Assembly (NCBI RefSeq): GCF_000025485.1
Contig: NC_013851.1
Coordinates: 2,461,501-2,525,500 of the forward strand
Reading direction: 5' to 3'
DNA length: 64,000 bases
Origin: Allochromatium vinosum DSM 180
Lineage (GTDB): Bacteria; Pseudomonadota; Gammaproteobacteria; Chromatiales; Chromatiaceae
Made by a program: the position numbers and the translations under genes. Below, one piece after another: positions 1 through 64,000 of the stretch. Numbering within the stretch: the stretch's first letter is position 1; every line of letters begins with the position of its first letter. The notes beneath the pieces were generated by a model. The model did no database searches and was not told the origin of the DNA. It saw only the letters and a program-made list of their open reading frames with translations.

Positions 1-551
1 CTCATCGCATCCGCGCGCCACGCTACATCGAGGCCCAGCGCATGGGCGGCTTCGTCGAGCGTGCAACCGATGTCGATGTGGTCTCGGACCTCATGATCCA
101 CGACCTCGACATCATCCTGTCCCTGGTCGACGCCGAGATCCGGCACATCTCGGCCATCGGCGCCTCGATCCTCACCGAGCACGTCGACATTGCCAACGCC
201 CGCTTGGAGTTCGACAACGGCACGGTCGCCAACGTAGTCGCCAGCCGGGTCTCGGATCAGACGACACGGCGGATCCGCGTCTTTCAGTCCGGGCGCTATC
301 TGTCGCTCGATTTCGTCAAGCAGACCATCGATCTGGCCGAGCCGCGCGCAATCGAGGACGGTGCACGCCCGGAGATCGCACGCGAACGTCTCCAGATCGA
401 TCCCATCAAGCCGCTGGATCTGGAGCTGGCCGAATTCGTGCGCGTGGTTTGTCAGGGCGGGCGACCGCTCGTCGACGGCCAGACAGGACTCAGAGCGCTC
501 GAAGTGGCTCTGGAGGTGTGCGACCGGATCGCGGCTTCGGGATCGTATTAG
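1..551 (+). CDS. Gfo/Idh/MocA-family oxidoreductase, C-terminal part (5' end cut by window)
   Basis: The frame is open from base 3 to a TAG at 549-551 and has no start inside the window, so this is the C-terminal part of a longer gene. The visible part begins in the C-terminal alpha/beta substrate domain; the segment around FVERATDVDVVSDLMIHDLD is typical of NAD(P)-dependent sugar oxidoreductases of the Gfo/Idh/MocA family, and the N-terminal Rossmann domain would lie upstream. Related family members sit in lipid A gene clusters (GnnA type, acting on UDP-GlcNAc), but the upstream neighbours are not visible, so the substrate is undetermined. The next gene converges on it from the other strand. 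Confidence 0.75.
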   Translation, partial: HRIRAPRYIEAQRMGGFVERATDVDVVSDLMIHDLDIILSLVDAEIRHISAIGASILTEHVDIANARLEFDNGTVANVVASRVSDQTTRRIRVFQSGRYLSLDFVKQTIDLAEPRAIEDGARPEIARERLQIDPIKPLDLELAEFVRVVCQGGRPLVDGQTGLRALEVALEVCDRIAASGSY

Positions 552-640
552 TGGACGTCGCGCACGGGCGATAGGAATGACAAAGAGGGGGTGGCCACAA
601 TAGCCGCTCCATCTGTCAGGCGCTCGACACTCCGGCCCCG

Positions 641-1615
641 TCAAACACCCGTACTCAGGTACTCCAGGACACGGGTTTCGAGCCAGTAATGTGGCCTCCA
701 GGGCCAGACGCCGGCGACGAACCCAACATGCCCGCCGTGCGCGGCCAGTTCGAGCGTCACGCCGGGACCGAGTTCATGCGCCCAAGGGACTGTGGTCGGG
801 AACATGAAGGGATCATCCGCCGCCTGGAGGATGAGCGTGGGCGTGTGGATGCCGGCCAGAAAGGGTCGACAACTGGCCCGCGTGTAATAGTCGAAGACGC
901 CGGCGAAGCCGTTGAGCGGCGCGGTGATTTGGTCGTCGAACTGGTTGAAGTCGCGGATGGCGTCCAGGTCGACATCCAACGGGAAGAGGCGCTCGGCGAA
1001 CTTGCGCCGCAGACTGGCCTTGAGCCTGCCCAGCAGATAGCGCCGGTAGAGGCGCGAGCCACCCAGATCCAGCCGCAGCATGGCATCGCGCAGCACGAAG
1101 GGCACGGACACGGCTACCGCCCGTTGCAGCCGTGGCGCGGGCGTCTCGCCCAGATACTTGAGCAGCAGATTGGCTCCGAGTGAGAAGCCGATCGCCGCCA
1201 GCGGCGCGCCCTCGGGATCGCGGCTCAAGACCTCCAGCACCTCGGCCAGATCGGCGCTTGCGCCCGAGTGGTAGGCGCGATCGAGCCGGTTCGGTTCCTC
1301 CGAGCATCCGCGCAGAAACAGGAAGATCGGCTGGAAGCCGCCGTGCGCGAGCGTCTGCATCAGGCTGCCCGCATAGTGCGACTCCAGGTTGCCTTCGAGC
1401 CCATGGATCACCAGCACCCGTGGACCGGATGACGCACCCAGAGCCAGATCGATGAAATCACCATCGGCCAGCTCGATCCGGCGCCGTGTCAGCGCCAGGC
1501 GTGGACGCCGACGCATCAGGCTGGGCCAGAGGGTCTGAAGATGAGGACCGGGCAGCCACCAGGCCGGACGGAAATGGCTTGTCGTGAGGCGGCCCGTGGT
1601 GCGCGGCGTGATCAT
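641..1615 (-). CDS. yheT: YheT-family alpha/beta hydrolase
   Basis: A 324-residue cytosolic hydrolase of the YheT/Eip3 group; its natural substrate is unknown. The N-terminal WWLPGPHLQTLWPSL segment is characteristic of the family, followed by the oxyanion region HGLEGNLESHYAGSL, the nucleophile elbow GFSLGANLLLKYLGE (serine nucleophile) and a late catalytic histidine in AHGGHVGF. I chose the ATG at 1615 because the family N-terminus begins just after it; the 37 codons upstream are rich in Pro, Arg and His and unlike the family. It lies 132 bp downstream of proB on the same strand and could be the last gene of the rplU-rpmA-obgE-proB run. Confidence 0.85.
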   Translation of the reverse strand: MITPRTTGRLTTSHFRPAWWLPGPHLQTLWPSLMRRRPRLALTRRRIELADGDFIDLALGASSGPRVLVIHGLEGNLESHYAGSLMQTLAHGGFQPIFLFLRGCSEEPNRLDRAYHSGASADLAEVLEVLSRDPEGAPLAAIGFSLGANLLLKYLGETPAPRLQRAVAVSVPFVLRDAMLRLDLGGSRLYRRYLLGRLKASLRRKFAERLFPLDVDLDAIRDFNQFDDQITAPLNGFAGVFDYYTRASCRPFLAGIHTPTLILQAADDPFMFPTTVPWAHELGPGVTLELAAHGGHVGFVAGVWPWRPHYWLETRVLEYLSTGV

Positions 1616-1747
1616 GCAAGGGCCTCGATGGTCATGGAGATCCCGGCTCGGCTGTGGGTTTGGAGCTCGATTATAAAGGGCTGGAGCCGGCGGATGACGA
1701 TGCCCGAAGACCGCCCCTGGATCCATGACACCTGCAATGATTGCAGA

Positions 1748-2872
1748 TCAGATCAGAACCAGATTGTCGCGATGGATCAACTCCTCGTCGTCGAGATAGC
1801 CGAGGATGGACTCGAAGCTCGACGACGGACGACCGCGAATCCGCTCAGCCTCATCGGCATCGTAGTTGACTAGACCGCGCGCGATCTCCTGCCCGGCCTC
1901 GTCGAGACAGATGACGACCTCACCGCGATTGAAACGCCCCTGCACCGCCTTCACGCCCACGGCCAGCAGACTGGTGCCCTTCTCGCGCAGCGCGCGCACC
2001 GCCCCTGCATCCAGCACCAGCCGGCCACGCGCCTGGAGATGGCCCGCCAGCCACTGCTTTCGCGCCGCCTGCGGCCCCTGAAAGGGAATCAGCAAGGTAC
2101 CGACCGACTCGCCCGCACCGATGCGGCTCAAGACCTGCTCGCCCCGTCCGGGTGCGATGATGGTCGGCGTCCCCGAGCGCGCCGCCAGACGCGCTGCACG
2201 CACCTTCGTGACCATGCCGCCGGTACCGAGTCCGGTGACGCTGCCACCGGCAACCTGATCGAGCAGCGGATCACTGACCCAGGTCTCGGGGATCAGCTTG
2301 GCGTCCGGATTTTTGCGCGGATCCTGGTCGAAGAGTCCGTCCTGATCGGTGAGCAGGATCAGCAGATCGGCCTCGATCAGATTGGCCACCAGCGCGGCCA
2401 GGGTATCGTTGTCGCCGAAGCGCAGTTCGTCGGTCGCGACCGTGTCGTTCTCGTTGATGACCGGGATCACGCCGAGTTTGAGCAGCGTGCGCAGCGTGCT
2501 GCGCGCATTGAGATAGCGCGAGCGGTTGGATAGATCATCGCGCGTCAGCAGCACCTGGGCCGTATGCAGCCCGCGCGCCTGGAAGCAATCCTCATAGGCA
2601 CGCACCAGCCCCATCTGACCGATGGCCGCCGCTGCTTGCAGCTCGTGCAGCGTCTTGGGCCGCCGCCGCCAGCCCATGCGCGCCATGCCCTCGGCCACGG
2701 CGCCCGAGGAGACCAGCACGATCTCGTGCCCGGCCTGACGGCGCGCGCTCATCTGCTCGACCCAGGGCGCCAGCATAGCGCGCTCCAGGCCCTGGCCGTC
2801 GCGCGTCAGGAGCGCACTACCGATCTTGACCACCCAACGCCGCGTACCTGGAATCCTGTCTCGCGAGATCAT
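1748..2872 (-). CDS. proB: Glutamate 5-kinase (ProB)
   Basis: A 374-residue enzyme that phosphorylates L-glutamate at the gamma carboxyl, the first step of proline synthesis. The amino acid kinase domain starts at once with [10 protein letters not shown] and includes [27 protein letters not shown] and the [12 protein letters not shown] loop. A C-terminal PUA domain (about residues 275-355) follows, as in full-length ProB. The ATG at 2872 puts the kinase strand about ten residues in, as usual; the open frame extends further upstream but without family-like sequence. It lies 41 bp downstream of obgE, an arrangement common in gammaproteobacteria. Proline feedback inhibition is expected from family knowledge only. 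Confidence 0.95.
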
Positions 2873-2913
2873 GCTGCAACCGCGCTCAGAGTGTGAAGTT
2901 ATCGTATCCGGTT

Positions 2914-4420
<1,507 letters not shown>

Positions 4421-4433
4421 GGATGCTGACTCC

Positions 4434-4748
4434 TCAGCCGGCGCTGATGCCGGTGATCTTGACCGCCGTGAACCACTGACGGTGGCCCTGGCGCTTCATG
4501 TGATGCTTGCGACGACGGAACTTGATGATCTTGACTTTTTTGGCGCGACCGTGCGACTCGACCGTCGCGGTCACCTTGCCACCAGCCAGATAAGGCTTGC
4601 CGACCTTGACATCATCGCCATCGGCCACCATCAAGACCTGCTCGAAATCGACACTGTCGCCGGCCTCGGCGGTCAGCTTCTCGATCTTGACCGTGTCACC
4701 TTCGGAAACCCGGTATTGCTTGCCACCGGTTTGAATGACCGCGTACAT
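4434..4748 (-). CDS. rplU: 50S ribosomal protein L21
   Basis: A 104-residue ribosomal protein L21 of standard length, starting [18 protein letters not shown] and containing the [13 protein letters not shown] basic segment that contacts 23S rRNA. It is the first gene of the minus-strand run rplU-rpmA-obgE-proB. A good sigma-70-like promoter lies about 65-90 bp upstream. Confidence 0.98.
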
Positions 4749-4812
4749 GTTCTGAAGATCCCCAGGAGTGTTCGGATAGGGCCGACGCTCCGCGCCGGAA
4801 CAAAGAAGCGGA

Positions 4813-4841
4813 ATTCAATCAGAAAATCCTTGTTGGGTCAA
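4813..4841 (-). promoter_or_regulatory. Candidate sigma-70 promoter for rplU-rpmA
   Basis: On the minus strand, a TTGACC -35 box (complement of 4836-4841) and a TTGAAT -10 box (complement of 4813-4818) are separated by exactly 17 bases. The -10 box lies about 65 bases upstream of the rplU ATG at 4748, leaving a short leader. The boxes were read by eye; there is no transcription evidence. Confidence 0.55.
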
Positions 4842-4947
4842 CGCCCGAAACCGGATTCAGGTGCGAAGGTGGCCAAACGTCAGCAAGCTGTCGACCGGAA
4901 GCGCCAAATTGCGTACCCTTGTCGAATCGACAGCCGGGGCGCTCGGC

Positions 4948-4977
4948 TTGACAGCCTTTCGTCCCCGCCCCTAGCAT
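4948..4977 (+). promoter_or_regulatory. Candidate sigma-70 promoter for ispB
   Basis: A perfect TTGACA (4948-4953) is followed after 18 bases by TAGCAT (4972-4977, four of six to the -10 consensus), about 33 bases before the ispB ATG at 5011. Together with the rplU promoter on the other strand it makes the 262-bp gap 4749-5010 a divergent promoter region. Confidence 0.5.
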
Positions 4978-5010
4978 CCGCCGCCATTCTACGGTAGACA
5001 CCAGACACGC

Positions 5011-5979
5011 ATGGACCTTTCCAGGATTCGACAACCCGTCGCCGAGGACACCAAGGCCGTCGACGCCTTGATCCTGCGCCGACTCCAATCCGACGTGGTG
5101 CTGATCAACCAGATCGGGCACTACATCGTCAACAGCGGCGGCAAGCGGTTGCGTCCGCTCTCGGTATTGCTGGCCGCGCGCGCCTGCGGCTATACCGGCG
5201 AGCGCCACATCGATCTCGCCGCCATCGTGGAGTTCATCCACACCTCGACCCTGCTGCACGATGACGTGGTCGACGGCTCGGAACTGCGGCGCAATCGCGA
5301 GACCGCCAACGTGGTCTGGGGCAATGACGCCAGCGTGCTGGTCGGCGACTTCCTCTACTCGCGCTCGTTCGAGATGATGGTCGATGTCGGCAACATGCGG
5401 GTGATGGAAGTGCTGGCGCACGCCACCAACCGCATCGCCGAGGGCGAGGTGCTGCAGTTGCTCAACGAGCGCGATCCCGACACGGACGAGGCGCGCTATA
5501 TGGAAGTCATCAGCCGCAAGACCGCGACCCTGTTCGAGGCCGGCACCCGACTCGGCGCCGTGATCGCCGAGTCGCCGCCCGAGATCGAGGAAGCCATCCG
5601 CGAATACGGCCTCCGTCTCGGCATTGCCTTCCAGCTCGTCGACGATGCGCTCGACTACAGCGTCGACAATGCCGAGCTGGGCAAGAACGTCGGCGACGAC
5701 CTCGACGAGGGCAAGCCGACCCTGCCGATCATCCGCGCCATGCAGGTCGGTACGCCTGAGCAACGCGCCCTGCTGCGCGATGCCATCGAGCATGGCGGAC
5801 GCGATCGCATCGAATCCGTCACAGCGGCTATTGCGTCCACCGACGCGATCGACTACACTACGCAGCTCGCACAGTCCTACGCGGCACAGGCCAAAAAAGC
5901 GCTAGAACGCCTACCCGCCTCGCCCGCGAACGACGCACTCGCCCTGCTGGCGGATTTCGCGGTCGCTCGCACGTATTGA
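5011..5979 (+). CDS. ispB: Octaprenyl (long-chain all-trans polyprenyl) diphosphate synthase
   Basis: A 322-residue E-type prenyltransferase that builds the long side chain of ubiquinone and menaquinone by adding isopentenyl diphosphate to an allylic primer. The first aspartate-rich motif is LLHDDVVDGS (Asp84, Asp85, Asp88) and the second is QLVDDALDYS (about 207-216); GGKRLRP near residue 45 binds the diphosphate. Divergence from rplU-rpmA is the usual gammaproteobacterial arrangement of ispB. Chain length cannot be read with certainty from sequence. Confidence 0.95.
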   Translation: MDLSRIRQPVAEDTKAVDALILRRLQSDVVLINQIGHYIVNSGGKRLRPLSVLLAARACGYTGERHIDLAAIVEFIHTSTLLHDDVVDGSELRRNRETANVVWGNDASVLVGDFLYSRSFEMMVDVGNMRVMEVLAHATNRIAEGEVLQLLNERDPDTDEARYMEVISRKTATLFEAGTRLGAVIAESPPEIEEAIREYGLRLGIAFQLVDDALDYSVDNAELGKNVGDDLDEGKPTLPIIRAMQVGTPEQRALLRDAIEHGGRDRIESVTAAIASTDAIDYTTQLAQSYAAQAKKALERLPASPANDALALLADFAVARTY

Positions 5980-5994
5980 CGGTGTATCGATTTA

Positions 5995-6071
5995 CGGGGT
6001 GTAGCTCAGCTTGGTAGAGCGCTGTCTTCGGGAGGCAGAAGTCGCAGGTTCGAATCCTGTCACCCCGACCA
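5995..6071 (+). tRNA. tRNA-Pro (anticodon CGG)
   Basis: A complete 77-base cloverleaf: acceptor CGGGGTG pairing with CACCCCG, D-arm with AGCTCAGCTTGGTAGAGC, anticodon stem CTGTC/GGCAG around loop TTCGGGA giving anticodon CGG, a T-arm with GTTCGAATC, and an encoded CCA at the end. It lies 15 bases after ispB. Confidence 0.96.
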
Positions 6072-6085
6072 AATTCCCGAAATAG

Positions 6086-6112
6086 AAAAAACCGGCTCAG
6101 GCCGGTTTTTTC
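6086..6112. terminator. Bidirectional intrinsic terminator
   Basis: An A-run, then ACCGGC-TCAG-GCCGGT, then TTTTTTC. The stem with A-tract on the left and T-tract on the right should stop transcription from tRNA-Pro/ispB on the plus strand and from the sensor gene ending at 6159 on the minus strand. Confidence 0.85.
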
Positions 6113-6158
6113 TTGTGCGCGATAACGGCACGCGTCGTCCATGACGCCTGCACGAGCC

Positions 6159-8210
6159 TCAACTCCGCCGGTTCATGTCCGCCCATTCCTCGCGCCCGCC
6201 CCAGTTGTCGAGATGATTGAGCAGGCTCAGCACGAAGCGCTTGTCGAAACGACGGCCGATCTCGCGCATCAGAATCGCCTCGGCCTCATCGAAACTCCGG
6301 GCGTCGCGGAAGGACCGCGGGCTGATCAGGGCCACGAAGGCATTGGCGAGCGCGACCACCTGGGCGGCGGGCAGGATCTCGTCACCCTTCAGACCGCGCG
6401 GCCGACCGCTGCCGTCGACCCATTCGTTGATCTGCGCCAGGGTTTCGAGCACAGGTCCATCGAACTCGATGTCGCGCAGCAGCTCCGGCCCGGCATCGAG
6501 CGCCTCACGCACCCGCTTTAGCTCCTGATCGGTCAGGCTGCCGCCCTTGACCAGCAGTGAACGCGGGATGCGGATCTTGCCGATGTTGACCAAACGCGCG
6601 GCCTGTTCGGTCGTCTCGACCTGCGGCGGGTCGAACCCGAGATCCTCGGCCATGGCGCGCGCGACCTGGACGACGTATCTGGACTGATGCGCCGAATCGG
6701 GATCGCGCTCGTCGACCAGGCCGACGAGGGTGTCGATCAGTTGCTGGGTGTTGCGTTCGCGCCGGGCGCGCTCACGCATCAGATCGGTCAGATCCTCGAT
6801 GGTGACGAGCACGGCCGGTTCCTGGGCATCGGTCGCGGCCGTAAAGGGGCAGTGATGCGAGCGCCACACCCGCTCCCCGCCCGGCTCGTCGCTCAGGTGC
6901 CTGATCTCGACCTGCGGCGCTCCATTCTCCAGAACGCGCTGATTGATCGCGCCATAGAACCCGCCTGCGTCCTGCCCGAGCACGCCGGTCAGCGAGCGTC
7001 CGATCAGTTCGTCGCGCGCGATGCCGCTGAGTTCGGCCAGACGCCGGTTGGCATAGGTGATGTGGTTGCTTGCATCGACGACCAGGATGGGATTGGGCTG
7101 GCTGTCGGTCAGGATGTCGAGGAAACCCGACAGACGCTCGAAGCGCTCCGAGGACAGCCGATAACACTCCGCGACCTCCTCGACCCGACGCGAGGTGGCA
7201 TAGAACCACACCAGCACCAGGGCCGCGCCGATCAGCACCACCAGCAGAGCCAGACCGCTGATGAGCGTCATGCGCCGCGCATCGCTTGCCGCCAGGGCTT
7301 CAGCGGCACCGATCCGATGCACCAGCACCCAGTCGGTTCCGGGGATGCGCCGACTGACGGCAAAGGATTCGGTGAAGGCGTAATGACGGCCCTGATGGAA
7401 CAGCCCCGGCTGCTCCAGCGCCTCGACGTCGATGAGATCCCTGGTGTTGATCGCGAGTCGCTTCGTCAGCGGTTCACTGCCGTCGAGCAGCGGCGAGAGA
7501 TATTCGATCAGATTGCCGGATCGACGGATCACATAGGTCTCGGACGTGCGCGCGGCGAGTCCCGGCTGCTTGAGTATCGCAAAGACTCCGGCATCGATCG
7601 GACGCAGCGCCAGCAGACGCGCAATCACGCCCCCCGACCCTTCCTGCCCGGACGTGTCCGCCACCACCGGCACCAGAAAACCGAGTGTCAGCCGCTCATG
7701 CGCGCCGCGATGCAGATCGAGCAGCCCGCGCTCGGTCAGCGGCGTTCGTTGCAGAAAATCGGCCAGCGCACCCTCGATCGGCGGCATGCCGCTCGTTGCG
7801 GCCAAGAGGCGGCCTTGCGGATCGAGCGCCGCCAGACTGCCTTCGAGTCCCACTTCAAAGCGGCTGGGCTGATAGCCGGTACTCTGGCGCGACAGAAACC
7901 CCATGCGTTCGGCCGTCACGGCCAGCAGGTCGCGCAGCGTCTCGCGGGCCGTCTCGTCCGGCGACTCACTCGTCTGCGCCAGCGCTCGGTGCAAGGGAGG
8001 ATACTGCGCCGACCGCTCCAGCACGGCATACTGACCCTGCAACCAATGCTCGATCGCCTCGGCACGACTGTCGGCCACGAGGCTCATCTGGGTCTGCAAG
8101 GACTGGAGATCGCGCCCCTTCTCCGCGTTGGCGAAGACGATGATGCCGTAGATCGCCAACCCCAGACTGAGCACGAGCGCGGCGATGGCGAACTGGATCT
8201 GTTTGTTCAA
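6159..8210 (-). CDS. Membrane sensor: periplasmic cache-like domain, PAS, degenerate HD-GYP domain
   Basis: A 683-residue inner-membrane protein. TM1 is at about 7-27, followed by a periplasmic ligand-binding region of about 290 residues (cache-like), TM2 at about 317-338 and a PAS domain at about 365-475 (DSQPNPILVVDASNHITYANRR). The last 190 residues align with HD-GYP phosphodiesterases by framework, including NIGKIRIPRSLLVKGGSLT, GSGRPRGLKGDEI and an A-x-A-F-x-A-L-x-S-x-R-x-x-R segment. The metal ligands are largely gone: the HD pair is VN, the HHE triplet is INE and GYP is GRP. It is therefore probably a non-catalytic c-di-GMP binder or protein-interaction module. It is monocistronic, with a shared terminator past its 3' end. 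Confidence 0.8.
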   Translation of the reverse strand: MNKQIQFAIAALVLSLGLAIYGIIVFANAEKGRDLQSLQTQMSLVADSRAEAIEHWLQGQYAVLERSAQYPPLHRALAQTSESPDETARETLRDLLAVTAERMGFLSRQSTGYQPSRFEVGLEGSLAALDPQGRLLAATSGMPPIEGALADFLQRTPLTERGLLDLHRGAHERLTLGFLVPVVADTSGQEGSGGVIARLLALRPIDAGVFAILKQPGLAARTSETYVIRRSGNLIEYLSPLLDGSEPLTKRLAINTRDLIDVEALEQPGLFHQGRHYAFTESFAVSRRIPGTDWVLVHRIGAAEALAASDARRMTLISGLALLVVLIGAALVLVWFYATSRRVEEVAECYRLSSERFERLSGFLDILTDSQPNPILVVDASNHITYANRRLAELSGIARDELIGRSLTGVLGQDAGGFYGAINQRVLENGAPQVEIRHLSDEPGGERVWRSHHCPFTAATDAQEPAVLVTIEDLTDLMRERARRERNTQQLIDTLVGLVDERDPDSAHQSRYVVQVARAMAEDLGFDPPQVETTEQAARLVNIGKIRIPRSLLVKGGSLTDQELKRVREALDAGPELLRDIEFDGPVLETLAQINEWVDGSGRPRGLKGDEILPAAQVVALANAFVALISPRSFRDARSFDEAEAILMREIGRRFDKRFVLSLLNHLDNWGGREEWADMNRRS

Positions 8211-8344
8211 ACCTGTGTCCTCTCTACGAAGACAGGATCGAACTCACCCATCAGGCGACATGCGCGATCCCGATGGACTCCGGTCGAGCCTGTCTGTTGT
8301 CAGGAGCCTGTCGTGACCGCCGTCTCGACGCCCACCACCTGGAC

Positions 8345-9634
8345 TCACATCCGCGCCTCTCGGGGCACGTGATCGGTCACGCCCGGACCGACATAGATCT
8401 GGCGCGGACGGGCGATTTTGTTGCCCTGGGTCTGGGCCTGCTCCCACCAGTGCGCGATCCAGCCGGGCAACCGGCCGATGGCGAACATGACGGTGAACAT
8501 ATTGGTCGGGATGCCGATGGCGCGCAGGATGATGCCGCTGTAGAAGTCGACATTGGGATAGAGCTGGCGGTCGACGAAATAGGGATCTTCGAGCGCGATC
8601 TCTTCGAGCCGGCGGGCGATGTCGAGCAGCGGATCCTGGACGCCGAGCGTTGGCAGCAGCTTCTCGGCTACGTTGGCGAGCATTTTGGCGCGCGGGTCGA
8701 AGTTCTTGTAGACCCGATGCCCGAAGCCCATGAGCCGGACCTTGCTGTCCTTGTCCTTGGCCAGTTGCACATAGTCCTCGGGGCTGATGTGGCCGCGATG
8801 GATCTGTTCGAGCATCTCCAGCACCGCGACATTGGCCCCGCCGTGCAGCGGTCCCCAGAGCGCACAGACACCGGCCGCGCAGGAGGCGAACAGATTGGCC
8901 TGACTGGAGCCGACCATGCGCACCGTCGAGGTCGAGCAGTTCTGCTCGTGATCGGCGTGCAGGATCAGGATCAGGTTGAGCGCATCCTTGACGATCGGAT
9001 CGCAGACATACTCGGCATAGGGCTGCGAGAACATCATGTGCAGGAAGTTCGGCACATAGCGCTGCCCCGGATGGGGATAGATGTAGGGCTGCCCGATCGA
9101 ATGCCGGTAGGCATAGGCGGCGATGGTGCGGATCTTACTGATGAGTCCGGCGGCGGCGGCCTGGAAGTGATCGCCCTCTTCCAGCTCGAAATAGTCGGGA
9201 TGGAAACAGGAGAGCGCGTTGATCATGGCCGAGAGAATGGCCATGGGCGGCGCCGAGCGCGGGAAGCCCTCGAAGTGGTGCTTCATGCTCTCGTCGAGGT
9301 TGGCGCAGGCGGTGAGCCGCTCGGAGAAGATCCGATACTCCTCGGCGCTCGGCAGATGCCCGAAGATCAACAGCCAGGCAACCTCGACGAAGTTCGGCGC
9401 CTGCTCGAACTGCTCGATGGGAATCCCACGATAACGCAGGATGCCCTGCTCGCCGTCGATGAAGGTGATGGCGCTCTGACAGCTGCCGGTGTTGCCGTAG
9501 CCCGGATCGAGCGTGATGTGGCCAGTGCGCGCGCGCAGATCCTGGATGTCGATCGCACGTTCGCCCTCGGTGCCCTCACGGATGGGGAAGCGGTACTCCT
9601 GGCCATCCAGGATCAGGATCGCGTCACTGGCCAT
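8345..9634 (-). CDS. gltA: Citrate synthase (type II)
   Basis: A 429-residue citrate synthase, the length of the hexameric NADH-sensitive Gram-negative type, condensing acetyl-CoA with oxaloacetate. Active-site histidines are visible in ILHADHEQNCSTSTVR and GFGHRVYKNFDPRA, and the catalytic aspartate region is EDPYFVDRQLYPNVDFYSG. The N-terminal domain (RFPIREGTEGERAIDI) matches the family. It starts 3 bases after the stop of the aldolase-family gene upstream, so the two are co-transcribed. In a phototrophic sulfur oxidiser it would supply the TCA cycle and glutamate synthesis during acetate use. Confidence 0.96.
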   Translation of the reverse strand: MASDAILILDGQEYRFPIREGTEGERAIDIQDLRARTGHITLDPGYGNTGSCQSAITFIDGEQGILRYRGIPIEQFEQAPNFVEVAWLLIFGHLPSAEEYRIFSERLTACANLDESMKHHFEGFPRSAPPMAILSAMINALSCFHPDYFELEEGDHFQAAAAGLISKIRTIAAYAYRHSIGQPYIYPHPGQRYVPNFLHMMFSQPYAEYVCDPIVKDALNLILILHADHEQNCSTSTVRMVGSSQANLFASCAAGVCALWGPLHGGANVAVLEMLEQIHRGHISPEDYVQLAKDKDSKVRLMGFGHRVYKNFDPRAKMLANVAEKLLPTLGVQDPLLDIARRLEEIALEDPYFVDRQLYPNVDFYSGIILRAIGIPTNMFTVMFAIGRLPGWIAHWWEQAQTQGNKIARPRQIYVGPGVTDHVPREARM

Positions 9635-9637
9635 GGC

Positions 9638-10621
9638 TCAGATCTCCGCCACCAGTTTGTCGTAGAAGCCCAGGAAGTCGTCCGGGGTCGGCCCCTCACG
9701 CCACTCGATGGCGCTGCGCGGGTGCTGGTTGAGCTGGCCGGTGAGGTTGTAGGGGATCGACGGCCCCCAGTCGAGCTCCCGGCGCAGGGGGAAGAGATAT
9801 TTCTGGATCACCTCGATGACCGGACGCACCTCGAACTTGGGATTGCGCAGGAAGCCGAGCAGCAGTTCGGTGTGACAGTTGCCCGCGCCGCGCCCGAAGC
9901 CGTACATGGTGGCGTCGACCCGGTTGCAGCCGAGGATGATGGCCTCGATGGTGTTGGCGAAGGCCAGCTGCAGATTGTTGTGGGCGTGGATGCCGATCTC
10001 CTTGCCGGTACCTTCCAGGGCCGAGGTGTACTTCCTGTAGAGCCGGTCGATCTGCTCGCGGTAGAGGTAGCCGAAGCTGTCGACGATGACCATGGTGGTC
10101 GCCGGGGTCGGCGCGATCGACTCCAGCACCGTATCGATCTCGGCCTCGGTGATGTTGGAGACGGCCATCAGGTTGGCCGTGGTCTCGTAGCCCAGATCAT
10201 GGGCGTAGCGGATCATGTCGACCGCCTCCGAGACCTGATGGGCGTAGAAGGCCACGCGGATCATCGACAGCGGACTCTCGGCGGCCGGGACGATCTGGGT
10301 CTCCCAGTCGCTCTTGCCGGCGTCGGCCATGGCGGCGAGCTTCAGACCCGTCTTCTCGGGGTCGTGGTCGCCGACGACACGTTTGAGATCGGCCTCGTCG
10401 CAGTGGCGCCAGGGGCCGAACTTCTCCTTGGGGAAGACCTTGGGCGAGTTCTTGTAGCCGATCTCCATATAGTCGATGCCCGCCTCGACACAGGCCCGGT
10501 AGACAGCCCGCACGAAGTCGTCGCTGAATTGATGGGCATTCACCAGCCCCCCGTCCCGCACGGTGCAGTCGAGCACCTTGAGTTCGGGCCGGAAGGTGAT
10601 CCAGGGGGCTTTGTCGGACAT
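9638..10621 (-). CDS. HMG-CoA lyase-like aldolase family protein (DRE-TIM barrel)
   Basis: A 327-residue TIM-barrel enzyme of the HMGL-like family that includes 4-hydroxy-2-oxovalerate aldolase, HMG-CoA lyase, homocitrate synthase and isopropylmalate synthase. Seen: LDCTVRDGGLVNAHQF near residue 17 (the D-R-[DE] metal and catalytic motif), GYKNSPKVF, and the metal-binding HAHNNLQLA followed by GFGRGAGNCHTE. There is no regulatory or dimerisation domain after the barrel, which favours an aldolase or lyase over an isopropylmalate synthase. The substrate is not evident. It is the first gene of a two-gene operon with gltA. A possible -35 TTGACA (complement of 10665-10670) lies upstream but without a convincing -10. 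Confidence 0.75.
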   Translation of the reverse strand: MSDKAPWITFRPELKVLDCTVRDGGLVNAHQFSDDFVRAVYRACVEAGIDYMEIGYKNSPKVFPKEKFGPWRHCDEADLKRVVGDHDPEKTGLKLAAMADAGKSDWETQIVPAAESPLSMIRVAFYAHQVSEAVDMIRYAHDLGYETTANLMAVSNITEAEIDTVLESIAPTPATTMVIVDSFGYLYREQIDRLYRKYTSALEGTGKEIGIHAHNNLQLAFANTIEAIILGCNRVDATMYGFGRGAGNCHTELLLGFLRNPKFEVRPVIEVIQKYLFPLRRELDWGPSIPYNLTGQLNQHPRSAIEWREGPTPDDFLGFYDKLVAEI

Positions 10622-10987
10622 GGGGCGGTCTCCGCAAGGACGTGGGTATTGATCGATTCTTCATTGTCAACCCAAAGGCATTGTTCGGGCAAATAGCCGT
10701 GCGAGGCGATCAGCGACTTGCGCGATCATATAGACGAGATTGATAGATTAAATCTTATTCTGATTGACTCTTGGCGTCGGTCAACACCAGAATCCCGCCG
10801 CTCTACACCGCGCGCATCGCCCAAATCCTTAAGACATCCACGAGAGACACTCGCATCGCCATGATGCGGGGTCATATAGCAGCGCGCGCCCATACAGCTC
10901 GACGGTTTCCTCGTTCTTCAGCGCAGTTCATGAAGTGCATCACCGTCGTTTGTCTCTCGACCTCAGACAACACTCAAAGGAAGACCC
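10622..10987. other. Divergent intergenic region, aldolase-gltA / permease operon
   Basis: This 366-bp stretch has no credible gene; an open frame of 94 codons here is low in family signal and runs into the permease operon. It should hold promoters for both directions. An AT-rich patch at about 10735-10765 contrasts with the surrounding GC-rich DNA. On the plus side, AAAGGAAGA about 5 bases before the ATG at 10988 is a strong ribosome binding site. Confidence 0.5.
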
Positions 10988-11296
10988 ATGCAACAAGACT
11001 CGGTCGACGCCATCAAGGCGCATCCGCGTTATCAGGAGCTCGTGTGCTCCCGTAAATGCTTCGCCTGGAACCTGACGGTCATCATGCTGGTGATCTACTA
11101 CGGCTTCATCCTGATCATCGCCTTCGCGCCCTCGCTGCTCGGCACACCGATCGCCGAAGGGGCCGTGACCACCATCGGCATGCCGGTCGGTGTGGCTATC
11201 ATCGTCAGCGCTTTCGTCCTGACCGGGATCTATGTCGCCAAGGCCAACAGCCACTTCGACGCCCTGACCAAGGCCATCCGGGAGGATCTGCAATGA
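10988..11296 (+). CDS. yjcH: DUF485 membrane protein (YjcH type), partner of ActP
   Basis: A 102-residue inner-membrane protein with two predicted membrane helices (about 25-48 and 60-83) and a cytoplasmic start with HPRYQELV, the DUF485 signature. In E. coli the equivalent yjcH lies between acs and actP and is co-transcribed with the acetate permease; its exact function is unsettled. Its TGA overlaps the ATG of the permease (ATGA at 11293-11296), which indicates translational coupling. The start is supported by a strong ribosome binding site. Confidence 0.9.
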
Positions 11297-13014
11297 AGCG
11301 GTTCTATCTCTGGGGCGTGCTGCTGGCCCTGCTCGCGCCCTTCGCGCTCCTGGCCGGCCCGGCCGTGACCGGCGAGGTCGAGCGTCAGGCGACCAACTAC
11401 ACCGCCATCATCATGTTCCTGGTGTTCGTGGCCGGAACGCTCGGTATCACCTACTGGGCCGCCAAGCGCACCCGTTCGGCCAAGGATTTCTATACCGCCG
11501 GCGGCGGCATCACCGGTTTTCAGAACGGTCTGGCGATCGCCGGCGACTATATGTCGGCGGCCTCCTTCCTGGGTATCTCGGGTCTGGTGTTCGCCTCGGG
11601 CTATGATGGTCTGATCTACTCCATCGGCTTCCTGGTCGGCTGGCCGGTGATCATGTTCCTGATCGCCGAGCAGATCCGTAACCTCGGCAAGTTCACCTTC
11701 GCCGACGTCAGCTCGTACCGCTTCGGTCAGACCCAGATCCGCACCATGGCGGCCATCTCCTCGCTGGTGGTGGTCGCGTTCTACCTGATCGCGCAGATGG
11801 TCGGCGCCGGCAAGCTCATCCAGCTCCTGTTCGGTCTGGACTACTGGATGGCGGTGGTCGCCGTCGGCGCGCTGATGATGGTCTATGTCATCTTCGGCGG
11901 CATGACCGCCACCACCTGGGTACAGATCATCAAGGCGGTGCTGCTGCTCTCGGGCGCGACCTTCATGGCTGTGGTGGCGCTGTCGACCTTCGGCTTCTCG
12001 CCCGAGGAGATGTTCCGTCAGGCCGTCGAGACCCATCCCAAGGCGCTCGACATCATGTCGCCCGGTTCGCTGGTCACGGATCCGGTCAACGCCATCTCGC
12101 TGGGTCTGGCGCTCATGTTCGGTACCGCTGGGCTTCCGCACATCCTGATGCGCTTCTTCACCGTGCCGGATGCCAAGGAAGCGCGCAAATCGGTGTTCTA
12201 CGCCACCGGCTTCATCGGCTACTTCTACATCCTGACCTTCATCATCGGTTTTGCGGCCATCGTGCTGCTGTCGCAGCATCCGGAGTTCTTCAAGCCCGAG
12301 GCGCTTGCGGCCGACGGTTCGGTGATCAAGGATCAGCTCGTCAAGGGCATCGACGGCGGTACCAACATGGTCGCCATCCGTCTGGCCGAAGCCGTCGGCG
12401 GCAATCTGTTCCTGGGCTTCATCTCGGCGGTGGCCTTCGCCACCATCCTGGCGGTGGTCGCGGGTCTGACCCTGGCCGGCGCCTCGGCGATCTCGCACGA
12501 CCTCTATGCCAGCGTCATCGCGCGCGGTCGCAGTAACGAGACCACCGAGATCCGCATCTCCAAGATCGCGACCTTCAGCCTGGGCCTGCTGGCCATCGTG
12601 CTCGGCATCGTCTTCGAGAGCCAGAACGTGGCCTTCATGGTCGGTCTGGCCTTCGCCATTGCGGCAAGCGCCAACTTCCCGGTGCTGATCACCTCGATCT
12701 TCTGGGGCAAGATGACCACCAATGGCGCCCTGGTCGGCGGCGTGGTCGGTCTGATCAGCGCCGTGGTGCTCACCATCCTGTCGAAGGCGGTGTGGGGCGA
12801 CGTGCTGGGTCATGTCGACGCCGATGGCAAGCCGGTCGGTCTGATCGCGCTCAACAACCCGGCGATCATCTCGATGCCGCTGGCGTTCTTCTTCATCTGG
12901 ATCGTCTCGCTGCTCGACCACTCCGAGCAGGCCAAGCGTGAGCGTCACGCCTTCGAGGCCCAGCGTATCCGCTGTGAGACCGGCATCGGCGCCGAGGGCG
13001 CAGTGGATCACTGA
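11293..13014 (+). CDS. actP: Acetate/glycolate-type sodium:solute symporter (ActP)
   Basis: A 573-residue member of the sodium/solute symporter family with about 13-14 hydrophobic helices. An N-terminal hydrophobic segment precedes the conserved [21 protein letters not shown] and [17 protein letters not shown]; the conserved [21 protein letters not shown] is typical of ActP. It would take up acetate or a similar small monocarboxylate with sodium or protons, fitting photoassimilation of acetate. The ATG at 11293 overlaps the stop of the DUF485 gene. No acs gene is adjacent; substrate specificity is inferred from the family. Confidence 0.9.
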
Positions 13015-13071
13015 GATCCGGCTTGAAGCGAGTCAGGTCCGATCGATTCGGCTTGGCTCTTGACGGGAAGC

Positions 13072-13103
13072 GAGCGGGACGCGGCCTCTGGCACGTCCCG
13101 CTC
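13072..13103. terminator. Hairpin between convergent genes (terminator-like)
   Basis: An inverted repeat GAGCGGGACG / CGTCCCGCTC (13072-13081 with 13094-13103) gives a 10-bp perfect stem with a 12-base loop, between actP and the convergent response regulator gene. There is no clear T-tract on either side, so it may act as an mRNA-end stabiliser rather than a full intrinsic terminator. Confidence 0.5.
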
Positions 13104-13105
13104 GG

Positions 13106-14017
13106 TCATTCGAAAGAAACGCGATTCCGGCCCTGGGACTTGGCCTGATACAGCGCCCGATCGGCGCTCTGCTTCAAGGCCTCGGCGTCGCTTCGCGGTC
13201 GACGCGGCGAATGCGTGGCCACACCAATGCTGACACTGACCTGGGGTGCCACGTCCGAGTAATCATGCTCGATCCCTAGCGCCTGAACAGATTCGAGCAG
13301 ACGCCGGGCGAGATGCTCGGCCCCCGTTTCGTCGGTCTCGGGCAGCACGACCGCGAACTCCTCTCCCCCATAGCGCGCCACCAGATCTGCGGGGCGTTGC
13401 GGCACCTGATACAGGGCTTGCGCAACCTGTCTGAGACACTCGTCCCCGGCTCCGTGACCGTAGTGATCGTTGTAGGGCTTGAACTGATCGATGTCGATCA
13501 TGAGCAGCGACAATGACTGATCGGGGCGTATCAGACGCGCCCACTCCTCCCTGAGCTTCTGGTCGAAGCGACGACGATTGGGAATCTGGGTCAAACCATC
13601 CTGCATGGCCACCTGTTCCAGCCGGTCGGTGCGGAGCTTGAGATGGATCTGATTGCGCACCCGAGCGCGCACGATCGCCGGGCTGAACGGCTTGCTGATG
13701 TAGTCGGCCGCGCCGAGATTCAGTCCATGCTCCTCGTCCCGCTCCTCGCCGAGCGCGGTGACGAAGATGATCGGGATCGCCTTGGTCGCCTCGTCATTCT
13801 TGAGCCGACAGCAGACTTCATGACCATCCATGTCCGGCATCACGATATCGAGCAGGATCAGATCCGGCGGCGGTGTCCTGGCCGCGAGTTCCAGAGCCTT
13901 TTCACCGCGCGTGGCGGTCAGGATGCGGTAGTCTTTCTTGAGCAGCGCCGCCAGGGCGTGGATATTGGCCGGCTGATCGTCGACGATCAGTATCGTGGCT
14001 TGCTTGCTGTCCGACAC
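13106..14017 (-). CDS. Response regulator diguanylate cyclase (REC-GGDEF)
   Basis: About 303 residues. The receiver domain (ILIVDDQ, phosphoacceptor in LILLDIVMPDMDG, FVTALGE, KPFSP) is followed by a GGDEF domain with active-site GGEEF and an upstream RPAD that fits the RxxD inhibitory site, so it should synthesise c-di-GMP with product inhibition. I place the start at a GTG at 14017, preceded by GAGG at good spacing; another GTG in frame at 14029 is possible. It begins 8 bases after the stop of the hybrid kinase, so the two are almost certainly a cognate pair with the HPt of the kinase as phosphodonor. Confidence 0.9.
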   Translation of the reverse strand: MSDSKQATILIVDDQPANIHALAALLKKDYRILTATRGEKALELAARTPPPDLILLDIVMPDMDGHEVCCRLKNDEATKAIPIIFVTALGEERDEEHGLNLGAADYISKPFSPAIVRARVRNQIHLKLRTDRLEQVAMQDGLTQIPNRRRFDQKLREEWARLIRPDQSLSLLMIDIDQFKPYNDHYGHGAGDECLRQVAQALYQVPQRPADLVARYGGEEFAVVLPETDETGAEHLARRLLESVQALGIEHDYSDVAPQVSVSIGVATHSPRRPRSDAEALKQSADRALYQAKSQGRNRVSFE

Positions 14018-14025
14018 GTCACACC

Positions 14026-17000
14026 TCACACAGGCTCGACACCGGCCTGTTCGGCCAGTGACCGCAGCATGGCCGTCGCGCGATCGTGCTCGAAGGAGTC
14101 CACGAGTCGCCTCAGCTCATCGGCGGCGGACCCGTGGCCCTGCGCCCGGATGAATTCCATCACTCGGGCCAGCAGTGCCTCTTCGACCAGCTCGCCGGCG
14201 GACAGGCATCGTAGCAGCTCGCTCAGGCTGGGGGCGATCGCCTCGGCCGTGTCCGCCGGCTCGGTCCAGGTTGGCGCAGCCAGTGCAGCGTCCAGTGCAA
14301 CGAGCCGATCCCGAACCGCTCGCAAGGCCTGCCCGAAGCTGTGGAGTTCGGATTCCGGAATCGTTTCGTCGCGTCGGGTGAAGGGTTCGAGACGGGCTGT
14401 CGCCGCCGATAGCGTCTGCGCGCCCACCGTGGCCGCCAGACCCTTGAGCGTATGCAGCAGGCGCCGTCTCGCCCCCTTCTCGATGCTGTCCAGGGGACCG
14501 AACAGCGGATCGAATTGCGTTTCGAGCTGCTCCTTGAAGAGCTGGAGCGACCGCTGATAGAGCGCCTGATCGCCATCGAAGACCCGCAGCGCCCGTTCCG
14601 TATCGATGACCGCTGTGGGATCAGACACCGACGGTGGTTCGGCGTCCAACAGCGCCGGCGTCTGATAGCCATCCGGGATCAACCACTTCTCCAGCATCTC
14701 GAACACGGTCTGGCTTTCGATGGGTTTGGCCACATGATCGTTGGCGCCGGCGAGCCGCGCCTGTTCGCGATCGGCATCCATGACGGCCGCCGACAGCGCA
14801 ATGATCGGCAACTCGGGATAGCGGGCGCGGATGCGTCGGGTCGCCTCGAAACCATCCATGACCGGCATCTGCAAATCCATGAGCACGAGGTCGATCGAGG
14901 TCCGGCCGACTTGGTCGACGGCTTCCTGACCATTGTTGGCCAGGATGATCCGGATCCGGGTCTTGTCGAGGATGGCCGTGGCGACCTCGCGATTGAGCGC
15001 ATTGTCTTCGACCAACAGCAGCGTACGCTCGCTGAAGCAGGGGATGCGGCGCACTCCGGAGACAGGCCGTCGTTCCGTGGCACGCTGTTCGGAGACGGCC
15101 TGCCGCATCGCCTCGAGCAGCACGTTCGCCGTCACGGGCTTGCTCAGGAAGGCACTGTAGTACTCGGCATGATCGGCCACGTCCTGCTGATTGTAGGCGC
15201 TGACGATCAGCGCCGGAATGCTCTCGCCCTTGAGGACGCCCAGGCGACGCAGCGCGTGCAGTTCTCTGAGCGTCTGGAGTCCATCCAGCTCACCCGGTAT
15301 CCTCCAGTCCATGAGGATGAACCGAAACGACCGGCCCGCCCGCTCGGCCGCCTGCACGGCCTGGATGGCGGCACGACCACTGTCGGCTTCCTCCACCTCG
15401 AAGCCATGACTGTCCAGCAGGCCGCGCAGAACGGTACGGGCATCCGCCTGATCGTCGACGATCAGGACACGCCCGCCGCGCGGTACGTCGCCTGGCGATG
15501 ACGGGCGGGTCTGATCGGACGACACCGGCAGGGTCAGATCGAAATAGAACCGGCTGCCTGCCCCGGGCGTCGACTCCAGCACCAGGGTTCCACCCATTTT
15601 TTCCACCAGTTTCTGACTGATGACCAATCCGAGACCGGTTCCGCCATAGCGGCGCGTCGTGGAACTGTCGGCTTGCGAAAACGGCTTGAACAGGCGTGTC
15701 TGCTGCTCGGGGGCGATACCGATGCCTGTGTCACGCACCTCGAAACGCAGACGCGCCGACGCGGTTCCTGCATCAAGCTGACGGATCGAGAGCACCACCT
15801 GCCCCTGTTCGGTGAACTTGACGGCATTGCTGAGCAGGTTGATCAGCACCTGCCGCAGTCGCAAAGCGTCGCCCTCGACCCGATGAAGTGATGAAACGGC
15901 CAGATCGAAGATGAGCTCGATATCCCGCGCATCGGCTTCGTTGCCGAAGAGCGTGCGCATCTGATCGAGCAGATCGTCGAGCGAAAACGGCTGGAGCGAC
16001 AGATCCAGCTTTCCGGCCTCGATCTTGGAGTAGTCCAGAATGTCGTTGATGATCCCGAGCAGCAGGCGCGAAGATTCGCGAATCTTGCCCAGATAGTCGC
16101 GCTGCTTGGCGTCGAGCGGCGTCTCCAGGAGCAGATCGCTCAAGCCGATCACGGCGTTCATGGGCGTGCGGATCTCATGGCTCATATTGGCCAGGAACTG
16201 ACTCTTGGCCCGACTGGCACGCTCGGCGGCTTCCTGGGCCCGTTTGATCTCGGTCAGATCGTTGTAGACCGCCACCACCTCGCCGGACGAGAGCTTGAAG
16301 ATGGTGTTTTCGCGCCAGGCCTGTAGACGATCGTCCTGATAATAAGCCGACGGCATATACTGGGTCTGTCCGGTCAGGTTCACTCGTCGCAGCATATCCA
16401 CCAGCCCCATCTCGATGGCAGCGGGAAAACACTCCGTCAGACACCGGCCGATCACCGCCTGGCGCGTGGTTCGATCGATGCGTTCAGCGGCCGGGTTGTA
16501 GTCGGTGAAGATGAAATCCTGGCTGTCATCCGTCGGCTGATACACGGCCACGGCACTGCCGGTCTTCTCGAAAATGCCTCTGAAGCGCTCCTTCTCGGCC
16601 TCGAGCGCCTCCTTGGCATACTTGGCCTCGGTGATATCGACGTCACTGCCACGATAACCGAGCAACAGACCGCGATCATCGGTGACTGGAATGGCATTGG
16701 TCGACACCCAGATCACCCGGCCATCCTTGCGGATGATCGGGTTGACATGCCCCTGGAATTTCAACTGTTGGGCTATCGCCTGAAAGATCGCTTCCCTGAA
16801 CGCCTCGCGTCCCGGTTCGGGATGGAGATCGTAGAAATAGCGCCGGCCAACGATTTCGTCCGGGGTATAACCCCAGACCAGCTCAGCGACCGGACTCAGG
16901 TAAGTGTAGCGTCCTTGCGCGTCCACCTCCCAGGTCACGGTGCGGCTCTGCTCCGCCAGCTGTTGCAGACGCTGCTCACGATCGAGGATTTCGCGCTGCA

Positions 17001-17787
17001 CCGCCTGGAACTCGGTGATGTCTTCATTGACGCCGACGACACGAATCGCTCGCCCCTGATCGTCATGGGTGACTCGCGCCAAACCGCGCAGGGTCCGAAT
17101 TTCTCCGTCGCTGGGGCGACGAATCTGAAACTTGACATCGAAAGGCCGGCCCGATTCGACCAGCGCCTGGAAGTCCGCTTTCACACGCTGAAGCGATTCC
17201 GGCAGGACCAGCGTTGACCAATCCACGAAGCGATAACCGAACTCTCTCGGTTCGAGACCATAGAGCTGGAACATCCGCTCATCCCAGATCAATCGATCCT
17301 GCTGGATGTCATAGTCCCAGATACCGAGCTTGGCCGCTTCCGTGGCCAGTTGCAGTCGCTCTTCGGCTTGATGTGCCTGGCGCTCATCCTGTTTGCGGCG
17401 ACTGATGTCGCGAACGACGGCCAGCAGCACCGGGCGCTCACCGAGATCCAGACACGACACAGCAACACTCACATCGATGACCCGACCATCCTTGTGCCGA
17501 TGCTGGGTTTCGAACTCATCGCGTCCCTGAGTCAAGACGCGCCGGATATGCGCCGCAACGTCCTCGGCGGATTCCTGGACCTCGTAATCGCTGATACGCA
17601 AGCGTGCGAATTCCTCGGACGTATAACCGAGTTGCGCGCACGAGACCTGATTGAACTCCAGGGTCGAGCCGTCGGCCGGGTCGATCAGGATGGTGGCATC
17701 CGGATACACCTCGAACAGGGTACGGAACTCGACGTCCTGCCTTGCCGCCTCAGTCGCCGCAATACTGCGCAGTTTGGGGAAGAACAT
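14026..17787 (-). CDS. Hybrid sensor histidine kinase: four PAS, HisKA, HATPase, two REC, HPt
   Basis: A 1253-residue soluble kinase with no membrane segment. Four PAS domains occupy about residues 15-520, including SCAQLGYTSEEF, WDYDIQQDRLIWDERMFQLY and VELVWGYTPDEI-like segments. They are followed by HisKA with the phosphoacceptor histidine in MSHEIRTPMNAVIG, a HATPase domain (NLLSNAVKFTEQG, DTGIGI, GTGLGL), REC1 (VLIVDDQ, MDWRIPGELDG), REC2 (LLLVEDN, LMDLQMPVMDG, KPIES) and an HPt with LLHTLKGLAATVG. The first receiver has W-R-I-P-G-E after the aspartate, as in many hybrid kinases. All phosphorelay residues appear intact. The signal is unknown; cytosolic PAS domains suggest redox, oxygen or light-linked input. 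It precedes a REC-GGDEF effector. Confidence 0.93.
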   Translation of the reverse strand: MFFPKLRSIAATEAARQDVEFRTLFEVYPDATILIDPADGSTLEFNQVSCAQLGYTSEEFARLRISDYEVQESAEDVAAHIRRVLTQGRDEFETQHRHKDGRVIDVSVAVSCLDLGERPVLLAVVRDISRRKQDERQAHQAEERLQLATEAAKLGIWDYDIQQDRLIWDERMFQLYGLEPREFGYRFVDWSTLVLPESLQRVKADFQALVESGRPFDVKFQIRRPSDGEIRTLRGLARVTHDDQGRAIRVVGVNEDITEFQAVQREILDREQRLQQLAEQSRTVTWEVDAQGRYTYLSPVAELVWGYTPDEIVGRRYFYDLHPEPGREAFREAIFQAIAQQLKFQGHVNPIIRKDGRVIWVSTNAIPVTDDRGLLLGYRGSDVDITEAKYAKEALEAEKERFRGIFEKTGSAVAVYQPTDDSQDFIFTDYNPAAERIDRTTRQAVIGRCLTECFPAAIEMGLVDMLRRVNLTGQTQYMPSAYYQDDRLQAWRENTIFKLSSGEVVAVYNDLTEIKRAQEAAERASRAKSQFLANMSHEIRTPMNAVIGLSDLLLETPLDAKQRDYLGKIRESSRLLLGIINDILDYSKIEAGKLDLSLQPFSLDDLLDQMRTLFGNEADARDIELIFDLAVSSLHRVEGDALRLRQVLINLLSNAVKFTEQGQVVLSIRQLDAGTASARLRFEVRDTGIGIAPEQQTRLFKPFSQADSSTTRRYGGTGLGLVISQKLVEKMGGTLVLESTPGAGSRFYFDLTLPVSSDQTRPSSPGDVPRGGRVLIVDDQADARTVLRGLLDSHGFEVEEADSGRAAIQAVQAAERAGRSFRFILMDWRIPGELDGLQTLRELHALRRLGVLKGESIPALIVSAYNQQDVADHAEYYSAFLSKPVTANVLLEAMRQAVSEQRATERRPVSGVRRIPCFSERTLLLVEDNALNREVATAILDKTRIRIILANNGQEAVDQVGRTSIDLVLMDLQMPVMDGFEATRRIRARYPELPIIALSAAVMDADREQARLAGANDHVAKPIESQTVFEMLEKWLIPDGYQTPALLDAEPPSVSDPTAVIDTERALRVFDGDQALYQRSLQLFKEQLETQFDPLFGPLDSIEKGARRRLLHTLKGLAATVGAQTLSAATARLEPFTRRDETIPESELHSFGQALRAVRDRLVALDAALAAPTWTEPADTAEAIAPSLSELLRCLSAGELVEEALLARVMEFIRAQGHGSAADELRRLVDSFEHDRATAMLRSLAEQAGVEPV

Positions 17788-17850
17788 ATTTTTCGCCGTG
17801 TAATCGATCCTGACAGAGGGCCTGTCGACTCGGCCGATGTCTGAAACGTA

Positions 17851-19635
17851 TCAGATGACGGCGCCGGCGTAATCGGCCATGCCTGGGTTGCCGCGAACGT
17901 TCTTGAGCCGGGGCGTGTCGAGCCGGTCGAGCTTCACGGTTTTGACATCCCGCAGATAGGTCGCGACCGTGTCCCAGATCGGTTCACCCGGCGCCTGACT
18001 GCCGACCGTGGCCCAGCCGGCCACCACATAGCTCTTGCCCGCCTCGATCGGCGTGCCGTCGGCCAGCTGCATCGCCTGGATGCGCTCGCCCATGGGCGCG
18101 GTCGGATCGCAGACGTAATCGAGTCCGCCCACACGCACCATGTCGCCGCCCTGCTGGATATAGGGATCGGGGTTGAAGAGGTTGTCGGCGACGTCCTCCA
18201 GGATCATCTTGAGATCCGCTCCGCTCATCTCGCGCCTGTAGGTCTCGGGATAGGTGATACAGGTCTGGTCGAGTACGTGCTCCAGGGTGATCGTCTGACC
18301 GGGCAGCACCGTCGTGCCCCAGCGAAAACCGGGCGAGAGACTGATCTGAGCGTCGTGCACCCGGCGCAGGGCGTCACAGATGACCTGATCGAAGGTGCCG
18401 TTGAAGTTGCCGCGCCGGTAGAGCAGCTCGCCGGCGATCGCCAGCTTCTCGCCGAGCCGTTCGGCATAGGGCGCGCGCACCTCGGCGATATAGTCGCGCA
18501 TCGCCCGATCCGGCTCGATCAGGTTGGAGAACACCGGCAGCAGCCGATAGCGATAGTCGCTCACCCGGCCGTCCTTCACCTCCAGATCCATGACGCCGAC
18601 GAACTTGCCGTTGGAGCCGGCATTGGTGACGAGGGTCTTGCCGCCGGGGTTCTCGACCAGGATCGGGGTCGGCACGCCGTCGTGGGTGTGTCCGCCGAGG
18701 ATGACGTCGATGCCGCGCACGCGCGAGGCGAGCTTGAGATCGACGTCCATGCCGTTGTGCGACAGCACCACCACGACGCCCGGTTTCTCCTGCTCCCGCA
18801 CCCGGTCGACGATCTCCTGCATCCGTCCGTCCTCGATGCCGAAGGTCCAGTCCGGGATGAAGCGCGACGGATTGGCGATCGGGGTATAGGGGAAGGCCTG
18901 ACCGATGACGGCGACCTTGATCCCGCCGACCTCTTTGATGACGTAAGGCTCGAAGGCCAGTCCCGAGTCCTCGTCGAACCCGGCGAAATCCTCGAAGCGA
19001 TAGTCGAACAGCGCCTCCTCGCGCACCCGGACGTTCTGGGCCACGAACGCGCCCTGGAACTCAGCGATGTTGCGGATCACCTCCTCGTCGCCATAGGTGA
19101 ACTCCCAATGGCCGGTCATGACGTCGACGCCGAGCCGGTTGCAGGCCCCGACCATGTCCCGGCCGCGCGTCCAGTAGGCCGTGCCCGAACCCTGCCAGGT
19201 ATCACCGCCGTCGAGCAGCAGACTGCGCCCCTCTCCGGCCTGGGCACGCAGTCGGTCGACGAGCGTCTTCAGATGCGCAAAGCCGCCGACCGCGCCGAAC
19301 CGCTCGGCGGCGGCGGCGAAGTCGAGATAGGTGAAGGCATGGGCCTCCAGGCCACCCGGCGCGATCCCGAACCGTTCGAGCAGCGCCGCGCCGACGCGAT
19401 GCGGCACGCGACCAAGCGCGGAGCCGATCCCCAGATTGACGTTCGGCTCGCGGAAATAGATCGGATTGAGCTGGGCATGGGTGTCGGTGATATGCAGCAG
19501 GCGCACCTGACCGAAGGCCGGGATCTCATAGGGATCGGACGGGCGCTCGGCAGCGGCGCGGCCGGTGACGGGCAGCAGACCGGCCGCGCCGGCCAGGGCC
19601 ATGAGTCGAACGAATTCGCGTCTGGAGAGCGACAT
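17851..19635 (-). CDS. soxB: Thiosulfohydrolase SoxB
   Basis: A 594-residue periplasmic dimanganese enzyme that hydrolyses sulfonate from SoxYZ-cysteine S-thiosulfonate. A twin-arginine signal starts at SRREFVRLMALAGAAGLLPV, so it is exported folded. Metal-site motifs are ITDTHAQLNP, DGGDTWQGSG, SHNGMD and LGGHTHDG; the C-terminal 5'-nucleotidase-like domain is complete. The ATG at 19635 is chosen because AGGAGG lies 9 bases upstream; earlier ATGs have no such site. It is divergent from soxX-A-K-L across 331 bp, the arrangement known from Allochromatium vinosum. soxYZ is not in the window. Confidence 0.97.
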   Translation of the reverse strand: MSLSRREFVRLMALAGAAGLLPVTGRAAAERPSDPYEIPAFGQVRLLHITDTHAQLNPIYFREPNVNLGIGSALGRVPHRVGAALLERFGIAPGGLEAHAFTYLDFAAAAERFGAVGGFAHLKTLVDRLRAQAGEGRSLLLDGGDTWQGSGTAYWTRGRDMVGACNRLGVDVMTGHWEFTYGDEEVIRNIAEFQGAFVAQNVRVREEALFDYRFEDFAGFDEDSGLAFEPYVIKEVGGIKVAVIGQAFPYTPIANPSRFIPDWTFGIEDGRMQEIVDRVREQEKPGVVVVLSHNGMDVDLKLASRVRGIDVILGGHTHDGVPTPILVENPGGKTLVTNAGSNGKFVGVMDLEVKDGRVSDYRYRLLPVFSNLIEPDRAMRDYIAEVRAPYAERLGEKLAIAGELLYRRGNFNGTFDQVICDALRRVHDAQISLSPGFRWGTTVLPGQTITLEHVLDQTCITYPETYRREMSGADLKMILEDVADNLFNPDPYIQQGGDMVRVGGLDYVCDPTAPMGERIQAMQLADGTPIEAGKSYVVAGWATVGSQAPGEPIWDTVATYLRDVKTVKLDRLDTPRLKNVRGNPGMADYAGAVI

Positions 19636-19966
19636 GGGACACATCCTCCTGGGCATCGGTTATTGTTCGGAAGGCGGCGAAGCATTGTCCGATGCCGGTT
19701 CGTGCTTTGCCACGCTTGAAATCGATCGCTATCCACCACACTGAACGCGGATTGTGCCCGGTCAGTTTGGCCAATTCAGCGCCGCCACACCCTCACCGAG
19801 AGCTGATCTCTCGCGTACCTCGACCATGCTAGGATCGGGCACTCGCGATCGAACGGCCATCAAGAGCCGTTGGCCCGGAAGGCCGCTCATTACAACCAGC
19901 CGGCCAGGAGGCGGATCACCCTCGCCTCACTGGCCGACAACGTCAATGATCGAGAGGAGATTTCGC
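19636..19966. promoter_or_regulatory. Divergent soxB / soxXAKL control region
   Basis: This 331-bp gap must carry the promoters of both transcripts. I see good ribosome binding sites at both ends (AGGAGG for soxB, GAGGAGA for soxX) and a possible -10 TAGGAT at about 19830 for soxX, but no -35 or operator that I would defend. A regulator binding site is likely here from biology, not from a recognised motif. Confidence 0.45.
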
Positions 19967-20353
19967 ATGCCGTTGAACGTCTCACACCGATCGCGCCTCA
20001 CCGCGCTGTTGTTTGGCCTGTCAGCCCTGTCTTCCGGTTCGCTGCCGGCGGCGGACCTTCCCGACGACCTCGCGCTCGATGGCGATGCGGTCGCCGGCCG
20101 GGAGGTTGCCACGGACCGAGCCAAGGGCAACTGCGTCGCCTGCCATGTGATGGCGGGTGCGGAGAGTCCCGGCACGATCGGACCGGTTCTGGTCTCGATG
20201 CAGACACGTTTTCCGTCCAAGCGCGATCTGGCCGCTCAGATCTGGGATGCGACCGCCAAGAACCCGGAGGCCGTCATGCCGCCGTTCGGCAAACACGAGA
20301 TCCTGACCCGACAGGAATTCGTCGATGTCGTCGAATACATCTGGTCACTCTGA
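19967..20353 (+). CDS. soxX: Sulfur oxidation c-type cytochrome SoxX
   Basis: A 128-residue periplasmic monohaem cytochrome, electron acceptor subunit of the SoxXA complex that couples thiosulfate to SoxY. It has a Sec signal peptide (about 1-29, ending near LPAA), one haem site CVACH (Cys56-His60) and a likely distal ligand Met104 in PEAVMPPFG. The start at 19967 has GAGGAGA immediately upstream; an in-frame ATG at 19946 is less well placed. Haem attachment depends on the ccm system encoded 5 kb downstream. Confidence 0.95.
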   Translation: MPLNVSHRSRLTALLFGLSALSSGSLPAADLPDDLALDGDAVAGREVATDRAKGNCVACHVMAGAESPGTIGPVLVSMQTRFPSKRDLAAQIWDATAKNPEAVMPPFGKHEILTRQEFVDVVEYIWSL

Positions 20354-20382
20354 ACGGATCGCCACCGGAGGACATCGTCATC

Positions 20383-21228
20383 ATGACCAAGCACGGATTC
20401 CTGCTCGCGACCCTCGTCTTGGCCGGCGCCACCCTGCCGATCGGTCCGGTCACGGCCGCCACACCCGAAGAAGAACAGGCGGCCTTCCAAGCCTATTTCA
20501 AGCAGCGTTTCCCCAACGTACCCGAGGACGAGTTCAAGAACGGCACCTACGCCATCGACCCTGTCACGCGCGAGAACTGGGAGGCGATCGAGGAGTTTCC
20601 GCCCTACGAGAATGCCATCAGCCAGGGCGAAACACTGTGGAACACCCCATTTGCCGATGGCCAGGGCTATGCCGACTGCTTCCCCGATGGACCCGCCATC
20701 ATGAACCACTACCCTCGCTGGGACCGCGAACGCGGCCAGGTGATGACGCTTCCGCTCGCGCTCAACGCATGCCGAACGGCGCACGGCGAGACGCCCTTGA
20801 AGTATAAGAAGGGTCCGATCGCCGATCTGCTCGCCTACATCGCCTTCGAGTCGCGCGGTCAGATCACCCGGGTCGAGATCCCGCAGGACGATCCGCGCGC
20901 ACTGGCCGCCTACGAGCAGGGCAAGCGCTTCTATTTCGCCCGTCGCGGCCAGCTCAACTTCGCCTGCGCCCACTGTCATCTCGCCACCTCGGGCACCAAA
21001 CTGCGCACCGAGACCCTCAGTCCGGCCTATGGACACACCACCCACTGGCCGGTCTACCGCTCCGAATGGGGCGAGATGGGCACGCTGCATCGTCGCTTCG
21101 CCGGCTGCAACGAACAGGTGCGCGCCAAGGCGTTCGAGCCGCAGGGCGAGGAATACCGCAATCTCGAGTATTTCCTCACCTATATGAACAACGGACTCGA
21201 ACTCAACGGCCCGGGAGCGCGCAAATGA
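20383..21228 (+). CDS. soxA: Sulfur oxidation c-type cytochrome SoxA (monohaem form)
   Basis: A 281-residue catalytic subunit of SoxXA. The signal peptide ends near VTAA (residue 26). Only one haem motif exists, CAHCH at 195-199; the N-terminal domain keeps two cysteines (Cys99 in YADCFPDG and Cys130 in NACRTAHG) that would form a disulfide where dihaem SoxA proteins carry a second haem. Cys242 in FAGCNEQVR is the expected persulfide-bearing haem ligand. This is a known SoxA subtype, not a damaged gene. It lies 29 bp after soxX and overlaps soxK by four bases. Confidence 0.96.
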   Translation: MTKHGFLLATLVLAGATLPIGPVTAATPEEEQAAFQAYFKQRFPNVPEDEFKNGTYAIDPVTRENWEAIEEFPPYENAISQGETLWNTPFADGQGYADCFPDGPAIMNHYPRWDRERGQVMTLPLALNACRTAHGETPLKYKKGPIADLLAYIAFESRGQITRVEIPQDDPRALAAYEQGKRFYFARRGQLNFACAHCHLATSGTKLRTETLSPAYGHTTHWPVYRSEWGEMGTLHRRFAGCNEQVRAKAFEPQGEEYRNLEYFLTYMNNGLELNGPGARK

Positions 21229-21569
21229 TCACGACGAAACGCGGATACGGATACGGTCTGGCCGCCGGTGTTTTGGCGGTACTGCTGCCACTGGGCGCCG
21301 CCTGGTCTGAAACGCCGGACCGAGCCCAGGCGCTCGCCGGCATCGAGGCCGCCGAGGCGGCCCGCCGGCGTGCCGATTCGGTCGGCGGGGAGTGGCGCGA
21401 CACGGCTGCCATGATCGCGCGAGCCAGAGAACTCGCCGAGGCCGGACGCTATCCGGACGCCATCGAGCTGGCTGATCAGGCCAAACGCCAAGGCGAATTG
21501 GGTTACGATCAGGCGCTCGGCGAACAGAACGCGGACTTCCCCGCCTATGTGCTCGATCGGTCTCGATAG
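21225..21569 (+). CDS. soxK: SoxXA-binding protein SoxK
   Basis: A small secreted protein of 114 residues with a signal peptide (about 1-28, ending AWS) and an Ala/Arg/Glu-rich helical mature part; conserved-looking segments are AEAARRRADSVGGEWRDTAAMI and ARELAEAGRYPDAIELADQAKRQGELGY. It matches SoxK (SAXB), which tightens the SoxX-SoxA complex and raises its activity in purple sulfur bacteria. The ATG overlaps the soxA stop (ATGA), so it is translationally coupled. Confidence 0.9.
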   Translation: MITTKRGYGYGLAAGVLAVLLPLGAAWSETPDRAQALAGIEAAEAARRRADSVGGEWRDTAAMIARARELAEAGRYPDAIELADQAKRQGELGYDQALGEQNADFPAYVLDRSR

Positions 21570-21621
21570 CGCCGAGCCATCATCGGCGACCATCCAACAC
21601 ACCGTTCAGGAGACTCGCAGT

Positions 21622-22296
21622 ATGTCCAGCCCCCGATCCTTGCGTCTCACAGCGCTTGCACTTTGCTTCGGCGCTTCGGCCCTCGCGCTCGCCGCCGACA
21701 ACAAGATCACGCCGACGCTCGAGAGCGTCCAGGTCCAGCACAATGGTCAGACTGTCACCATCCAGCGCGGACACGATCTCAATGCCACCCTGCCCGATGC
21801 CTTCCAGAAGACAGATCGCGGCTGTCCGCCCTTCTGCGTTCAGCCCATGACCGTAGTCGAGGGAGTCGAGACCATCGGCGAGCTGGAAGTACTGAACTAT
21901 CTGCACCGGATGTCGCAGGGTGACAAGGACATCCTGCTGGTCGACTCGCGTACCCCGGACTGGGTCATGCGCGGGACCATCCCCGGCTCGGTGAACATCC
22001 CCTGGAACCGGATCAGCCGCGACAACGCCGGCACCTTCGAGACGCCGCGCGAAGCCGATACCTTCGAGCAGACCCTGCGTGACGACTTCAGCGTCATCCG
22101 CGATCCGGCCAGCGGCGCCCTGGACTTCAGCAAGGCCAAGACGCTGGTGCTCTTCTGCAACGGCATCTGGTGCCCGCAGTCGACGGCCAACATCAAGACC
22201 CTGGTCGGCATCGGCTATCCGCTGCACAAACTCAAATGGTATCGCGGCGGGATGCAGGACTGGCTGAGCGTCGGGTTGACCAGCGTCCAGCCCTGA
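21622..22296 (+). CDS. soxL: Periplasmic rhodanese-like protein SoxL
   Basis: A 224-residue secreted rhodanese with a signal peptide (about 1-25, ending LALAA). The single rhodanese domain has the entry DSRTPDWVMRGTIPGSVNIPW and the active-site cysteine Cys179 in FCNGIWCPQS, with a second cysteine at 184. A pair CPPFC lies at 68-72. SoxL is thought to handle sulfane sulfur from SoxYZ or thiosulfate in organisms lacking SoxCD. It is the last gene of soxXAKL; the start has CAGGAGA upstream. Confidence 0.9.
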   Translation: MSSPRSLRLTALALCFGASALALAADNKITPTLESVQVQHNGQTVTIQRGHDLNATLPDAFQKTDRGCPPFCVQPMTVVEGVETIGELEVLNYLHRMSQGDKDILLVDSRTPDWVMRGTIPGSVNIPWNRISRDNAGTFETPREADTFEQTLRDDFSVIRDPASGALDFSKAKTLVLFCNGIWCPQSTANIKTLVGIGYPLHKLKWYRGGMQDWLSVGLTSVQP

Positions 22297-22429
22297 GTGT
22301 CGCCGGGAACGTCCGGGCGTGTTTTTCAGGGATGCGCCCGGCGTTCATCAGCGACCGGCGTTCAGCGACGACCGCGCCGATCAACCATCCATACCGATTT
22401 TCCCGAAATCAGGCTAAAATGCCCGGATC

Positions 22430-22514
<85 letters not shown>

Positions 22515-22540
22515 TCTCCCCCCTGAGACGACATCGACAC

Positions 22541-22963
22541 ATGGCCACGCACAACCCTCCCCGCCATGGCAAGACCGGCAAGCCCATCGACACCGCCAAG
22601 CTCGATCAGGTGGTCGCCAGCGCGCGCAAGGCGAGCGAGGAACGCGCCGCCGGCTATCGCGATCAGGCGCTGAAGCTCTATCCCTGGGTCTGCGGACGCT
22701 GCGCCCGCACTTTCACGCGCGAGAATCTGCGCGAGCTGACGGTGCATCACAAGGACATGGATCACGACAACAACCCACCCGATGGGAGCAACTGGGAGCT
22801 GTTGTGCATCTACTGTCACGACAACGAGCACCAGAAGTACGAAGAGCATCTGGCCGCACTCGCGCGCGGCACCGGCAAGCCGGCCAAAGCGAGCGCCAAC
22901 GGCGGTTCGGCGGCCACCTTCAACCCCTTCGCCGGTCTCGGTGATCTGCTGAAGAAAGACTGA
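22541..22963 (+). CDS. yajD: HNH nuclease family protein (YajD type)
   Basis: A 140-residue protein with an HNH fold: zinc pairs CGRC (Cys52/55) and CIYC surround LTVHHKDMDHDNNPPDGSNWELL, and HDNEHQKYEEH closes the motif. It matches the YajD family of small conserved HNH proteins of unknown substrate. The ATG at 22541 directly follows tRNA-Leu, 26 bases after the CCA, so it may be read from the tRNA transcript. The C-terminal tail is low-complexity with TFNPFAGLGDLL, as in relatives. Confidence 0.85.
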   Translation: MATHNPPRHGKTGKPIDTAKLDQVVASARKASEERAAGYRDQALKLYPWVCGRCARTFTRENLRELTVHHKDMDHDNNPPDGSNWELLCIYCHDNEHQKYEEHLAALARGTGKPAKASANGGSAATFNPFAGLGDLLKKD

Positions 22964-23082
22964 GACGCCGCACGCCCGTCGCGGTAGATGAACAAAATTT
23001 AAAGACCGGGCGGCGGGAAATCCCGTCCAATACGCACCCGACAGCCTGGTTCAGCCACCTCCCCCGGAGTCCCGCCCCGCGC

Positions 23083-25290
23083 ATGTCTGATCATATTTTC
23101 TTTGCCTCCGCCCCCAAGCACCTCGGTAGTCTGCTGGCCGAGGAGCTGACCCGACTCGGGATGGCGGGGGCCGCCGAGACGCGCGGCGGGGCGCGTTTCT
23201 CGGGCCGGATCGAGGACGGCTATCGCGCCTGCCTCTGGTCGCGGATCGCCAACCGCATTCTCCTGCCGCTGGCGCAGGTGTCGCTGGGCGGCCCGGATGA
23301 GATCCACGACAGCGCGCTGGAGATCCCCTGGGAAGACCATCTGACACCGGATCGCACCTTCGCCATCCAGTTCGACGGCCAGCTCCAGGGCGTCACCAAT
23401 CCGCACTTCGCCATCCTCCAGGTCAAGGACGCCATCGCCGATCGCTTCAACCGGCTCTACGGGCGGCGTCCGAGCGTCGATCCCGACGATCCGGATCTGC
23501 GTATTCACCTCTACGGAAACCGAGACAGCCTGTCCTTCAGTCTGGATCTCTCGGGCGAGTCGCTGCATCAGCGCGGCTATCGCGACGCCGGTTCCGCCGC
23601 GCCGCTCAAGGAGAATCTGGCCGCTGCACTCCTGCTGCGCGCCGGCTGGCCCGAGATCGCGGCCGAGGGCGGCGCGCTGCTCGATCCCATGTGCGGTTCG
23701 GGTACGCTGATTATCGAAGGCGCGCTGATCGCTGCCGACATCGCGCCTGGGCTGCTGCGCGAGCGCTTCGGCTTCCACGGCTGGACCCAGCACGACGAAC
23801 CGGCCTGGCAGCGTCTGCTGGCCGAGGCGCGTCTGCGCCGCACGGCCGGACTCAAGCGGCTCGGCTCGCTACGCGGCTATGACGTCAACCCCAACGCCAT
23901 CCGCACCTCGCTGCATCATCTGGAGCGCGCCGGACTCGCCGGACTGGCCCATTTCGAGCGCCGCGAACTGTCCGACTGCCACCCCGGTCGCGAGGACGAC
24001 GAAGGGCTGGTGATCGTCAATCCGCCCTATGGCGAGCGGCTCGGCGCCGACGAGGATCTGACCCAGCTCTATGCGCGGCTCGGTTCGGTGCTCAAGGAGC
24101 GCTTCGTCGGCTGGCGCGCGGCCGTCTTCACCTCCAGTCCCGAGCTGGGCAAGAGCCTGGGTCTGCGGGCGACCAGGATACACAGTCTCTACAACGGTCC
24201 GATCGAATGCCGGCTGTTGAGCTTCCAGATCGAGCCGCGCTATTTCGTCAGTCATCTGCCGCGCCCGCTGCCGCCGGAAGAGCGCAGTCCGGGCGCGGCC
24301 ATGTTCGCCAACCGGCTCAGCAAGAATCTCAAGGCGCTGCGCAAATGGCGCCAGCGTGACGGCATCGACTGTCTGCGGATCTATGACGCCGATCTGCCCG
24401 AATACGCTCTGGCCATCGATCTCTACGAGGGCGAACGGCGCTGGGTGCATGTCCAGGAATACGCCGCGCCGCCGAGCGTCGATCCCAAGCGCGCGCGCCA
24501 GCGGCTACGCGAGGCGCTGGGGCTGATCCCCGAGGTGCTGGAGGTGCCGGGCGAGCAGGTGTTCCTCAAGGTGCGCCGTCAGCAGAAGGGCCGCGCCCAG
24601 TACGAGCGGCTGGCCGAGACCGGGCGTTTCCACGAGGTCTCGGAGTACGGTCTCAGGTTCCTGGTCAACTTCGAGGACTATCTGGACACCGGGCTGTTTC
24701 TCGACCATCGCGACGTGCGGCGGCTGATCGGCTCGCTGTCCGATGGCAAGCGTTTTTTGAACCTCTTCGCCTACACGGGCACGGCGACCGTGCACGCGGC
24801 CAAGGGCGGCGCGGCCTCGACCACGACGGTCGACCTGTCGCGCACCTATCTGGAATGGGCCGGGCGCAATCTGGAACTCAACGGCATCCGGGGGCCGAAT
24901 CATCAGCTGATCCAGGCCGATTGTCTGCGCTGGATCGACTCCATGGCCGGACAGCGCCGTTTCGATCTGATCTTTCTCGACCCGCCGAGCTTCTCGACCT
25001 CCAAACGGATGCACGGCACGCTCGACATCCAGCGCGACCATGTCGACATCATCCAGGCGACCATGCGTCTGCTCGAACCCGGCGGGCGACTGATCTTCTC
25101 GAACAATCTGCGCCGGTTCCGCATCGATCTGGAGGGGCTGGCGCCTTTCGAGGTCAGCGACATCAGCGCCCAGACCCTGCCGCGCGACTTCGCCCGCAAT
25201 CCGCGCATCCACAACTGCTGGGTGATCCAGCATCCCGAGTCTGCATCGAATCGACGGAATGGGAGCGACGACGAGGACCGCCATGCTTGA
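23083..25290 (+). CDS. rlmL: Bifunctional 23S rRNA methyltransferase RlmKL (m2G2445 / m7G2069)
   Basis: A 735-residue fusion. The N-terminal THUMP and RlmL methyltransferase part has DPMCGSGTLIIEGA and the catalytic IVNPPYGERLG; the C-terminal RlmK part (from about residue 410) has LNLFAYTGTATVHAAKGGA and FLDPPSFSTSKRM. Full gammaproteobacterial length. It modifies G2445 and G2069 of 23S rRNA near the peptidyl transferase centre. It overlaps ccmA by eight bases, so the cytochrome maturation operon may share transcription with this housekeeping gene. Confidence 0.95.
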   Translation: MSDHIFFASAPKHLGSLLAEELTRLGMAGAAETRGGARFSGRIEDGYRACLWSRIANRILLPLAQVSLGGPDEIHDSALEIPWEDHLTPDRTFAIQFDGQLQGVTNPHFAILQVKDAIADRFNRLYGRRPSVDPDDPDLRIHLYGNRDSLSFSLDLSGESLHQRGYRDAGSAAPLKENLAAALLLRAGWPEIAAEGGALLDPMCGSGTLIIEGALIAADIAPGLLRERFGFHGWTQHDEPAWQRLLAEARLRRTAGLKRLGSLRGYDVNPNAIRTSLHHLERAGLAGLAHFERRELSDCHPGREDDEGLVIVNPPYGERLGADEDLTQLYARLGSVLKERFVGWRAAVFTSSPELGKSLGLRATRIHSLYNGPIECRLLSFQIEPRYFVSHLPRPLPPEERSPGAAMFANRLSKNLKALRKWRQRDGIDCLRIYDADLPEYALAIDLYEGERRWVHVQEYAAPPSVDPKRARQRLREALGLIPEVLEVPGEQVFLKVRRQQKGRAQYERLAETGRFHEVSEYGLRFLVNFEDYLDTGLFLDHRDVRRLIGSLSDGKRFLNLFAYTGTATVHAAKGGAASTTTVDLSRTYLEWAGRNLELNGIRGPNHQLIQADCLRWIDSMAGQRRFDLIFLDPPSFSTSKRMHGTLDIQRDHVDIIQATMRLLEPGGRLIFSNNLRRFRIDLEGLAPFEVSDISAQTLPRDFARNPRIHNCWVIQHPESASNRRNGSDDEDRHA

Positions 25291-25900
25291 GGTCATCGGA
25301 CTCGAATGCCGGCGCGGCGACCGGCGGCTGTTCAGCGGGCTGGATCTGGCGCTGGAGCCTGGAACCCTGCTGCATGTACGCGGACGCAACGGCAGCGGCA
25401 AGACCACGCTGTTGCGGACCCTGTGCGGACTCTTCACCCCGGACGCGGGCGAGGTGCGCTGGCGCGGTGAGTCGATCCGCGCCCTGGCCGAGGACTATCG
25501 GCGCGAGCTGCTCTATTTCGGCCATCTCAACGGCATCAAGTCCGATCTGACCGGGATCGAGAACCTGTCGATCGCGGCACGGCTCGACGGCGACCCGGTC
25601 GGGATCGATGACGTCTGGCAGGCGCTTGCGCGCATCGGCTTGCGCGGCTTCGAGGATCTGCCGACGCGGATGCTCTCGCAGGGCCAGAAGAAGCGCGTGG
25701 CCCTGGCCCGGCTCATCCTCAGTCGCGCCAGGCTCTGGGTGCTGGATGAGCCGTTTACGGCGCTCGACGTCGAGGCCGTGGCCCTGCTCCAGGGACTGAT
25801 CGCTGACCATGTGGCCGGCGGCGGGCTGGCGGTTCTGACCACGCACCAGGACGTGCCGCTGACCTCGGGCCAGGTCGCCCGTCTGGACCTGGGAGGCTGA
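25283..25900 (+). CDS. ccmA: Haem exporter ATP-binding protein CcmA
   Basis: A 205-residue ABC ATPase of cytochrome c maturation system I, with Walker A GRNGSGKTT, signature LSQGQKKRVALARL, Walker B LWVLDEPFTALD and the H-loop in TTHQD. It pairs with CcmB and uses ATP to release holo-CcmE from CcmC. The ATG at 25283 lies inside the end of rlmL; eight preceding codons are possible but unlike the family. Confidence 0.95.
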   Translation: MLEVIGLECRRGDRRLFSGLDLALEPGTLLHVRGRNGSGKTTLLRTLCGLFTPDAGEVRWRGESIRALAEDYRRELLYFGHLNGIKSDLTGIENLSIAARLDGDPVGIDDVWQALARIGLRGFEDLPTRMLSQGQKKRVALARLILSRARLWVLDEPFTALDVEAVALLQGLIADHVAGGGLAVLTTHQDVPLTSGQVARLDLGG

Positions 25901-25907
25901 CGCGATC

Positions 25908-26579
25908 ATGTGGGCTGTATTCTGGTGCGTCCTCAAGCGCGATCTGCTGCTGGCCATGCGGCGGCGGACCGATGTGCTGACGACGCTGTTTTTCTTCATG
26001 ATCGTGGTTAGTCTGTTTCCGCTCGGCGTCGGAACCGAGCGTCAGGTGTTGCAGATCCTTGGGCCAGGCGTGGTCTGGGTCGCGGCGCTGCTGGCCTCGA
26101 TGCTGGCGCTGGAACGGCTGTTCGCGGCTGACTACGAAGATGGGACGCTGGAGCAGATGCTCCTGACCGCCCAGCCGCTGTCGCTCCTGGTGCTGGCCAA
26201 GGTCGGCGCGCACTGGCTGCTGACCGGGCTGCCGCTGGTGCTGATCGCCCCGCTGGTCGGGATGCAGTACCATCTGTCGGATGCACAGATCGGGATCATG
26301 ATGCTGTCGCTCCTGCTCGGCACGCCGATCCTGAGCCTGATCGGCGCCATCGGCGCGGCGCTCACGCTCGGGCTGCGCGGCGGCGGCATCCTGCTCTCGC
26401 TGCTGATTCTGCCGCTCTATATTCCGGTACTGGTCTATGGATCTGGCGCGATCGAGGTCAGTGTCATCGATCTGTCAGATACCATGCCGTATCTTTCGCT
26501 CCTGGGCGCCTTTCTGCTGGCGGCCCTGACGCTCGCCCCGCTGGCCTCGGCGGCGGCACTCAAGATTTCGCTCGAGTGA
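25908..26579 (+). CDS. ccmB: Haem exporter membrane protein CcmB
   Basis: A 223-residue protein with six hydrophobic helices, permease partner of CcmA. The family start FWCVLKRDLLLAMRRRTDVL and the segment LERLFAADYEDGTLEQMLL are clear. It begins 7 bases after the ccmA stop. It acts in the inner membrane in the CcmABCD complex that frees haem-loaded CcmE. Confidence 0.95.
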   Translation: MWAVFWCVLKRDLLLAMRRRTDVLTTLFFFMIVVSLFPLGVGTERQVLQILGPGVVWVAALLASMLALERLFAADYEDGTLEQMLLTAQPLSLLVLAKVGAHWLLTGLPLVLIAPLVGMQYHLSDAQIGIMMLSLLLGTPILSLIGAIGAALTLGLRGGGILLSLLILPLYIPVLVYGSGAIEVSVIDLSDTMPYLSLLGAFLLAALTLAPLASAAALKISLE

Positions 26580-26585
26580 TTACAC

Positions 26586-27344
26586 ATGACCCTGAACTGG
26601 TTCAAATTCGCCTCGCCCGCGACCTTCTATCCGCTCGCGGGCCGTCTCACCCGCCCCTTCTGGATCCTGACCGGCGTGCTGCTGGTGATCGGTCTCTACT
26701 GGGGCTTCTTCCAGACGGCCGATCAGCTCGGCGGCAGCAATCCGCAGAAGGAGTACTACCGCATCATCTTCATCCATGTCCCGGCGGCCTGGATGTCGAT
26801 GTGGCTCTATATCGTGCTGGTGTTCTGGGCGGCGATCGGGCTGGTGTTCAACACCCGGCTGTCGTTCATGATGGCCAATGCTGTGGCGCCGACCGGCGCG
26901 GTCTTCACCTTTCTCGCACTCTGGACCGGCGCCTTCTGGGGTCGCCCGAGCTGGGGCACCTATTGGGACTGGGATCCGCGCCTGACCTCGGAACTGGTGC
27001 TGTTCTTCCTCTACATCGGCTATATCGCGCTGCACTCGGCGATCGACGACACCCGCCGCGCCGATCGCGCCTCGGCCCTGCTGGCGATCGTCGGTCTGGT
27101 CATGGTCCCGGTCATCTACTGGTCGATCAACTGCCCCGACCCGACACAGTGCGCGGCCCTGCACCAGCGTTCGGGTCTGGGCAAGATCGATAGCAACATC
27201 CTGTTTTCGATGCTGACCATGACGCTGGCGTTCTGGATGTACTCGTTCGCGACCAGCTTCATGCGACTGCGCTCGATCATCCTCACGCGCGAGGCCGAAG
27301 CGAGCTGGGTCCAGGAACTGCTGAACCGGGAGCAAGTACGATGA
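26586..27344 (+). CDS. ccmC: Haem-binding protein CcmC
   Basis: A 252-residue inner-membrane protein of the haem handling family, with six helices. The tryptophan-rich periplasmic WWD-type motif is WGRPSWGTYWDWDPRLTSEL; periplasmic histidines near IIFIHVPAAWMS and LHSAIDD are expected axial ligands. It loads haem covalently on CcmE. Six bases separate it from ccmB, and its TGA overlaps the start of ccmD. Confidence 0.95.
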   Translation: MTLNWFKFASPATFYPLAGRLTRPFWILTGVLLVIGLYWGFFQTADQLGGSNPQKEYYRIIFIHVPAAWMSMWLYIVLVFWAAIGLVFNTRLSFMMANAVAPTGAVFTFLALWTGAFWGRPSWGTYWDWDPRLTSELVLFFLYIGYIALHSAIDDTRRADRASALLAIVGLVMVPVIYWSINCPDPTQCAALHQRSGLGKIDSNILFSMLTMTLAFWMYSFATSFMRLRSIILTREAEASWVQELLNREQVR

Positions 27345-27511
27345 GCGATTTCTTTTCTCAGGGCGGTTACGCCTTCTTCGTCTGGGGCGCCTACGGCATG
27401 GTGGCGCTACTGTTGGTGGCCGAGGTGCTGCAATTGCGTCTCCAGCATCGAACCATTTTGGCGCGATTGGGTCGATTGGCCCGACTGTCCCAATCCTCGC
27501 GTCCGGAGTGA
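27341..27511 (+). CDS. ccmD: Haem exporter small protein CcmD
   Basis: A 56-residue protein, too short for many gene finders. It starts MSDFFSQGGYAFFVWGAYGM, the family signature, followed by one membrane helix (about 12-32) and a basic cytoplasmic tail LRLQHRTILARLGRLARL. Its ATG overlaps the ccmC stop (ATGA at 27341-27344). CcmD is needed for release of holo-CcmE from CcmC. Confidence 0.92.
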   Translation: MSDFFSQGGYAFFVWGAYGMVALLLVAEVLQLRLQHRTILARLGRLARLSQSSRPE

Positions 27512-27521
27512 AATTCCCGAT

Positions 27522-28004
27522 ATGAAAGCACGACAGAAACGACTGGTCTTCGTCGGTCTGGCGATCCTGGGGATCGGCGCGGCCTCGACCCTGGCCATCA
27601 CGGCGCTCAAGAGCAATCTCTCCTATTTCTTCAGCCCTTCGCAGGTCATCGCCAAGGAAGCACCGGCCGATCACGTCTTCCGGCTCGGCGGACTCGTCAC
27701 CGAAGGTTCGTTGCAGCGCCAGGGCGAGGGTCTGACGGTCTATTTCGACGTGACCGACAATGCGTCGACCGTCAAGGTCGCTTATGAGGGCATCCTGCCC
27801 GATCTGTTCAAGGAAGGCTCGGGGGTGGTCGCCAAGGGCCGGCTGCGCCCGGATGGCGTGTTCCAGGCCGAGGAAGTCCTGGCCAAGCATGACGAGGAAT
27901 ACATGCCGCCCGAGGTCGCCAGCACGCTCCAGACCGCCCATGCCGAAGGCGTGGCCAACGCCGCCGCCAACCCAAGCCCAGCCAACAGTGGAGCGGCCAA
28001 CTGA
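27522..28004 (+). CDS. ccmE: Cytochrome c maturation haem chaperone CcmE
   Basis: A 160-residue periplasm-facing haem chaperone with one N-terminal membrane anchor (about 8-29) and an OB-fold beta barrel. His123 in AKHDEEYMPP is the covalent haem attachment residue and Tyr127 the axial ligand, the usual HxxxY form. The tail is Ala/Asn-rich and variable. It starts 10 bases after ccmD, and its TGA shares one base with the ccmF start. Confidence 0.95.
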   Translation: MKARQKRLVFVGLAILGIGAASTLAITALKSNLSYFFSPSQVIAKEAPADHVFRLGGLVTEGSLQRQGEGLTVYFDVTDNASTVKVAYEGILPDLFKEGSGVVAKGRLRPDGVFQAEEVLAKHDEEYMPPEVASTLQTAHAEGVANAAANPSPANSGAAN

Positions 28005-29989
28005 TGGTGCCTGAACTCGGTCATTTCGCCCTGCTGCTGGCGCTGGTGCTGACGCTGGTCCAGGCCAGCGTGCCCCTGATCGGCAGCTTCACCGGCAATC
28101 GTGCCTGGATGGCCATGGCGCGTCCGCTGGCCTGGGGCCAGCTCACCTTCATCGGCATCGCTTTTCTCTGTCTGCTGATCGCCTTCCTGGACGACGACTT
28201 CTCGGTTCTCTATGTCGCGTCCAATTCCAACACCCTGATGCCGACGCTCTACAAGATCTCGGCCATCTGGGGCGCGCACGAAGGTTCGCTGCTGCTGTGG
28301 ATCCTGATGCTCGCCGGCTGGGGCGCGGCGGTCGCGCAGTTCAGCCGCAACCTGCCGCTGCCGATGATCGCGCGCGTCATCTCGGTGCAGGCGATGATCG
28401 CCATCGGTTTCATGCTGTTCACGCTGCTGACCTCCAACCCCTTCGACCGCATCTTCCCGGCACCGCTCGAAGGCCGTGACCTCAATCCGCTGTTGCAGGA
28501 TCCGGGGCTGGCCATCCATCCGCCGATGCTCTACATGGGCTACGTTGGCTTCTCGGTCGCCTTTGCGTTTGCCATCGCCGCGCTGATCGGCGGCAAGCTG
28601 GATGCGGCCTGGGCGCGCTGGTCGCGGCCCTGGACCACGGTCGCCTGGGTGTTCCTGACCATCGGCATCGCGCTCGGCTCCTGGTGGGCCTATTACGAAC
28701 TCGGCTGGGGCGGCTGGTGGTTCTGGGATCCGGTCGAGAACGCCTCCTTCATGCCCTGGCTGGTCGGCACCGCGCTGATGCACTCGCTGGCCGTGACCGA
28801 GAAGCGCGCCGCCTTCAAGAACTGGACGGTGCTGCTGGCGATCTCGACCTTCTCGCTCTCCTTGCTCGGCACCTTCCTGGTGCGCTCGGGCGTGCTGACC
28901 TCGGTCCACGCCTTCGCCACCGACCCGACGCGCGGCAGCTTCATCCTGCTGTTCCTGTGCGTGGTCATCGGCGGTTCGCTCGCGCTCTATGCCTGGCGCG
29001 CGCCGACGATCTCCGGCGGCGGGCGCTTCGATCTGCTCTCGCGCGAGACCTTCCTGCTCATCAACAACCTGCTGCTGACCACGCTCGCGGTGCTGGTGCT
29101 GTTCGGTACGCTCGCCCCGCTGATCTACGAGGCGGCTGGCTGGGGCAAGATCTCGGTCGGCTTTCCCTGGTTCAACAAGATGTTCGTCGCCCTGTCGCCG
29201 CTGCTGATCCTGGCCACGGCCATCGGGCCGCATGTGCACTGGAAGCATGACGAAGCCTGGCGGCTGGTGCGCGCGCTCTGGATCGCGCTGGCGCTCGGGA
29301 TCGCGGCCGTCCTCACCGTCTCGCTGCCGGGTATGTCCGCCGATCAGATGGCGACCGGATTCGGTGTCGGCATGGCGGTGTGGCTGGCTGCGTCTCATCT
29401 GGTCAGCCTGTTCGACCGGCTCAAGCACAAGGGCGGACTGCGCGGTCTCAAGGCCGATCTCACCGGCAACAGTCGCGGCTATTACGGCATGTGGCTGGCG
29501 CACATGGGACTGGCGGTCTTCATCGTCGGCGTGACCATGGTCTCGATCCACGGCGAAGAGACCGACGTGCGTATGTCGCCCGGCGCCAGCCACGAGGCCT
29601 CCGGCTATCGCTTCCAGTTCAACGGCGTGACCGCCATCCCCGGCCCCAACTATCAGGCGTTCCGGGGCGACTTCGTCGTCTATCGCGGTGAGCGCGAGAT
29701 CGCCCGGCTCTATCCCGAGAAGCGCAAATATGTCTCAGGCGGGATGCCCATGACCGAGGCGGCCATCGACGCCGGGTTCCTGCGCGACATCTATATCTCG
29801 CTCGGCGAGCCGGTCGGCGTCCAGGGCGACTGGGCCTTGCGCCTCTATCACAAACCCTATGTGCGCTGGATCTGGCTCGGCTGCATCCTGATGGCCATCG
29901 GCGGCACGCTGGCCGCGACCGACCGGCGTTATCGTACCGTCCGCCAGACGGCAACCGTTCCGACCGACGTCGCTCTGGCCAAGGCTTGA
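28004..29989 (+). CDS. ccmF: Haem lyase subunit CcmF
   Basis: A 661-residue polytopic membrane protein (about 15 helices), core of the CcmFGHI haem lyase that transfers haem to apocytochrome CXXCH motifs. The WWD motif is GWGGWWFWDPVENASFMPW; conserved GAHEGSLLLW and HPPMLYMGYVGFSVAFAFA lie before it. A large periplasmic loop stands near the C-terminus (about 515-620). Length is normal. It is translationally coupled to ccmE. Confidence 0.96.
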   Translation: MVPELGHFALLLALVLTLVQASVPLIGSFTGNRAWMAMARPLAWGQLTFIGIAFLCLLIAFLDDDFSVLYVASNSNTLMPTLYKISAIWGAHEGSLLLWILMLAGWGAAVAQFSRNLPLPMIARVISVQAMIAIGFMLFTLLTSNPFDRIFPAPLEGRDLNPLLQDPGLAIHPPMLYMGYVGFSVAFAFAIAALIGGKLDAAWARWSRPWTTVAWVFLTIGIALGSWWAYYELGWGGWWFWDPVENASFMPWLVGTALMHSLAVTEKRAAFKNWTVLLAISTFSLSLLGTFLVRSGVLTSVHAFATDPTRGSFILLFLCVVIGGSLALYAWRAPTISGGGRFDLLSRETFLLINNLLLTTLAVLVLFGTLAPLIYEAAGWGKISVGFPWFNKMFVALSPLLILATAIGPHVHWKHDEAWRLVRALWIALALGIAAVLTVSLPGMSADQMATGFGVGMAVWLAASHLVSLFDRLKHKGGLRGLKADLTGNSRGYYGMWLAHMGLAVFIVGVTMVSIHGEETDVRMSPGASHEASGYRFQFNGVTAIPGPNYQAFRGDFVVYRGEREIARLYPEKRKYVSGGMPMTEAAIDAGFLRDIYISLGEPVGVQGDWALRLYHKPYVRWIWLGCILMAIGGTLAATDRRYRTVRQTATVPTDVALAKA

Positions 29990-29999
29990 AGGACCGATC

Positions 30000-30545
30000 A
30001 TGAACACCTCTGCCAAACGCGCTCTCATCCCGCTCGGGATCTTTCTGGCCCTGGCCGCCCTGCTCTTCTACGGGCTGCAACTGGACCCGCGCAAAATCCC
30101 CTCGCCGCTGGTCGACAAACCGGCGCCTGAGTTCAGCCTGCCCGATCTCAAGGATCCCAACCAGACTCTGACCCGTGACATCCTCATCGGTCAGGTGTCG
30201 CTGGTGAACGTCTGGGCCTCCTGGTGCCCGTCCTGCCGCCAGGAACACGCCGAACTCATGCGTATCGCGCGCGAGCACGGTGTGCGCGTGATCGGCTTCA
30301 ACTGGAAGGACACCCGGCCCGAGGCACTGGCCATGCTCCAGCGCTATGGCGATCCCTATACGGTCTCCCTCTATGACCCGGACAACAAGGCCGGGATCGA
30401 CTGGGGCGTCTATGGCGCACCCGAGACCTTCATCGTCGACGCCGAGGGCATCATCCGTCACAAGCGGGTCGGGCCGATCGACGCCCAGGTCTGGGCCGAG
30501 GAGATCCAGCCCATCGTCGCGCGCTACCAAGGAGGCAAACCATGA
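30000..30545 (+). CDS. ccmG: Periplasmic thiol:disulfide reductase CcmG (DsbE)
   Basis: A 181-residue membrane-anchored thioredoxin-fold protein. One N-terminal helix (about 8-24) is followed by the active site WASWCPSCRQEH and the family-specific GVYGAPETFIVDAEG, whose cis-proline faces the active site. It keeps CcmH and apocytochrome cysteines reduced. Its stop overlaps the ccmH start. Confidence 0.95.
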   Translation: MNTSAKRALIPLGIFLALAALLFYGLQLDPRKIPSPLVDKPAPEFSLPDLKDPNQTLTRDILIGQVSLVNVWASWCPSCRQEHAELMRIAREHGVRVIGFNWKDTRPEALAMLQRYGDPYTVSLYDPDNKAGIDWGVYGAPETFIVDAEGIIRHKRVGPIDAQVWAEEIQPIVARYQGGKP

Positions 30546-31036
30546 TCCGGACTCAGACCCAGTCGCTCGTGGCCGCGCTGACGCTGGCCGGCGCCCTGCT
30601 GACGACCGCTCCGGCTCACGCCTTCACCCTGGAAGAGTTCACCTTCGAGGATCCGGCGCGCACCCAGGAATTCCGCGATCTCACCAGCGAGCTGCGCTGT
30701 CTGGTCTGTCAGAACGAGTCGCTCGCCGGTTCGCAGGCCGGCGTCGCCCAGGATCTGCGCAAAGAGGTCTACCGCCTGATGCAGGAAGGCAAGAGCCGTC
30801 AGGAGGTCATCGACTTCCTGGTCGAACGCTATGGCGACTTCGTGCTCTATGAGCCGCCGCTCAAACCCTCGACCCTGGTGCTCTGGTTCGGCCCCTTCCT
30901 GTTCGTCGGTTTCGGCGCCTATCTGCTCGCGCGCACGCTCCAGCGCAAGAAGGCCGAACCCGAACAGGATCTGAGCGAGGCCGAACGCGCCCGACTGCAA
31001 CAGCTACTCGCCAAGACCGGCGATCAACACGACTGA
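30542..31036 (+). CDS. ccmH: Cytochrome c maturation protein CcmH
   Basis: A 164-residue protein with a signal peptide (about 1-27), the redox motif LRCLVCQNESLAGS, and one C-terminal membrane helix (about 104-122). It reduces the apocytochrome disulfide within the haem lyase. This is the short CcmH form; the TPR part is the separate next gene. Its ATG overlaps the ccmG stop. Confidence 0.95.
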   Translation: MIRTQTQSLVAALTLAGALLTTAPAHAFTLEEFTFEDPARTQEFRDLTSELRCLVCQNESLAGSQAGVAQDLRKEVYRLMQEGKSRQEVIDFLVERYGDFVLYEPPLKPSTLVLWFGPFLFVGFGAYLLARTLQRKKAEPEQDLSEAERARLQQLLAKTGDQHD

Positions 31037-31046
31037 CTCGAACCCC

Positions 31047-32393
31047 ATGATCATCTTCTGGATTCTCGCCGGTATTCTGCTGGCCCTGTCGCTCGTCTTC
31101 GTGCTCGCGCCGCTGGTGCGCCCCACGCCGCCGGATACCGCGCCCGGTCAGGATCGACTCAACCTGGAAGTCTTCCAGCAGCGCCTGAAGGAACTCGACG
31201 CCGACCTGGAGGGCGGTTTTCTCGATCAGGCACAGTACGACGCCGCACGGCGCGATCTGGAGCGCGAGTTGCTCTACGATCTGGACGGTGCCGAGACGGC
31301 GGCGACCACCGAGCATTCGAGTTCCGCACTCAGCCGCTGGGCACTGGCACTGGTCCTGACCATCGTCGTTCCGGCCGCCACCGTACTGGCCTACCTAGAG
31401 ATCGGCCGGACTGATCTGATCGACCAGCGCCAGACGGCCGCCATGGCGGACGGCGCCAACACCGAGGCCGCCTCGCTGGAAGAACTGGTCCAGCAGTTGG
31501 AAAAACGGCTCGAACAGGAACCGGCGAACATCGATGGCTGGATGATGCTCAGCCGTACCTATCTGGCCATGGGGCGACTCAACGCCGGCGCCAAGGCGAT
31601 GGAGCGCGCCTATGCGCTCGCGCCCAATGAGGTCGAACTCAAGATCGCCTATGCCGAGGTGTTGGGACTCGCCGATCCCAACAAGAGCCTGCTGGGGCGT
31701 CCCGCCGAGCTGATCGCCGAGGCGCTGGCTCAGGAGCCGACCAATTCCAATGCCCGCTGGTTCTCGGGTCTGGTCGCGTTCCAGCGGGGCCAGTATCAGG
31801 CCGCCCGGACGACCTGGCAGAGCATCCTCGACGAACTCGCCCCGGAGAGCGAGGAAGCAGACAATCTCAGAAAGATGATGGACGAGGCGCTGCGTCGCGC
31901 TGGGATTCCAGCCGAGACCGCATCGGTCACACCAGGCGAAGCGGGTGAAACGACAGCCTCCGAAACCGAGGCTTCCGCATCCGCCACGCCCCAAGCCGAC
32001 ACGGCGGACACGCAGACAGAGAGCGAGGTGCCGGCTGCCACGTCACGAACGAGTCTGACCGTAGCGGTCAGCCTCGACCCGAGCGTCTCCGATCGCGTCT
32101 CACCCGACGATACGGTCTTCGTCTTCGCGCGTGCCGTTCAGGGGCCGCCGATGCCGCTGGCCGTACAGCGTCTCCAGGTCAAGGATCTGCCCGCCACTGT
32201 GACGCTCGACGACAGTCAGGCCATGAATCCGGCCCTGCGGCTGTCGGCCTTCGAGCAGGTTCAGGTCGGAGCACGGGTCTCGATGAGTGGCCAGGCCACG
32301 CCCCAGCCAGGCGACCTGTTCGGCGAATCGGAACCGGTTCAGCGTGATGCCGGGAGCAATGTCCGGATCCGCATCGATCGAGTGCGACCCTGA
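31047..32393 (+). CDS. ccmI: Cytochrome c maturation TPR protein CcmI
   Basis: A 448-residue protein with two N-terminal membrane helices (about 1-23 and 93-113) bracketing a cytoplasmic loop with a leucine zipper-like segment. It is followed by periplasmic TPR repeats (about 145-280, with WMMLSRTYLAMGRLNAGAKAMERAY) that hold the C-terminus of apocytochromes. A low-complexity Ala/Glu/Thr linker (about 290-330) leads to a beta-rich C-terminal domain (DTVFVFARAVQGPPMPLAVQRL), known from fused CcmH/CcmI proteins. It is the last gene of the ccm operon, 10 bases after ccmH. Confidence 0.92.
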   Translation: MIIFWILAGILLALSLVFVLAPLVRPTPPDTAPGQDRLNLEVFQQRLKELDADLEGGFLDQAQYDAARRDLERELLYDLDGAETAATTEHSSSALSRWALALVLTIVVPAATVLAYLEIGRTDLIDQRQTAAMADGANTEAASLEELVQQLEKRLEQEPANIDGWMMLSRTYLAMGRLNAGAKAMERAYALAPNEVELKIAYAEVLGLADPNKSLLGRPAELIAEALAQEPTNSNARWFSGLVAFQRGQYQAARTTWQSILDELAPESEEADNLRKMMDEALRRAGIPAETASVTPGEAGETTASETEASASATPQADTADTQTESEVPAATSRTSLTVAVSLDPSVSDRVSPDDTVFVFARAVQGPPMPLAVQRLQVKDLPATVTLDDSQAMNPALRLSAFEQVQVGARVSMSGQATPQPGDLFGESEPVQRDAGSNVRIRIDRVRP

Positions 32394-32455
32394 AGGCCAA
32401 AACGGGCGTACAGGACGCTGTGTCCTGGCGCCCGGCTTCGATCATCGAGTCCGGC

Positions 32456-32941
32456 TCAACCCGGGACGGACTTTTCGTAGGTGCCGACCAACTCGGCATG
32501 AGCCAGGATGTGGTCGTCCATCGCCAGCAGCAGATCGTCCTTGCCGGGTGTTCCCAGTGCCTCCGGCAGCCGCACATCCAATGCATAGAGCCGATGGAAA
32601 TAGCGGTGACGTCCGATCGGTGGACAGGGTCCGCCATAACCCGTCCGCCCCCAGCTATTGATCCCCTCCCCCGCGCCTTCGGGCAATCCATGACGCGCCG
32701 TATCCTCGGGCAATCCTCCGCAATCCGGCGGGATGTTGTAGAGGATCCAGTGATCCCAGACCATGCGCGGCGCGGCCGGATCGGGCGCATCCGGGTCGTC
32801 GACGATCAACACCAGACTCTGGGTTCCCTCCGGCAGGTTCTCCCAGCTCAACGGCGGCGAGCAGTCTTCGCCCACGGAGGTGTAACGCGTTGGAATGGCT
32901 TCGCCATCGACGAAAGCGTCAGATTTGAGAACCAGTGCCAT
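32456..32941 (-). CDS. YbhB/YbcL-type PEBP (Raf kinase inhibitor-like) protein
   Basis: A 161-residue protein of the phosphatidylethanolamine-binding protein family. Family motifs: SPPLSWENLPEGTQSLVLIVDDPDAPDP, WDHWILYNIP, GYGGPCPPIGRHRYFHRLYALD. No signal peptide is present, so it is cytosolic. The bacterial function is not established. It is convergent with ccmI with a 62-bp gap and divergent from the EF-G-like gene. Confidence 0.9.
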   Translation of the reverse strand: MALVLKSDAFVDGEAIPTRYTSVGEDCSPPLSWENLPEGTQSLVLIVDDPDAPDPAAPRMVWDHWILYNIPPDCGGLPEDTARHGLPEGAGEGINSWGRTGYGGPCPPIGRHRYFHRLYALDVRLPEALGTPGKDDLLLAMDDHILAHAELVGTYEKSVPG

Positions 32942-33117
32942 TTTTTGGCCTCCAGCGTTGTGCTAACGTTTGAACCAAGACAGGATCGAACCGCACCCCA
33001 AGGTGATTTCGGCACGATTCCACAGCGAACGATCCCCGTTTCGGGGCATGACAGGCCGTCACGGGTGTGCGGTTCGATCAACTCAGCGATCATCACGACC
33101 CTAGCTGTGCGTCCTTC

Positions 33118-33147
33118 GGCGGCCCGCCATATCGGCCGCCGCGTTTT
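33118..33147 (+). terminator. Terminator-like hairpin inside the leader region
   Basis: Stem CGGCGGC (33118-33124) with GCCGCCG (33135-33141), ten-base loop, followed by CGTTTTA. No annotated plus-strand gene ends just before it (ccmI ends 725 bp upstream), so it would terminate either a leader transcript or an unannotated short RNA. Confidence 0.5.
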
Positions 33148-33173
33148 ATCTCTCTGCCGATCACCGGCGCCAG

Positions 33174-33222
33174 GACCGTCCCCTTGGTCCTCGACGAAGC
33201 CGCACGTTCGACCGTCCCCTTG
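33174..33222. repeat. Two 13-bp direct repeats, 36-bp period
   Basis: GACCGTCCCCTTG occurs at 33174-33186 and again at 33210-33222, both just downstream of the hairpin and upstream of the EF-G-like gene. The 36-bp spacing is not far from three or four helical turns and could suit paired protein binding; this is speculative. Confidence 0.6.
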
Positions 33223-33374
33223 ATCTAGGGCAACTCCAGCGCGATTTCACCCCCAGTACGGCCTGAGCCCCACTCCGGTTGCAGTATACTTTCGATTCGT
33301 TCGGATGAACGTCCCTGGGCGCTGGTTCGCTCAAGCGCCCCGATTTCCACTCAAGCGCCACGACGGGATCCAAG

Positions 33375-35420
33375 ATGTCTGACTACAATGCCGAGGACGT
33401 CCGCAACATCGCCCTGGTCGGTCACGCCGGCTCCGGAAAGACCACCCTGGTGGAGGCGCTGCTCGCGGCCACCGGCGTCATCAATGTGCCCGGCAACGTG
33501 ACCAAGGGCACCACGGTCTGCGACTTCGACCCCATGGAAAAGGAGTTGCAGCACTCGCTCGACGCCGCCATCTCCAGCTTCACCACCAGCGGCAAGCACA
33601 TCAATCTGATCGATACCCCCGGCTATCCCGATTTCCTCGGTCGCAGCCTCTCTGTATTGCCGGCGGTCGAGACCGCCGCCCTGGTCATCAATGCCCAGGC
33701 CGGCATCGAGTCCATGACCACGCGCCTGATGAAGGCGGCCGACAACCGGCATCTGTGCCGGCTGATCATCGTCAACCAGATCGATGCCGAGCAGATCGAC
33801 CTGGAGCAGGTGACGGCCCAGATCCGCGAGACCTTCGGCCCCGAGTGTCTGCCGATCAACCTGCCGGCCGACGGCGGCAAGCGCGTCGTCGACTGCTTCT
33901 TCCAGCCCAGCGGCGGACCCACGGACTTCTCCTCGGTCGAGGAGGCGCACAGTCAGATCATTGATCAGGTGGTCGAGGTCGACGAGGATCTGATGGCGCT
34001 CTATCTGGAGCAGGGCCAGGAACTCCAGCCCGAGCAGCTCCACGATCCCTTCGAGGCGGCGCTGCGCGAGGCGCATCTGATGCCGATCTGCTATGTCTCG
34101 GCCCAGACTGGCGCCGGAATCCCGGAGCTGCTGGAGATCCTGGCGCGCCTGATGCCGAATCCGGCCGAGGGCAATCCACCGCCCTTCCTCAAGGGTGAGG
34201 GCGCAGCCATGGAGCCGGTGCGCGTCAGTCCCGATCCGAGCCAGCACGTCGTGGCCCATGTGTTCAAGATCCTCAACGACCCCTATCGCGGCAAGATCGG
34301 CATCTTCCGCGTCCATCAGGGGCGCATCACCCCGGCCAGCCAGCTCTTCGTCGGCGACGCGCGCAAGCCCTTCAAGGTCAGCCATCTCTATCGCGTACAT
34401 GGCAATGATCTGATCGAGGTCGACGAGGGCGTACCGGGTGACATCCTGGCCGTCACCCGGGTCGAGGACATCCATTTCGACGCCGTGCTGCACGACTCGC
34501 ACGACGAGGATCATTTCCATCTCACGACCATGGAGTGCCCGGTGCCGCTGTTCGGGTTGGCGATCAACACCACCAAGCGTGGCGACGAACAGAAGCTCAC
34601 CGACGCGCTCAACAAGCTGCGCTCGGAAGATCCCTGCTTCCACATCGAGCACAACGCCAGTGCCAACGAGACCGTGGTGCGCGGACTCGGGGAGGCCCAT
34701 CTCAAGGTGGTGCTGCGCCGGCTGACCGAGCAGTTCCATGTCGACGTCGAGACCCGGCCGCCGAGCATCCCCTATCGCGAGACCATCCTGGGTCAGGCCG
34801 AGGGCCATCATCGGCACAAAAAGCAAACCGGCGGCGCCGGCCAGTTCGGCGAGGTCTATCTGCGGGTCGAACCCAAGGCACGCGGGACGGGATTCGAGTT
34901 CGTCGATGCTGTGGTCGGCGGGGCCATTCCGGGCAACTTCATCCCCTCGATCGAAAAGGGTGTGCGTCAGGTACTGGAAGAAGGCGCTATCGCCGGTTAT
35001 CCGCTCCAGGATCTAAAAGTCACCGTCTACGACGGCAAGTACCACTCGGTCGATTCCAAGGACATCGCCTTCGCCACGGCCGGGCGCAAAGCCTTCATCG
35101 AGGCCGTGCTCAAGGCCCAGCCGGTGATCCTGGAACCGATCGTCAAGATCCGCATCACGGCTCAGGACAGTGCCATGGGCGATCTGGCCGGAGATCTGTC
35201 GAACCGGCGCGGCCGCATCAACGGCAGTGAGTCCAAGAGCCGCGGGCGCGTGGTCATCGAGGGCGAGGTGCCGCTGGCCGAGCTGGAGGGGTATGACGCA
35301 CGGCTCAAGTCGCTCACAGGCGGCGAAGGGACCTACAGCATCGAGTTGAGCCACTACGACCCGGTGCCGGGCAACATCCAGAAGCCGTTGATGGACGCCT
35401 ATCAGCGCGCCGAGGATTGA
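33375..35420 (+). CDS. Elongation factor G-like GTPase (EF-G2 type)
   Basis: A 681-residue translational GTPase with all five EF-G domains: P-loop GHAGSGKTTLVEA, G3 DTPGYPDF, and later GHHRHKKQTGGAGQFGEV and VRQVLEEGAIAGYPLQDLKV. It belongs to the EF-G-like (EF-G2) group rather than canonical FusA: the switch region is short, the G4 motif is NQID instead of NKID/NKMD, and no rpsL, rpsG or tuf genes surround it. In such paralogues the role (translocation under stress, ribosome recycling, or none essential) varies. It stands alone on the plus strand. Confidence 0.9.
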   Translation: MSDYNAEDVRNIALVGHAGSGKTTLVEALLAATGVINVPGNVTKGTTVCDFDPMEKELQHSLDAAISSFTTSGKHINLIDTPGYPDFLGRSLSVLPAVETAALVINAQAGIESMTTRLMKAADNRHLCRLIIVNQIDAEQIDLEQVTAQIRETFGPECLPINLPADGGKRVVDCFFQPSGGPTDFSSVEEAHSQIIDQVVEVDEDLMALYLEQGQELQPEQLHDPFEAALREAHLMPICYVSAQTGAGIPELLEILARLMPNPAEGNPPPFLKGEGAAMEPVRVSPDPSQHVVAHVFKILNDPYRGKIGIFRVHQGRITPASQLFVGDARKPFKVSHLYRVHGNDLIEVDEGVPGDILAVTRVEDIHFDAVLHDSHDEDHFHLTTMECPVPLFGLAINTTKRGDEQKLTDALNKLRSEDPCFHIEHNASANETVVRGLGEAHLKVVLRRLTEQFHVDVETRPPSIPYRETILGQAEGHHRHKKQTGGAGQFGEVYLRVEPKARGTGFEFVDAVVGGAIPGNFIPSIEKGVRQVLEEGAIAGYPLQDLKVTVYDGKYHSVDSKDIAFATAGRKAFIEAVLKAQPVILEPIVKIRITAQDSAMGDLAGDLSNRRGRINGSESKSRGRVVIEGEVPLAELEGYDARLKSLTGGEGTYSIELSHYDPVPGNIQKPLMDAYQRAED

Positions 35421-35434
35421 GCGCTCCCCCCAGC

Positions 35435-35453
35435 CGCCTCCGAACCGGAGGCG
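35435..35453 (+). terminator. Hairpin after the EF-G-like gene
   Basis: Stem CGCCTCC / GGAGGCG with a five-base loop (35435-35453), starting 14 bases after the stop codon. No T-tract follows, so termination strength is uncertain. Confidence 0.45.
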
Positions 35454-35512
35454 TCGATCCATGGCTCAGACGCGTGCTGTGGCCATGGATCTCCAGCCGC
35501 CTGTTCCGCGCG

Positions 35513-35935
35513 CTAGGCGTGCGTGCCGAGCGCGCCGGTCTCTGGTGCCTGAGGTTCCGGTGAATCGCGATGACTCCGGGTCATCGACCAGAGCATCAGG
35601 CCGAGCCAGCCGATGATCGTCCAGCCGAGCAGGACGTTGAGCACACTGATGGCCACACGCCGACGGTGGCCCTGGTCGAACGCCAGCCAGGTCGGCAGCA
35701 GATAGAACAGGATCAGGAGCGCGGAGATGAACCATCCGCGAACGTCGATCGGATAGATGGCATCGACGGCCAGCAGCAGGAGCAGCCAGACCAGGACGAA
35801 GACGGGAATACCGCGTCTCAGACCGAGCCGGCGCAGATTCCCGACGAGTACCGGCGGAAGGCGTCGCTCGATGGCGGCGATCCAGGTACGAGAGTTTGAA
35901 TTTTGAGCAGGGTTGGTCGCTTGGTGTCGATCCAT
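35513..35935 (-). CDS. Small membrane protein with superinfection-immunity (T4 Imm-like) domain
   Basis: A 140-residue protein. Two or three hydrophobic segments (about 44-62, 68-86 and 102-122) include YLLPTWLAFDQGHRRRVAISVLNVLLGWTIIGWLGLMLWS. The A..LNxLLGWTxIGWxxxLxW pattern is that of the superinfection immunity family named after phage T4 Imm. Most chromosomal members are of unknown function and not phage defence genes. It converges on the EF-G-like gene; the upstream 186 bp to the next gene hold nothing I recognise. Confidence 0.65.
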   Translation of the reverse strand: MDRHQATNPAQNSNSRTWIAAIERRLPPVLVGNLRRLGLRRGIPVFVLVWLLLLLAVDAIYPIDVRGWFISALLILFYLLPTWLAFDQGHRRRVAISVLNVLLGWTIIGWLGLMLWSMTRSHRDSPEPQAPETGALGTHA

Positions 35936-36121
35936 ACGGGGTCTCCGGGAGCAGAAAGATATCCGGCGCGAAGCATAGCCTGTAACCCGACCCTGATGCC
36001 AAGGCGGATGGGGCTACCCGATCTATCGCATCCGCGTTGAACCTAGGGATTTCCCTTATATCGAGTTTTGAAATACCATACCGGAAATCTTCCCGAGTAT
36101 TTCATACACGAGAAAGCAAAC

Positions 36122-36634
36122 ATGCGAACGCTGTCCACGGTCTTGCTTGCCGCGATCGTCCCAACGCTCCTGACCGCATCACACACCACACCGCGTCTGA
36201 TCGAAACACGACCGAGCGCCGAGACGAGAACCGAAATCGACCAGGATCTGCATTGTCTGGCCCTAAACATCTACCACGAAGCCCGCTCCGAGCCGGAATC
36301 CGGCCAGATCGCCGTCGCCCGCGTGACCCTGAACCGGGTCGAGTCAGAGGCCTTTCCCGAATCGATCTGCGGCGTCGTCAAACAGGGCAGCCAGAAGCGT
36401 CATCGCTGTCAATTCTCCTGGTGGTGTGACGGAAAGCCCGATGACCCCAAAGAACAAAAGGCCTGGAAGCGCTCTCTGGAGATCAGCCGCCGTGTCCTGG
36501 CCGACGAGGTTCCGGACCCGACCGACGGCGCGCTCTACTACCACACCGACTATGTCAGCCCCAAGTGGTCGCGACACCTCGAGCGCACCACACGCATCGG
36601 GCGCCATCTGTTCTATCGCCCCACCCAGAGTTAG
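36122..36634 (+). CDS. SleB-type cell wall hydrolase
   Basis: A 170-residue secreted protein with an N-terminal hydrophobic segment (about 3-20). The SleB/hydrolase_2 domain shows LALNIYHEARSEPESGQIAVARVTLNRV (catalytic-site glutamate in YHEAR), CGVVKQGSQKRHRCQFSWWCDG and GALYYHTDYVSPKWSR. The family cleaves peptidoglycan as lytic transglycosylase or amidase. I chose the ATG at 36122 since the signal peptide starts there; an upstream in-frame ATG at 36068 would add 18 polar residues. The gene ends six bases before the convergent DedA gene. Confidence 0.88.
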   Translation: MRTLSTVLLAAIVPTLLTASHTTPRLIETRPSAETRTEIDQDLHCLALNIYHEARSEPESGQIAVARVTLNRVESEAFPESICGVVKQGSQKRHRCQFSWWCDGKPDDPKEQKAWKRSLEISRRVLADEVPDPTDGALYYHTDYVSPKWSRHLERTTRIGRHLFYRPTQS

Positions 36635-36639
36635 TCGGC

Positions 36640-37245
36640 TCAGGCCGGCTGACGCCGACGGTTCCATACCACATATCCCAGCAACGTCAGCGCGACGAAG
36701 ATCAGGGCCGCGACAGTCACCAACGGCAGGTTCTCACGGATGAGCGCCTCGTTGCCCCCGATGAAATAACCCAGCGCGATCAGCACCAGCGACCAGAGCC
36801 CGGCCCCGAACGCGGTGTAGAAGGCAAAGGTCGCGAGCCGCATCCGCGCCAGTCCGGCCGGAATCGAGATCAACTGCCGGATGCCTGGAATCAGACGCCC
36901 GGTGAAGGTCGAGATCGCCCCATGACGCGCGAAGAAAACGTCCGTCTTGTGCAGCACATCCGGGGCAATGAAGAAATAGCGTCCATAGCGCTCCAGGAAG
37001 GGGCGTCCTACCGCCAGCGCCAGCCCGTAATTGACGAAGGCGCCGATCAGACAGCCGACGATCGAGGCCAGCAGCACCAGGCTCGGATCCATCCGCCCCT
37101 GATGCGCCAGATAACCCGCCGGGATCAGTACCACCTCGCTCGGAAAGGGGATGAAGCTCGACTCGATGGCCATCAGCACCATCACACCCGTATACCCCCA
37201 GCCGTCGACCGCAGTCACCAGCCAGTCGATCATGTCATGCAACAT
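36640..37245 (-). CDS. DedA-family membrane protein
   Basis: A 201-residue protein with about five hydrophobic helices and the SNARE-associated/DedA signature: ESSFIPFPSEVVLIPAGYLA and GRLIPGIRQLISIPAGLARM. Members act as flippase-like transporters for undecaprenyl phosphate or phospholipids and support membrane homeostasis; the specific substrate is unresolved here. It follows the SNF transporter gene by 22 bases. Confidence 0.93.
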   Translation of the reverse strand: MLHDMIDWLVTAVDGWGYTGVMVLMAIESSFIPFPSEVVLIPAGYLAHQGRMDPSLVLLASIVGCLIGAFVNYGLALAVGRPFLERYGRYFFIAPDVLHKTDVFFARHGAISTFTGRLIPGIRQLISIPAGLARMRLATFAFYTAFGAGLWSLVLIALGYFIGGNEALIRENLPLVTVAALIFVALTLLGYVVWNRRRQPA

Positions 37246-37267
37246 CCGCTCATACCTCGCGCGCGGT

Positions 37268-38683
37268 TCAAATCAGTCCAATAGCGTTGAGAAAAACGAT
37301 CACGACCAGCCAGGGCGAGACATAGCGTACCAGGAACCGCCAGGTGCGATACCCGACTCCATCCCCCATCCGCAGCTCGCCGCGCGAGGCGGCGCGCGAC
37401 ATCACCCAGCCGGCGAAGAGCGCGATCAACAGCCCGCCCAACGGCAGCAGGATGTTGGCCGTCAGATAATCCACGAGGTCGAACCAGGTCTTGCCAAAGA
37501 ACTGGAAGGACTCGCCCGACCAGAGATTGAAAGACAGCACCGAGCCGACACCGAGCACCCAGGCCGGCGCCCCGACGGCGAGCGCTGCCGGAACACGTGC
37601 CATCCCCCGATTCTCGACCAGCCAGGCCACCGCCGGTTCGATGAGTGAGATCGCCGAGGTCCAGGCCGCGAACACCAGCAGCACGAAGAACAGCGTGCCG
37701 AACACCTGCCCACCCGGCATGGCCCCGAAAGCGATCGGCAGCGTCTGGAAGATCAGCCCCGGACCGGACGCCGGCTCCAGCCCGTTGGCGAAGACGATCG
37801 GGAAGATCGCCAGCCCTGCCAGCAGCGCCGCCGCCGTGTCGGCGGCCACGATGGTCAGGGTCGCACGCGCGATCGAGGCATTGCCCGGCATGTAGGAGCC
37901 ATAGACCATGATTGCGCCCATGCCGAGACTCAGGGTGAAGAAGGCGTGCCCCAGGGCGATCAACAGCGGCTCGCCGGAGAAGCGGCACGACTTCACACCG
38001 GACTCCAGTAGTTCGCAATGCTGGAACACCTTGTCGAAGTCGGGGTTGAAGAGAAACGCCGCGCCGCGCGCGAAATCGCCTGCATACAGAGCGTAGAGCA
38101 CCAGGACCACCAGTAGCGCGAAAAGCGCCGGCATCAGGATGGTCACGGCCCGCTCCAGGCCGCTGCGCACACCGCGTGCCACCACGGCCATGGTCATTAC
38201 CATGAAGATGGTGTGCCAGGCGAGCATGGATTCGGGCGAATCCAGCAGGGCCCCGAACAGTGTCGAGACGCTCTCGGCGTTTGCGCCGGCGAAGAGTCCG
38301 GCGCCGGCGCGGAAGACATAGGCCAGCGCCCAGCCGGCGATCACGCTGTAATAGGACAGGATCAGGAAGCCCGTCAACACTCCAAGCCAGCCAAGCCAGC
38401 GCCAGGCCGGATGGGCCTTCTCGTCGGCCACCAGCGCGTGCATGGTATTGATCGGACTCTGGCGCCCACGCCGCCCGATCAGGATCTCGGCCATCATGAT
38501 GGGCACGCCGATCAGGGCGATACAGATCAGATAGACCACGACGAAGGCACCGCCGCCGTTCTCGCCTGTGATATAGGGAAACTTCCAGATGTTGCCCAGA
38601 CCGACCGCCGAGCCGACGGCGGCCAGGATGAAGACGAATCGCGACGACCATTGGCCGTGGATGGAACCGCGTATGTCCGGCAT
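37268..38683 (-). CDS. Sodium-dependent transporter, SNF (NSS) family
   Basis: A 471-residue neurotransmitter:sodium symporter family member with about 11-12 helices. The start SIHGQWSSRFVFILAAVGSAVGLGNIWKFPY is the conserved TM1 carrying the sodium and substrate site; GHAFFTLSLGMGAIMVYGSYM is the TM6 region. I place the start at 38683, matching bacterial relatives that begin shortly before RGSIHGQWSSR; an in-frame ATG at 38731 adds 16 residues. The substrate is probably an amino acid and cannot be fixed from sequence. Confidence 0.92.
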   Translation of the reverse strand: MPDIRGSIHGQWSSRFVFILAAVGSAVGLGNIWKFPYITGENGGGAFVVVYLICIALIGVPIMMAEILIGRRGRQSPINTMHALVADEKAHPAWRWLGWLGVLTGFLILSYYSVIAGWALAYVFRAGAGLFAGANAESVSTLFGALLDSPESMLAWHTIFMVMTMAVVARGVRSGLERAVTILMPALFALLVVLVLYALYAGDFARGAAFLFNPDFDKVFQHCELLESGVKSCRFSGEPLLIALGHAFFTLSLGMGAIMVYGSYMPGNASIARATLTIVAADTAAALLAGLAIFPIVFANGLEPASGPGLIFQTLPIAFGAMPGGQVFGTLFFVLLVFAAWTSAISLIEPAVAWLVENRGMARVPAALAVGAPAWVLGVGSVLSFNLWSGESFQFFGKTWFDLVDYLTANILLPLGGLLIALFAGWVMSRAASRGELRMGDGVGYRTWRFLVRYVSPWLVVIVFLNAIGLI

Positions 38684-38837
38684 GGAGTGCGCGCCCTCGA
38701 TGAATGGTTTCAATCGACCGAAAGCGCGCATTTTCCGCCAAGCGTATCGGAGTCACAAGGCACGCGCCGCGCCAGCCGCCAATCCCCTATGCAATAATTG
38801 CCATTTGACTCAAAACACTCTGAGGGACTTCACCGCC

Positions 38838-39899
38838 ATGCCCAGGTTCCCCATCTTCCACTCCCGATCCGACCAGCGACGGCGATCGGGCGCCATCCGC
38901 GCGACACGCCTGCTGTTCACGGGTCCAATCATCCTGACCGGAGGCGCCTGCGCCAGCAACCAGTCACAGTCGGGCCAGGATCGCTCGACCCTGGCCCCCA
39001 CGCCACCCAAGCCCTATGTCAATGCCTCCGCGCCTGTGAATCCATCGGGTTACGACTGGCGCAACATCGAGGGTACCCAGGACGGCTGGCAGCTGAACGA
39101 GCGTTCGAGCGAGTGGAGCAGACTCAACCGCGCGGCGCTGAATCTGCATTCGGTCAGCGCGATGATCGTCGACGAACGCGGTAACGTCCTGTACTCGAAG
39201 AATGCCCGCGCGGTCCGCCCCATCGCCTCCATCACCAAGTTGATGACGGCCATGGTGGTGCTGGATACGGGCGTCTCGCTCAAGACGCCGATCCGCATCG
39301 TCGAGGACGACCGCGACCGGCTCAAGAACAGCCGCTCGCGTCTGCGCATCAACGACACCGTGCTCTCGCGCCGCGAGATGATCATGGTCGCCATCATGTC
39401 TTCGGACAATCGCGCCGCCCACGCGCTCGGCCGCACGACCTTCCGCGGCGGCACTCCGGAATTCATTCAGGCCATGAACCGCAAGGCACGCGCGCTCGGG
39501 ATGCGCAATACTCGATTCGTCGATTCTTCCGGCCTCGATCCGCGCAACCAGTCGACGGCCGAGGATCTGGTCAAGATGGTGCGCGCCGCCTCGAACTATC
39601 CGCTGCTCCATGAGATCACCGCGCTCGGCCAGATGACGCTGCGTCCCTTCTCCGATGGTACGGCACTGCAATATCGCAATACCAATCCCCTGGTGCGCAG
39701 CCCGGAGTGGACGGTGGAAGTCAGCAAGACCGGCTTCATCAACGAGGCCGGCCGCTGTCTGGTCATGCGGGCGCGTATCGACAATCGCAGCCTCTACATG
39801 GTCTTCCTGGGATCGAATGGCAAACTGAGTACCGTCGGCGATTCCAACCGGGTGCGTGATTGGATCCTGACCAGTAGCCGCACCACAGCCGCGCGTTGA
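38838..39899 (+). CDS. pbpG: D-alanyl-D-alanine endopeptidase, PBP7 type
   Basis: A 353-residue periplasmic serine peptidase of the S11 family. After a basic start and hydrophobic segment (about 20-38) and a Pro/Ser linker, the catalytic domain carries the three penicillin-binding motifs: SITKLM (nucleophile Ser and Lys), SSDN, and SKTG. It cleaves D-Ala-mDAP cross-links or carboxy-terminal D-Ala in peptidoglycan. A sequence GGAC near residue 39 resembles a poor lipobox; I would not call it a lipoprotein. It is divergent from the SNF transporter. Confidence 0.9.
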   Translation: MPRFPIFHSRSDQRRRSGAIRATRLLFTGPIILTGGACASNQSQSGQDRSTLAPTPPKPYVNASAPVNPSGYDWRNIEGTQDGWQLNERSSEWSRLNRAALNLHSVSAMIVDERGNVLYSKNARAVRPIASITKLMTAMVVLDTGVSLKTPIRIVEDDRDRLKNSRSRLRINDTVLSRREMIMVAIMSSDNRAAHALGRTTFRGGTPEFIQAMNRKARALGMRNTRFVDSSGLDPRNQSTAEDLVKMVRAASNYPLLHEITALGQMTLRPFSDGTALQYRNTNPLVRSPEWTVEVSKTGFINEAGRCLVMRARIDNRSLYMVFLGSNGKLSTVGDSNRVRDWILTSSRTTAAR

Positions 39900-39927
39900 T
39901 CCAGGCCCGATTCGACGCCTGGCGGTT

Positions 39928-40827
39928 CTAGCGCGAACGCCGCCCCCACTTCAATCCTTCGCCCGATGAGGAGCCGTCATCGGGCTTGGGTCGCCGGGGC
40001 TTCGCCGCTCCAGGTGCGGGGCGGCGCAAGCGTGGGCGCTCCAGCACGCGCAGTCCGGCCAGGGCCATCAGCTCGGCGCGTTCCGCGTCGGTCAGCGGAC
40101 GCCAGTTGCCGGGAAAGAGCCGTCGGCCCAGCTCGACATTGCCGTAACGGATGCGGATCAGTCGGCTGACGGTGCAGCCGGCGGCCTCCCAGAGTCGGCG
40201 CACCTCGCGATTGCGTCCCTCGCGCAGCACCACGTTGTACCAGTGATTGGCGCCGGTGCCGCCCTGGTCGGTGATGCGCTCGAACTTGGCCGGGCCGTCG
40301 TCCAGTTCGATCCCGGCGGTCAGACGCTCCAGGGTCTCGGGCGCGACCTCGCCCAGGATGCGCACCGAGTATTCGCGCTCAATCTCGCGCGAGGGGTGCA
40401 TGAGCCGGTTGGCCAGCTCGCCGTCGGTGGTGAAGAGGATCAGACCCGAGGTATTGATGTCGAGCCGACCGACCGCGATCCAGCGCCCCTGCTTGGGTCG
40501 CGGCAGACGGCGGAAGACGGTCGGGCGTTCCTCGGGATCGCGGCGCGTGACCAGCTCGCCCTCGGGCTTGTGGTAGACGATGATCTGGGTCTCGGAATCG
40601 CGCTTGGGCTTGAGCGTGACATCGCGCCCGTCGACGCGGATACGGTCGGCGCGGGTGGCCTGATCGCCGAGCTTGGCGAGCTGGCCATTGACGCGCACCC
40701 GGCCCTCGCTGATCCAGCCCTCGATCTGGCGGCGCGAGCCGAGTCCGGCCTCGGCGAGCAGCTTCTGGAGCCGGACGGGTTCGTCGCCGGAGCCGGGACG
40801 ACGGGGCGGCTGTCGATCGTTCTTCAT
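39928..40827 (-). CDS. rluB: 23S rRNA pseudouridine synthase RluB (U2605)
   Basis: A 299-residue RsuA/RluB-family synthase: an S4 domain (VRLQKLLAEAGLGSRRQIEGWI) then the catalytic domain with GRLDINTSGLILFTTDG (catalytic Asp) and GRNREVRRLWEAAG. The C-terminal tail is basic and low-complexity. I chose the ATG at 40827, which overlaps the scpB stop by four bases; the open frame upstream of it lies inside scpB in another phase. It ends the seven-gene run PHP-yciO-M50-trpS-scpA-scpB-rluB. Confidence 0.93.
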   Translation of the reverse strand: MKNDRQPPRRPGSGDEPVRLQKLLAEAGLGSRRQIEGWISEGRVRVNGQLAKLGDQATRADRIRVDGRDVTLKPKRDSETQIIVYHKPEGELVTRRDPEERPTVFRRLPRPKQGRWIAVGRLDINTSGLILFTTDGELANRLMHPSREIEREYSVRILGEVAPETLERLTAGIELDDGPAKFERITDQGGTGANHWYNVVLREGRNREVRRLWEAAGCTVSRLIRIRYGNVELGRRLFPGNWRPLTDAERAELMALAGLRVLERPRLRRPAPGAAKPRRPKPDDGSSSGEGLKWGRRSR

Positions 40828-41411
40828 GGAGTGTTCTCGGTCGGTTCGGACGTCGGCACGACGTTCGTAGATAGGAAATAAGACTCGGGATCGCGGATCT
40901 CGGACAGGGGCGGCAGCTCGTTGAGCGAACGCAGTCCGAAGTAATCCAGGAACCGGCGCGTGGTCGCATAGAGCGCCGGTCGGCCCGGCACGTCGCGATG
41001 GCCCACGACCCGCACCCATTCGCGTTCGGTGAGGGTCTTGATGATGTTGGTGCTCACGGCCACGCCGCGGATGTCCTCGATCTCACCGCGCGTGATCGGC
41101 TGACGGTAGGCGATCAGGGCCAGGGTCTCCAGCAGGGCGCGCGAATAGCGCGGCGCCTTCTCGTCCCACAGCCGTGCCACCCAGGGCGCCACGGACGCGC
41201 GTACCTGCACCCGATAGCCGCCCGCGACCTCGGCGATCTCGATGCCGCGTCCCGCGTAGTCGGCGATCAGTGCGCGGATACAGTCGAGGATGGCCGCGCG
41301 CTCGGGCCGTTCGTCCTCGCCAAAGAGGGCTAAGAGCTGGTCGATCGTCAGCGGACCGCCGGCGGCGATCAGCGCCCCCTCGACGATGGCTTTGAGCGGT
41401 TGGTCGGTCAT
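40824..41411 (-). CDS. scpB: Segregation and condensation protein B
   Basis: A 195-residue winged-helix protein of the SMC-ScpAB condensin. The family segments EGALIAAGGPLTIDQL, APRYSRALLETLALIAYRQPITRGEIEDIRGV and LTEREWVRVVGHRDVPGRPALYATT are intact. It dimerises and binds ScpA. It overlaps scpA and rluB by four bases at each end. Confidence 0.95.
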   Translation of the reverse strand: MTDQPLKAIVEGALIAAGGPLTIDQLLALFGEDERPERAAILDCIRALIADYAGRGIEIAEVAGGYRVQVRASVAPWVARLWDEKAPRYSRALLETLALIAYRQPITRGEIEDIRGVAVSTNIIKTLTEREWVRVVGHRDVPGRPALYATTRRFLDYFGLRSLNELPPLSEIRDPESYFLSTNVVPTSEPTENTP

Positions 41412-42274
41412 GCGGTGGTCGCGGGCGAGGACTCGCGCAGTTTGACATGGATGGGGGCGAAGGACTCGGACTGCACCAGTTCGAGCACGCTCGACTTGAT
41501 CAGTTCCAGCAGCGCCAGAAAGGTGACGACCACGCCCGGACGCCCTTCACTCGGGTCGAAGAGATCGGTCAGCCGCGCGAATCCGCCGCCGTTCAGACGT
41601 TCCAGCACCTGCGACATGCGCTCGCGCAGCGACAGCTGTTCCTTCTCGACCCTGTGGCTGGTGAAGAGTTCGGCGCGCGCCAGCACCTCGCGCAGTGCCG
41701 ACAGCAGTTCGTGCAGCTCCACGTCCGGCGGCAGGCGCCGGATGAATCCGGGCGGCACAGCGGCCTCGACGACGAAGTGATCGCGCTCCAGCCGGGGCAG
41801 CGCGTCGAGATCGGCCGCCGCCTGCTTGAAGCGCTCGTACTCCTGGAGCCTTCGGACCAGATCGGCGCGTGGATCGGCGCCCTCCTCTTCGGCTTCCTGC
41901 GGCCGGGGCAGCAGCATCCGCGACTTGATCTCGGCCAGCATCGCGGCCATCAGCAGATACTCGGCCGCCAGCTCCAGACGCAGCTCGCGCATCAGCTCGA
42001 CGTACTCCATGTACTGCTCCGTGATCTCGGCGATCGGGATGTCGAGGATGTCCAGATTCTGGCGCCGGATCAGATAGAGCAGCAGATCGAGCGGTCCCTC
42101 GAAGGTTTCGAGGAAGACCTCCAGCGCATCGGGCGGGATGTAGAGATCCTGGGGCAACGTCAGGAACGGCGCGCCCCGGACGATGGCCAGGGGCGGCTCC
42201 GGTCGCACATCCGCCGTCGAGAGATCCGGTTCGACAGCGGCGGCGATCCCCTCCGTTTCGCGCGGTGCGTTCAA
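41408..42274 (-). CDS. scpA: Segregation and condensation protein A
   Basis: A 288-residue kleisin of the SMC-ScpAB complex. The core shows FEGPLDLLLYLIRRQNLDILDIPIAEITEQYMEYV, with the C-terminal winged helix binding SMC (VVVTFLALLELIKSSVLELVQ). A 45-residue acidic, poorly conserved N-terminus precedes the core. It starts 13 bases after trpS; no smc gene is in the window. Confidence 0.95.
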   Translation of the reverse strand: MNAPRETEGIAAAVEPDLSTADVRPEPPLAIVRGAPFLTLPQDLYIPPDALEVFLETFEGPLDLLLYLIRRQNLDILDIPIAEITEQYMEYVELMRELRLELAAEYLLMAAMLAEIKSRMLLPRPQEAEEEGADPRADLVRRLQEYERFKQAAADLDALPRLERDHFVVEAAVPPGFIRRLPPDVELHELLSALREVLARAELFTSHRVEKEQLSLRERMSQVLERLNGGGFARLTDLFDPSEGRPGVVVTFLALLELIKSSVLELVQSESFAPIHVKLRESSPATTA

Positions 42275-42287
42275 GGCGCGGCGCGCG

Positions 42288-43505
42288 TCAGGACATCACC
42301 AGCGACATGGCGTGCCGGACCTCTTCCATGGTCTCGCGGGCCACATCGCGGGCTTTCTCGCAGCCTTCGTTGAGGATGCTGCGCACCAGATCGGGCTGCG
42401 CCTCGTACTCGCGCGCGCGCTCCTGGATCGGCGCCAGTTCGGCGAGCACCGCATCGACGATCGGCTGCTTGCATTCCAGGCAGCCGATCCCCGCCGAGCG
42501 GCAGCCCTGCTGCACCCATTCGTGCACCGAGCTGTCGGAATAGACCTGATGGAACTGCCACACCGGGCACTTATCGGGATCGCCCGGATCGGTGCGACGC
42601 ACCCGCGCCGGATCGGTCGGCATGGTGCGCAGCGCCTTCTCGACCTCGGCCGGCGAGTCGCGCAGTGAAATCGTATTGTTGTAGGACTTGGACATCTTCT
42701 GTCCGTCCAGACCCGGCATCTTCGACGCCTTGGTCAGGAGCGCCTGCGGCTCGGGCAGGATGATGCGCCCGCCGCCCTCCAGATAGCCGAACAGCCGCTC
42801 GCGGTCGGACAGGGTGATGTTGCCCTGGCCTTCGAGCAGCGCGCGCGCCACCTCCAGCGCCTCCTGATCGCCCTGTTCCTGATAGCGCCGCCGCAGCTCG
42901 TCGAACAGCTTGGCGTTCTTCTTGCCCATCTTCTTCTTGGCTTCTTCGGCCTTGACCTCGAAGTCCGGCTCGCGCCCGAAGATGTGATTGAAACGCCGCG
43001 CCACTTCGCGCGTCAGCTCGACATGCGCGATCTGATCCTCACCGACCGGCACCTGACCGGCCTTGTAGATGAGGATGTCGGCGCTCTGGAGCAGCGGATA
43101 GCCGAGGAAGCCGTAGGTCGAGAGATCCATCTCCTTGAGCTTCTCCTGCTGATCCTTGTAGGTCGGCACCCGCTCCAGCCAGCCGAGCGGGGTGATCATG
43201 GACAGCAGCAGATGCAGCTCGGCGTGCTCGGGCACCCGCGATTGGACGAACAGCGTCGCCGAGCTGGGGTTGATGCCGGCGGCCAGCCAGTCGATCACCA
43301 TGTCCCGCGCACTGTCGGGAATCCCGGCGGGGTCTTCATACTGGGTGGTGAGCGCGTGCCAGTCGGCGACGAAGAAGAAGCACTCGTACTCGTGCTGCAA
43401 CTCCAGCCAGTTCTTGAGCACGCCGTGATAATGGCCGAGATGCAGCCGTCCGGTCGGACGCATGCCCGAGAGCACGCGCGCATGTTGATTTGAGACAGAA
43501 GCCAA
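42288..43505 (-). CDS. trpS: Tryptophanyl-tRNA synthetase
   Basis: A 405-residue class I synthetase charging tRNA-Trp. The HIGH-type motif is GRLHLGHYHG, the KMSKS loop is GQKMSKSYNNT. It is longer than the 334-residue E. coli form because of an insertion of about 60 residues (EAKKKMGKKNAKLFDELRRR and following), a feature of a second bacterial TrpRS type common in Chromatiaceae and betaproteobacteria. The gene stands between scpA and the M50 protease gene, all co-directional. Confidence 0.94.
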   Translation of the reverse strand: MASVSNQHARVLSGMRPTGRLHLGHYHGVLKNWLELQHEYECFFFVADWHALTTQYEDPAGIPDSARDMVIDWLAAGINPSSATLFVQSRVPEHAELHLLLSMITPLGWLERVPTYKDQQEKLKEMDLSTYGFLGYPLLQSADILIYKAGQVPVGEDQIAHVELTREVARRFNHIFGREPDFEVKAEEAKKKMGKKNAKLFDELRRRYQEQGDQEALEVARALLEGQGNITLSDRERLFGYLEGGGRIILPEPQALLTKASKMPGLDGQKMSKSYNNTISLRDSPAEVEKALRTMPTDPARVRRTDPGDPDKCPVWQFHQVYSDSSVHEWVQQGCRSAGIGCLECKQPIVDAVLAELAPIQERAREYEAQPDLVRSILNEGCEKARDVARETMEEVRHAMSLVMS

Positions 43506-43524
43506 GAGTCGATGACCTCGCGTG

Positions 43525-44199
43525 TCAGACGAAAAAGAGTTCCTTGACGATCCCGCTACCCGGCAGCAACCCGATGGTCCAGTGGACGACCGGGATCAGG
43601 ATGGTTCCGAGCAGCCCGGTGACGAGCAGGATCAGCAGGATGATGAACCCAAAGGGTTCGAGCCGAGAGAACAGATAGGCCAATCGCGGCGGCAGCAGCG
43701 AATTGAGCACCCGCCCGCCGTCGAGCGGCAGCAACGGCACCAGATTCAGCACCATCAGGAAGACATTGATGAGCACGCCCGCCGCGCCCGTGTAGATCAG
43801 CGGCAGCGCGATCCACTGACTGACCGGATACAGCAGCAGCCCGGCCTGGATGATCAGCCCCCAGGCGAGCGCCATGATCAGATTCGCCCCCGGCCCGGCC
43901 ACGGCCACCAGCGCCATGTCGCGTCGTGGATGATGCAGATTGCGCCAGTTCACCGGCACCGGCTTGGCCCAGCCGAACAGAAAGCCGGTGAAGAAGAACG
44001 CCAGCGCCGGCACCAGCAGCGTCCCGACCAGATCGACGTGACGTAGCGGATTGAAGGTCACGCGCCCGAGCCGCAGCGCGGTATGATCGCCGAGCTTGTT
44101 GGCGACCCAGCCGTGGGCGGCTTCGTGCACGGTGATGGCCAGCAGCACCGGCACGGCCAGCACCGCCAGCAGTTGCATGTGATTGAGCGCTTGCATCAT
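43525..44199 (-). CDS. Site-2 protease family (M50) membrane metalloprotease
   Basis: A 224-residue protein with about six helices. The zinc motif is HEAAHGW (HExxH) at about residue 26, and the third ligand lies in LVPLLPLDGGRVLNSLLP. No PDZ domain is present, so it is the compact rhomboid-like YwhC/Rv1500 style rather than RseP. Substrates are unknown. It overlaps yciO by four bases and is 19 bases from trpS, an order (yciO, M50, trpS, scpA, scpB, rluB) well conserved in gammaproteobacteria. Confidence 0.92.
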   Translation of the reverse strand: MMQALNHMQLLAVLAVPVLLAITVHEAAHGWVANKLGDHTALRLGRVTFNPLRHVDLVGTLLVPALAFFFTGFLFGWAKPVPVNWRNLHHPRRDMALVAVAGPGANLIMALAWGLIIQAGLLLYPVSQWIALPLIYTGAAGVLINVFLMVLNLVPLLPLDGGRVLNSLLPPRLAYLFSRLEPFGFIILLILLVTGLLGTILIPVVHWTIGLLPGSGIVKELFFV

Positions 44200-44819
44200 T
44201 CCTCGAACAGTGAGGCGTCACCCTTGCCGCGACGCACCAGAGCCGGCGGATCGGCCGTCATGTCGACCACGGTCGTCGGCTCCAGACCGCAGAAGCCGCC
44301 GTCGATGATCAGATCCACGTGCTTGTCGAGCGCCTCGCGCATGTCATAGGGATCGGTCAGCGGCTCGTCGTGATCGGGCAGGATCAGCGTGGTGCTCAGG
44401 ATCGGCTGATCGAGTTCGCCGAGCAGCGCGCGACAGATCTCATTGTCCGGCACCCGCAGACCGATCGCCTTGCGCTTTGGATGCAGCAGCCGGCGCGGCA
44501 CCTGCTTGGTGGCTTCGTGGATGAAGGTATAGGCACCGGGCGTGAGCGACTTGAGCATCCGGTAGGCCTGATCGTCGATCTTGGCATAGCTGGCGATCTC
44601 GGAGAGATCGCGACAGACCAGGGTGAAGTTGTGCTTGTCGTCGAGTCGCCGGATACGCCGGATGCGCTCCATCGCCGATTTTTCGCCGATCTGACAGCCG
44701 AGCGCATAGGACGAGTCGGTCGGATAGACGATGACCCCGCCTTCGAGCAGGATCTCGACGGCACGGCGGATCAGCCGCGGCTGCGGATTGTCGGGATGGA
44801 TCTGGAAGAACTGCGCCAT
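44196..44819 (-). CDS. yciO: YciO-type Sua5/YrdC family protein
   Basis: A 207-residue protein of the YrdC fold. GGVIVYPTDSSYALGCQIGEKSAMERI and PGAYTFIHEATKQVPRRL are of the YciO branch; the family shares the fold with threonylcarbamoyl-AMP synthase (TsaC/Sua5), but YciO does not fully replace it and its role is unresolved. The conserved KRxxR site is present as HPKRKAIGLRVPD. It starts 17 bases after the PHP phosphatase gene. Confidence 0.92.
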   Translation of the reverse strand: MAQFFQIHPDNPQPRLIRRAVEILLEGGVIVYPTDSSYALGCQIGEKSAMERIRRIRRLDDKHNFTLVCRDLSEIASYAKIDDQAYRMLKSLTPGAYTFIHEATKQVPRRLLHPKRKAIGLRVPDNEICRALLGELDQPILSTTLILPDHDEPLTDPYDMREALDKHVDLIIDGGFCGLEPTTVVDMTADPPALVRRGKGDASLFEE

Positions 44820-44836
44820 GAAAGGTTCTCGGTTCG

Positions 44837-45697
44837 CTAACCGCAGGCCATCCGTGGCTCGGATTCGGGCCAGTCGCGCCAGATGGGCACACAGCCCTCC
44901 GGCAACGGCGGCAGCCGACCGAGTTCGAGCCAGGGATTCTCGGGTCCATGATAATCGGAACCCGCCGAGGCGCGCAGACGCTGCTCGCGCGCATGACGGG
45001 CGAAGGTGAAGGCTTCGTCGCGACTGTGACTGCCGGTGACGACCTCGACGCCGACGCCGCCCAGCTCGCGGAACTCGCCGAGCAGCCGCTGCATCCGGGT
45101 GCGCGTCAGACCATAGCGGGCCGGATGGGCGATCACCGCCTCGCCGCCGGCGCTGCGAATCCAGCCGAGCGCGTCCTCAAGGCTTGCCCAGTCGCCCGGC
45201 ACATGACCCGGCTTGCCGCGCGTGAGGAAGTGCCGGAAGACCTCGTTGGTATCGGCGGCCCGCCGCTGCTTGACCAGCAAACGCGCGAAATGGGTGCGAC
45301 CGACGAGACGCCCCTTGGCCAGCGCCCGCGCGCCCGCGCAGGCGTCCTCGATGCCGTGCTTGGCCAGCCGCCGTCCGATCTCCTCGGCCCGCCAGGCGCG
45401 AAACTCCATCAGCCGTGCCAGACCTGCCTGAAGGTCGCTGTTGGCTGGATCGAGCCGCAAGCCCACCACATGCACCGTGAGCGTGTTCCAGGTGACGGAG
45501 ATCTCGACGCCTGGAATCAGGGTCAGACCCAGGTCGTCTGCGGCCCGCCCGGCTTCGGCCAGACCGTCGGTATTGTCGTGATCGGTGAGCGCCAGCACCT
45601 GCACCCCCGCCGCACCGGCGCGCACCACCAGCTCCGTCGGCGTGAGCGTACCGTCGGAAGCGGTCGAATGCGTATGCAGATCAGGGATGGGAGGCAT
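44837..45697 (-). CDS. rnm: PHP-domain phosphoesterase (RNase AM / YciV type)
   Basis: A 286-residue metal-dependent enzyme. The PHP motifs DLHTHSTASDGTLTP, ALTDHDNTDG, PGVEISV, IAHPARYGLT and SDYHGPENPW are intact. The family hydrolyses 3',5'-nucleoside bisphosphates such as pAp and, in E. coli YciV, trims 5' ends of rRNAs. First gene of the seven-gene minus run; the start at 45697 is separated from the divergent plus-strand gene by about 130 bp. Confidence 0.92.
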   Translation of the reverse strand: MPPIPDLHTHSTASDGTLTPTELVVRAGAAGVQVLALTDHDNTDGLAEAGRAADDLGLTLIPGVEISVTWNTLTVHVVGLRLDPANSDLQAGLARLMEFRAWRAEEIGRRLAKHGIEDACAGARALAKGRLVGRTHFARLLVKQRRAADTNEVFRHFLTRGKPGHVPGDWASLEDALGWIRSAGGEAVIAHPARYGLTRTRMQRLLGEFRELGGVGVEVVTGSHSRDEAFTFARHAREQRLRASAGSDYHGPENPWLELGRLPPLPEGCVPIWRDWPESEPRMACG

Positions 45698-45829
45698 CGG
45701 CCTAGTTTAACCGAATGGCGACCTCGGCGTGCGATCGAGCGCGAGACGGATACCAGCACGATTGCTATGCTTCCGGGATCCACGGACCACTCCCACTCCG
45801 GGACGGGTCGACGCACAGGCCGGACACCC

Positions 45830-46576
45830 ATGCTGCCACCGATCGACATCAGCCATATCGTGCAGCGTCTCGACGAACTCGGCGAGGAACTCCAGCGCAT
45901 CAGCGACGAATCGCCCGAACCCGTCGAACCGACGCCACGGGCGTTGCTTGCCGGACTCGAACGCCTGCTCGACGTCCTGCACGCGGCCGACGGGGGATCA
46001 TGCACCGACTTCGCGCGCCAGATCCAGCAGGCGACCGGCTCGGACCCCGAGTTCATCCTGGAGCACGGACTGCGCCTGATCGTCCAGCTCACCGAACTGG
46101 CCCAGCGGCTCAACCTGCCGACTCAGGCCCAGGCGCTGGAACGGCTCGCCCTGCCGCTCAGTGTCTGGATGCTGCGTCGTGGCTGCGAGCTGCCGCATCC
46201 CGAACCCGTGGTCAACGCACTCGCCCGGCTCGCCAACGGTCTGCGCCAGCCCGAGGACTTGCTCGAACTCCATGGGCTGATGAACGAAATCATGGATGCC
46301 ATCGGCATCGAACGCGCCCTGGAGCTGGAGAGCGACAATCCGGCCCGCCCCTGGCGTGTGCTCCTGATCAACCGTGCCATCGTCGCCACCCGCACCCGCC
46401 GGCCGGCCTTGATGGAAGCGGCCTTCCAGACCATCGTCGAGCACCTGCCCGAGGAGGCGCCCGACTTCTTTCGCGAGGGCATGGGTCAGATGGAGACGCT
46501 CGACTATCCCCCCCAGGCGCGCGAGGTCATGCAGCGCTATTTCGAGATCTGGTGCTCGGCACAGCGTCTACACTAA
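45830..46576 (+). CDS. Conserved protein of unknown function, helical
   Basis: A 248-residue soluble protein I do not recognise. It is almost entirely predicted helix and rich in Leu, Glu and Arg, with no signal peptide or membrane segment. Repeating helical segments (QAQALERLALPLSVWMLRRG, NALARLANGLRQPEDLLELH, PARPWRVLLINRAIVATRTR) suggest an alpha-solenoid scaffold. The open frame continues far upstream opposite the PHP gene, but coding sense starts around an ATG at 45830 (another ATG in frame at 45767). It heads a co-directional run of four genes with HDOD and GGDEF-EAL proteins, so a signalling-related role is inferred only from position. Confidence 0.7.
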   Translation: MLPPIDISHIVQRLDELGEELQRISDESPEPVEPTPRALLAGLERLLDVLHAADGGSCTDFARQIQQATGSDPEFILEHGLRLIVQLTELAQRLNLPTQAQALERLALPLSVWMLRRGCELPHPEPVVNALARLANGLRQPEDLLELHGLMNEIMDAIGIERALELESDNPARPWRVLLINRAIVATRTRRPALMEAAFQTIVEHLPEEAPDFFREGMGQMETLDYPPQAREVMQRYFEIWCSAQRLH

Positions 46577-46626
46577 ATCGCATGATGTAGAATGCGCCAA
46601 TCGACGACGACAGCGGACAGCCTCTC

Positions 46627-46935
46627 ATGCGCCTCGCGGAGATCCAACCCGGAATGCGGCTCGCCAAGGACGTTCACGATCCTCATGGTCAGATCCTGAT
46701 CCGTGCCGGCGTCGTCCTGGGCGAGCGCCAGATCCGGGCACTGAGGTCGTGGGGCGTGGTCGAGGTCGGCATCGCGCCGGACGAGAGCGCGACGGATCCA
46801 GGGGGCCGCGATCCCAAGGCCATCGCCGAGATCCGCCATTCGATCGACATGCAATTCGGCCTGAGCAATCGCGATCATCCGGTGATCCAGGCTCTGCACA
46901 CGCTATGCCTGGATCGGGCGCTCGACAGGCTCTAA
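46627..46935 (+). CDS. Small unknown protein resembling the N-terminal module of HD-GYP proteins
   Basis: A 102-residue protein, MRLAEIQPGMRLAKDVHDPH then GQILIRAGVVLGERQIRALRSWGVVEVGI. This L-x-P-G-M-x-L-A-x-D-V ... G-x-x-L ... L-x-x-x-G-V-x-x-V pattern appears as a stand-alone protein or as the start of some HD-GYP/HDOD proteins; function unknown. The C-terminal third is helical (DPKAIAEIRHSIDMQFGLSN). It is 50 bases after the preceding gene and 11 bases before the HDOD gene, so it is likely a partner of that HDOD protein. Confidence 0.72.
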   Translation: MRLAEIQPGMRLAKDVHDPHGQILIRAGVVLGERQIRALRSWGVVEVGIAPDESATDPGGRDPKAIAEIRHSIDMQFGLSNRDHPVIQALHTLCLDRALDRL

Positions 46936-46946
46936 GGGGGCCGGAC

Positions 46947-47789
46947 GTGGACACTGACCGCCTCATCGAGCGACTCGGCGAGCTGCCCTCCCTCCCGGCT
47001 GTCTATCATCGCGTGCGCGAGGCCATCGAGACCCCGGACGGCTCGCTGGAAACAGTGGCCCGCCTCATCGAGTCCGACCCGTCCATGAGTACGTGCGTGC
47101 TGCGTGTCGCCAACAGCCCGTTCTATGGACTGGCGACCAGGGTCGACAACATCCTCCGGGCGCTGACGCTCATCGGCGCGACCGCGACCCACAATCTGGT
47201 GCTGGCCACAGCTCTGCTGACGGTATTCCGTGATCTGCCGCTCGGCGCCGTCTCCATGCGTTCGTTCTGGGAGCATGGCCTCGCCTGCGCCGCAGCGGCC
47301 CGTCTGATTGCCTGCCAGGGAGGCCGGGCCAATCCGGAAGACGCCTATCTGGCCGGACTGCTGCACGACATCGGGCGTCTGCCGCTCTACATCCTCGAAC
47401 CCCTCGACATGGGCGCCGCCCTGCAGGCGCATCGAGAACGCCAGGGCCATCTACACGACCTGGAGCAGCAATACCTGGGTATCGACCACACCGAACTCGG
47501 CGCCATCCTGCTCGCACACTGGCAGCTGCCAGAGGTCTTCTGTTCGGCCGTCTCCAATCACCATGCCCCCTGGCGCGCGTCGAGCTCCAGTCCCGAGACC
47601 GCTGTCGTGCATGTCGCCGACCTGATCGCCAACAGCCTCAGACTCGGCACCAGCGGCACACGCTGGGTTCCGGTGCTCGACGATGGAGCCTGGCGCCTGA
47701 CGGGACTCGACATCGCACAGCTGCCCGCCATACTCGAAACGACCGTCACGGCCACGCGTGATCTCGCCTCGGCCTTCATGGAGCCCTGA
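46947..47789 (+). CDS. HDOD domain signalling protein
   Basis: A 280-residue HDOD protein. It starts at a GTG (46947) preceded by AAGGGGG, since the domain begins at once with LPSLPAVYHRVREAIETPDGSLETVARLIESDPSMS. Unlike many HDOD proteins it keeps an intact HD pair (AGLLHDIGRLPLY) and a downstream HH (VSNHHAPW), so weak phosphohydrolase activity cannot be excluded. No other domain is present. The next gene's ATG follows its TGA directly, giving strong coupling to a GGDEF-EAL protein. Confidence 0.88.
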   Translation: MDTDRLIERLGELPSLPAVYHRVREAIETPDGSLETVARLIESDPSMSTCVLRVANSPFYGLATRVDNILRALTLIGATATHNLVLATALLTVFRDLPLGAVSMRSFWEHGLACAAAARLIACQGGRANPEDAYLAGLLHDIGRLPLYILEPLDMGAALQAHRERQGHLHDLEQQYLGIDHTELGAILLAHWQLPEVFCSAVSNHHAPWRASSSSPETAVVHVADLIANSLRLGTSGTRWVPVLDDGAWRLTGLDIAQLPAILETTVTATRDLASAFMEP

Positions 47790-49697
47790 ATGAAGCCGGC
47801 TCCCCCCCCCAGGTCCCTATCTCCGGCCGAGTCAGTCGACGAACTCCCGTCAGGCACCTTGCCGAGACTCCATCCACTGACACTCAACGTCCTGCGCGAA
47901 GTCATCGCGCGTCTGCACAGCTGTCGCTCGCTCTCCGAATTGCTCGCCGGCATCGAGCGCGGTGCGCGGCTGCTCCTGCCGACGACTCAGATGGCCGTTC
48001 TGCTGCGCCAGCCGGACGCCTGTCTCGAGATCGTCCATTGCGCGCCGCACACGGCGACGGACAGTCTGGGTGCCCTCGTCGACGACCTCATCGATCGCGG
48101 CCATTTCGGTCAGGCGCTCAAGCAGGGGTTCGTCTGGGCGAGCGCCGGCCCCGATCGAACCTGCCTGTTGTCGCGGATCTCGACCGCCAGTCGCATCCAT
48201 GGCCTGGTGCTCTGGGTCGACCCGGCACTCTCGCCTCCTTGGCACCAGACCCTGGGCGCCCTGACGGATCTGATCGGACTGGGTCTCGAACGGCTGAACG
48301 ACGATGCCGAGGCCGTCCTGCTCCCGCGACCGGCGACCAGCGCCAGATCGCGTCCGGCCCTCGATATCGCCATTCCAGTCGATCGGCTCACTGGATTGGC
48401 CCATCGGACCCACTTCATGCGATTCCTCCAGCGAGCGATCCTCGACAGTGCCCCGCAGCTGTCGGTGGCCACACTGCTGCTCGACGTCGATGGCTTTCAT
48501 CGCGTCAACCGCGAATTGAGCTACGAGACCGGCGATCAGATACTGTGCGAGCTGGCCGCCCGGCTCAATGGTGCACTACAGTCCCAATCGGCGTGTGACA
48601 GCCTGGGCGTCGCCGAGCGCGACATCTGCTTCGCCCGCACCGGCGCCGACGAATTCGGGATCGCGCTGGCGCGGGTGCACCACCCCCAGCGGCTGGTTGA
48701 GCTCGCCGCCCAGCTGCACAGCCACATCGCGGCGGGTTTCCAGCAGCAGGGTTCGCGACTCCATCTGTCGGTCAGCATCGGCATCGCCGTCGCGAGCGGA
48801 CTCGCCGAGAGCACCAGCGCCCAGGATCTGATGCGCAATGCCGACGCGGCGCTCAAACGCGCCAAGCAGGCTGGACGCAACCGGCACGTACTCTACGAGC
48901 CCAGTTGGGAGTCCTCAGGAACACACCATCTGCGCACCGAGTCGCTACTCCAGGAGGCGCTGCGTCAGGATACGTTCAACCTGCATTTCCAGCCTCAGTT
49001 CGAGCTGGCGACCGGGCGTCTGGCCGGCGCCGAGGTACTGCTGCGGCTCACGCTCGGTGATGGCACGCCGCTCTCGCCGGCGAGCTTCATCCCGGTCGCC
49101 GAGAGCACGGGGCAGATCATCGAGATCGGCGAATGGGTGCTGCGCCGCGCTTGCCGACAACTCCGGGCCTGGGATGCACTGGGATTGGCGCGGATTCCGC
49201 TCGCCATCAATGTCTCGGCGATCGAATTGAGCCAGCCCGACCTGAGCATACGTCTCCAGTCGATCCTGGAGCAGGAGGGCATCGGGATGGAGCGCCTGCA
49301 TCTGGAGATCACCGAAACGGCCATCGCCCACAACGAGGGCCAGACCATCGCCAACCTCAAGACACTGCGCGCGGCAGGATTCGAGATCTGGATCGACGAC
49401 TTCGGCACCGGCTATTCGTCGCTGAAGTCGATCAAGAATTACCCGGCGAGCGGAATCAAGCTGGATCGCGAATTCGTGAAGGATCTGAGCGAGGATCATG
49501 GCGCACGCGTGGTCGCCGCCGCGATTCTCGATCTGGCGTGGAATCTGGGCTATCCGGTCGTCGCCGAGGGGATCGAAGACGCCGCGCAGTGTGCGCTGCT
49601 GCGCGGGCAGGGTTGCGACATCGGTCAGGGATTCCATCTCGGGCACCCGGTCGATGCCCTGGAGTTCCAGCGGCTCTATCTGTCCGAGGCGACGTAA
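47790..49697 (+). CDS. GGDEF-EAL protein with GAF-like N-terminus
   Basis: A 635-residue cytosolic c-di-GMP protein. A GAF-like sensory region covers about 35-180, a GGDEF domain about 200-370 and an EAL domain about 385-630. The cyclase signature is GADEF instead of GGDEF with no RxxD site, so cyclase activity is doubtful. In the EAL domain the signature is EVL but the downstream catalytic set looks intact (LEITETA, IDDFGTGYSSL, KLDREFV, VAEGIED), so it may be a phosphodiesterase, with the GGDEF part as GTP sensor. It begins at the base after the HDOD stop codon. Confidence 0.9.
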   Translation: MKPAPPPRSLSPAESVDELPSGTLPRLHPLTLNVLREVIARLHSCRSLSELLAGIERGARLLLPTTQMAVLLRQPDACLEIVHCAPHTATDSLGALVDDLIDRGHFGQALKQGFVWASAGPDRTCLLSRISTASRIHGLVLWVDPALSPPWHQTLGALTDLIGLGLERLNDDAEAVLLPRPATSARSRPALDIAIPVDRLTGLAHRTHFMRFLQRAILDSAPQLSVATLLLDVDGFHRVNRELSYETGDQILCELAARLNGALQSQSACDSLGVAERDICFARTGADEFGIALARVHHPQRLVELAAQLHSHIAAGFQQQGSRLHLSVSIGIAVASGLAESTSAQDLMRNADAALKRAKQAGRNRHVLYEPSWESSGTHHLRTESLLQEALRQDTFNLHFQPQFELATGRLAGAEVLLRLTLGDGTPLSPASFIPVAESTGQIIEIGEWVLRRACRQLRAWDALGLARIPLAINVSAIELSQPDLSIRLQSILEQEGIGMERLHLEITETAIAHNEGQTIANLKTLRAAGFEIWIDDFGTGYSSLKSIKNYPASGIKLDREFVKDLSEDHGARVVAAAILDLAWNLGYPVVAEGIEDAAQCALLRGQGCDIGQGFHLGHPVDALEFQRLYLSEAT

Positions 49698-49922
49698 CCC
49701 GGCGCACGGAGCGCGATGAGCCGGCGCGTAAGGATTGTCCGCGAGCCGGGGTGACGCCCGACTCAAGCCCGATGCCGTCAATGACCTCGCCATGTCGAAC
49801 GGCTGGCGCTGGTGGTGCTCCACACCCAGATCCATCAAGGACGGCCGGGCTTGATCCTGGCAGACTCATGGCCGATCCTAACTTCAGCATCACACGACTG
49901 CACACACGAGAGGACGAGACAC

Positions 49923-50510
49923 ATGCATGCCACCGCACGCCCGATCCTGATCGCCACCGGCCTGAGCCTGCTGACGAGCCTGACGCTGGCCCACGCCTCA
50001 GCCGATGACCCCATGACCGAGGAAGCCAAGGAGCTCATCCAGGAATTCGCCGGACAGTTGCAGTCCGAACTCAAGGCGGCGATCCAGACCGGCGGCCCCG
50101 TCCAGGCGATCTCCGTCTGCAAGGATCGCGCACCGGCCATCGCCGCCGAGCTGTCCGAATCCAGCGGCTGGGAGGTGGGACGTGTCAGTCTCAAGATGCG
50201 TAACACGACACTCGGGACACCGGACGCCTGGGAGACCCGGGTGCTCGAATCCTTCGAGACCCGTCTGGCCAATGGCCAGCCCGTCGATACCCTGAGCCAG
50301 GCCGAGGTGGTCGAGGACGATCAGGGACGGGCGTTCCGTTTCATGAAAGCGATCCCAACGCAGGAGGTCTGTCTGGCCTGTCATGGCAAGACCATTGCCG
50401 AGCCGGTCGCTCAGGCGCTCGACGCGCACTATCCGAACGACCGCGCGCGCGGCTTCGAGGTCGGCGACATTCGCGGCGCTTTCACGCTGTCCAAACCACT
50501 GACCGAGTGA
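49923..50510 (+). CDS. Periplasmic haem protein, DUF3365 (Tll0287-like) domain
   Basis: A 195-residue secreted protein with a signal peptide (about 1-26, ending AHA). The Tll0287-like/DUF3365 domain contains IQTGGPVQAISVCKDRAPAIAAELS and RVSLKMRNTTLGTPDAWE, and one c-type haem motif CLACH in TQEVCLACHGKT. This PAS-like haem sensor fold is found alone in phototrophs and sulfur bacteria or as the sensor part of kinases; a redox or NO/oxygen-sensing or electron transfer role is possible. Haem attachment would need the Ccm system. The 225 bp upstream hold no gene. Confidence 0.85.
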   Translation: MHATARPILIATGLSLLTSLTLAHASADDPMTEEAKELIQEFAGQLQSELKAAIQTGGPVQAISVCKDRAPAIAAELSESSGWEVGRVSLKMRNTTLGTPDAWETRVLESFETRLANGQPVDTLSQAEVVEDDQGRAFRFMKAIPTQEVCLACHGKTIAEPVAQALDAHYPNDRARGFEVGDIRGAFTLSKPLTE

Positions 50511-50594
50511 ACCAGTGCCTGGTATCGATCCAGCGGCGCGGTCGTCACTGACGAACGGCGATCGGGCCGCCTGATTCATCGAGGGGTAGAGATC

Positions 50595-51200
50595 ATGTCA
50601 GGGGCGCGATTCGACATCCTGTTCGACGGCACGCTCAAGCCGGACGTTGATCCGGGTCTGGCGCGCGAACGTCTGGGCGCGGCCTTCAAGCTGGACGCGG
50701 CCGGCGTCGAGCGTCTCTTCACCGGCAAGCCGGTCGCCGTCAAGCGCGACGCGGACCTGACCACCGCCGCCCGCTACAAGCGCGTCTTCGAGGAGGCCGG
50801 CGCCATCGTCACCCTGCGTGCGATCGAAGCGGCCGAGCCGACCGAGGCCCCTCCGTCTCCCGTTGCCGTGCCAACGGATCGCACGCCGGCAGCGGCGGCC
50901 CCTCAGTCCGTCGTCACGCGCGCGGCCTCCGAACCAAAGGCCGACGCCAAGACAGACGGGGTGTCCGCAAACCTCACCGCCGAGGGCGGCTTCGAGTTCC
51001 TCGAAGAGCCGCCCAAGGTTAAGATGCCCGACCTCGATCTCAGTCATCTGAGCCTGGTCGGCGGCTCGAACTGGAGTCTGGCCGACTGCGAGCAGACACC
51101 CGAGCCGGTGCACATTCCCGACATCAGCCATCTGCGTCTCGACGAGATCGAGCCGCCCCCGGACGACAACGACCCGACTGGACAAAATCCCGCCCCATGA
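50595..51200 (+). CDS. Unknown protein with conserved N-terminal ~75-residue module
   Basis: A 201-residue protein of unknown function. The first 75 residues (FDILFDGTLKPDVDPGLARE ... AAFKLDAAGVERLFTGKPVAVKRDADLTTAARYKRVFEEAGAIVTL) form a compact module seen in other proteobacterial membrane or signalling proteins, where it precedes variable regions. The rest is Pro/Ala-rich and probably unstructured, ending in short repeated motifs L-x-L-S-H-L and I-x-H-L-R-L (residues about 150-195). It overlaps the FAD oxidoreductase start by four bases. Confidence 0.7.
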   Translation: MSGARFDILFDGTLKPDVDPGLARERLGAAFKLDAAGVERLFTGKPVAVKRDADLTTAARYKRVFEEAGAIVTLRAIEAAEPTEAPPSPVAVPTDRTPAAAAPQSVVTRAASEPKADAKTDGVSANLTAEGGFEFLEEPPKVKMPDLDLSHLSLVGGSNWSLADCEQTPEPVHIPDISHLRLDEIEPPPDDNDPTGQNPAP

Positions 51201-52399
51201 GCACAGACTTCGACCACATCGTCATCGGCGCCGGCATCAGCGGACTGGGCGCCGCGCACTTCTCCGCCCGGCGCGGCCTGAGTACGCTGGTGCTCGAAGC
51301 CAGCGACCGCGTCGGCGGCTGCATCAACAGCCAGGTATTCCCCGCACTCGGCGGTTTCTGGACCGAAGCCGGCGGACACACGTGTTTCAACAGCTATGGC
51401 CACATGCTGTCCATCCTCGACGATCTGGGTCTGACCAGTCAGGTCCATCCCAAGGTCAAGGTCGGCTACAAGCTTTGGAAGGCGGGCAAGCGCCGCTCCA
51501 TCCTCTCGGCCCTGCATCTGTTCGAGGGTGCGCGCTCGATTCCCAAGCTGTTCAAGGAACCCAAGGACGGGCGTAGCGTGCGCGACTACTATGGCGCCGT
51601 GCTCGGCCGGCGCAATTATCGGGATCTGCTCCAGCACGCCTTCCAGGCCGTCATCTGCCAGCCGGCCGACGACTACCCGGCCGAGGCGCTGTTCCGACGC
51701 AAACCACGCCGCAAGGAGGTCATCAAAGCCTTTACCTTCGCCGAGGGCATCGCGACCATCCCGAACGCCATCGCCGCCCAGAACACGCTCGACGTGCGCA
51801 CAGGTCAGCGGATCGAGCAGGTCGAATCCGAGGGCGAAGGGTTCCGTGTCCGGCTCCAGGACGGCACCGCGATCCGTGCCGCTCACCTGACCCTGGCCGT
51901 GCCGCCCGACGTCGCCGCCAAGCTGCTCCCGGCCGGTTTCGAGGACGCACGCGCACTGGTCGCCGGCATCGGCATGGCCGAGATCGAGACACTGGTGCTG
52001 GTCTTGCGCCAGGACGATCTGGAACTGCCGCCGATCGCCGGCCTGATCGCCGTCGAGGATGCCTTCTATTCGGCCGTCTCGCGCGACTTCCTGCCCGACG
52101 CGCAGTATCGCGGCTTTGCCTTCCATTTCCGCCCCGGCGTGCTCGACGCCGACGCTCAGGTCCGCCGCGCCTGCGAGTCACTGAGCATCGCGCCGGAACG
52201 AATCGCCGCCCAAGCGCGCGTCCACAACCGTCTGCCCGCGCTCCGCAAGGGCCATTTCGCGCTCGTCGAGCGCCTCGACGCCGCCCTCGCCGGCAAACGG
52301 CTGGCCCTGACCGGCAACTGGTTCCTCGGCGTCTCGATGGAAGACGCCCTGACGCGCAGTCACAGCGAGCACGTCCGACTATTCGGCGACCGCGCCTGA
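51197..52399 (+). CDS. FAD-dependent amine-oxidase / protoporphyrinogen-oxidase-like enzyme
   Basis: A 400-residue flavoprotein. The N-terminal Rossmann motif is [19 protein letters not shown] followed by [12 protein letters not shown]; near the end, [20 protein letters not shown] closes the FAD fold. It belongs to the NAD(P)-binding/amine oxidase superfamily closest in feel to HemY-type protoporphyrinogen oxidases, but substrate residues cannot be judged. No signal peptide. Translation is coupled to the unknown protein upstream (ATGA overlap). Confidence 0.82.
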
Positions 52400-52428
52400 A
52401 GACAGCCCACACACATGGAGAACACATC

Positions 52429-52923
52429 ATGCGACACGCACTGATCCTGCCGCTACTGATCGGCGCCCTGTCCGGTAACGCACTCGCCGAAGAGATCGGC
52501 AGCGTCTCGACCAAATTCAAATGGATGGGTCCGAACGACAAGATCGTCGTCGAGGTCTTTCAGGACGAGGATATCCCCGGCGTGGTCTGCTATCTGAGTC
52601 GGGCCAAGACCGGCGGTGTCTCGGGGGCCGTCGGTGTTGCCGAGGACACCTCCGATGCTGCGATCGAATGCACCCAGATCGGTCCCATCGCCCTGCCCGA
52701 CGACGTGCGCTCCGGCAAGCGTAATGGCGAGCAGGTGTTCAAGAAGCGTACCTCGCTCCTGTTCAAGAGCCTGCAGGTGGTGCGCTTCTACGACGGACCG
52801 CGCAATGCCCTGGTCTACCTGACCTACAGCGACCGCATCATCGAGGGTTCGCCCAAGAATAGCGTCTCGGCGGTGGCCATCCAGCCGTGGAAGACAGACC
52901 CCGTTCAGCCGGCGGTGAAGTAG
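52429..52923 (+). CDS. creA: CreA family periplasmic protein
   Basis: A 164-residue secreted protein with a signal peptide (about 1-20, ending ALA). The CreA family pattern is evident: [41 protein letters not shown] then [19 protein letters not shown] and [18 protein letters not shown]. Function is unknown; the E. coli gene lies near creBCD. It starts 29 bases after the flavoprotein gene. Two cysteines (about 45 and 84) may form a disulfide. Confidence 0.92.
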
Positions 52924-53041
52924 CCGTTACTCGATTGCGAGCTCTAAAGAAATTATTCGAACCGTGCCACGCCACAGCCCCGGACAACCCGCGCGGCCAA
53001 GAAGGGGCGGCCGGTTCGAAAAGAATTTTAAAAGGCGGGTG

Positions 53042-53482
53042 TCAGAACAGATCGATCAGGAGGCGTTGGGCTTGGGCCACGGCCAGATCCTTGGAACCGG
53101 AGGCATCCGAGCCGCCGAACTCCAGAACCCGGAGTTCGACCGGAGCCACGCCACGGCCGAGCATGCCCAGCTCACGTGCCGCTTCCTTGGAGAGGTCGAT
53201 CGAGCGGCCATGCACATAGGGGCCGCGATCATTGATGGTGACTTCGACCGAGCGGCCGTTGACCTTGTTGGTCACCAGCACCCGGGTACCGAACTCCAGC
53301 GTGCGATGTGCCGCCGTCAGTTCGCCTTGATCGAAACGCTCGCCGCTGGCGGTGCGGCGGCCATTGAAGCGATCTCCGTAGTAGGAGGCCATACCCTCGG
53401 TGGTGAGGGCCTGAGCCTGAGTCATTGGCAAGAGCGCAAGTGCTAGAGCCAAGGGTGATAGCCAGTTGCGTCGATGGACCAA
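53042..53482 (-). CDS. rlpA: RlpA-like septal ring lytic transglycosylase
   Basis: A 146-residue secreted protein with a signal peptide (about 1-25) and a double-psi beta-barrel domain: GMASYYGDRFNGRRTASGERF, TAAHRTLEFGTRVLVTN, VTINDRGPYVHGRSIDLS. No lipobox and no SPOR domain, so it is the short form. It probably cleaves glycan strands lacking stem peptides. The 222 bp upstream contain nothing I recognise. Confidence 0.9.
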   Translation of the reverse strand: MVHRRNWLSPLALALALLPMTQAQALTTEGMASYYGDRFNGRRTASGERFDQGELTAAHRTLEFGTRVLVTNKVNGRSVEVTINDRGPYVHGRSIDLSKEAARELGMLGRGVAPVELRVLEFGGSDASGSKDLAVAQAQRLLIDLF

Positions 53483-53704
53483 AACGCTTCCTCCGCGTGT
53501 CGTTTGGTGTTTGGGCGCTGTGCAAGAACCCTTCGAATACTCGTTCGCGGCGAGATCCTAACCGCCAGGACACCACGGAGGCAAGTTTTAGTTTCACCAG
53601 ATCCGGCAAGGATTTAGCGCATCTATCTATCGTATCTTCTAATCACGGAACTCTTGTCAGGCCATCGCTGTCGCGGCTTCTGAGCCCAGCCCAGGGCTTC
53701 TGCA

Positions 53705-55378
53705 CTAGCGCTCACGGCCATCCAGGCGCGTCAAACGTACACTGGATTCCAACGCCGGATCGGGCGCGGTCGTTGCGAGCGGCAGGAATTCATAGGCCGC
53801 GATCCGCGCGCGCTGAACCGGCTGATCGAGCGCCTCGGCCACGGCCGGATCGCGGCCATAGACATCACGACGCACGCGAAGGTTGCCCTCGGCGTCGGCG
53901 CGTGCCGTCAGATAATAGAGCAGGACGGGCAAGGGCTCCGACAGGTTGACATAGCGCGTCTTGGCGCCCTCCAGGACGCTGTCGATACGCGCCCGATCCC
54001 AGCTCGACTCCTCCAGCAGCAATTCGGCGAATTTCATCGGGTTCTGGACCCGCACACAGCCATGACTGAGCGCGCGCGCCGAGCGCCCGAACAGCGCCTT
54101 GCTGGGCGTATCGTGCATATAGACGGCATGGCGGTTGGGGAACATGAACTTCACCCGCCCGAGCGCGTTGTCCGGCCCCGGCTGCTGGACCACGCGATAG
54201 CGTTTGTAATCGGTCGCATTGCCACCGCTGACGCGGCGCCCCGTGCGACGATCGATCAGGATGTATTTGTCCGAGACCTTAGTGAACGTCTTCTGGATCG
54301 AGACCGGCATGGTCCAGGTCGGGTTGAGCACCAGATGATCGAGCCGGTCGCGGAACATGGGTGTCTGCGAATCCTCCTTGCCGACGATGACGCGCGTGCT
54401 CCAGGCGATCTCGCGGCCGCGCACCAGATGGGCCATGTAGTCGGCGACATCGACGAAGACATAGTCGGGCGGCAGATCCTCGTAGAGCCAGCGCATGCGC
54501 TCCAGATTGATCCGGATGCGCTCGATCCTGGATTCGTCGACGGGGTCGTTGATCACCGCAAGCGTTTGGGGACCGACCGCACCGTCAGCACCGAGACCAT
54601 GACCACGCTGGAAGGCGCGCACTGCCTCGCTCAGGGCGGCATCGAAGGTCTCGGGCCGGTCGGGTGGCGTGCGCTCGCTATATCCAAGCAGACGCAGACG
54701 CTCGCGCAACTGGGCGACACGCTCGCCCCGGCTGCCGAGCGACAACACAGATCCGCCAGGCAGCGGCTCCAGCGCCTTGAGCTGACGCGCGCCGGCGTAA
54801 TGACTCAGCGCGCGTTTGAGATCCTGGTACCAGAAGGGCTTCTGGAAGCGTCCGTCGAGGAAGTCGGCCAGATCCCCGGCCTCCAGGGCGCCGTGCATGT
54901 CGGCGATCAGACGCTCGGCCGGCAACGGCGCGCGGTCGTTCCACTTTCGGTCGATGGCGACCGGATCGAGCTTGCCATAGCGGGTGTGATGGGCATAGCG
55001 CAGTAGCGCATCGCTCAGCTGGAGATCGGCGGCGAGACGGGCGGCACCCTGGAGTGCGTCGAGCGCACCCGGACGGCTCAGTGCACGCAGGCGGTCGACG
55101 TGGAAGTCCTCGGGGCGGAAGCCTTCGGTGTCGCTCTGCTCGGCGAGTTCGAGCAAGGCCTCGATCGGCGCCGGCTTGGACCAGGCCAGACTGTAGCCGC
55201 GCTGGACATAGAAATCGGCGAGCACGGCGGCCGAGAGCAGCGGTACGCCGTCGATGGCCAGCGTCCTGGACTCGCGGAACGCCTCCAGGGTCGAGGCGAG
55301 CAGTTCGCTCGCACGCCCGGTCGCGGGCGTCATGAGGGTCAGCCAGGACAGCAGAACCAGTGGAAGCGATGCCTTCAT
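53705..55378 (-). CDS. L,D-transpeptidase of the YcbB/LdtD type
   Basis: A 557-residue secreted enzyme. A signal peptide (about 1-23, ending GRA) is followed by a scaffold domain, a peptidoglycan-binding domain (LGSRGERVAQLRERLRLLGY ... AVRAFQRGHGLGADGAVGPQT) and a YkuD catalytic domain with the active-site cysteine in ARALSHGCVRVQNP. It makes 3-3 cross-links in peptidoglycan. It starts 9 bases after the spoVR frame, so it belongs to the prkA-yeaH-spoVR transcription unit. Confidence 0.92.
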   Translation of the reverse strand: MKASLPLVLLSWLTLMTPATGRASELLASTLEAFRESRTLAIDGVPLLSAAVLADFYVQRGYSLAWSKPAPIEALLELAEQSDTEGFRPEDFHVDRLRALSRPGALDALQGAARLAADLQLSDALLRYAHHTRYGKLDPVAIDRKWNDRAPLPAERLIADMHGALEAGDLADFLDGRFQKPFWYQDLKRALSHYAGARQLKALEPLPGGSVLSLGSRGERVAQLRERLRLLGYSERTPPDRPETFDAALSEAVRAFQRGHGLGADGAVGPQTLAVINDPVDESRIERIRINLERMRWLYEDLPPDYVFVDVADYMAHLVRGREIAWSTRVIVGKEDSQTPMFRDRLDHLVLNPTWTMPVSIQKTFTKVSDKYILIDRRTGRRVSGGNATDYKRYRVVQQPGPDNALGRVKFMFPNRHAVYMHDTPSKALFGRSARALSHGCVRVQNPMKFAELLLEESSWDRARIDSVLEGAKTRYVNLSEPLPVLLYYLTARADAEGNLRVRRDVYGRDPAVAEALDQPVQRARIAAYEFLPLATTAPDPALESSVRLTRLDGRER

Positions 55379-55387
55379 GTCGTCAAT

Positions 55388-56885
55388 TCAAACCTCGCCG
55401 ATGAGTTCGACCCGCCCCCGGTCGTCGACCGTCTCCAGGCGCACGGTGAAGCCCCACAGACGGCGGATGTGGCGCAGCATCTCCGGCACCGAGTCACCCA
55501 GCGGGCGGCGCTGGTGCGCGAAGTGACGCAGGGTCAGCGAGCGGTCGCCGCGCCGGTCGACATTGTAGACCTGAATGTTGGGCTCGCGCGTGCCCAGATT
55601 GTACTGTTCCGCGAGCGCCTGACGCAGGGCGCGATAGCCGCTCTCCTCGTGGATCGCCTTGACTTCGAGATGTTCCTCCAGATCGTCGTCGGTGATGGCG
55701 AACAGACGGAACTCGCGCATCAGGTTGGGCGAGAGGAACTGGGCGATGAAGCTCTCGTCCTTGAAGTTGCGCATGGCGAAGTCGAGCACCTTGATCCAGT
55801 CGCCGCCGGCGATGTCGGGGAACCAGTAGCGGTCCTCGTCGGTGGGTGATTCGCAGATGCGGCGGATGTCGCGCATCATGGCGAAGCCGAGCGCATAGGG
55901 ATTGATGCCATTGTAGTAAGGCGCATCGAACGGCGGCTGGAATACCACGCTGGTGTGCGATTGCAGGAACTCGATCATGAAGCCGTCGCTGACGAGTCCG
56001 TCGTCATACAGATGGTTCATGAGCGTGTAATGCCAGAACGTAGCCCAGCCTTCATTAGCCACCTGCGTCTGGCGCTGCGGATAGAAATACTGCCCGATCC
56101 GCCGCACGATGCGCAGGATCTCGCGCTGCCAGGGTTCGAGCAGGGGCGCATTCTTCTCGATGAAATAGAGGATGTTCTCCTGCGGCTCCTCCGGCCAGCG
56201 CTCCTCAAGCCGCGACGCGTCGTGCTCGGCGGTCGGCGGTCGGCGGCAAGGTGCGCCAGAGATCGTTGATCTGCGATTGCCGATAGTCCTCGCGCTCGCG
56301 CTGGCGGCGCTGCTCCTCGGCCATCGACAGCGGCGACGGGCGCTTGTAGCGGTCGACGCCGTGGTTCATCAGGGCATGACAGGAATCGAGCAGCAGCTCG
56401 ACCTCATCATGGCCGTAACGCTCCTCGCACTGGGCGATGTACTTCCGGGCGAAGACCAGATAGTCGATGATGGCGTCGGCGCTGGTCCAGGTGCGGAACA
56501 GATAGTTGCCCTTGAAGAAGCTGTTGTGCCCGTAGCAGGCATGCGCGATCACCAGCGCCTGCATCGGCAGGCTGTTCTCCTCCATCAGATAGGCGATGCA
56601 GGGATCGGAGTTGATGACGATCTCATAGGCCAGACCCATCTGACCGCGCCGATAGGTCTGCTCGGTGGCGACGAACTGCTTGCCGAACGACCAGTGCTGG
56701 TAGTAGATCGGTAGGCCTACGGAGGAATAGGCGTCGATCATCTGCTCGGAGCTGATGACCTCGATCTGGTTGGCGTAGGTGTCGAGTCCGTAGACCTCGT
56801 GGGCCAGGCGGCCGAGTTCCCGGTCGAACCGCTCCAGGAGCGGAAAGGACCACTCGGATGAATCCGTGATGAGTCGTGTGCTCAT
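55388..56885 (-). pseudogene. spoVR: SpoVR/YcgB family gene with frameshift
   Basis: Two adjacent minus-strand frames (56885-56205 and 56107-55388, with coding sense continuing up to about 56230) together make one SpoVR protein. The first begins [20 protein letters not shown] and breaks after LWRTLPPTAD; the second resumes with EHDASRLEERWPEEPQENIL and continues through the conserved VANEGWATFWHYTLMNHLYD. The break sits in a tandem 7-bp repeat; removing one copy restores a single 496-residue frame reading PPTAEHDAS. Full SpoVR proteins are about 500 residues. The rest is free of other defects, so the lesion is recent, phase-variable, or a sequencing error. It overlaps yeaH by four bases. Confidence 0.88.
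56227..56246. repeat. 7-bp tandem repeat at the spoVR frameshift
   Basis: CGGCGGT CGGCGGT CGGCGG: two full copies plus six bases of a third. The array length decides the spoVR reading frame: with one copy fewer the gene is open. This is a classical slipped-strand site. Confidence 0.85.
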
Positions 56886-58153
56886 GCCGTCTGCCTCTTG
56901 AACAACTCGCGAAACACCGGATAGATGTCCTCGGCACCGTCGATCTCCTGCATCGCGAAGTGCGGATGCGCCGCCATCACTTCCTCATAGGCATACCAGA
57001 GGCTCTGATGCTGACGCGGCGTGATCTCGACATAGGCGTAATAGCGCATCAGCGGCATCAGCTTCTCGATCAGCAGATCGCGGCAGAGGCTGGAGTCCGA
57101 ATCCCAGTTGTCGCCGTCCGAGGCCTGGGCGGTATAGATGTTCCAGACGCTCGGGTCATAGCGCTCCTTGACCACGTCATAGGCCAGATTGAGCGCGCTC
57201 GACACCACGGTGCCGCCGGTCTCGCGCGAGTAGAAGAAGTCCTCTTCGTCGACTTCCTGAGCGATGGTGTGATGGCGGATGAAGACGACCTCGATCCGGT
57301 CGTAATTGCGCTTCAGAAACAGATACAGCAGGATGAAGAAGCGCTTGGCGAGACTCTTGCGCTCCTGATCCATGGAGCCTGAGACGTCCATGATGCAGAG
57401 CATGACGGCCTTGCTCGTCGGCTCGGGCAGCTTGACGAAGCTCTGATAGCGCAGATCGAAGGTGTCGATGAAGGGCAGCGCGGCGATCCGGGTCTTGAGC
57501 CGGTCGATCTCGGCGCGCCGTTCGCCGATGTGCGGGTCGGTCTCCGGAACCCCGTCGGCAAGCAGACGCGCGACCTCTTCCTCCAGCTCGCGGATCCGGG
57601 CGCGTGAGGGCGCACCGAGCGCGGTCCGCCGGGCGACCGCGCCCTTGAGCGAGCGCACCACATCGATATTGGTCGGCGCGCCCTGGGTCGAATAGCCGGC
57701 GCGCACCGTCTTGAACTCGGTGGTGCCGATGAGCTGGTTGCGCACCAGATTGGGCAGTTCCAGATCCTCGAACAGCAGATCCATGAACTCCTCGCGCGAG
57801 AGTTCGAAGACGAATTCATCCTCGCCCTGCCCGTCCTTGCTCGCGCGCCCCTGACCCGAGCCGCCGCCCTGCCCGCCCTCGGGCCGACGGATGCGGTCGC
57901 CCGACTCGAACTGCTTGTTGCCGGGGTGCACCATGTCGCGCACCCCGCCCTTGCCGTGATGGAACACCGGCTCGGATATGTCGCGCGACGGGATGCCGAC
58001 CGTCTCGCCGGAATCCATGTCGGTGATGCTGCGCTTGTCGACCGCGTCGGCCACGGCCCGCTTGAGCTGGGTCTTGTAACGCTTCAGGAAGCGCTGGCGG
58101 TTGACCGCGCTCTTGTTCTTGCCGTTCAGACGCCGGTCGATGAAGTGTGACAT
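56882..58153 (-). CDS. yeaH: YeaH/YhbH family protein (DUF444)
   Basis: A 423-residue protein of the DUF444 family. The N-terminus [26 protein letters not shown] is conserved; the middle is charged and Gly-rich, and the C-terminal half has a von Willebrand A-like fold with [21 protein letters not shown] (metal-site DxSxS). It works with PrkA and SpoVR in general stress and nitrogen starvation responses in enterobacteria; the mechanism is unresolved. Starts 30 bases after prkA. Confidence 0.93.
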
Positions 58154-58183
58154 AGGAACTCGCTGTGACGCTGGCGGTTCGAG

Positions 58184-60106
58184 TTACTGCGACTTGCGCA
58201 CCCGCAGATACCACTCCGAGAGCAGCCGCACCTGCTTGGGCGTGTAGCCCTTGTCGGTCATGCGGTCGACGAACTGGTCGTGCTTCTTCTTCTCGTCGAC
58301 CGACGCCTTGGCGTTGAAGGAGATGACCGGCAGCAGATCCTCGGTGTTGGAGAACATCTTCTTCTCGATGACCACGCGCAGCTTCTCGTAGCTGGTCCAT
58401 TTCGGATTGGACCCGGCGTTGTTGGCGCGCGCGCGCAGCACGAAGTTGACGATCTCGTTGCGGAAGTCCTTGGGATTGGAGATCCCGGCCGGCTTCTCGA
58501 TCTTCTCCAGCTCCTCGTTGAGCATGGCGCGGTTCATCATCTCGCCGGTGTCCGGGTCGCGATATTCCTGATCCTGGATCCAGTAGTCGGCATAGGTGAC
58601 ATAGCGGTCGAAGATGTTCTGACCGTACTCGGCATAGGACTCCAGATAGGCCGTCTGCAACTCCTTGCCGATGAACTCGGCATAGCGCGGGGCCAGATAC
58701 TGCTTGAGGAAGCCGAGATAGCGTTCCTGGGTCTCGGGCGGCAGTTGCTCGCGCGCGATCTGGCGCTCCAGCACATAGAGCAGATGCACCGGATTGGCCG
58801 CGACCTCGCTGTGATCGAAGTTGAACACCTGCGACAGGATCTTGAACGCAAAGCGCGTCGAGATCCCGCTCATGCCCTCGTCGACGCCGGCATAGTCGCG
58901 ATATTCCTGCACCGACTTGGCCTTGGGGTCGGTATCCTTCAGGTTCTCGCCGTTATAGACGCGCATCTTGGAAAAGAGGCTCGAATTCTCCGGCTCCTTC
59001 AGGCGCGTCAGGACCGAGAACCTGGCCATCATCTCCAGGGTGCCGGGCGCGCAGGGCGAGGCGGCGAGCGAGCTGTTACGCAACAGCTTCTCGTAGATCC
59101 GCACCTCTTCGTCGACGCGCAGGCAATAGGGCACCTTGACGATGAAGACGCGGTCGAGGAAGGCCTCATTGTTCTTGTTGTTGCGGAAGCTCTGCCATTC
59201 CGATTCGTTCGAGTGCGCCAGGATGATGCCCTGGAACGGCAGGGCCGAGAGACCCTCGGTGCCGTTGTAGTTGCCCTCCTGAGTCGCCGTGAGCAGCGGA
59301 TGCAGCACCTTGATCGGCGCCTTGAACATCTCGACGAACTCCATCAACCCCTGGTTGGCCCGACACAGCGCACCCGAATAGCTGTAGGCGTCCGCGTCGT
59401 TCTGGGCGAAGCGTTCGAGCTGACGGATGTCGACCTTGCCGACCAGCGCCGAGATGTCCTGGTTGTTCTCGTCGCCCGGCTCGGTCTTGGCCACCGCGAC
59501 CTGTTCCAGGATCGAGGGATAGAGCTTGACCACCTTGAACTTGGTGATGTCGCCGTTGTACTCCTGCAAGCGTTTCACCGCCCAGGGCGACATGATGGTG
59601 CGCAGGGCGCGGCGCGGGATGCCGTAGTCCTCTTCCAGGATGGCGCCGTCCTCTTCGGGTGAGAACAGGCCCAGCGGCGACTCGAACACCGGCGAACCCT
59701 GGATGGCGTAGAAAGGCCGCTCCTCCATCAGTTCCTTGAGCTTCTCGGCCAGCGACGACTTGCCGCCGCCGACCGGCCCCAGCAGATAGAGGATCTGTTT
59801 CTTCTCCTCCAGCCCCTGCGCGGCATGCTTGAGATAGGAGACCAGATGCTCGATCGACTCCTCCATGCCGTAGAACTCGGCGAAGGCCGGATAGCGCCGG
59901 ATCATCTTGTTCTGGAAGATACGGCTCAGACGCGGATCGTCGCGGGTGTCGATCAGCTCGGGCTCGCCGATCGCCGCCAGCAGCCGCTCGGCCGGCCCGG
60001 CGTAGGCCGAGCGGTCGGTCTTGCACAGCTCCAGGTACTCGTTCAGGCTCAGCACCTCCTCGCGGGAGGCTTCGTAGCGGGCCTGATAGCGTTCGAAGAT
60101 CGACAT
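58184..60106 (-). CDS. prkA: PrkA family serine protein kinase / AAA+ ATPase (YeaG)
   Basis: A 640-residue protein of the PrkA/YeaG family, normal length. The N-terminal AAA+ domain has the P-loop LLGPVGGGKSS (about 110-118); a C-terminal kinase-like domain with KKMFSNTEDLLPVISF and later segments follows. Members phosphorylate themselves or, in Bacillus, act as an ATP-dependent protease; in E. coli YeaG supports survival in long starvation. I place the start at ATG 60106, preceding MSIFERYQARYEASREEVLS, the conserved N-terminus. First gene of prkA-yeaH-spoVR-ldt. Confidence 0.94.
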   Translation of the reverse strand: MSIFERYQARYEASREEVLSLNEYLELCKTDRSAYAGPAERLLAAIGEPELIDTRDDPRLSRIFQNKMIRRYPAFAEFYGMEESIEHLVSYLKHAAQGLEEKKQILYLLGPVGGGKSSLAEKLKELMEERPFYAIQGSPVFESPLGLFSPEEDGAILEEDYGIPRRALRTIMSPWAVKRLQEYNGDITKFKVVKLYPSILEQVAVAKTEPGDENNQDISALVGKVDIRQLERFAQNDADAYSYSGALCRANQGLMEFVEMFKAPIKVLHPLLTATQEGNYNGTEGLSALPFQGIILAHSNESEWQSFRNNKNNEAFLDRVFIVKVPYCLRVDEEVRIYEKLLRNSSLAASPCAPGTLEMMARFSVLTRLKEPENSSLFSKMRVYNGENLKDTDPKAKSVQEYRDYAGVDEGMSGISTRFAFKILSQVFNFDHSEVAANPVHLLYVLERQIAREQLPPETQERYLGFLKQYLAPRYAEFIGKELQTAYLESYAEYGQNIFDRYVTYADYWIQDQEYRDPDTGEMMNRAMLNEELEKIEKPAGISNPKDFRNEIVNFVLRARANNAGSNPKWTSYEKLRVVIEKKMFSNTEDLLPVISFNAKASVDEKKKHDQFVDRMTDKGYTPKQVRLLSEWYLRVRKSQ

Positions 60107-60562
60107 GGACTCATACCTCACTCGGAAGGGGTGGTGACCTTCGACCGCGTCGGTCACAACAGGTGCGATCGCGCCTGTATCAGAGAGCGTATCGCCCCAT
60201 CGGGCGTCGGATCAGCGAGGCGGTCGGGGTGATATTCAATGAAGCAATGATCGGGCCATTGACAGGACAGACGTCATCGCCGTCTCGCACGCTCCGAGTC
60301 TGTCGTTGAGAAACCCGATTTGCACCGAATCAGTGCATCAAGCGCGGCGTCCAACACCCGCTTGGACGATCCGCGCCCCAAACAACCAGCGTGGTCCGAT
60401 GCATGGATGTGAGACGAACGCACCTGCGTAGTGCATTGAATCGACCAAGCCGCAGAGATCTCGGTTCCGCGTTTCATTAGATGGAGTTCCCAAAGTGGGA
60501 CTCCAAGCCTGTGCAACCGAAGACAGCGCGTCGATACTGACACGACTCGCCGACACTATCCG
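60107..60562. other. Non-coding or decayed region upstream of prkA
   Basis: This 456-bp stretch has several overlapping short open frames on both strands but none with a recognisable product or ribosome binding site. Part must carry the prkA promoter. Its composition is lower in GC than the flanks, consistent with decayed or acquired DNA next to the mobile element. Confidence 0.5.
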
Positions 60563-60650
60563 GCGTTTATAAAACTTCATTTGGATTTCGGCGCCGATGA
60601 CTATACTCCTGAAGCTGACCCTCAGGCGCGGGTGCACGCCATTCAACGGC

Positions 60651-60698
60651 GCCGCAGATCCTGGATGCCGCAGATCCTGGATGCCGCAGGTCATGCAT
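60651..60698. repeat. Three 16-bp tandem repeats
   Basis: GCCGCAGATCCTGGAT at 60651-60666 and 60667-60682 (identical), then GCCGCAGGTCATGCAT at 60683-60698 (three differences). A local duplication within the response-regulator remnant, about 170 bp left of the IscB element. Confidence 0.85.
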
Positions 60699-60865
60699 GC
60701 GCCGGTTATGTGACCCCGCACCTGGACCCGGAGCGTTCGGTCGATATGCACGTCGGGCGCATTCGTCGTCAGTTACGTGAGGCTGGCATCCAGAACGTGA
60801 AGCATCCTGGCGATTCGCAGGCATGGCTAGCGGCTGAACGTCGGAAACCAAAAGGAATTCTCGTC

Positions 60866-61139
60866 AACTACCCCGGCCTGAAGGCCGGAGCTTGAAAGAG
60901 CTGGGTTGACCAGGGACAGCGGTGAACATCCGCTGCGTTTGCAACAGGTCGTTGAGACCCACTCCGGAATGCTTCCTCAGTCCCGGACCCTGGAAGGTCG
61001 GAATCATGCAGGCGAAAGGCAAAGCGCCGAAGGTTCCGATCGCCGCCGCGCGGCGGGAGCCGGTTGCAGACATTCCCGAGGGGAGCGAGCCGCGAGGCTC
61101 CGTCACCAGGCCCGTAAGGGCGCGTTTTGGAACAGAGCG
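60866..61139 (+). ncRNA. Predicted omega RNA (HEARO RNA) of IscB
   Basis: About 270 bases directly upstream of iscB on the same strand with dense self-complementarity and no coding sense. Stems I can pair: 60873-60878/60883-60888; 60902-60906/60957-60961; 60917-60922/60930-60935; 60986-60989/60996-60999; 60998-61003/61034-61039 (the last two partly exclusive); GAGCC-GCGA-GGCTC at 61087-61100 with a GNRA loop; GCCC-GTAA-GGGC at 61110-61121, also GNRA. Position, length and structure fit the HEARO/omega RNA that guides IscB. The guide is expected at its 5' end, just left of the first hairpin. Ends and fold are approximate. Confidence 0.75.
60873..60888 (+). repeat. Left-end hairpin of the IscB element
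   Basis: CCGGCC-TGAA-GGCCGG, a perfect six-base stem with a four-base loop, preceded by CTACC and followed by AGCTTGAAAG. It has the form of the subterminal palindrome of IS200/IS605-type left ends and probably also forms the first stem of the omega RNA scaffold. Confidence 0.7.
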
Positions 61140-62489
61140 ATGGCGGTATTCGTACTCGACAAACAGAAACATCCGCTGATGCCGTGCACGGAGAAACGCG
61201 CGCGGCTGTTGCTGGAGCGCGGACGCGCGGTGGTGGTGCGTCTGGCCCCCTTCACCCTTCGGCTGAAGGATCGAATCGGCGGGGCGGTTCAACCGCTGCG
61301 CCTGAAGCTCGATCCGGGCAGTCGCGTCACGGGGCTGGCGCTGGTGCGCGAATCCGAAACCGGTGATGCGGACACGGGCGCGGTCGAGCGCCTGGAGCAT
61401 GGGCTGTGGTTTGGGGAACTCGTGCATCGCGGCCAGGCGATCCGGGAGGCGCTGACGCTGCGGCGTCACTATCGCCGAGCACGCCGGTCTCGGAAGACGC
61501 ACTACCGGGCGCCGCGCGTCCTGAATCGCCCCCGCCGTGAGGGCTGGTTGCCGCCGTCGTTACAGCATCGGCTCGACACGACGCTCAATTGGGTCGAGCG
61601 CCTGCGCCGGCTCGCCCCGATCACCGCCCTCAGTCAAGAACTGGTGCGTTTCGATACCCAGGCGCTCCAGAACCCGGAGATCTCCGGTGTGGAGTACCAA
61701 CAGGGCGAACTGGCCGGTTATGAGGTGCGTGAATACCTGCTGGAGATGTGGCACCGGAGCTGCGCCTATTGTGGCGCGACGAACGTGCCGCTGGAGATCG
61801 AGCACATCGTGCCGCGCGCCAAAGGCGGCTCGGATCGGGCCTCGAACCTGACGCTGGCTTGCCGCCCCTGCAATCAGCGCAAGGGGAGTCGATCCATTGA
61901 GGATTTTTTGCAACGCCAACCGGTGCGCCTGCACCAGATCCAGGCCCAGGCCAGAGCGCCGCTCCAGGACGCCGCCGCCGTCAATGCCACGCGCTGGGCG
62001 CTGTTGAACGCGCTCCAGACCACGGGCCTAGCGGTCGAGACCGGCTCGGGCGGACGCACCAAGTTCAATCGCACGCGCCTGGACATCCCCAAAACCCATG
62101 CCCTCGATGCCGCCTGTGTCGGCGCCGTCGATCAGGTGCGCGACTGGAACCGCCCGGTCCTGGCTATCCGTGCCACCGGGCGCGGCGCTTACCGCCGCAC
62201 GCGCACGTTCAACAACGGCTTCCCGCGCGGCTATCTGATGCGCCACAAGCGCGTCCACGGCTTCCAGACCGGCGATTGGGTCAGCGCCGTGGTGCCTACG
62301 GGAAAGAAAGCGGGCGTGCATATCGGGCGCGTCGCGGTGCGCCAAACGGGATCGTTCAATATCCAGGCCCCGGCCGGAACCGTCCAGGGGATTGCCTACC
62401 GCCATTGCTGCCTCATTCAACGCGCTGACGGCTATGGCTACGCCTTCCAACCTAAACCAGATACGGAGGAGGCGAGACGGGCGGCCTGA
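61140..62489 (+). CDS. iscB: IscB RNA-guided endonuclease
   Basis: A 449-residue protein with the complete IscB plan. Residues 1-50 form the PLMP domain (PLMP at 12-15). RuvC-I carries Asp58 in LKLDPGSRVTGLAL. An arginine-rich bridge helix covers about 107-134. RuvC-II carries a glutamate in GELAGYEVREYLL (190-201; Glu195 most likely). A zinc-finger HNH (206-255) has Cys208/211/241/244 and catalytic His222 in IEHIVPRAKGGSD. RuvC-III carries His320 and Asp323 in PKTHALDAACVG. The last ~100 residues would be the target-motif-interacting region. All catalytic residues are present, so it should be active. IscB is the ancestor of Cas9. Start: ATG 61140, though the frame is open upstream through the RNA region. 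Confidence 0.95.
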   Translation: MAVFVLDKQKHPLMPCTEKRARLLLERGRAVVVRLAPFTLRLKDRIGGAVQPLRLKLDPGSRVTGLALVRESETGDADTGAVERLEHGLWFGELVHRGQAIREALTLRRHYRRARRSRKTHYRAPRVLNRPRREGWLPPSLQHRLDTTLNWVERLRRLAPITALSQELVRFDTQALQNPEISGVEYQQGELAGYEVREYLLEMWHRSCAYCGATNVPLEIEHIVPRAKGGSDRASNLTLACRPCNQRKGSRSIEDFLQRQPVRLHQIQAQARAPLQDAAAVNATRWALLNALQTTGLAVETGSGGRTKFNRTRLDIPKTHALDAACVGAVDQVRDWNRPVLAIRATGRGAYRRTRTFNNGFPRGYLMRHKRVHGFQTGDWVSAVVPTGKKAGVHIGRVAVRQTGSFNIQAPAGTVQGIAYRHCCLIQRADGYGYAFQPKPDTEEARRAA

Positions 62490-62537
62490 CCGCGCTACGC
62501 GCGGTGCGCTGTCCCTCCCCGTCATGAAGGACGGGGT
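62489..62537 (+). terminator. Two hairpins at the right end of the IscB element
   Basis: The first, ACCGCG/CGCGGT (62489-62494 with 62500-62505), starts at the last base of the stop codon. The second, CCCCGTC-ATGAAG-GACGGGG (62517-62536), is followed by TTTC and matches the right-end hairpin style of IS200/IS605-type elements. Together they may also stop iscB transcription before the chemoreceptor gene, though the T-tract is short. Confidence 0.65.
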
Positions 62538-62553
62538 TTCTCGCGCAAGACTG

Positions 62554-64000
62554 ATGAAAAACTTGACCATTGGTTTGCGGGTGCTCATTGGTTCTGGAAT
62601 CGTGCTGGTGTTGAGCGTTGGTTTGATTCTGCCGCTAGCCATGGCCAAGTTGAGCGAGCTGTCGAATCAGGCCGAACAGCGCGAGCTGGAAAATCTCTTC
62701 GTCAACCTCACCGAGGCGATCGCCGCCCAAGGCGCCCAGGCCCGCGCATTGAGCGCCGCCATTGCGCGCAATCCGGACATCCAGCGCGCCTTTGCCGAGG
62801 GCAATCGTGATCGGCTGATCGAACTGACCCGACCGATCTTCGACTATATGCACGAACATCAGGGCGTGCAGCAGTTCCAGTTCCACCAACCGCCCGCGAC
62901 CTCGTTCCTGCGGGTGCATATGCTCGAAAAATACGGCGACGATCTCTCGGCGATCCGCAAGACCATCGTGGAAGCCAACCGCACCCAGTCCCCGATCAGC
63001 GGACTGGAAAAAGGCGTGGCGGGGCTGGGTGTGCGTGGAGTCGAGCCTGTGCCCTATGAAGGGCGACACATCGGCGTCGTCGAGTTCGGTCTCTCATTCG
63101 GTCAAGCCTTCTTCGAGCATTTCAAACGACGCACCGGCGTCGATGCCGCCTTGCAGATTACGGAGGATGGCGGTGGCTTCAGAACCTTCGCCGGCACCAT
63201 CCAGGGCAGTACGCTGTTTTCCGCCGAACAGCTCGCACGCATTCTGGCCGGTGAGATCCTGATCCAGCATCGGGACTACCAGGGCATCCCGGTGGCGGTG
63301 TATGGGCGTGTGGTAAACGATTTTTCGGGGCAGCCGGTCGGAGTGCTAGAGCTGATCGGCGATCGGAGCGCCACGGTCGCCACCTATCACCGCGCGCTCG
63401 CCTCGATCCTGGGCACGGGCGTGGCCCTGCTGATCGTCGGACTCGTGATCGCCTGGTTCATCGCTCAGGGGATCGCCAGATCCATTCGCCGTACCGTCGA
63501 GAGTCTCGACGCCATCGCCCAGGGCGACGGCGACCTGACACGCCGCCTCGACGACCAGGGGCGCAACGAACTGGGCGACCTGGCGCGCGCCTTCAATGCG
63601 TTCGCCGACAAGATCCATGCGCTCGTTTCCCAGATCTCCAGGGCCACTTTCGAGCTCCAGGGGGCGTCCGAGCAGCTCTCCACCACGAGTGGCGAGACCT
63701 ACCGTCAGGTCAAGGTAGAGCAGAGCGAGACCGATCAGGTCGCGACCGCGATCAACCAGATGACGGCCACCGTCGAAGAGGTTGCACGTCACGCCGCCGA
63801 GGCGTCGCGTGTGGTCCAGGAGACGAGCCGTGCGGCCACACACGGCGATCGGCTCGCTCAACAGACAGTCGAAGCGATCGAGGCCGTGGCCCATGAGATC
63901 GAGCAGGCCGGCCAGGTCGTCGCGCGGCTGGCCGCCGACAGTCGCGAGATCGGAGCCGTGCTCGATGTCATTCGCGGGGTCGCCGAACAGACCAACCTGC
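62554..64000 (+). CDS. Methyl-accepting chemotaxis protein (3' end cut by window)
   Basis: 482 residues are visible and the frame is open at the window end. TM1 is at about 9-30. A periplasmic sensor of about 250 residues (double-cache type: IFDYMHEHQGVQQFQFHQPPATSFLR, and VAVYGRVVNDFSGQPVGVLELIGDR) follows, then TM2 at about 284-306, HAMP (about 307-360) and the start of the signalling helices with AINQMTATVEEVARHAAEAS. Such sensors often detect small organic acids. The conserved tip of the receptor lies beyond the window. The ATG at 62554 is 17 bases from the IscB right-end hairpin and lacks a good ribosome binding site. Confidence 0.92.
   Translation, partial: MKNLTIGLRVLIGSGIVLVLSVGLILPLAMAKLSELSNQAEQRELENLFVNLTEAIAAQGAQARALSAAIARNPDIQRAFAEGNRDRLIELTRPIFDYMHEHQGVQQFQFHQPPATSFLRVHMLEKYGDDLSAIRKTIVEANRTQSPISGLEKGVAGLGVRGVEPVPYEGRHIGVVEFGLSFGQAFFEHFKRRTGVDAALQITEDGGGFRTFAGTIQGSTLFSAEQLARILAGEILIQHRDYQGIPVAVYGRVVNDFSGQPVGVLELIGDRSATVATYHRALASILGTGVALLIVGLVIAWFIAQGIARSIRRTVESLDAIAQGDGDLTRRLDDQGRNELGDLARAFNAFADKIHALVSQISRATFELQGASEQLSTTSGETYRQVKVEQSETDQVATAINQMTATVEEVARHAAEASRVVQETSRAATHGDRLAQQTVEAIEAVAHEIEQAGQVVARLAADSREIGAVLDVIRGVAEQTNL

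What the first reader, a model, noticed from the sequence alone, without database searches (positions are those of the whole stretch)
60866..62537. Complete IscB system: nuclease plus omega RNA region
The window contains an IscB with every catalytic residue present (Asp58, the RuvC-II glutamate, His222 of HNH, His320/Asp323), a PLMP domain and a bridge helix, preceded by about 270 bases of structured non-coding DNA with two GNRA-capped stems. IscB proteins are RNA-guided DNA nucleases and the ancestors of Cas9 (established). An intact copy in a purple sulfur bacterium, small at 449 residues, is a natural example worth characterising.
Basis: partly seen in the sequence, partly recalled or inferred. 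Interest (0 to 1): 0.85.

Follow-up and report, generated by a model that had tools for sequence, protein, structure and literature searches.

The report
IscB mobile element at start codon
This is an intact mobile element carrying IscB, an ancestor of Cas9, with its guide RNA; it is an ordinary member of a known family, but this copy and many relatives sit exactly on the start codons of genes.

Summary
Window 60863-61091 matches Rfam HEARO (103.2 bits, cut-off 83). The 449-residue ORF 61140-62489 matches NCBIfam guided_IscB (455.3 bits, cut-off 175); its five catalytic residues are invariant in 24 of 24 aligned sequences. It is a known kind of system: an IscB/omega-RNA element without its own transposase, one of nine HEARO copies in this genome, five with IscB.

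The element runs 60863-62553 and stops right before the ATG (62554) of a chemotaxis-receptor gene. In 53 of 54 genus copies with a right end found, ATGA follows. A classifier of the 54 sites gene starts, against 85 of 1174 background ATGA sites. Empty acpP sites in relatives show base-precise insertion between ribosome-binding site and ATG. IscB-less copies end in a strong replacement ribosome-binding site (30 of 30); IscB copies do not (0 of 22).

Most likely mechanism (inferred): the left flank is the guide, ATGA the target-adjacent motif, and IscB cuts element-free alleles so that repair keeps the element. Transcription and cleavage were not testable here.

The parts
60847..60862 (+). Inferred 16-nt guide: the left flank, which is the displaced native leader (AAGGAATTCTC, a ribosome-binding-like stretch) of the downstream gene
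   Evidence: Position left of the HEARO start; about 16-17 nt guide length taken from passages of PMC9640706; not measured here
60863..62553 (+). Whole element, 1691 bp, from GTCAACTACCCC to ...GCAAGACTG
   Evidence: Both ends shared with other copies; exact matches of both end patterns in the window; precise junctions seen at acpP empty sites of a sister copy
60863..61091 (+). Omega RNA (HEARO) scaffold
   Evidence: Rfam RF02033, 103.2 bits; covariation over 41 sequences
61140..62489 (+). iscB, 449 aa plus stop
   Evidence: NF040563 455.3 bits, PF14239 and HNH, PDB IscB relatives
62517..62536 (+). Right-end hairpin CCCCGTC-ATGAAG-GACGGGG
   Evidence: Read from the sequence; similar hairpin in the other copies
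62537..62553 (+). Right tail TTTCTCGCGCAAGACTG, without a strong ribosome-binding site
   Evidence: Anti-SD pairing energy -2.7 against -5.6 for the displaced left flank (16S tail from recall)
62554..62557 (+). ATGA at the right flank: start codon of the next gene and inferred target / target-adjacent motif
   Evidence: ATGA in 53 of 54 genus copies with a right end found
62554..64000 (+). Methyl-accepting chemotaxis protein gene (runs beyond the window; 636 aa in L024) whose leader is replaced by the element
   Evidence: dCache_3, HAMP, MCPsignal; MCP families for the full protein; site called a start

Best explanation
A mobile element of the IscB/omega-RNA (OMEGA) kind, without a transposase of its own, that inserted between the ribosome-binding site and the start codon of a chemotaxis-receptor gene. 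Shown here: protein family, RNA family and fold, catalytic residues, both ends, the ATGA right flank, and for sister copies precise insertion without target duplication and an excess at gene starts. Inferred: an RNA with about 16 nt of left flank as guide loads into IscB; the complex cuts element-free copies of the site where the guide sequence is followed by ATGA; repair from the occupied copy restores or spreads the element. The occupied site is spared because the element's own GTCA follows the guide there. Movement would need a Y1-type transposase in trans.
For: guided_IscB 455.3 bits; HEARO 103.2 bits; invariant catalytic residues in 24 of 24; 30 of 51 RNA pairs with compensatory change; shared ends and ATGA in 53 of 54; acpP empty sites in 7 of 7 other genus genomes, with left-16 identity of 15-16 in G000, G001, G003 and G007; guide plus ATGA found in the own genome only at this locus, where GTCA stands in place of ATGA; two Y1 transposases elsewhere in the genome. 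The retention and gene-drive model is described for TnpB in passages of PMC11870625.
Against: No expression, cleavage or transposition data. No transposase in the element, and no shared ends were shown with either Y1 gene (one search found one similar hairpin only). No empty site of this very copy was found: the 72%-identical gene in G007 begins ATGCTGAAAAAC and the upstream sequence showed no alignable left flank. The HEARO score is the lowest of the five IscB copies here (103.2 against 106.5-110.7).
Confidence: 0.75

Rival explanations
1. The start-codon excess needs no RNA-guided homing. A transposase that joins at ATGA, plus loss of insertions inside genes, leaves mostly start codons and intergenic sites; IscB adds nothing to where copies persist.
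For: ATGA alone brings in many starts: 85 of 313 non-interior background sites. Start share does not differ clearly between IscB-bearing and IscB-less forms (11 of 22 and 18 of 30).
Against: Starts remain in excess against intergenic sites alone: 31 to 15 in the copies, 85 to 228 in the background, odds ratio 5.5, p 1.7e-7; copies are related, so the p-value is too small.
Confidence: 0.5
2. A decaying copy: the protein reads through but the RNA or protein no longer works, and only other copies are active.
For: Lowest HEARO score among the five IscB copies of the genome.
Against: No stop inside the ORF, invariant catalytic residues, both ends intact.
Confidence: 0.15
3. A domesticated regulator: the element now controls translation or transcription of the chemotaxis gene, either through the new leader or by guided binding at start regions.
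For: It replaces the leader of that gene and swaps a ribosome-binding site of -5.6 for -2.7.
Against: Catalytic residues are kept, unlike what a nuclease-dead regulator would need; multi-copy and scattered sites look like a mobile element; the guide finds no other target in the own genome.
Confidence: 0.1

Closest known systems
IscB/omega-RNA (OMEGA) systems with solved structures: OgeuIscB (7xht, 8csz), TbaIscB (9k30), HfmIscB (9k2z)
   Same: PLMP, split RuvC with HNH, upstream HEARO-type RNA, same catalytic residues
   Different: Low sequence identity. Motifs given for OgeuIscB and OrufIscB in passages of PMC13180657 are NWRGNA and NTAAA; here ATGA is inferred from insertion sites
HEARO RNA motif (RF02033)
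   Same: Full-length match over the cut-off
   Different: Nothing notable in this copy; ATGA/GTGA insertion of HEARO elements is something I recall from its first description, which is not held
IS200/IS605 family elements with TnpB
   Same: Hairpin ends, insertion without duplication at the acpP sister site, flank-derived guide (recalled; described for TnpB in PMC11870625)
   Different: No transposase inside; guide at the left and motif at the right; nuclease is IscB, not TnpB
Standalone omega-RNA elements (recalled from Altae-Tran 2021, not held)
   Same: IscB-less copies in this genome, 4 of 9
   Different: In this genus they carry a GGAGG-type ribosome site at the right end (30 of 30); I do not know whether that was described

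Membership tests
IscB | Match to the IscB profile over its curated cut-off | tested here: met
   NF040563 455.3 bits, cut-off 175
IscB | PLMP motif, RuvC and HNH catalytic residues | tested here: met
   P12-P15, D58, E167, H222, H320, D323 invariant in 24 of 24
IscB | Omega RNA directly upstream | tested here: met
   HEARO 60863-61091, 103.2 bits; covariation
IscB | RNA-guided DNA cleavage next to a motif | not testable with these tools
   Only the insertion motif ATGA was seen
Cas9 | Match to Cas9 models over cut-off | tested here: not met
   Cas9d 41.2 bits against 375; Csn1 21.7 against 100
Cas9 | CRISPR array and cas genes nearby | not tested
   No array search was made
IS200/IS605 element | Y1 transposase in the element | tested here: not met
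   Element 60863-62553 holds only iscB as a long ORF family match; Y1 genes lie at C1:2927420 and C1:2313915
IS200/IS605 element | Insertion without target duplication at a fixed short motif | tested here: met
   Tested on a sister copy at acpP; ATGA in 53 of 54. Not shown for this copy, whose empty site was not found

The most novel reading that the evidence does not exclude
This IscB family uses the start codon itself (ATGA) as its target-adjacent motif and the ribosome-binding region as much of its guide. Hosts cannot easily escape by mutating such a target, so RNA-guided homing concentrates the elements on start codons of conserved genes; the IscB-less form evolved a replacement ribosome-binding site that makes such insertions tolerable.
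Probability: 0.3. Interest if true: 0.72.

Novelty: new member of a known kind. Interest (0 to 1): 0.45.

Why it matters
As a locus it adds one more IscB to a well-studied family. The start-codon pattern matters more: it offers a natural test of whether RNA-guided nucleases shape where mobile elements persist, as homing endonucleases do with conserved sites, and it shows omega-RNA elements standing as the 5' leaders of genes such as acpP, rph, ubiA and surE in relatives. It also suggests ATGA as the first motif to try with this small nuclease.

Tried and rejected
Rejected: a Cas9 or a defence HNH protein. PADLOC gives only weak PtuB-type matches over the HNH part (best 38.2 bits) and Cas9 models are far below cut-off. 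The mir-330 match inside iscB (22.7 bits, cut-off 60) is taken as chance.

Led nowhere: an empty site of this very copy (the translations printed were in the wrong frame or strand and were not used); an autonomous element with the same ends beside the two Y1 genes (an IS605-like copy at C1:2927420 has a similar right hairpin, no more).

Limits. The site classifier uses codon usage from 34 window ORFs (number printed). It misses true starts (surE was called interior, yet the SurE profile begins at residue 1) and may over-call background starts. The background is the window plus ten stretches of the same genome, not the whole genome. The 31 starts include the one site that is ATTGAG, not ATGA. 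Copies are related; one pair (G000 C1:1736964, G006 C1:1815935) shares its site. The left-flank ribosome-site comparison was thought of after seeing the data; it is p 0.009 at start sites, 0.013 without the shared pair, 0.31 at other sites.

Dropped before counts: 16 of 75 genus matches below the HEARO cut-off, then 5 of 59 with no right end found. Outside the genus, 40 of the 64 matches listed were fetched; 23 of the 40 gave a right end with RTGA and enough sequence, 15 gave no right end, 2 no RTGA. The RTGA was part of that search, so the 23 do not test the motif; in three of them (L202, L216, L217) the HEARO match does not begin at GTCAAC, so the left flank is uncertain, and the right end of L202 is doubtful.

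Full report
What is there. Rfam HEARO matches window 60863-61091 at 103.2 bits over the full model. The ORF at 61140-62489 encodes 449 residues and matches the NCBIfam model for IscB at 455.3 bits, PF14239 at 236.8 bits and three HNH families. Its best PDB sequence relatives are TbaIscB, OgeuIscB and other IscB chains. In an alignment of 24 sequences D58, E167, H222, H320, D323 and the PLMP motif are invariant. OgeuIscB has D61, E193, H247, H340 and D343 according to passages of PMC9640706. An AlphaFold model of moderate confidence (pLDDT 70.1) finds IscB and IsrB chains first.

The RNA. An alignment of 41 HEARO sequences that I chose (29 from the genus, 12 from other genera) folds into 51 consensus pairs, 30 of which show at least one compensatory change. 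So the RNA structure is kept by selection in this group.

The genome. The main contig has 3,526,903 bases and the assembly 3,669,074. By recall these sizes fit Allochromatium vinosum DSM 180; the nearest named protein relatives are A. humboldtianum and A. palmeri. It holds nine HEARO copies. Five are followed by an IscB over the cut-off; four are IscB-less elements of about 0.4 kb. The window copy is 84-93% identical in protein to the other four. In the genus 6 of 8 genomes have HEARO matches, 5 of 8 over the cut-off; in the family sample 26 of 194 have matches, 21 over the cut-off.

The ends. The copies share a left end, mostly GTCAACTACCCC, and a right end with a hairpin followed by TTTCTCGCG and then CAAGACTG (most IscB-bearing copies) or GAGGAACTG (most IscB-less copies). 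Of 59 genus copies over the cut-off 54 had a right end; 53 of these are followed by ATGA and one by ATTGAG. For the window copy the element is 60863-62553, and ATGA at 62554-62557 begins a chemotaxis-receptor gene.

Empty sites. Four occupied sites were compared with the other genus genomes. The clearest is acpP in G006. The other seven genomes lack the element there; in G000, G001, G003 and G007 the left 16 bases agree at 16, 16, 15 and 16 of 16 and run straight into ATGAGCAGC (without gaps, the other three agree at 13, 13 and 2). So the element lies exactly between the acpP ribosome-binding site and its start codon, with no duplication. At rph and ubiA the seven other genomes are empty and have ATG, not always ATGA, at the junction, but their left flanks are poorly conserved. 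At the AmmeMemoRadiSam gene two genomes (G000, G006) are occupied, five are empty and one gave no match.

Start codons. A codon-usage classifier of 54 genus sites gene starts, 8 interior and 15 intergenic; of 1174 background ATGA sites, 85 are starts, 861 interior and 228 intergenic. The excess is strong against all sites (odds ratio 17, p 6e-20) and remains against intergenic sites alone (odds ratio 5.5, p 1.7e-7); since copies are related the p-values are too small. Outside the genus 13 of 23 scored sites are starts, 9 intergenic and 1 interior. Family profiles bear out several starts: SurE, acyl carrier protein and TusD match from residue 1, RNase PH from 2, hydroxylamine reductase from 3, HisC from 5, PurE from 9, UbiG from 12, UbiA from 22; a LysR-type protein matches OxyR from residue 1 but below that model's cut-off. 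One of the ten proteins (L103) had no match at the threshold used.

Ribosome sites. A GGA-rich stretch lies before the ATG in 30 of 30 IscB-less copies, 0 of 22 IscB-bearing and 0 of 2 partial copies of the genus. Mean pairing energy with a recalled 16S tail is -8.5 for IscB-less ends, -2.7 for IscB-bearing ends and -2.9 for 270 random genomic stretches. At start sites the displaced left flanks are stronger where the IscB-less form landed (-6.1, n=18) than where the IscB type landed (-3.1, n=13; p 0.009). This after-the-fact test fits the idea that the IscB-less form is tolerated at genes needing a strong site because it brings one. Against it: the share of starts does not differ clearly between the forms (18 of 30 and 11 of 22), the predicted openness of the site is no higher in the IscB-less form (0.34 against 0.43), and IscB-less copies of genome G063 sit at starts with the weak CAAGACTG end. 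For the window copy -5.6 is replaced by -2.7, so the chemotaxis gene may be translated less well; this was not measured.

Mechanism. Inferred: the RNA carries the left flank as guide, IscB cuts that sequence where ATGA follows, and repair from the occupied copy restores the element. In the own genome a 21-base guide-plus-ATGA pattern, with up to three mismatches, finds only this locus, at two mismatches, because GTCA stands where ATGA would be. The retention and gene-drive model is described for TnpB in passages of PMC11870625. No transposase lies in the element; two Y1 genes lie elsewhere. [quoted passage not shown]

Literature. The papers that would settle what was already said about HEARO insertion (Weinberg 2009, Altae-Tran 2021, Kapitonov 2016, and the 2023 Nature paper on transposon-encoded nucleases) are not held. 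From memory, insertion at ATGA or GTGA was noted when HEARO was first described, and standalone omega RNAs are known; I claim neither as new. My searches for IscB, HEARO or IS605 with start codon, ATGA or ribosome-site terms listed nothing that I recognised as describing start-codon insertion; only listings were seen, and passages of PMC9755519, PMC13180657, PMC9640706 and PMC11870625. That is no proof that it is unpublished.

Verdict. The unusual part is the family's concentration on start codons, which deserves a genome-wide test.

Noticed in passing
window 55388-56885 (-): A SpoVR gene appears split into two ORFs in different frames (profile parts 1-207 and 247-405), beside DUF444 and PrkA genes at 56882-60157.
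   Followed up: partly
window 60581-60862 (+): Left of the element a short ORF has a weak, below cut-off match to a response-regulator output domain (Trans_reg_C 15.7 bits, cut-off 26.2), possibly a gene remnant.
   Followed up: no
L071 (G001:C10) 2286-7402: Three HEARO copies with IscB-length spacing lie within about 7 kb, one after another on the same strand.
   Followed up: no
L025 and L099: IscB-less copies sit at the same start codon of an AmmeMemoRadiSam gene in two genomes, G000 and G006: inherited or repeated insertion.
   Followed up: partly
L027 (G000:C1 about 2927420): A Y1 transposase gene (149.7 bits) is followed by a hairpin much like the right end of the IscB elements; it may be the helper.
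   Followed up: partly
L023 (G000:C1:1295776): The one genus copy not followed by ATGA has ATTGAG and lies seven bases before the ATG of a 273-aa ORF; the next gene reads by eye like AprB of sulfur oxidation.
   Followed up: no
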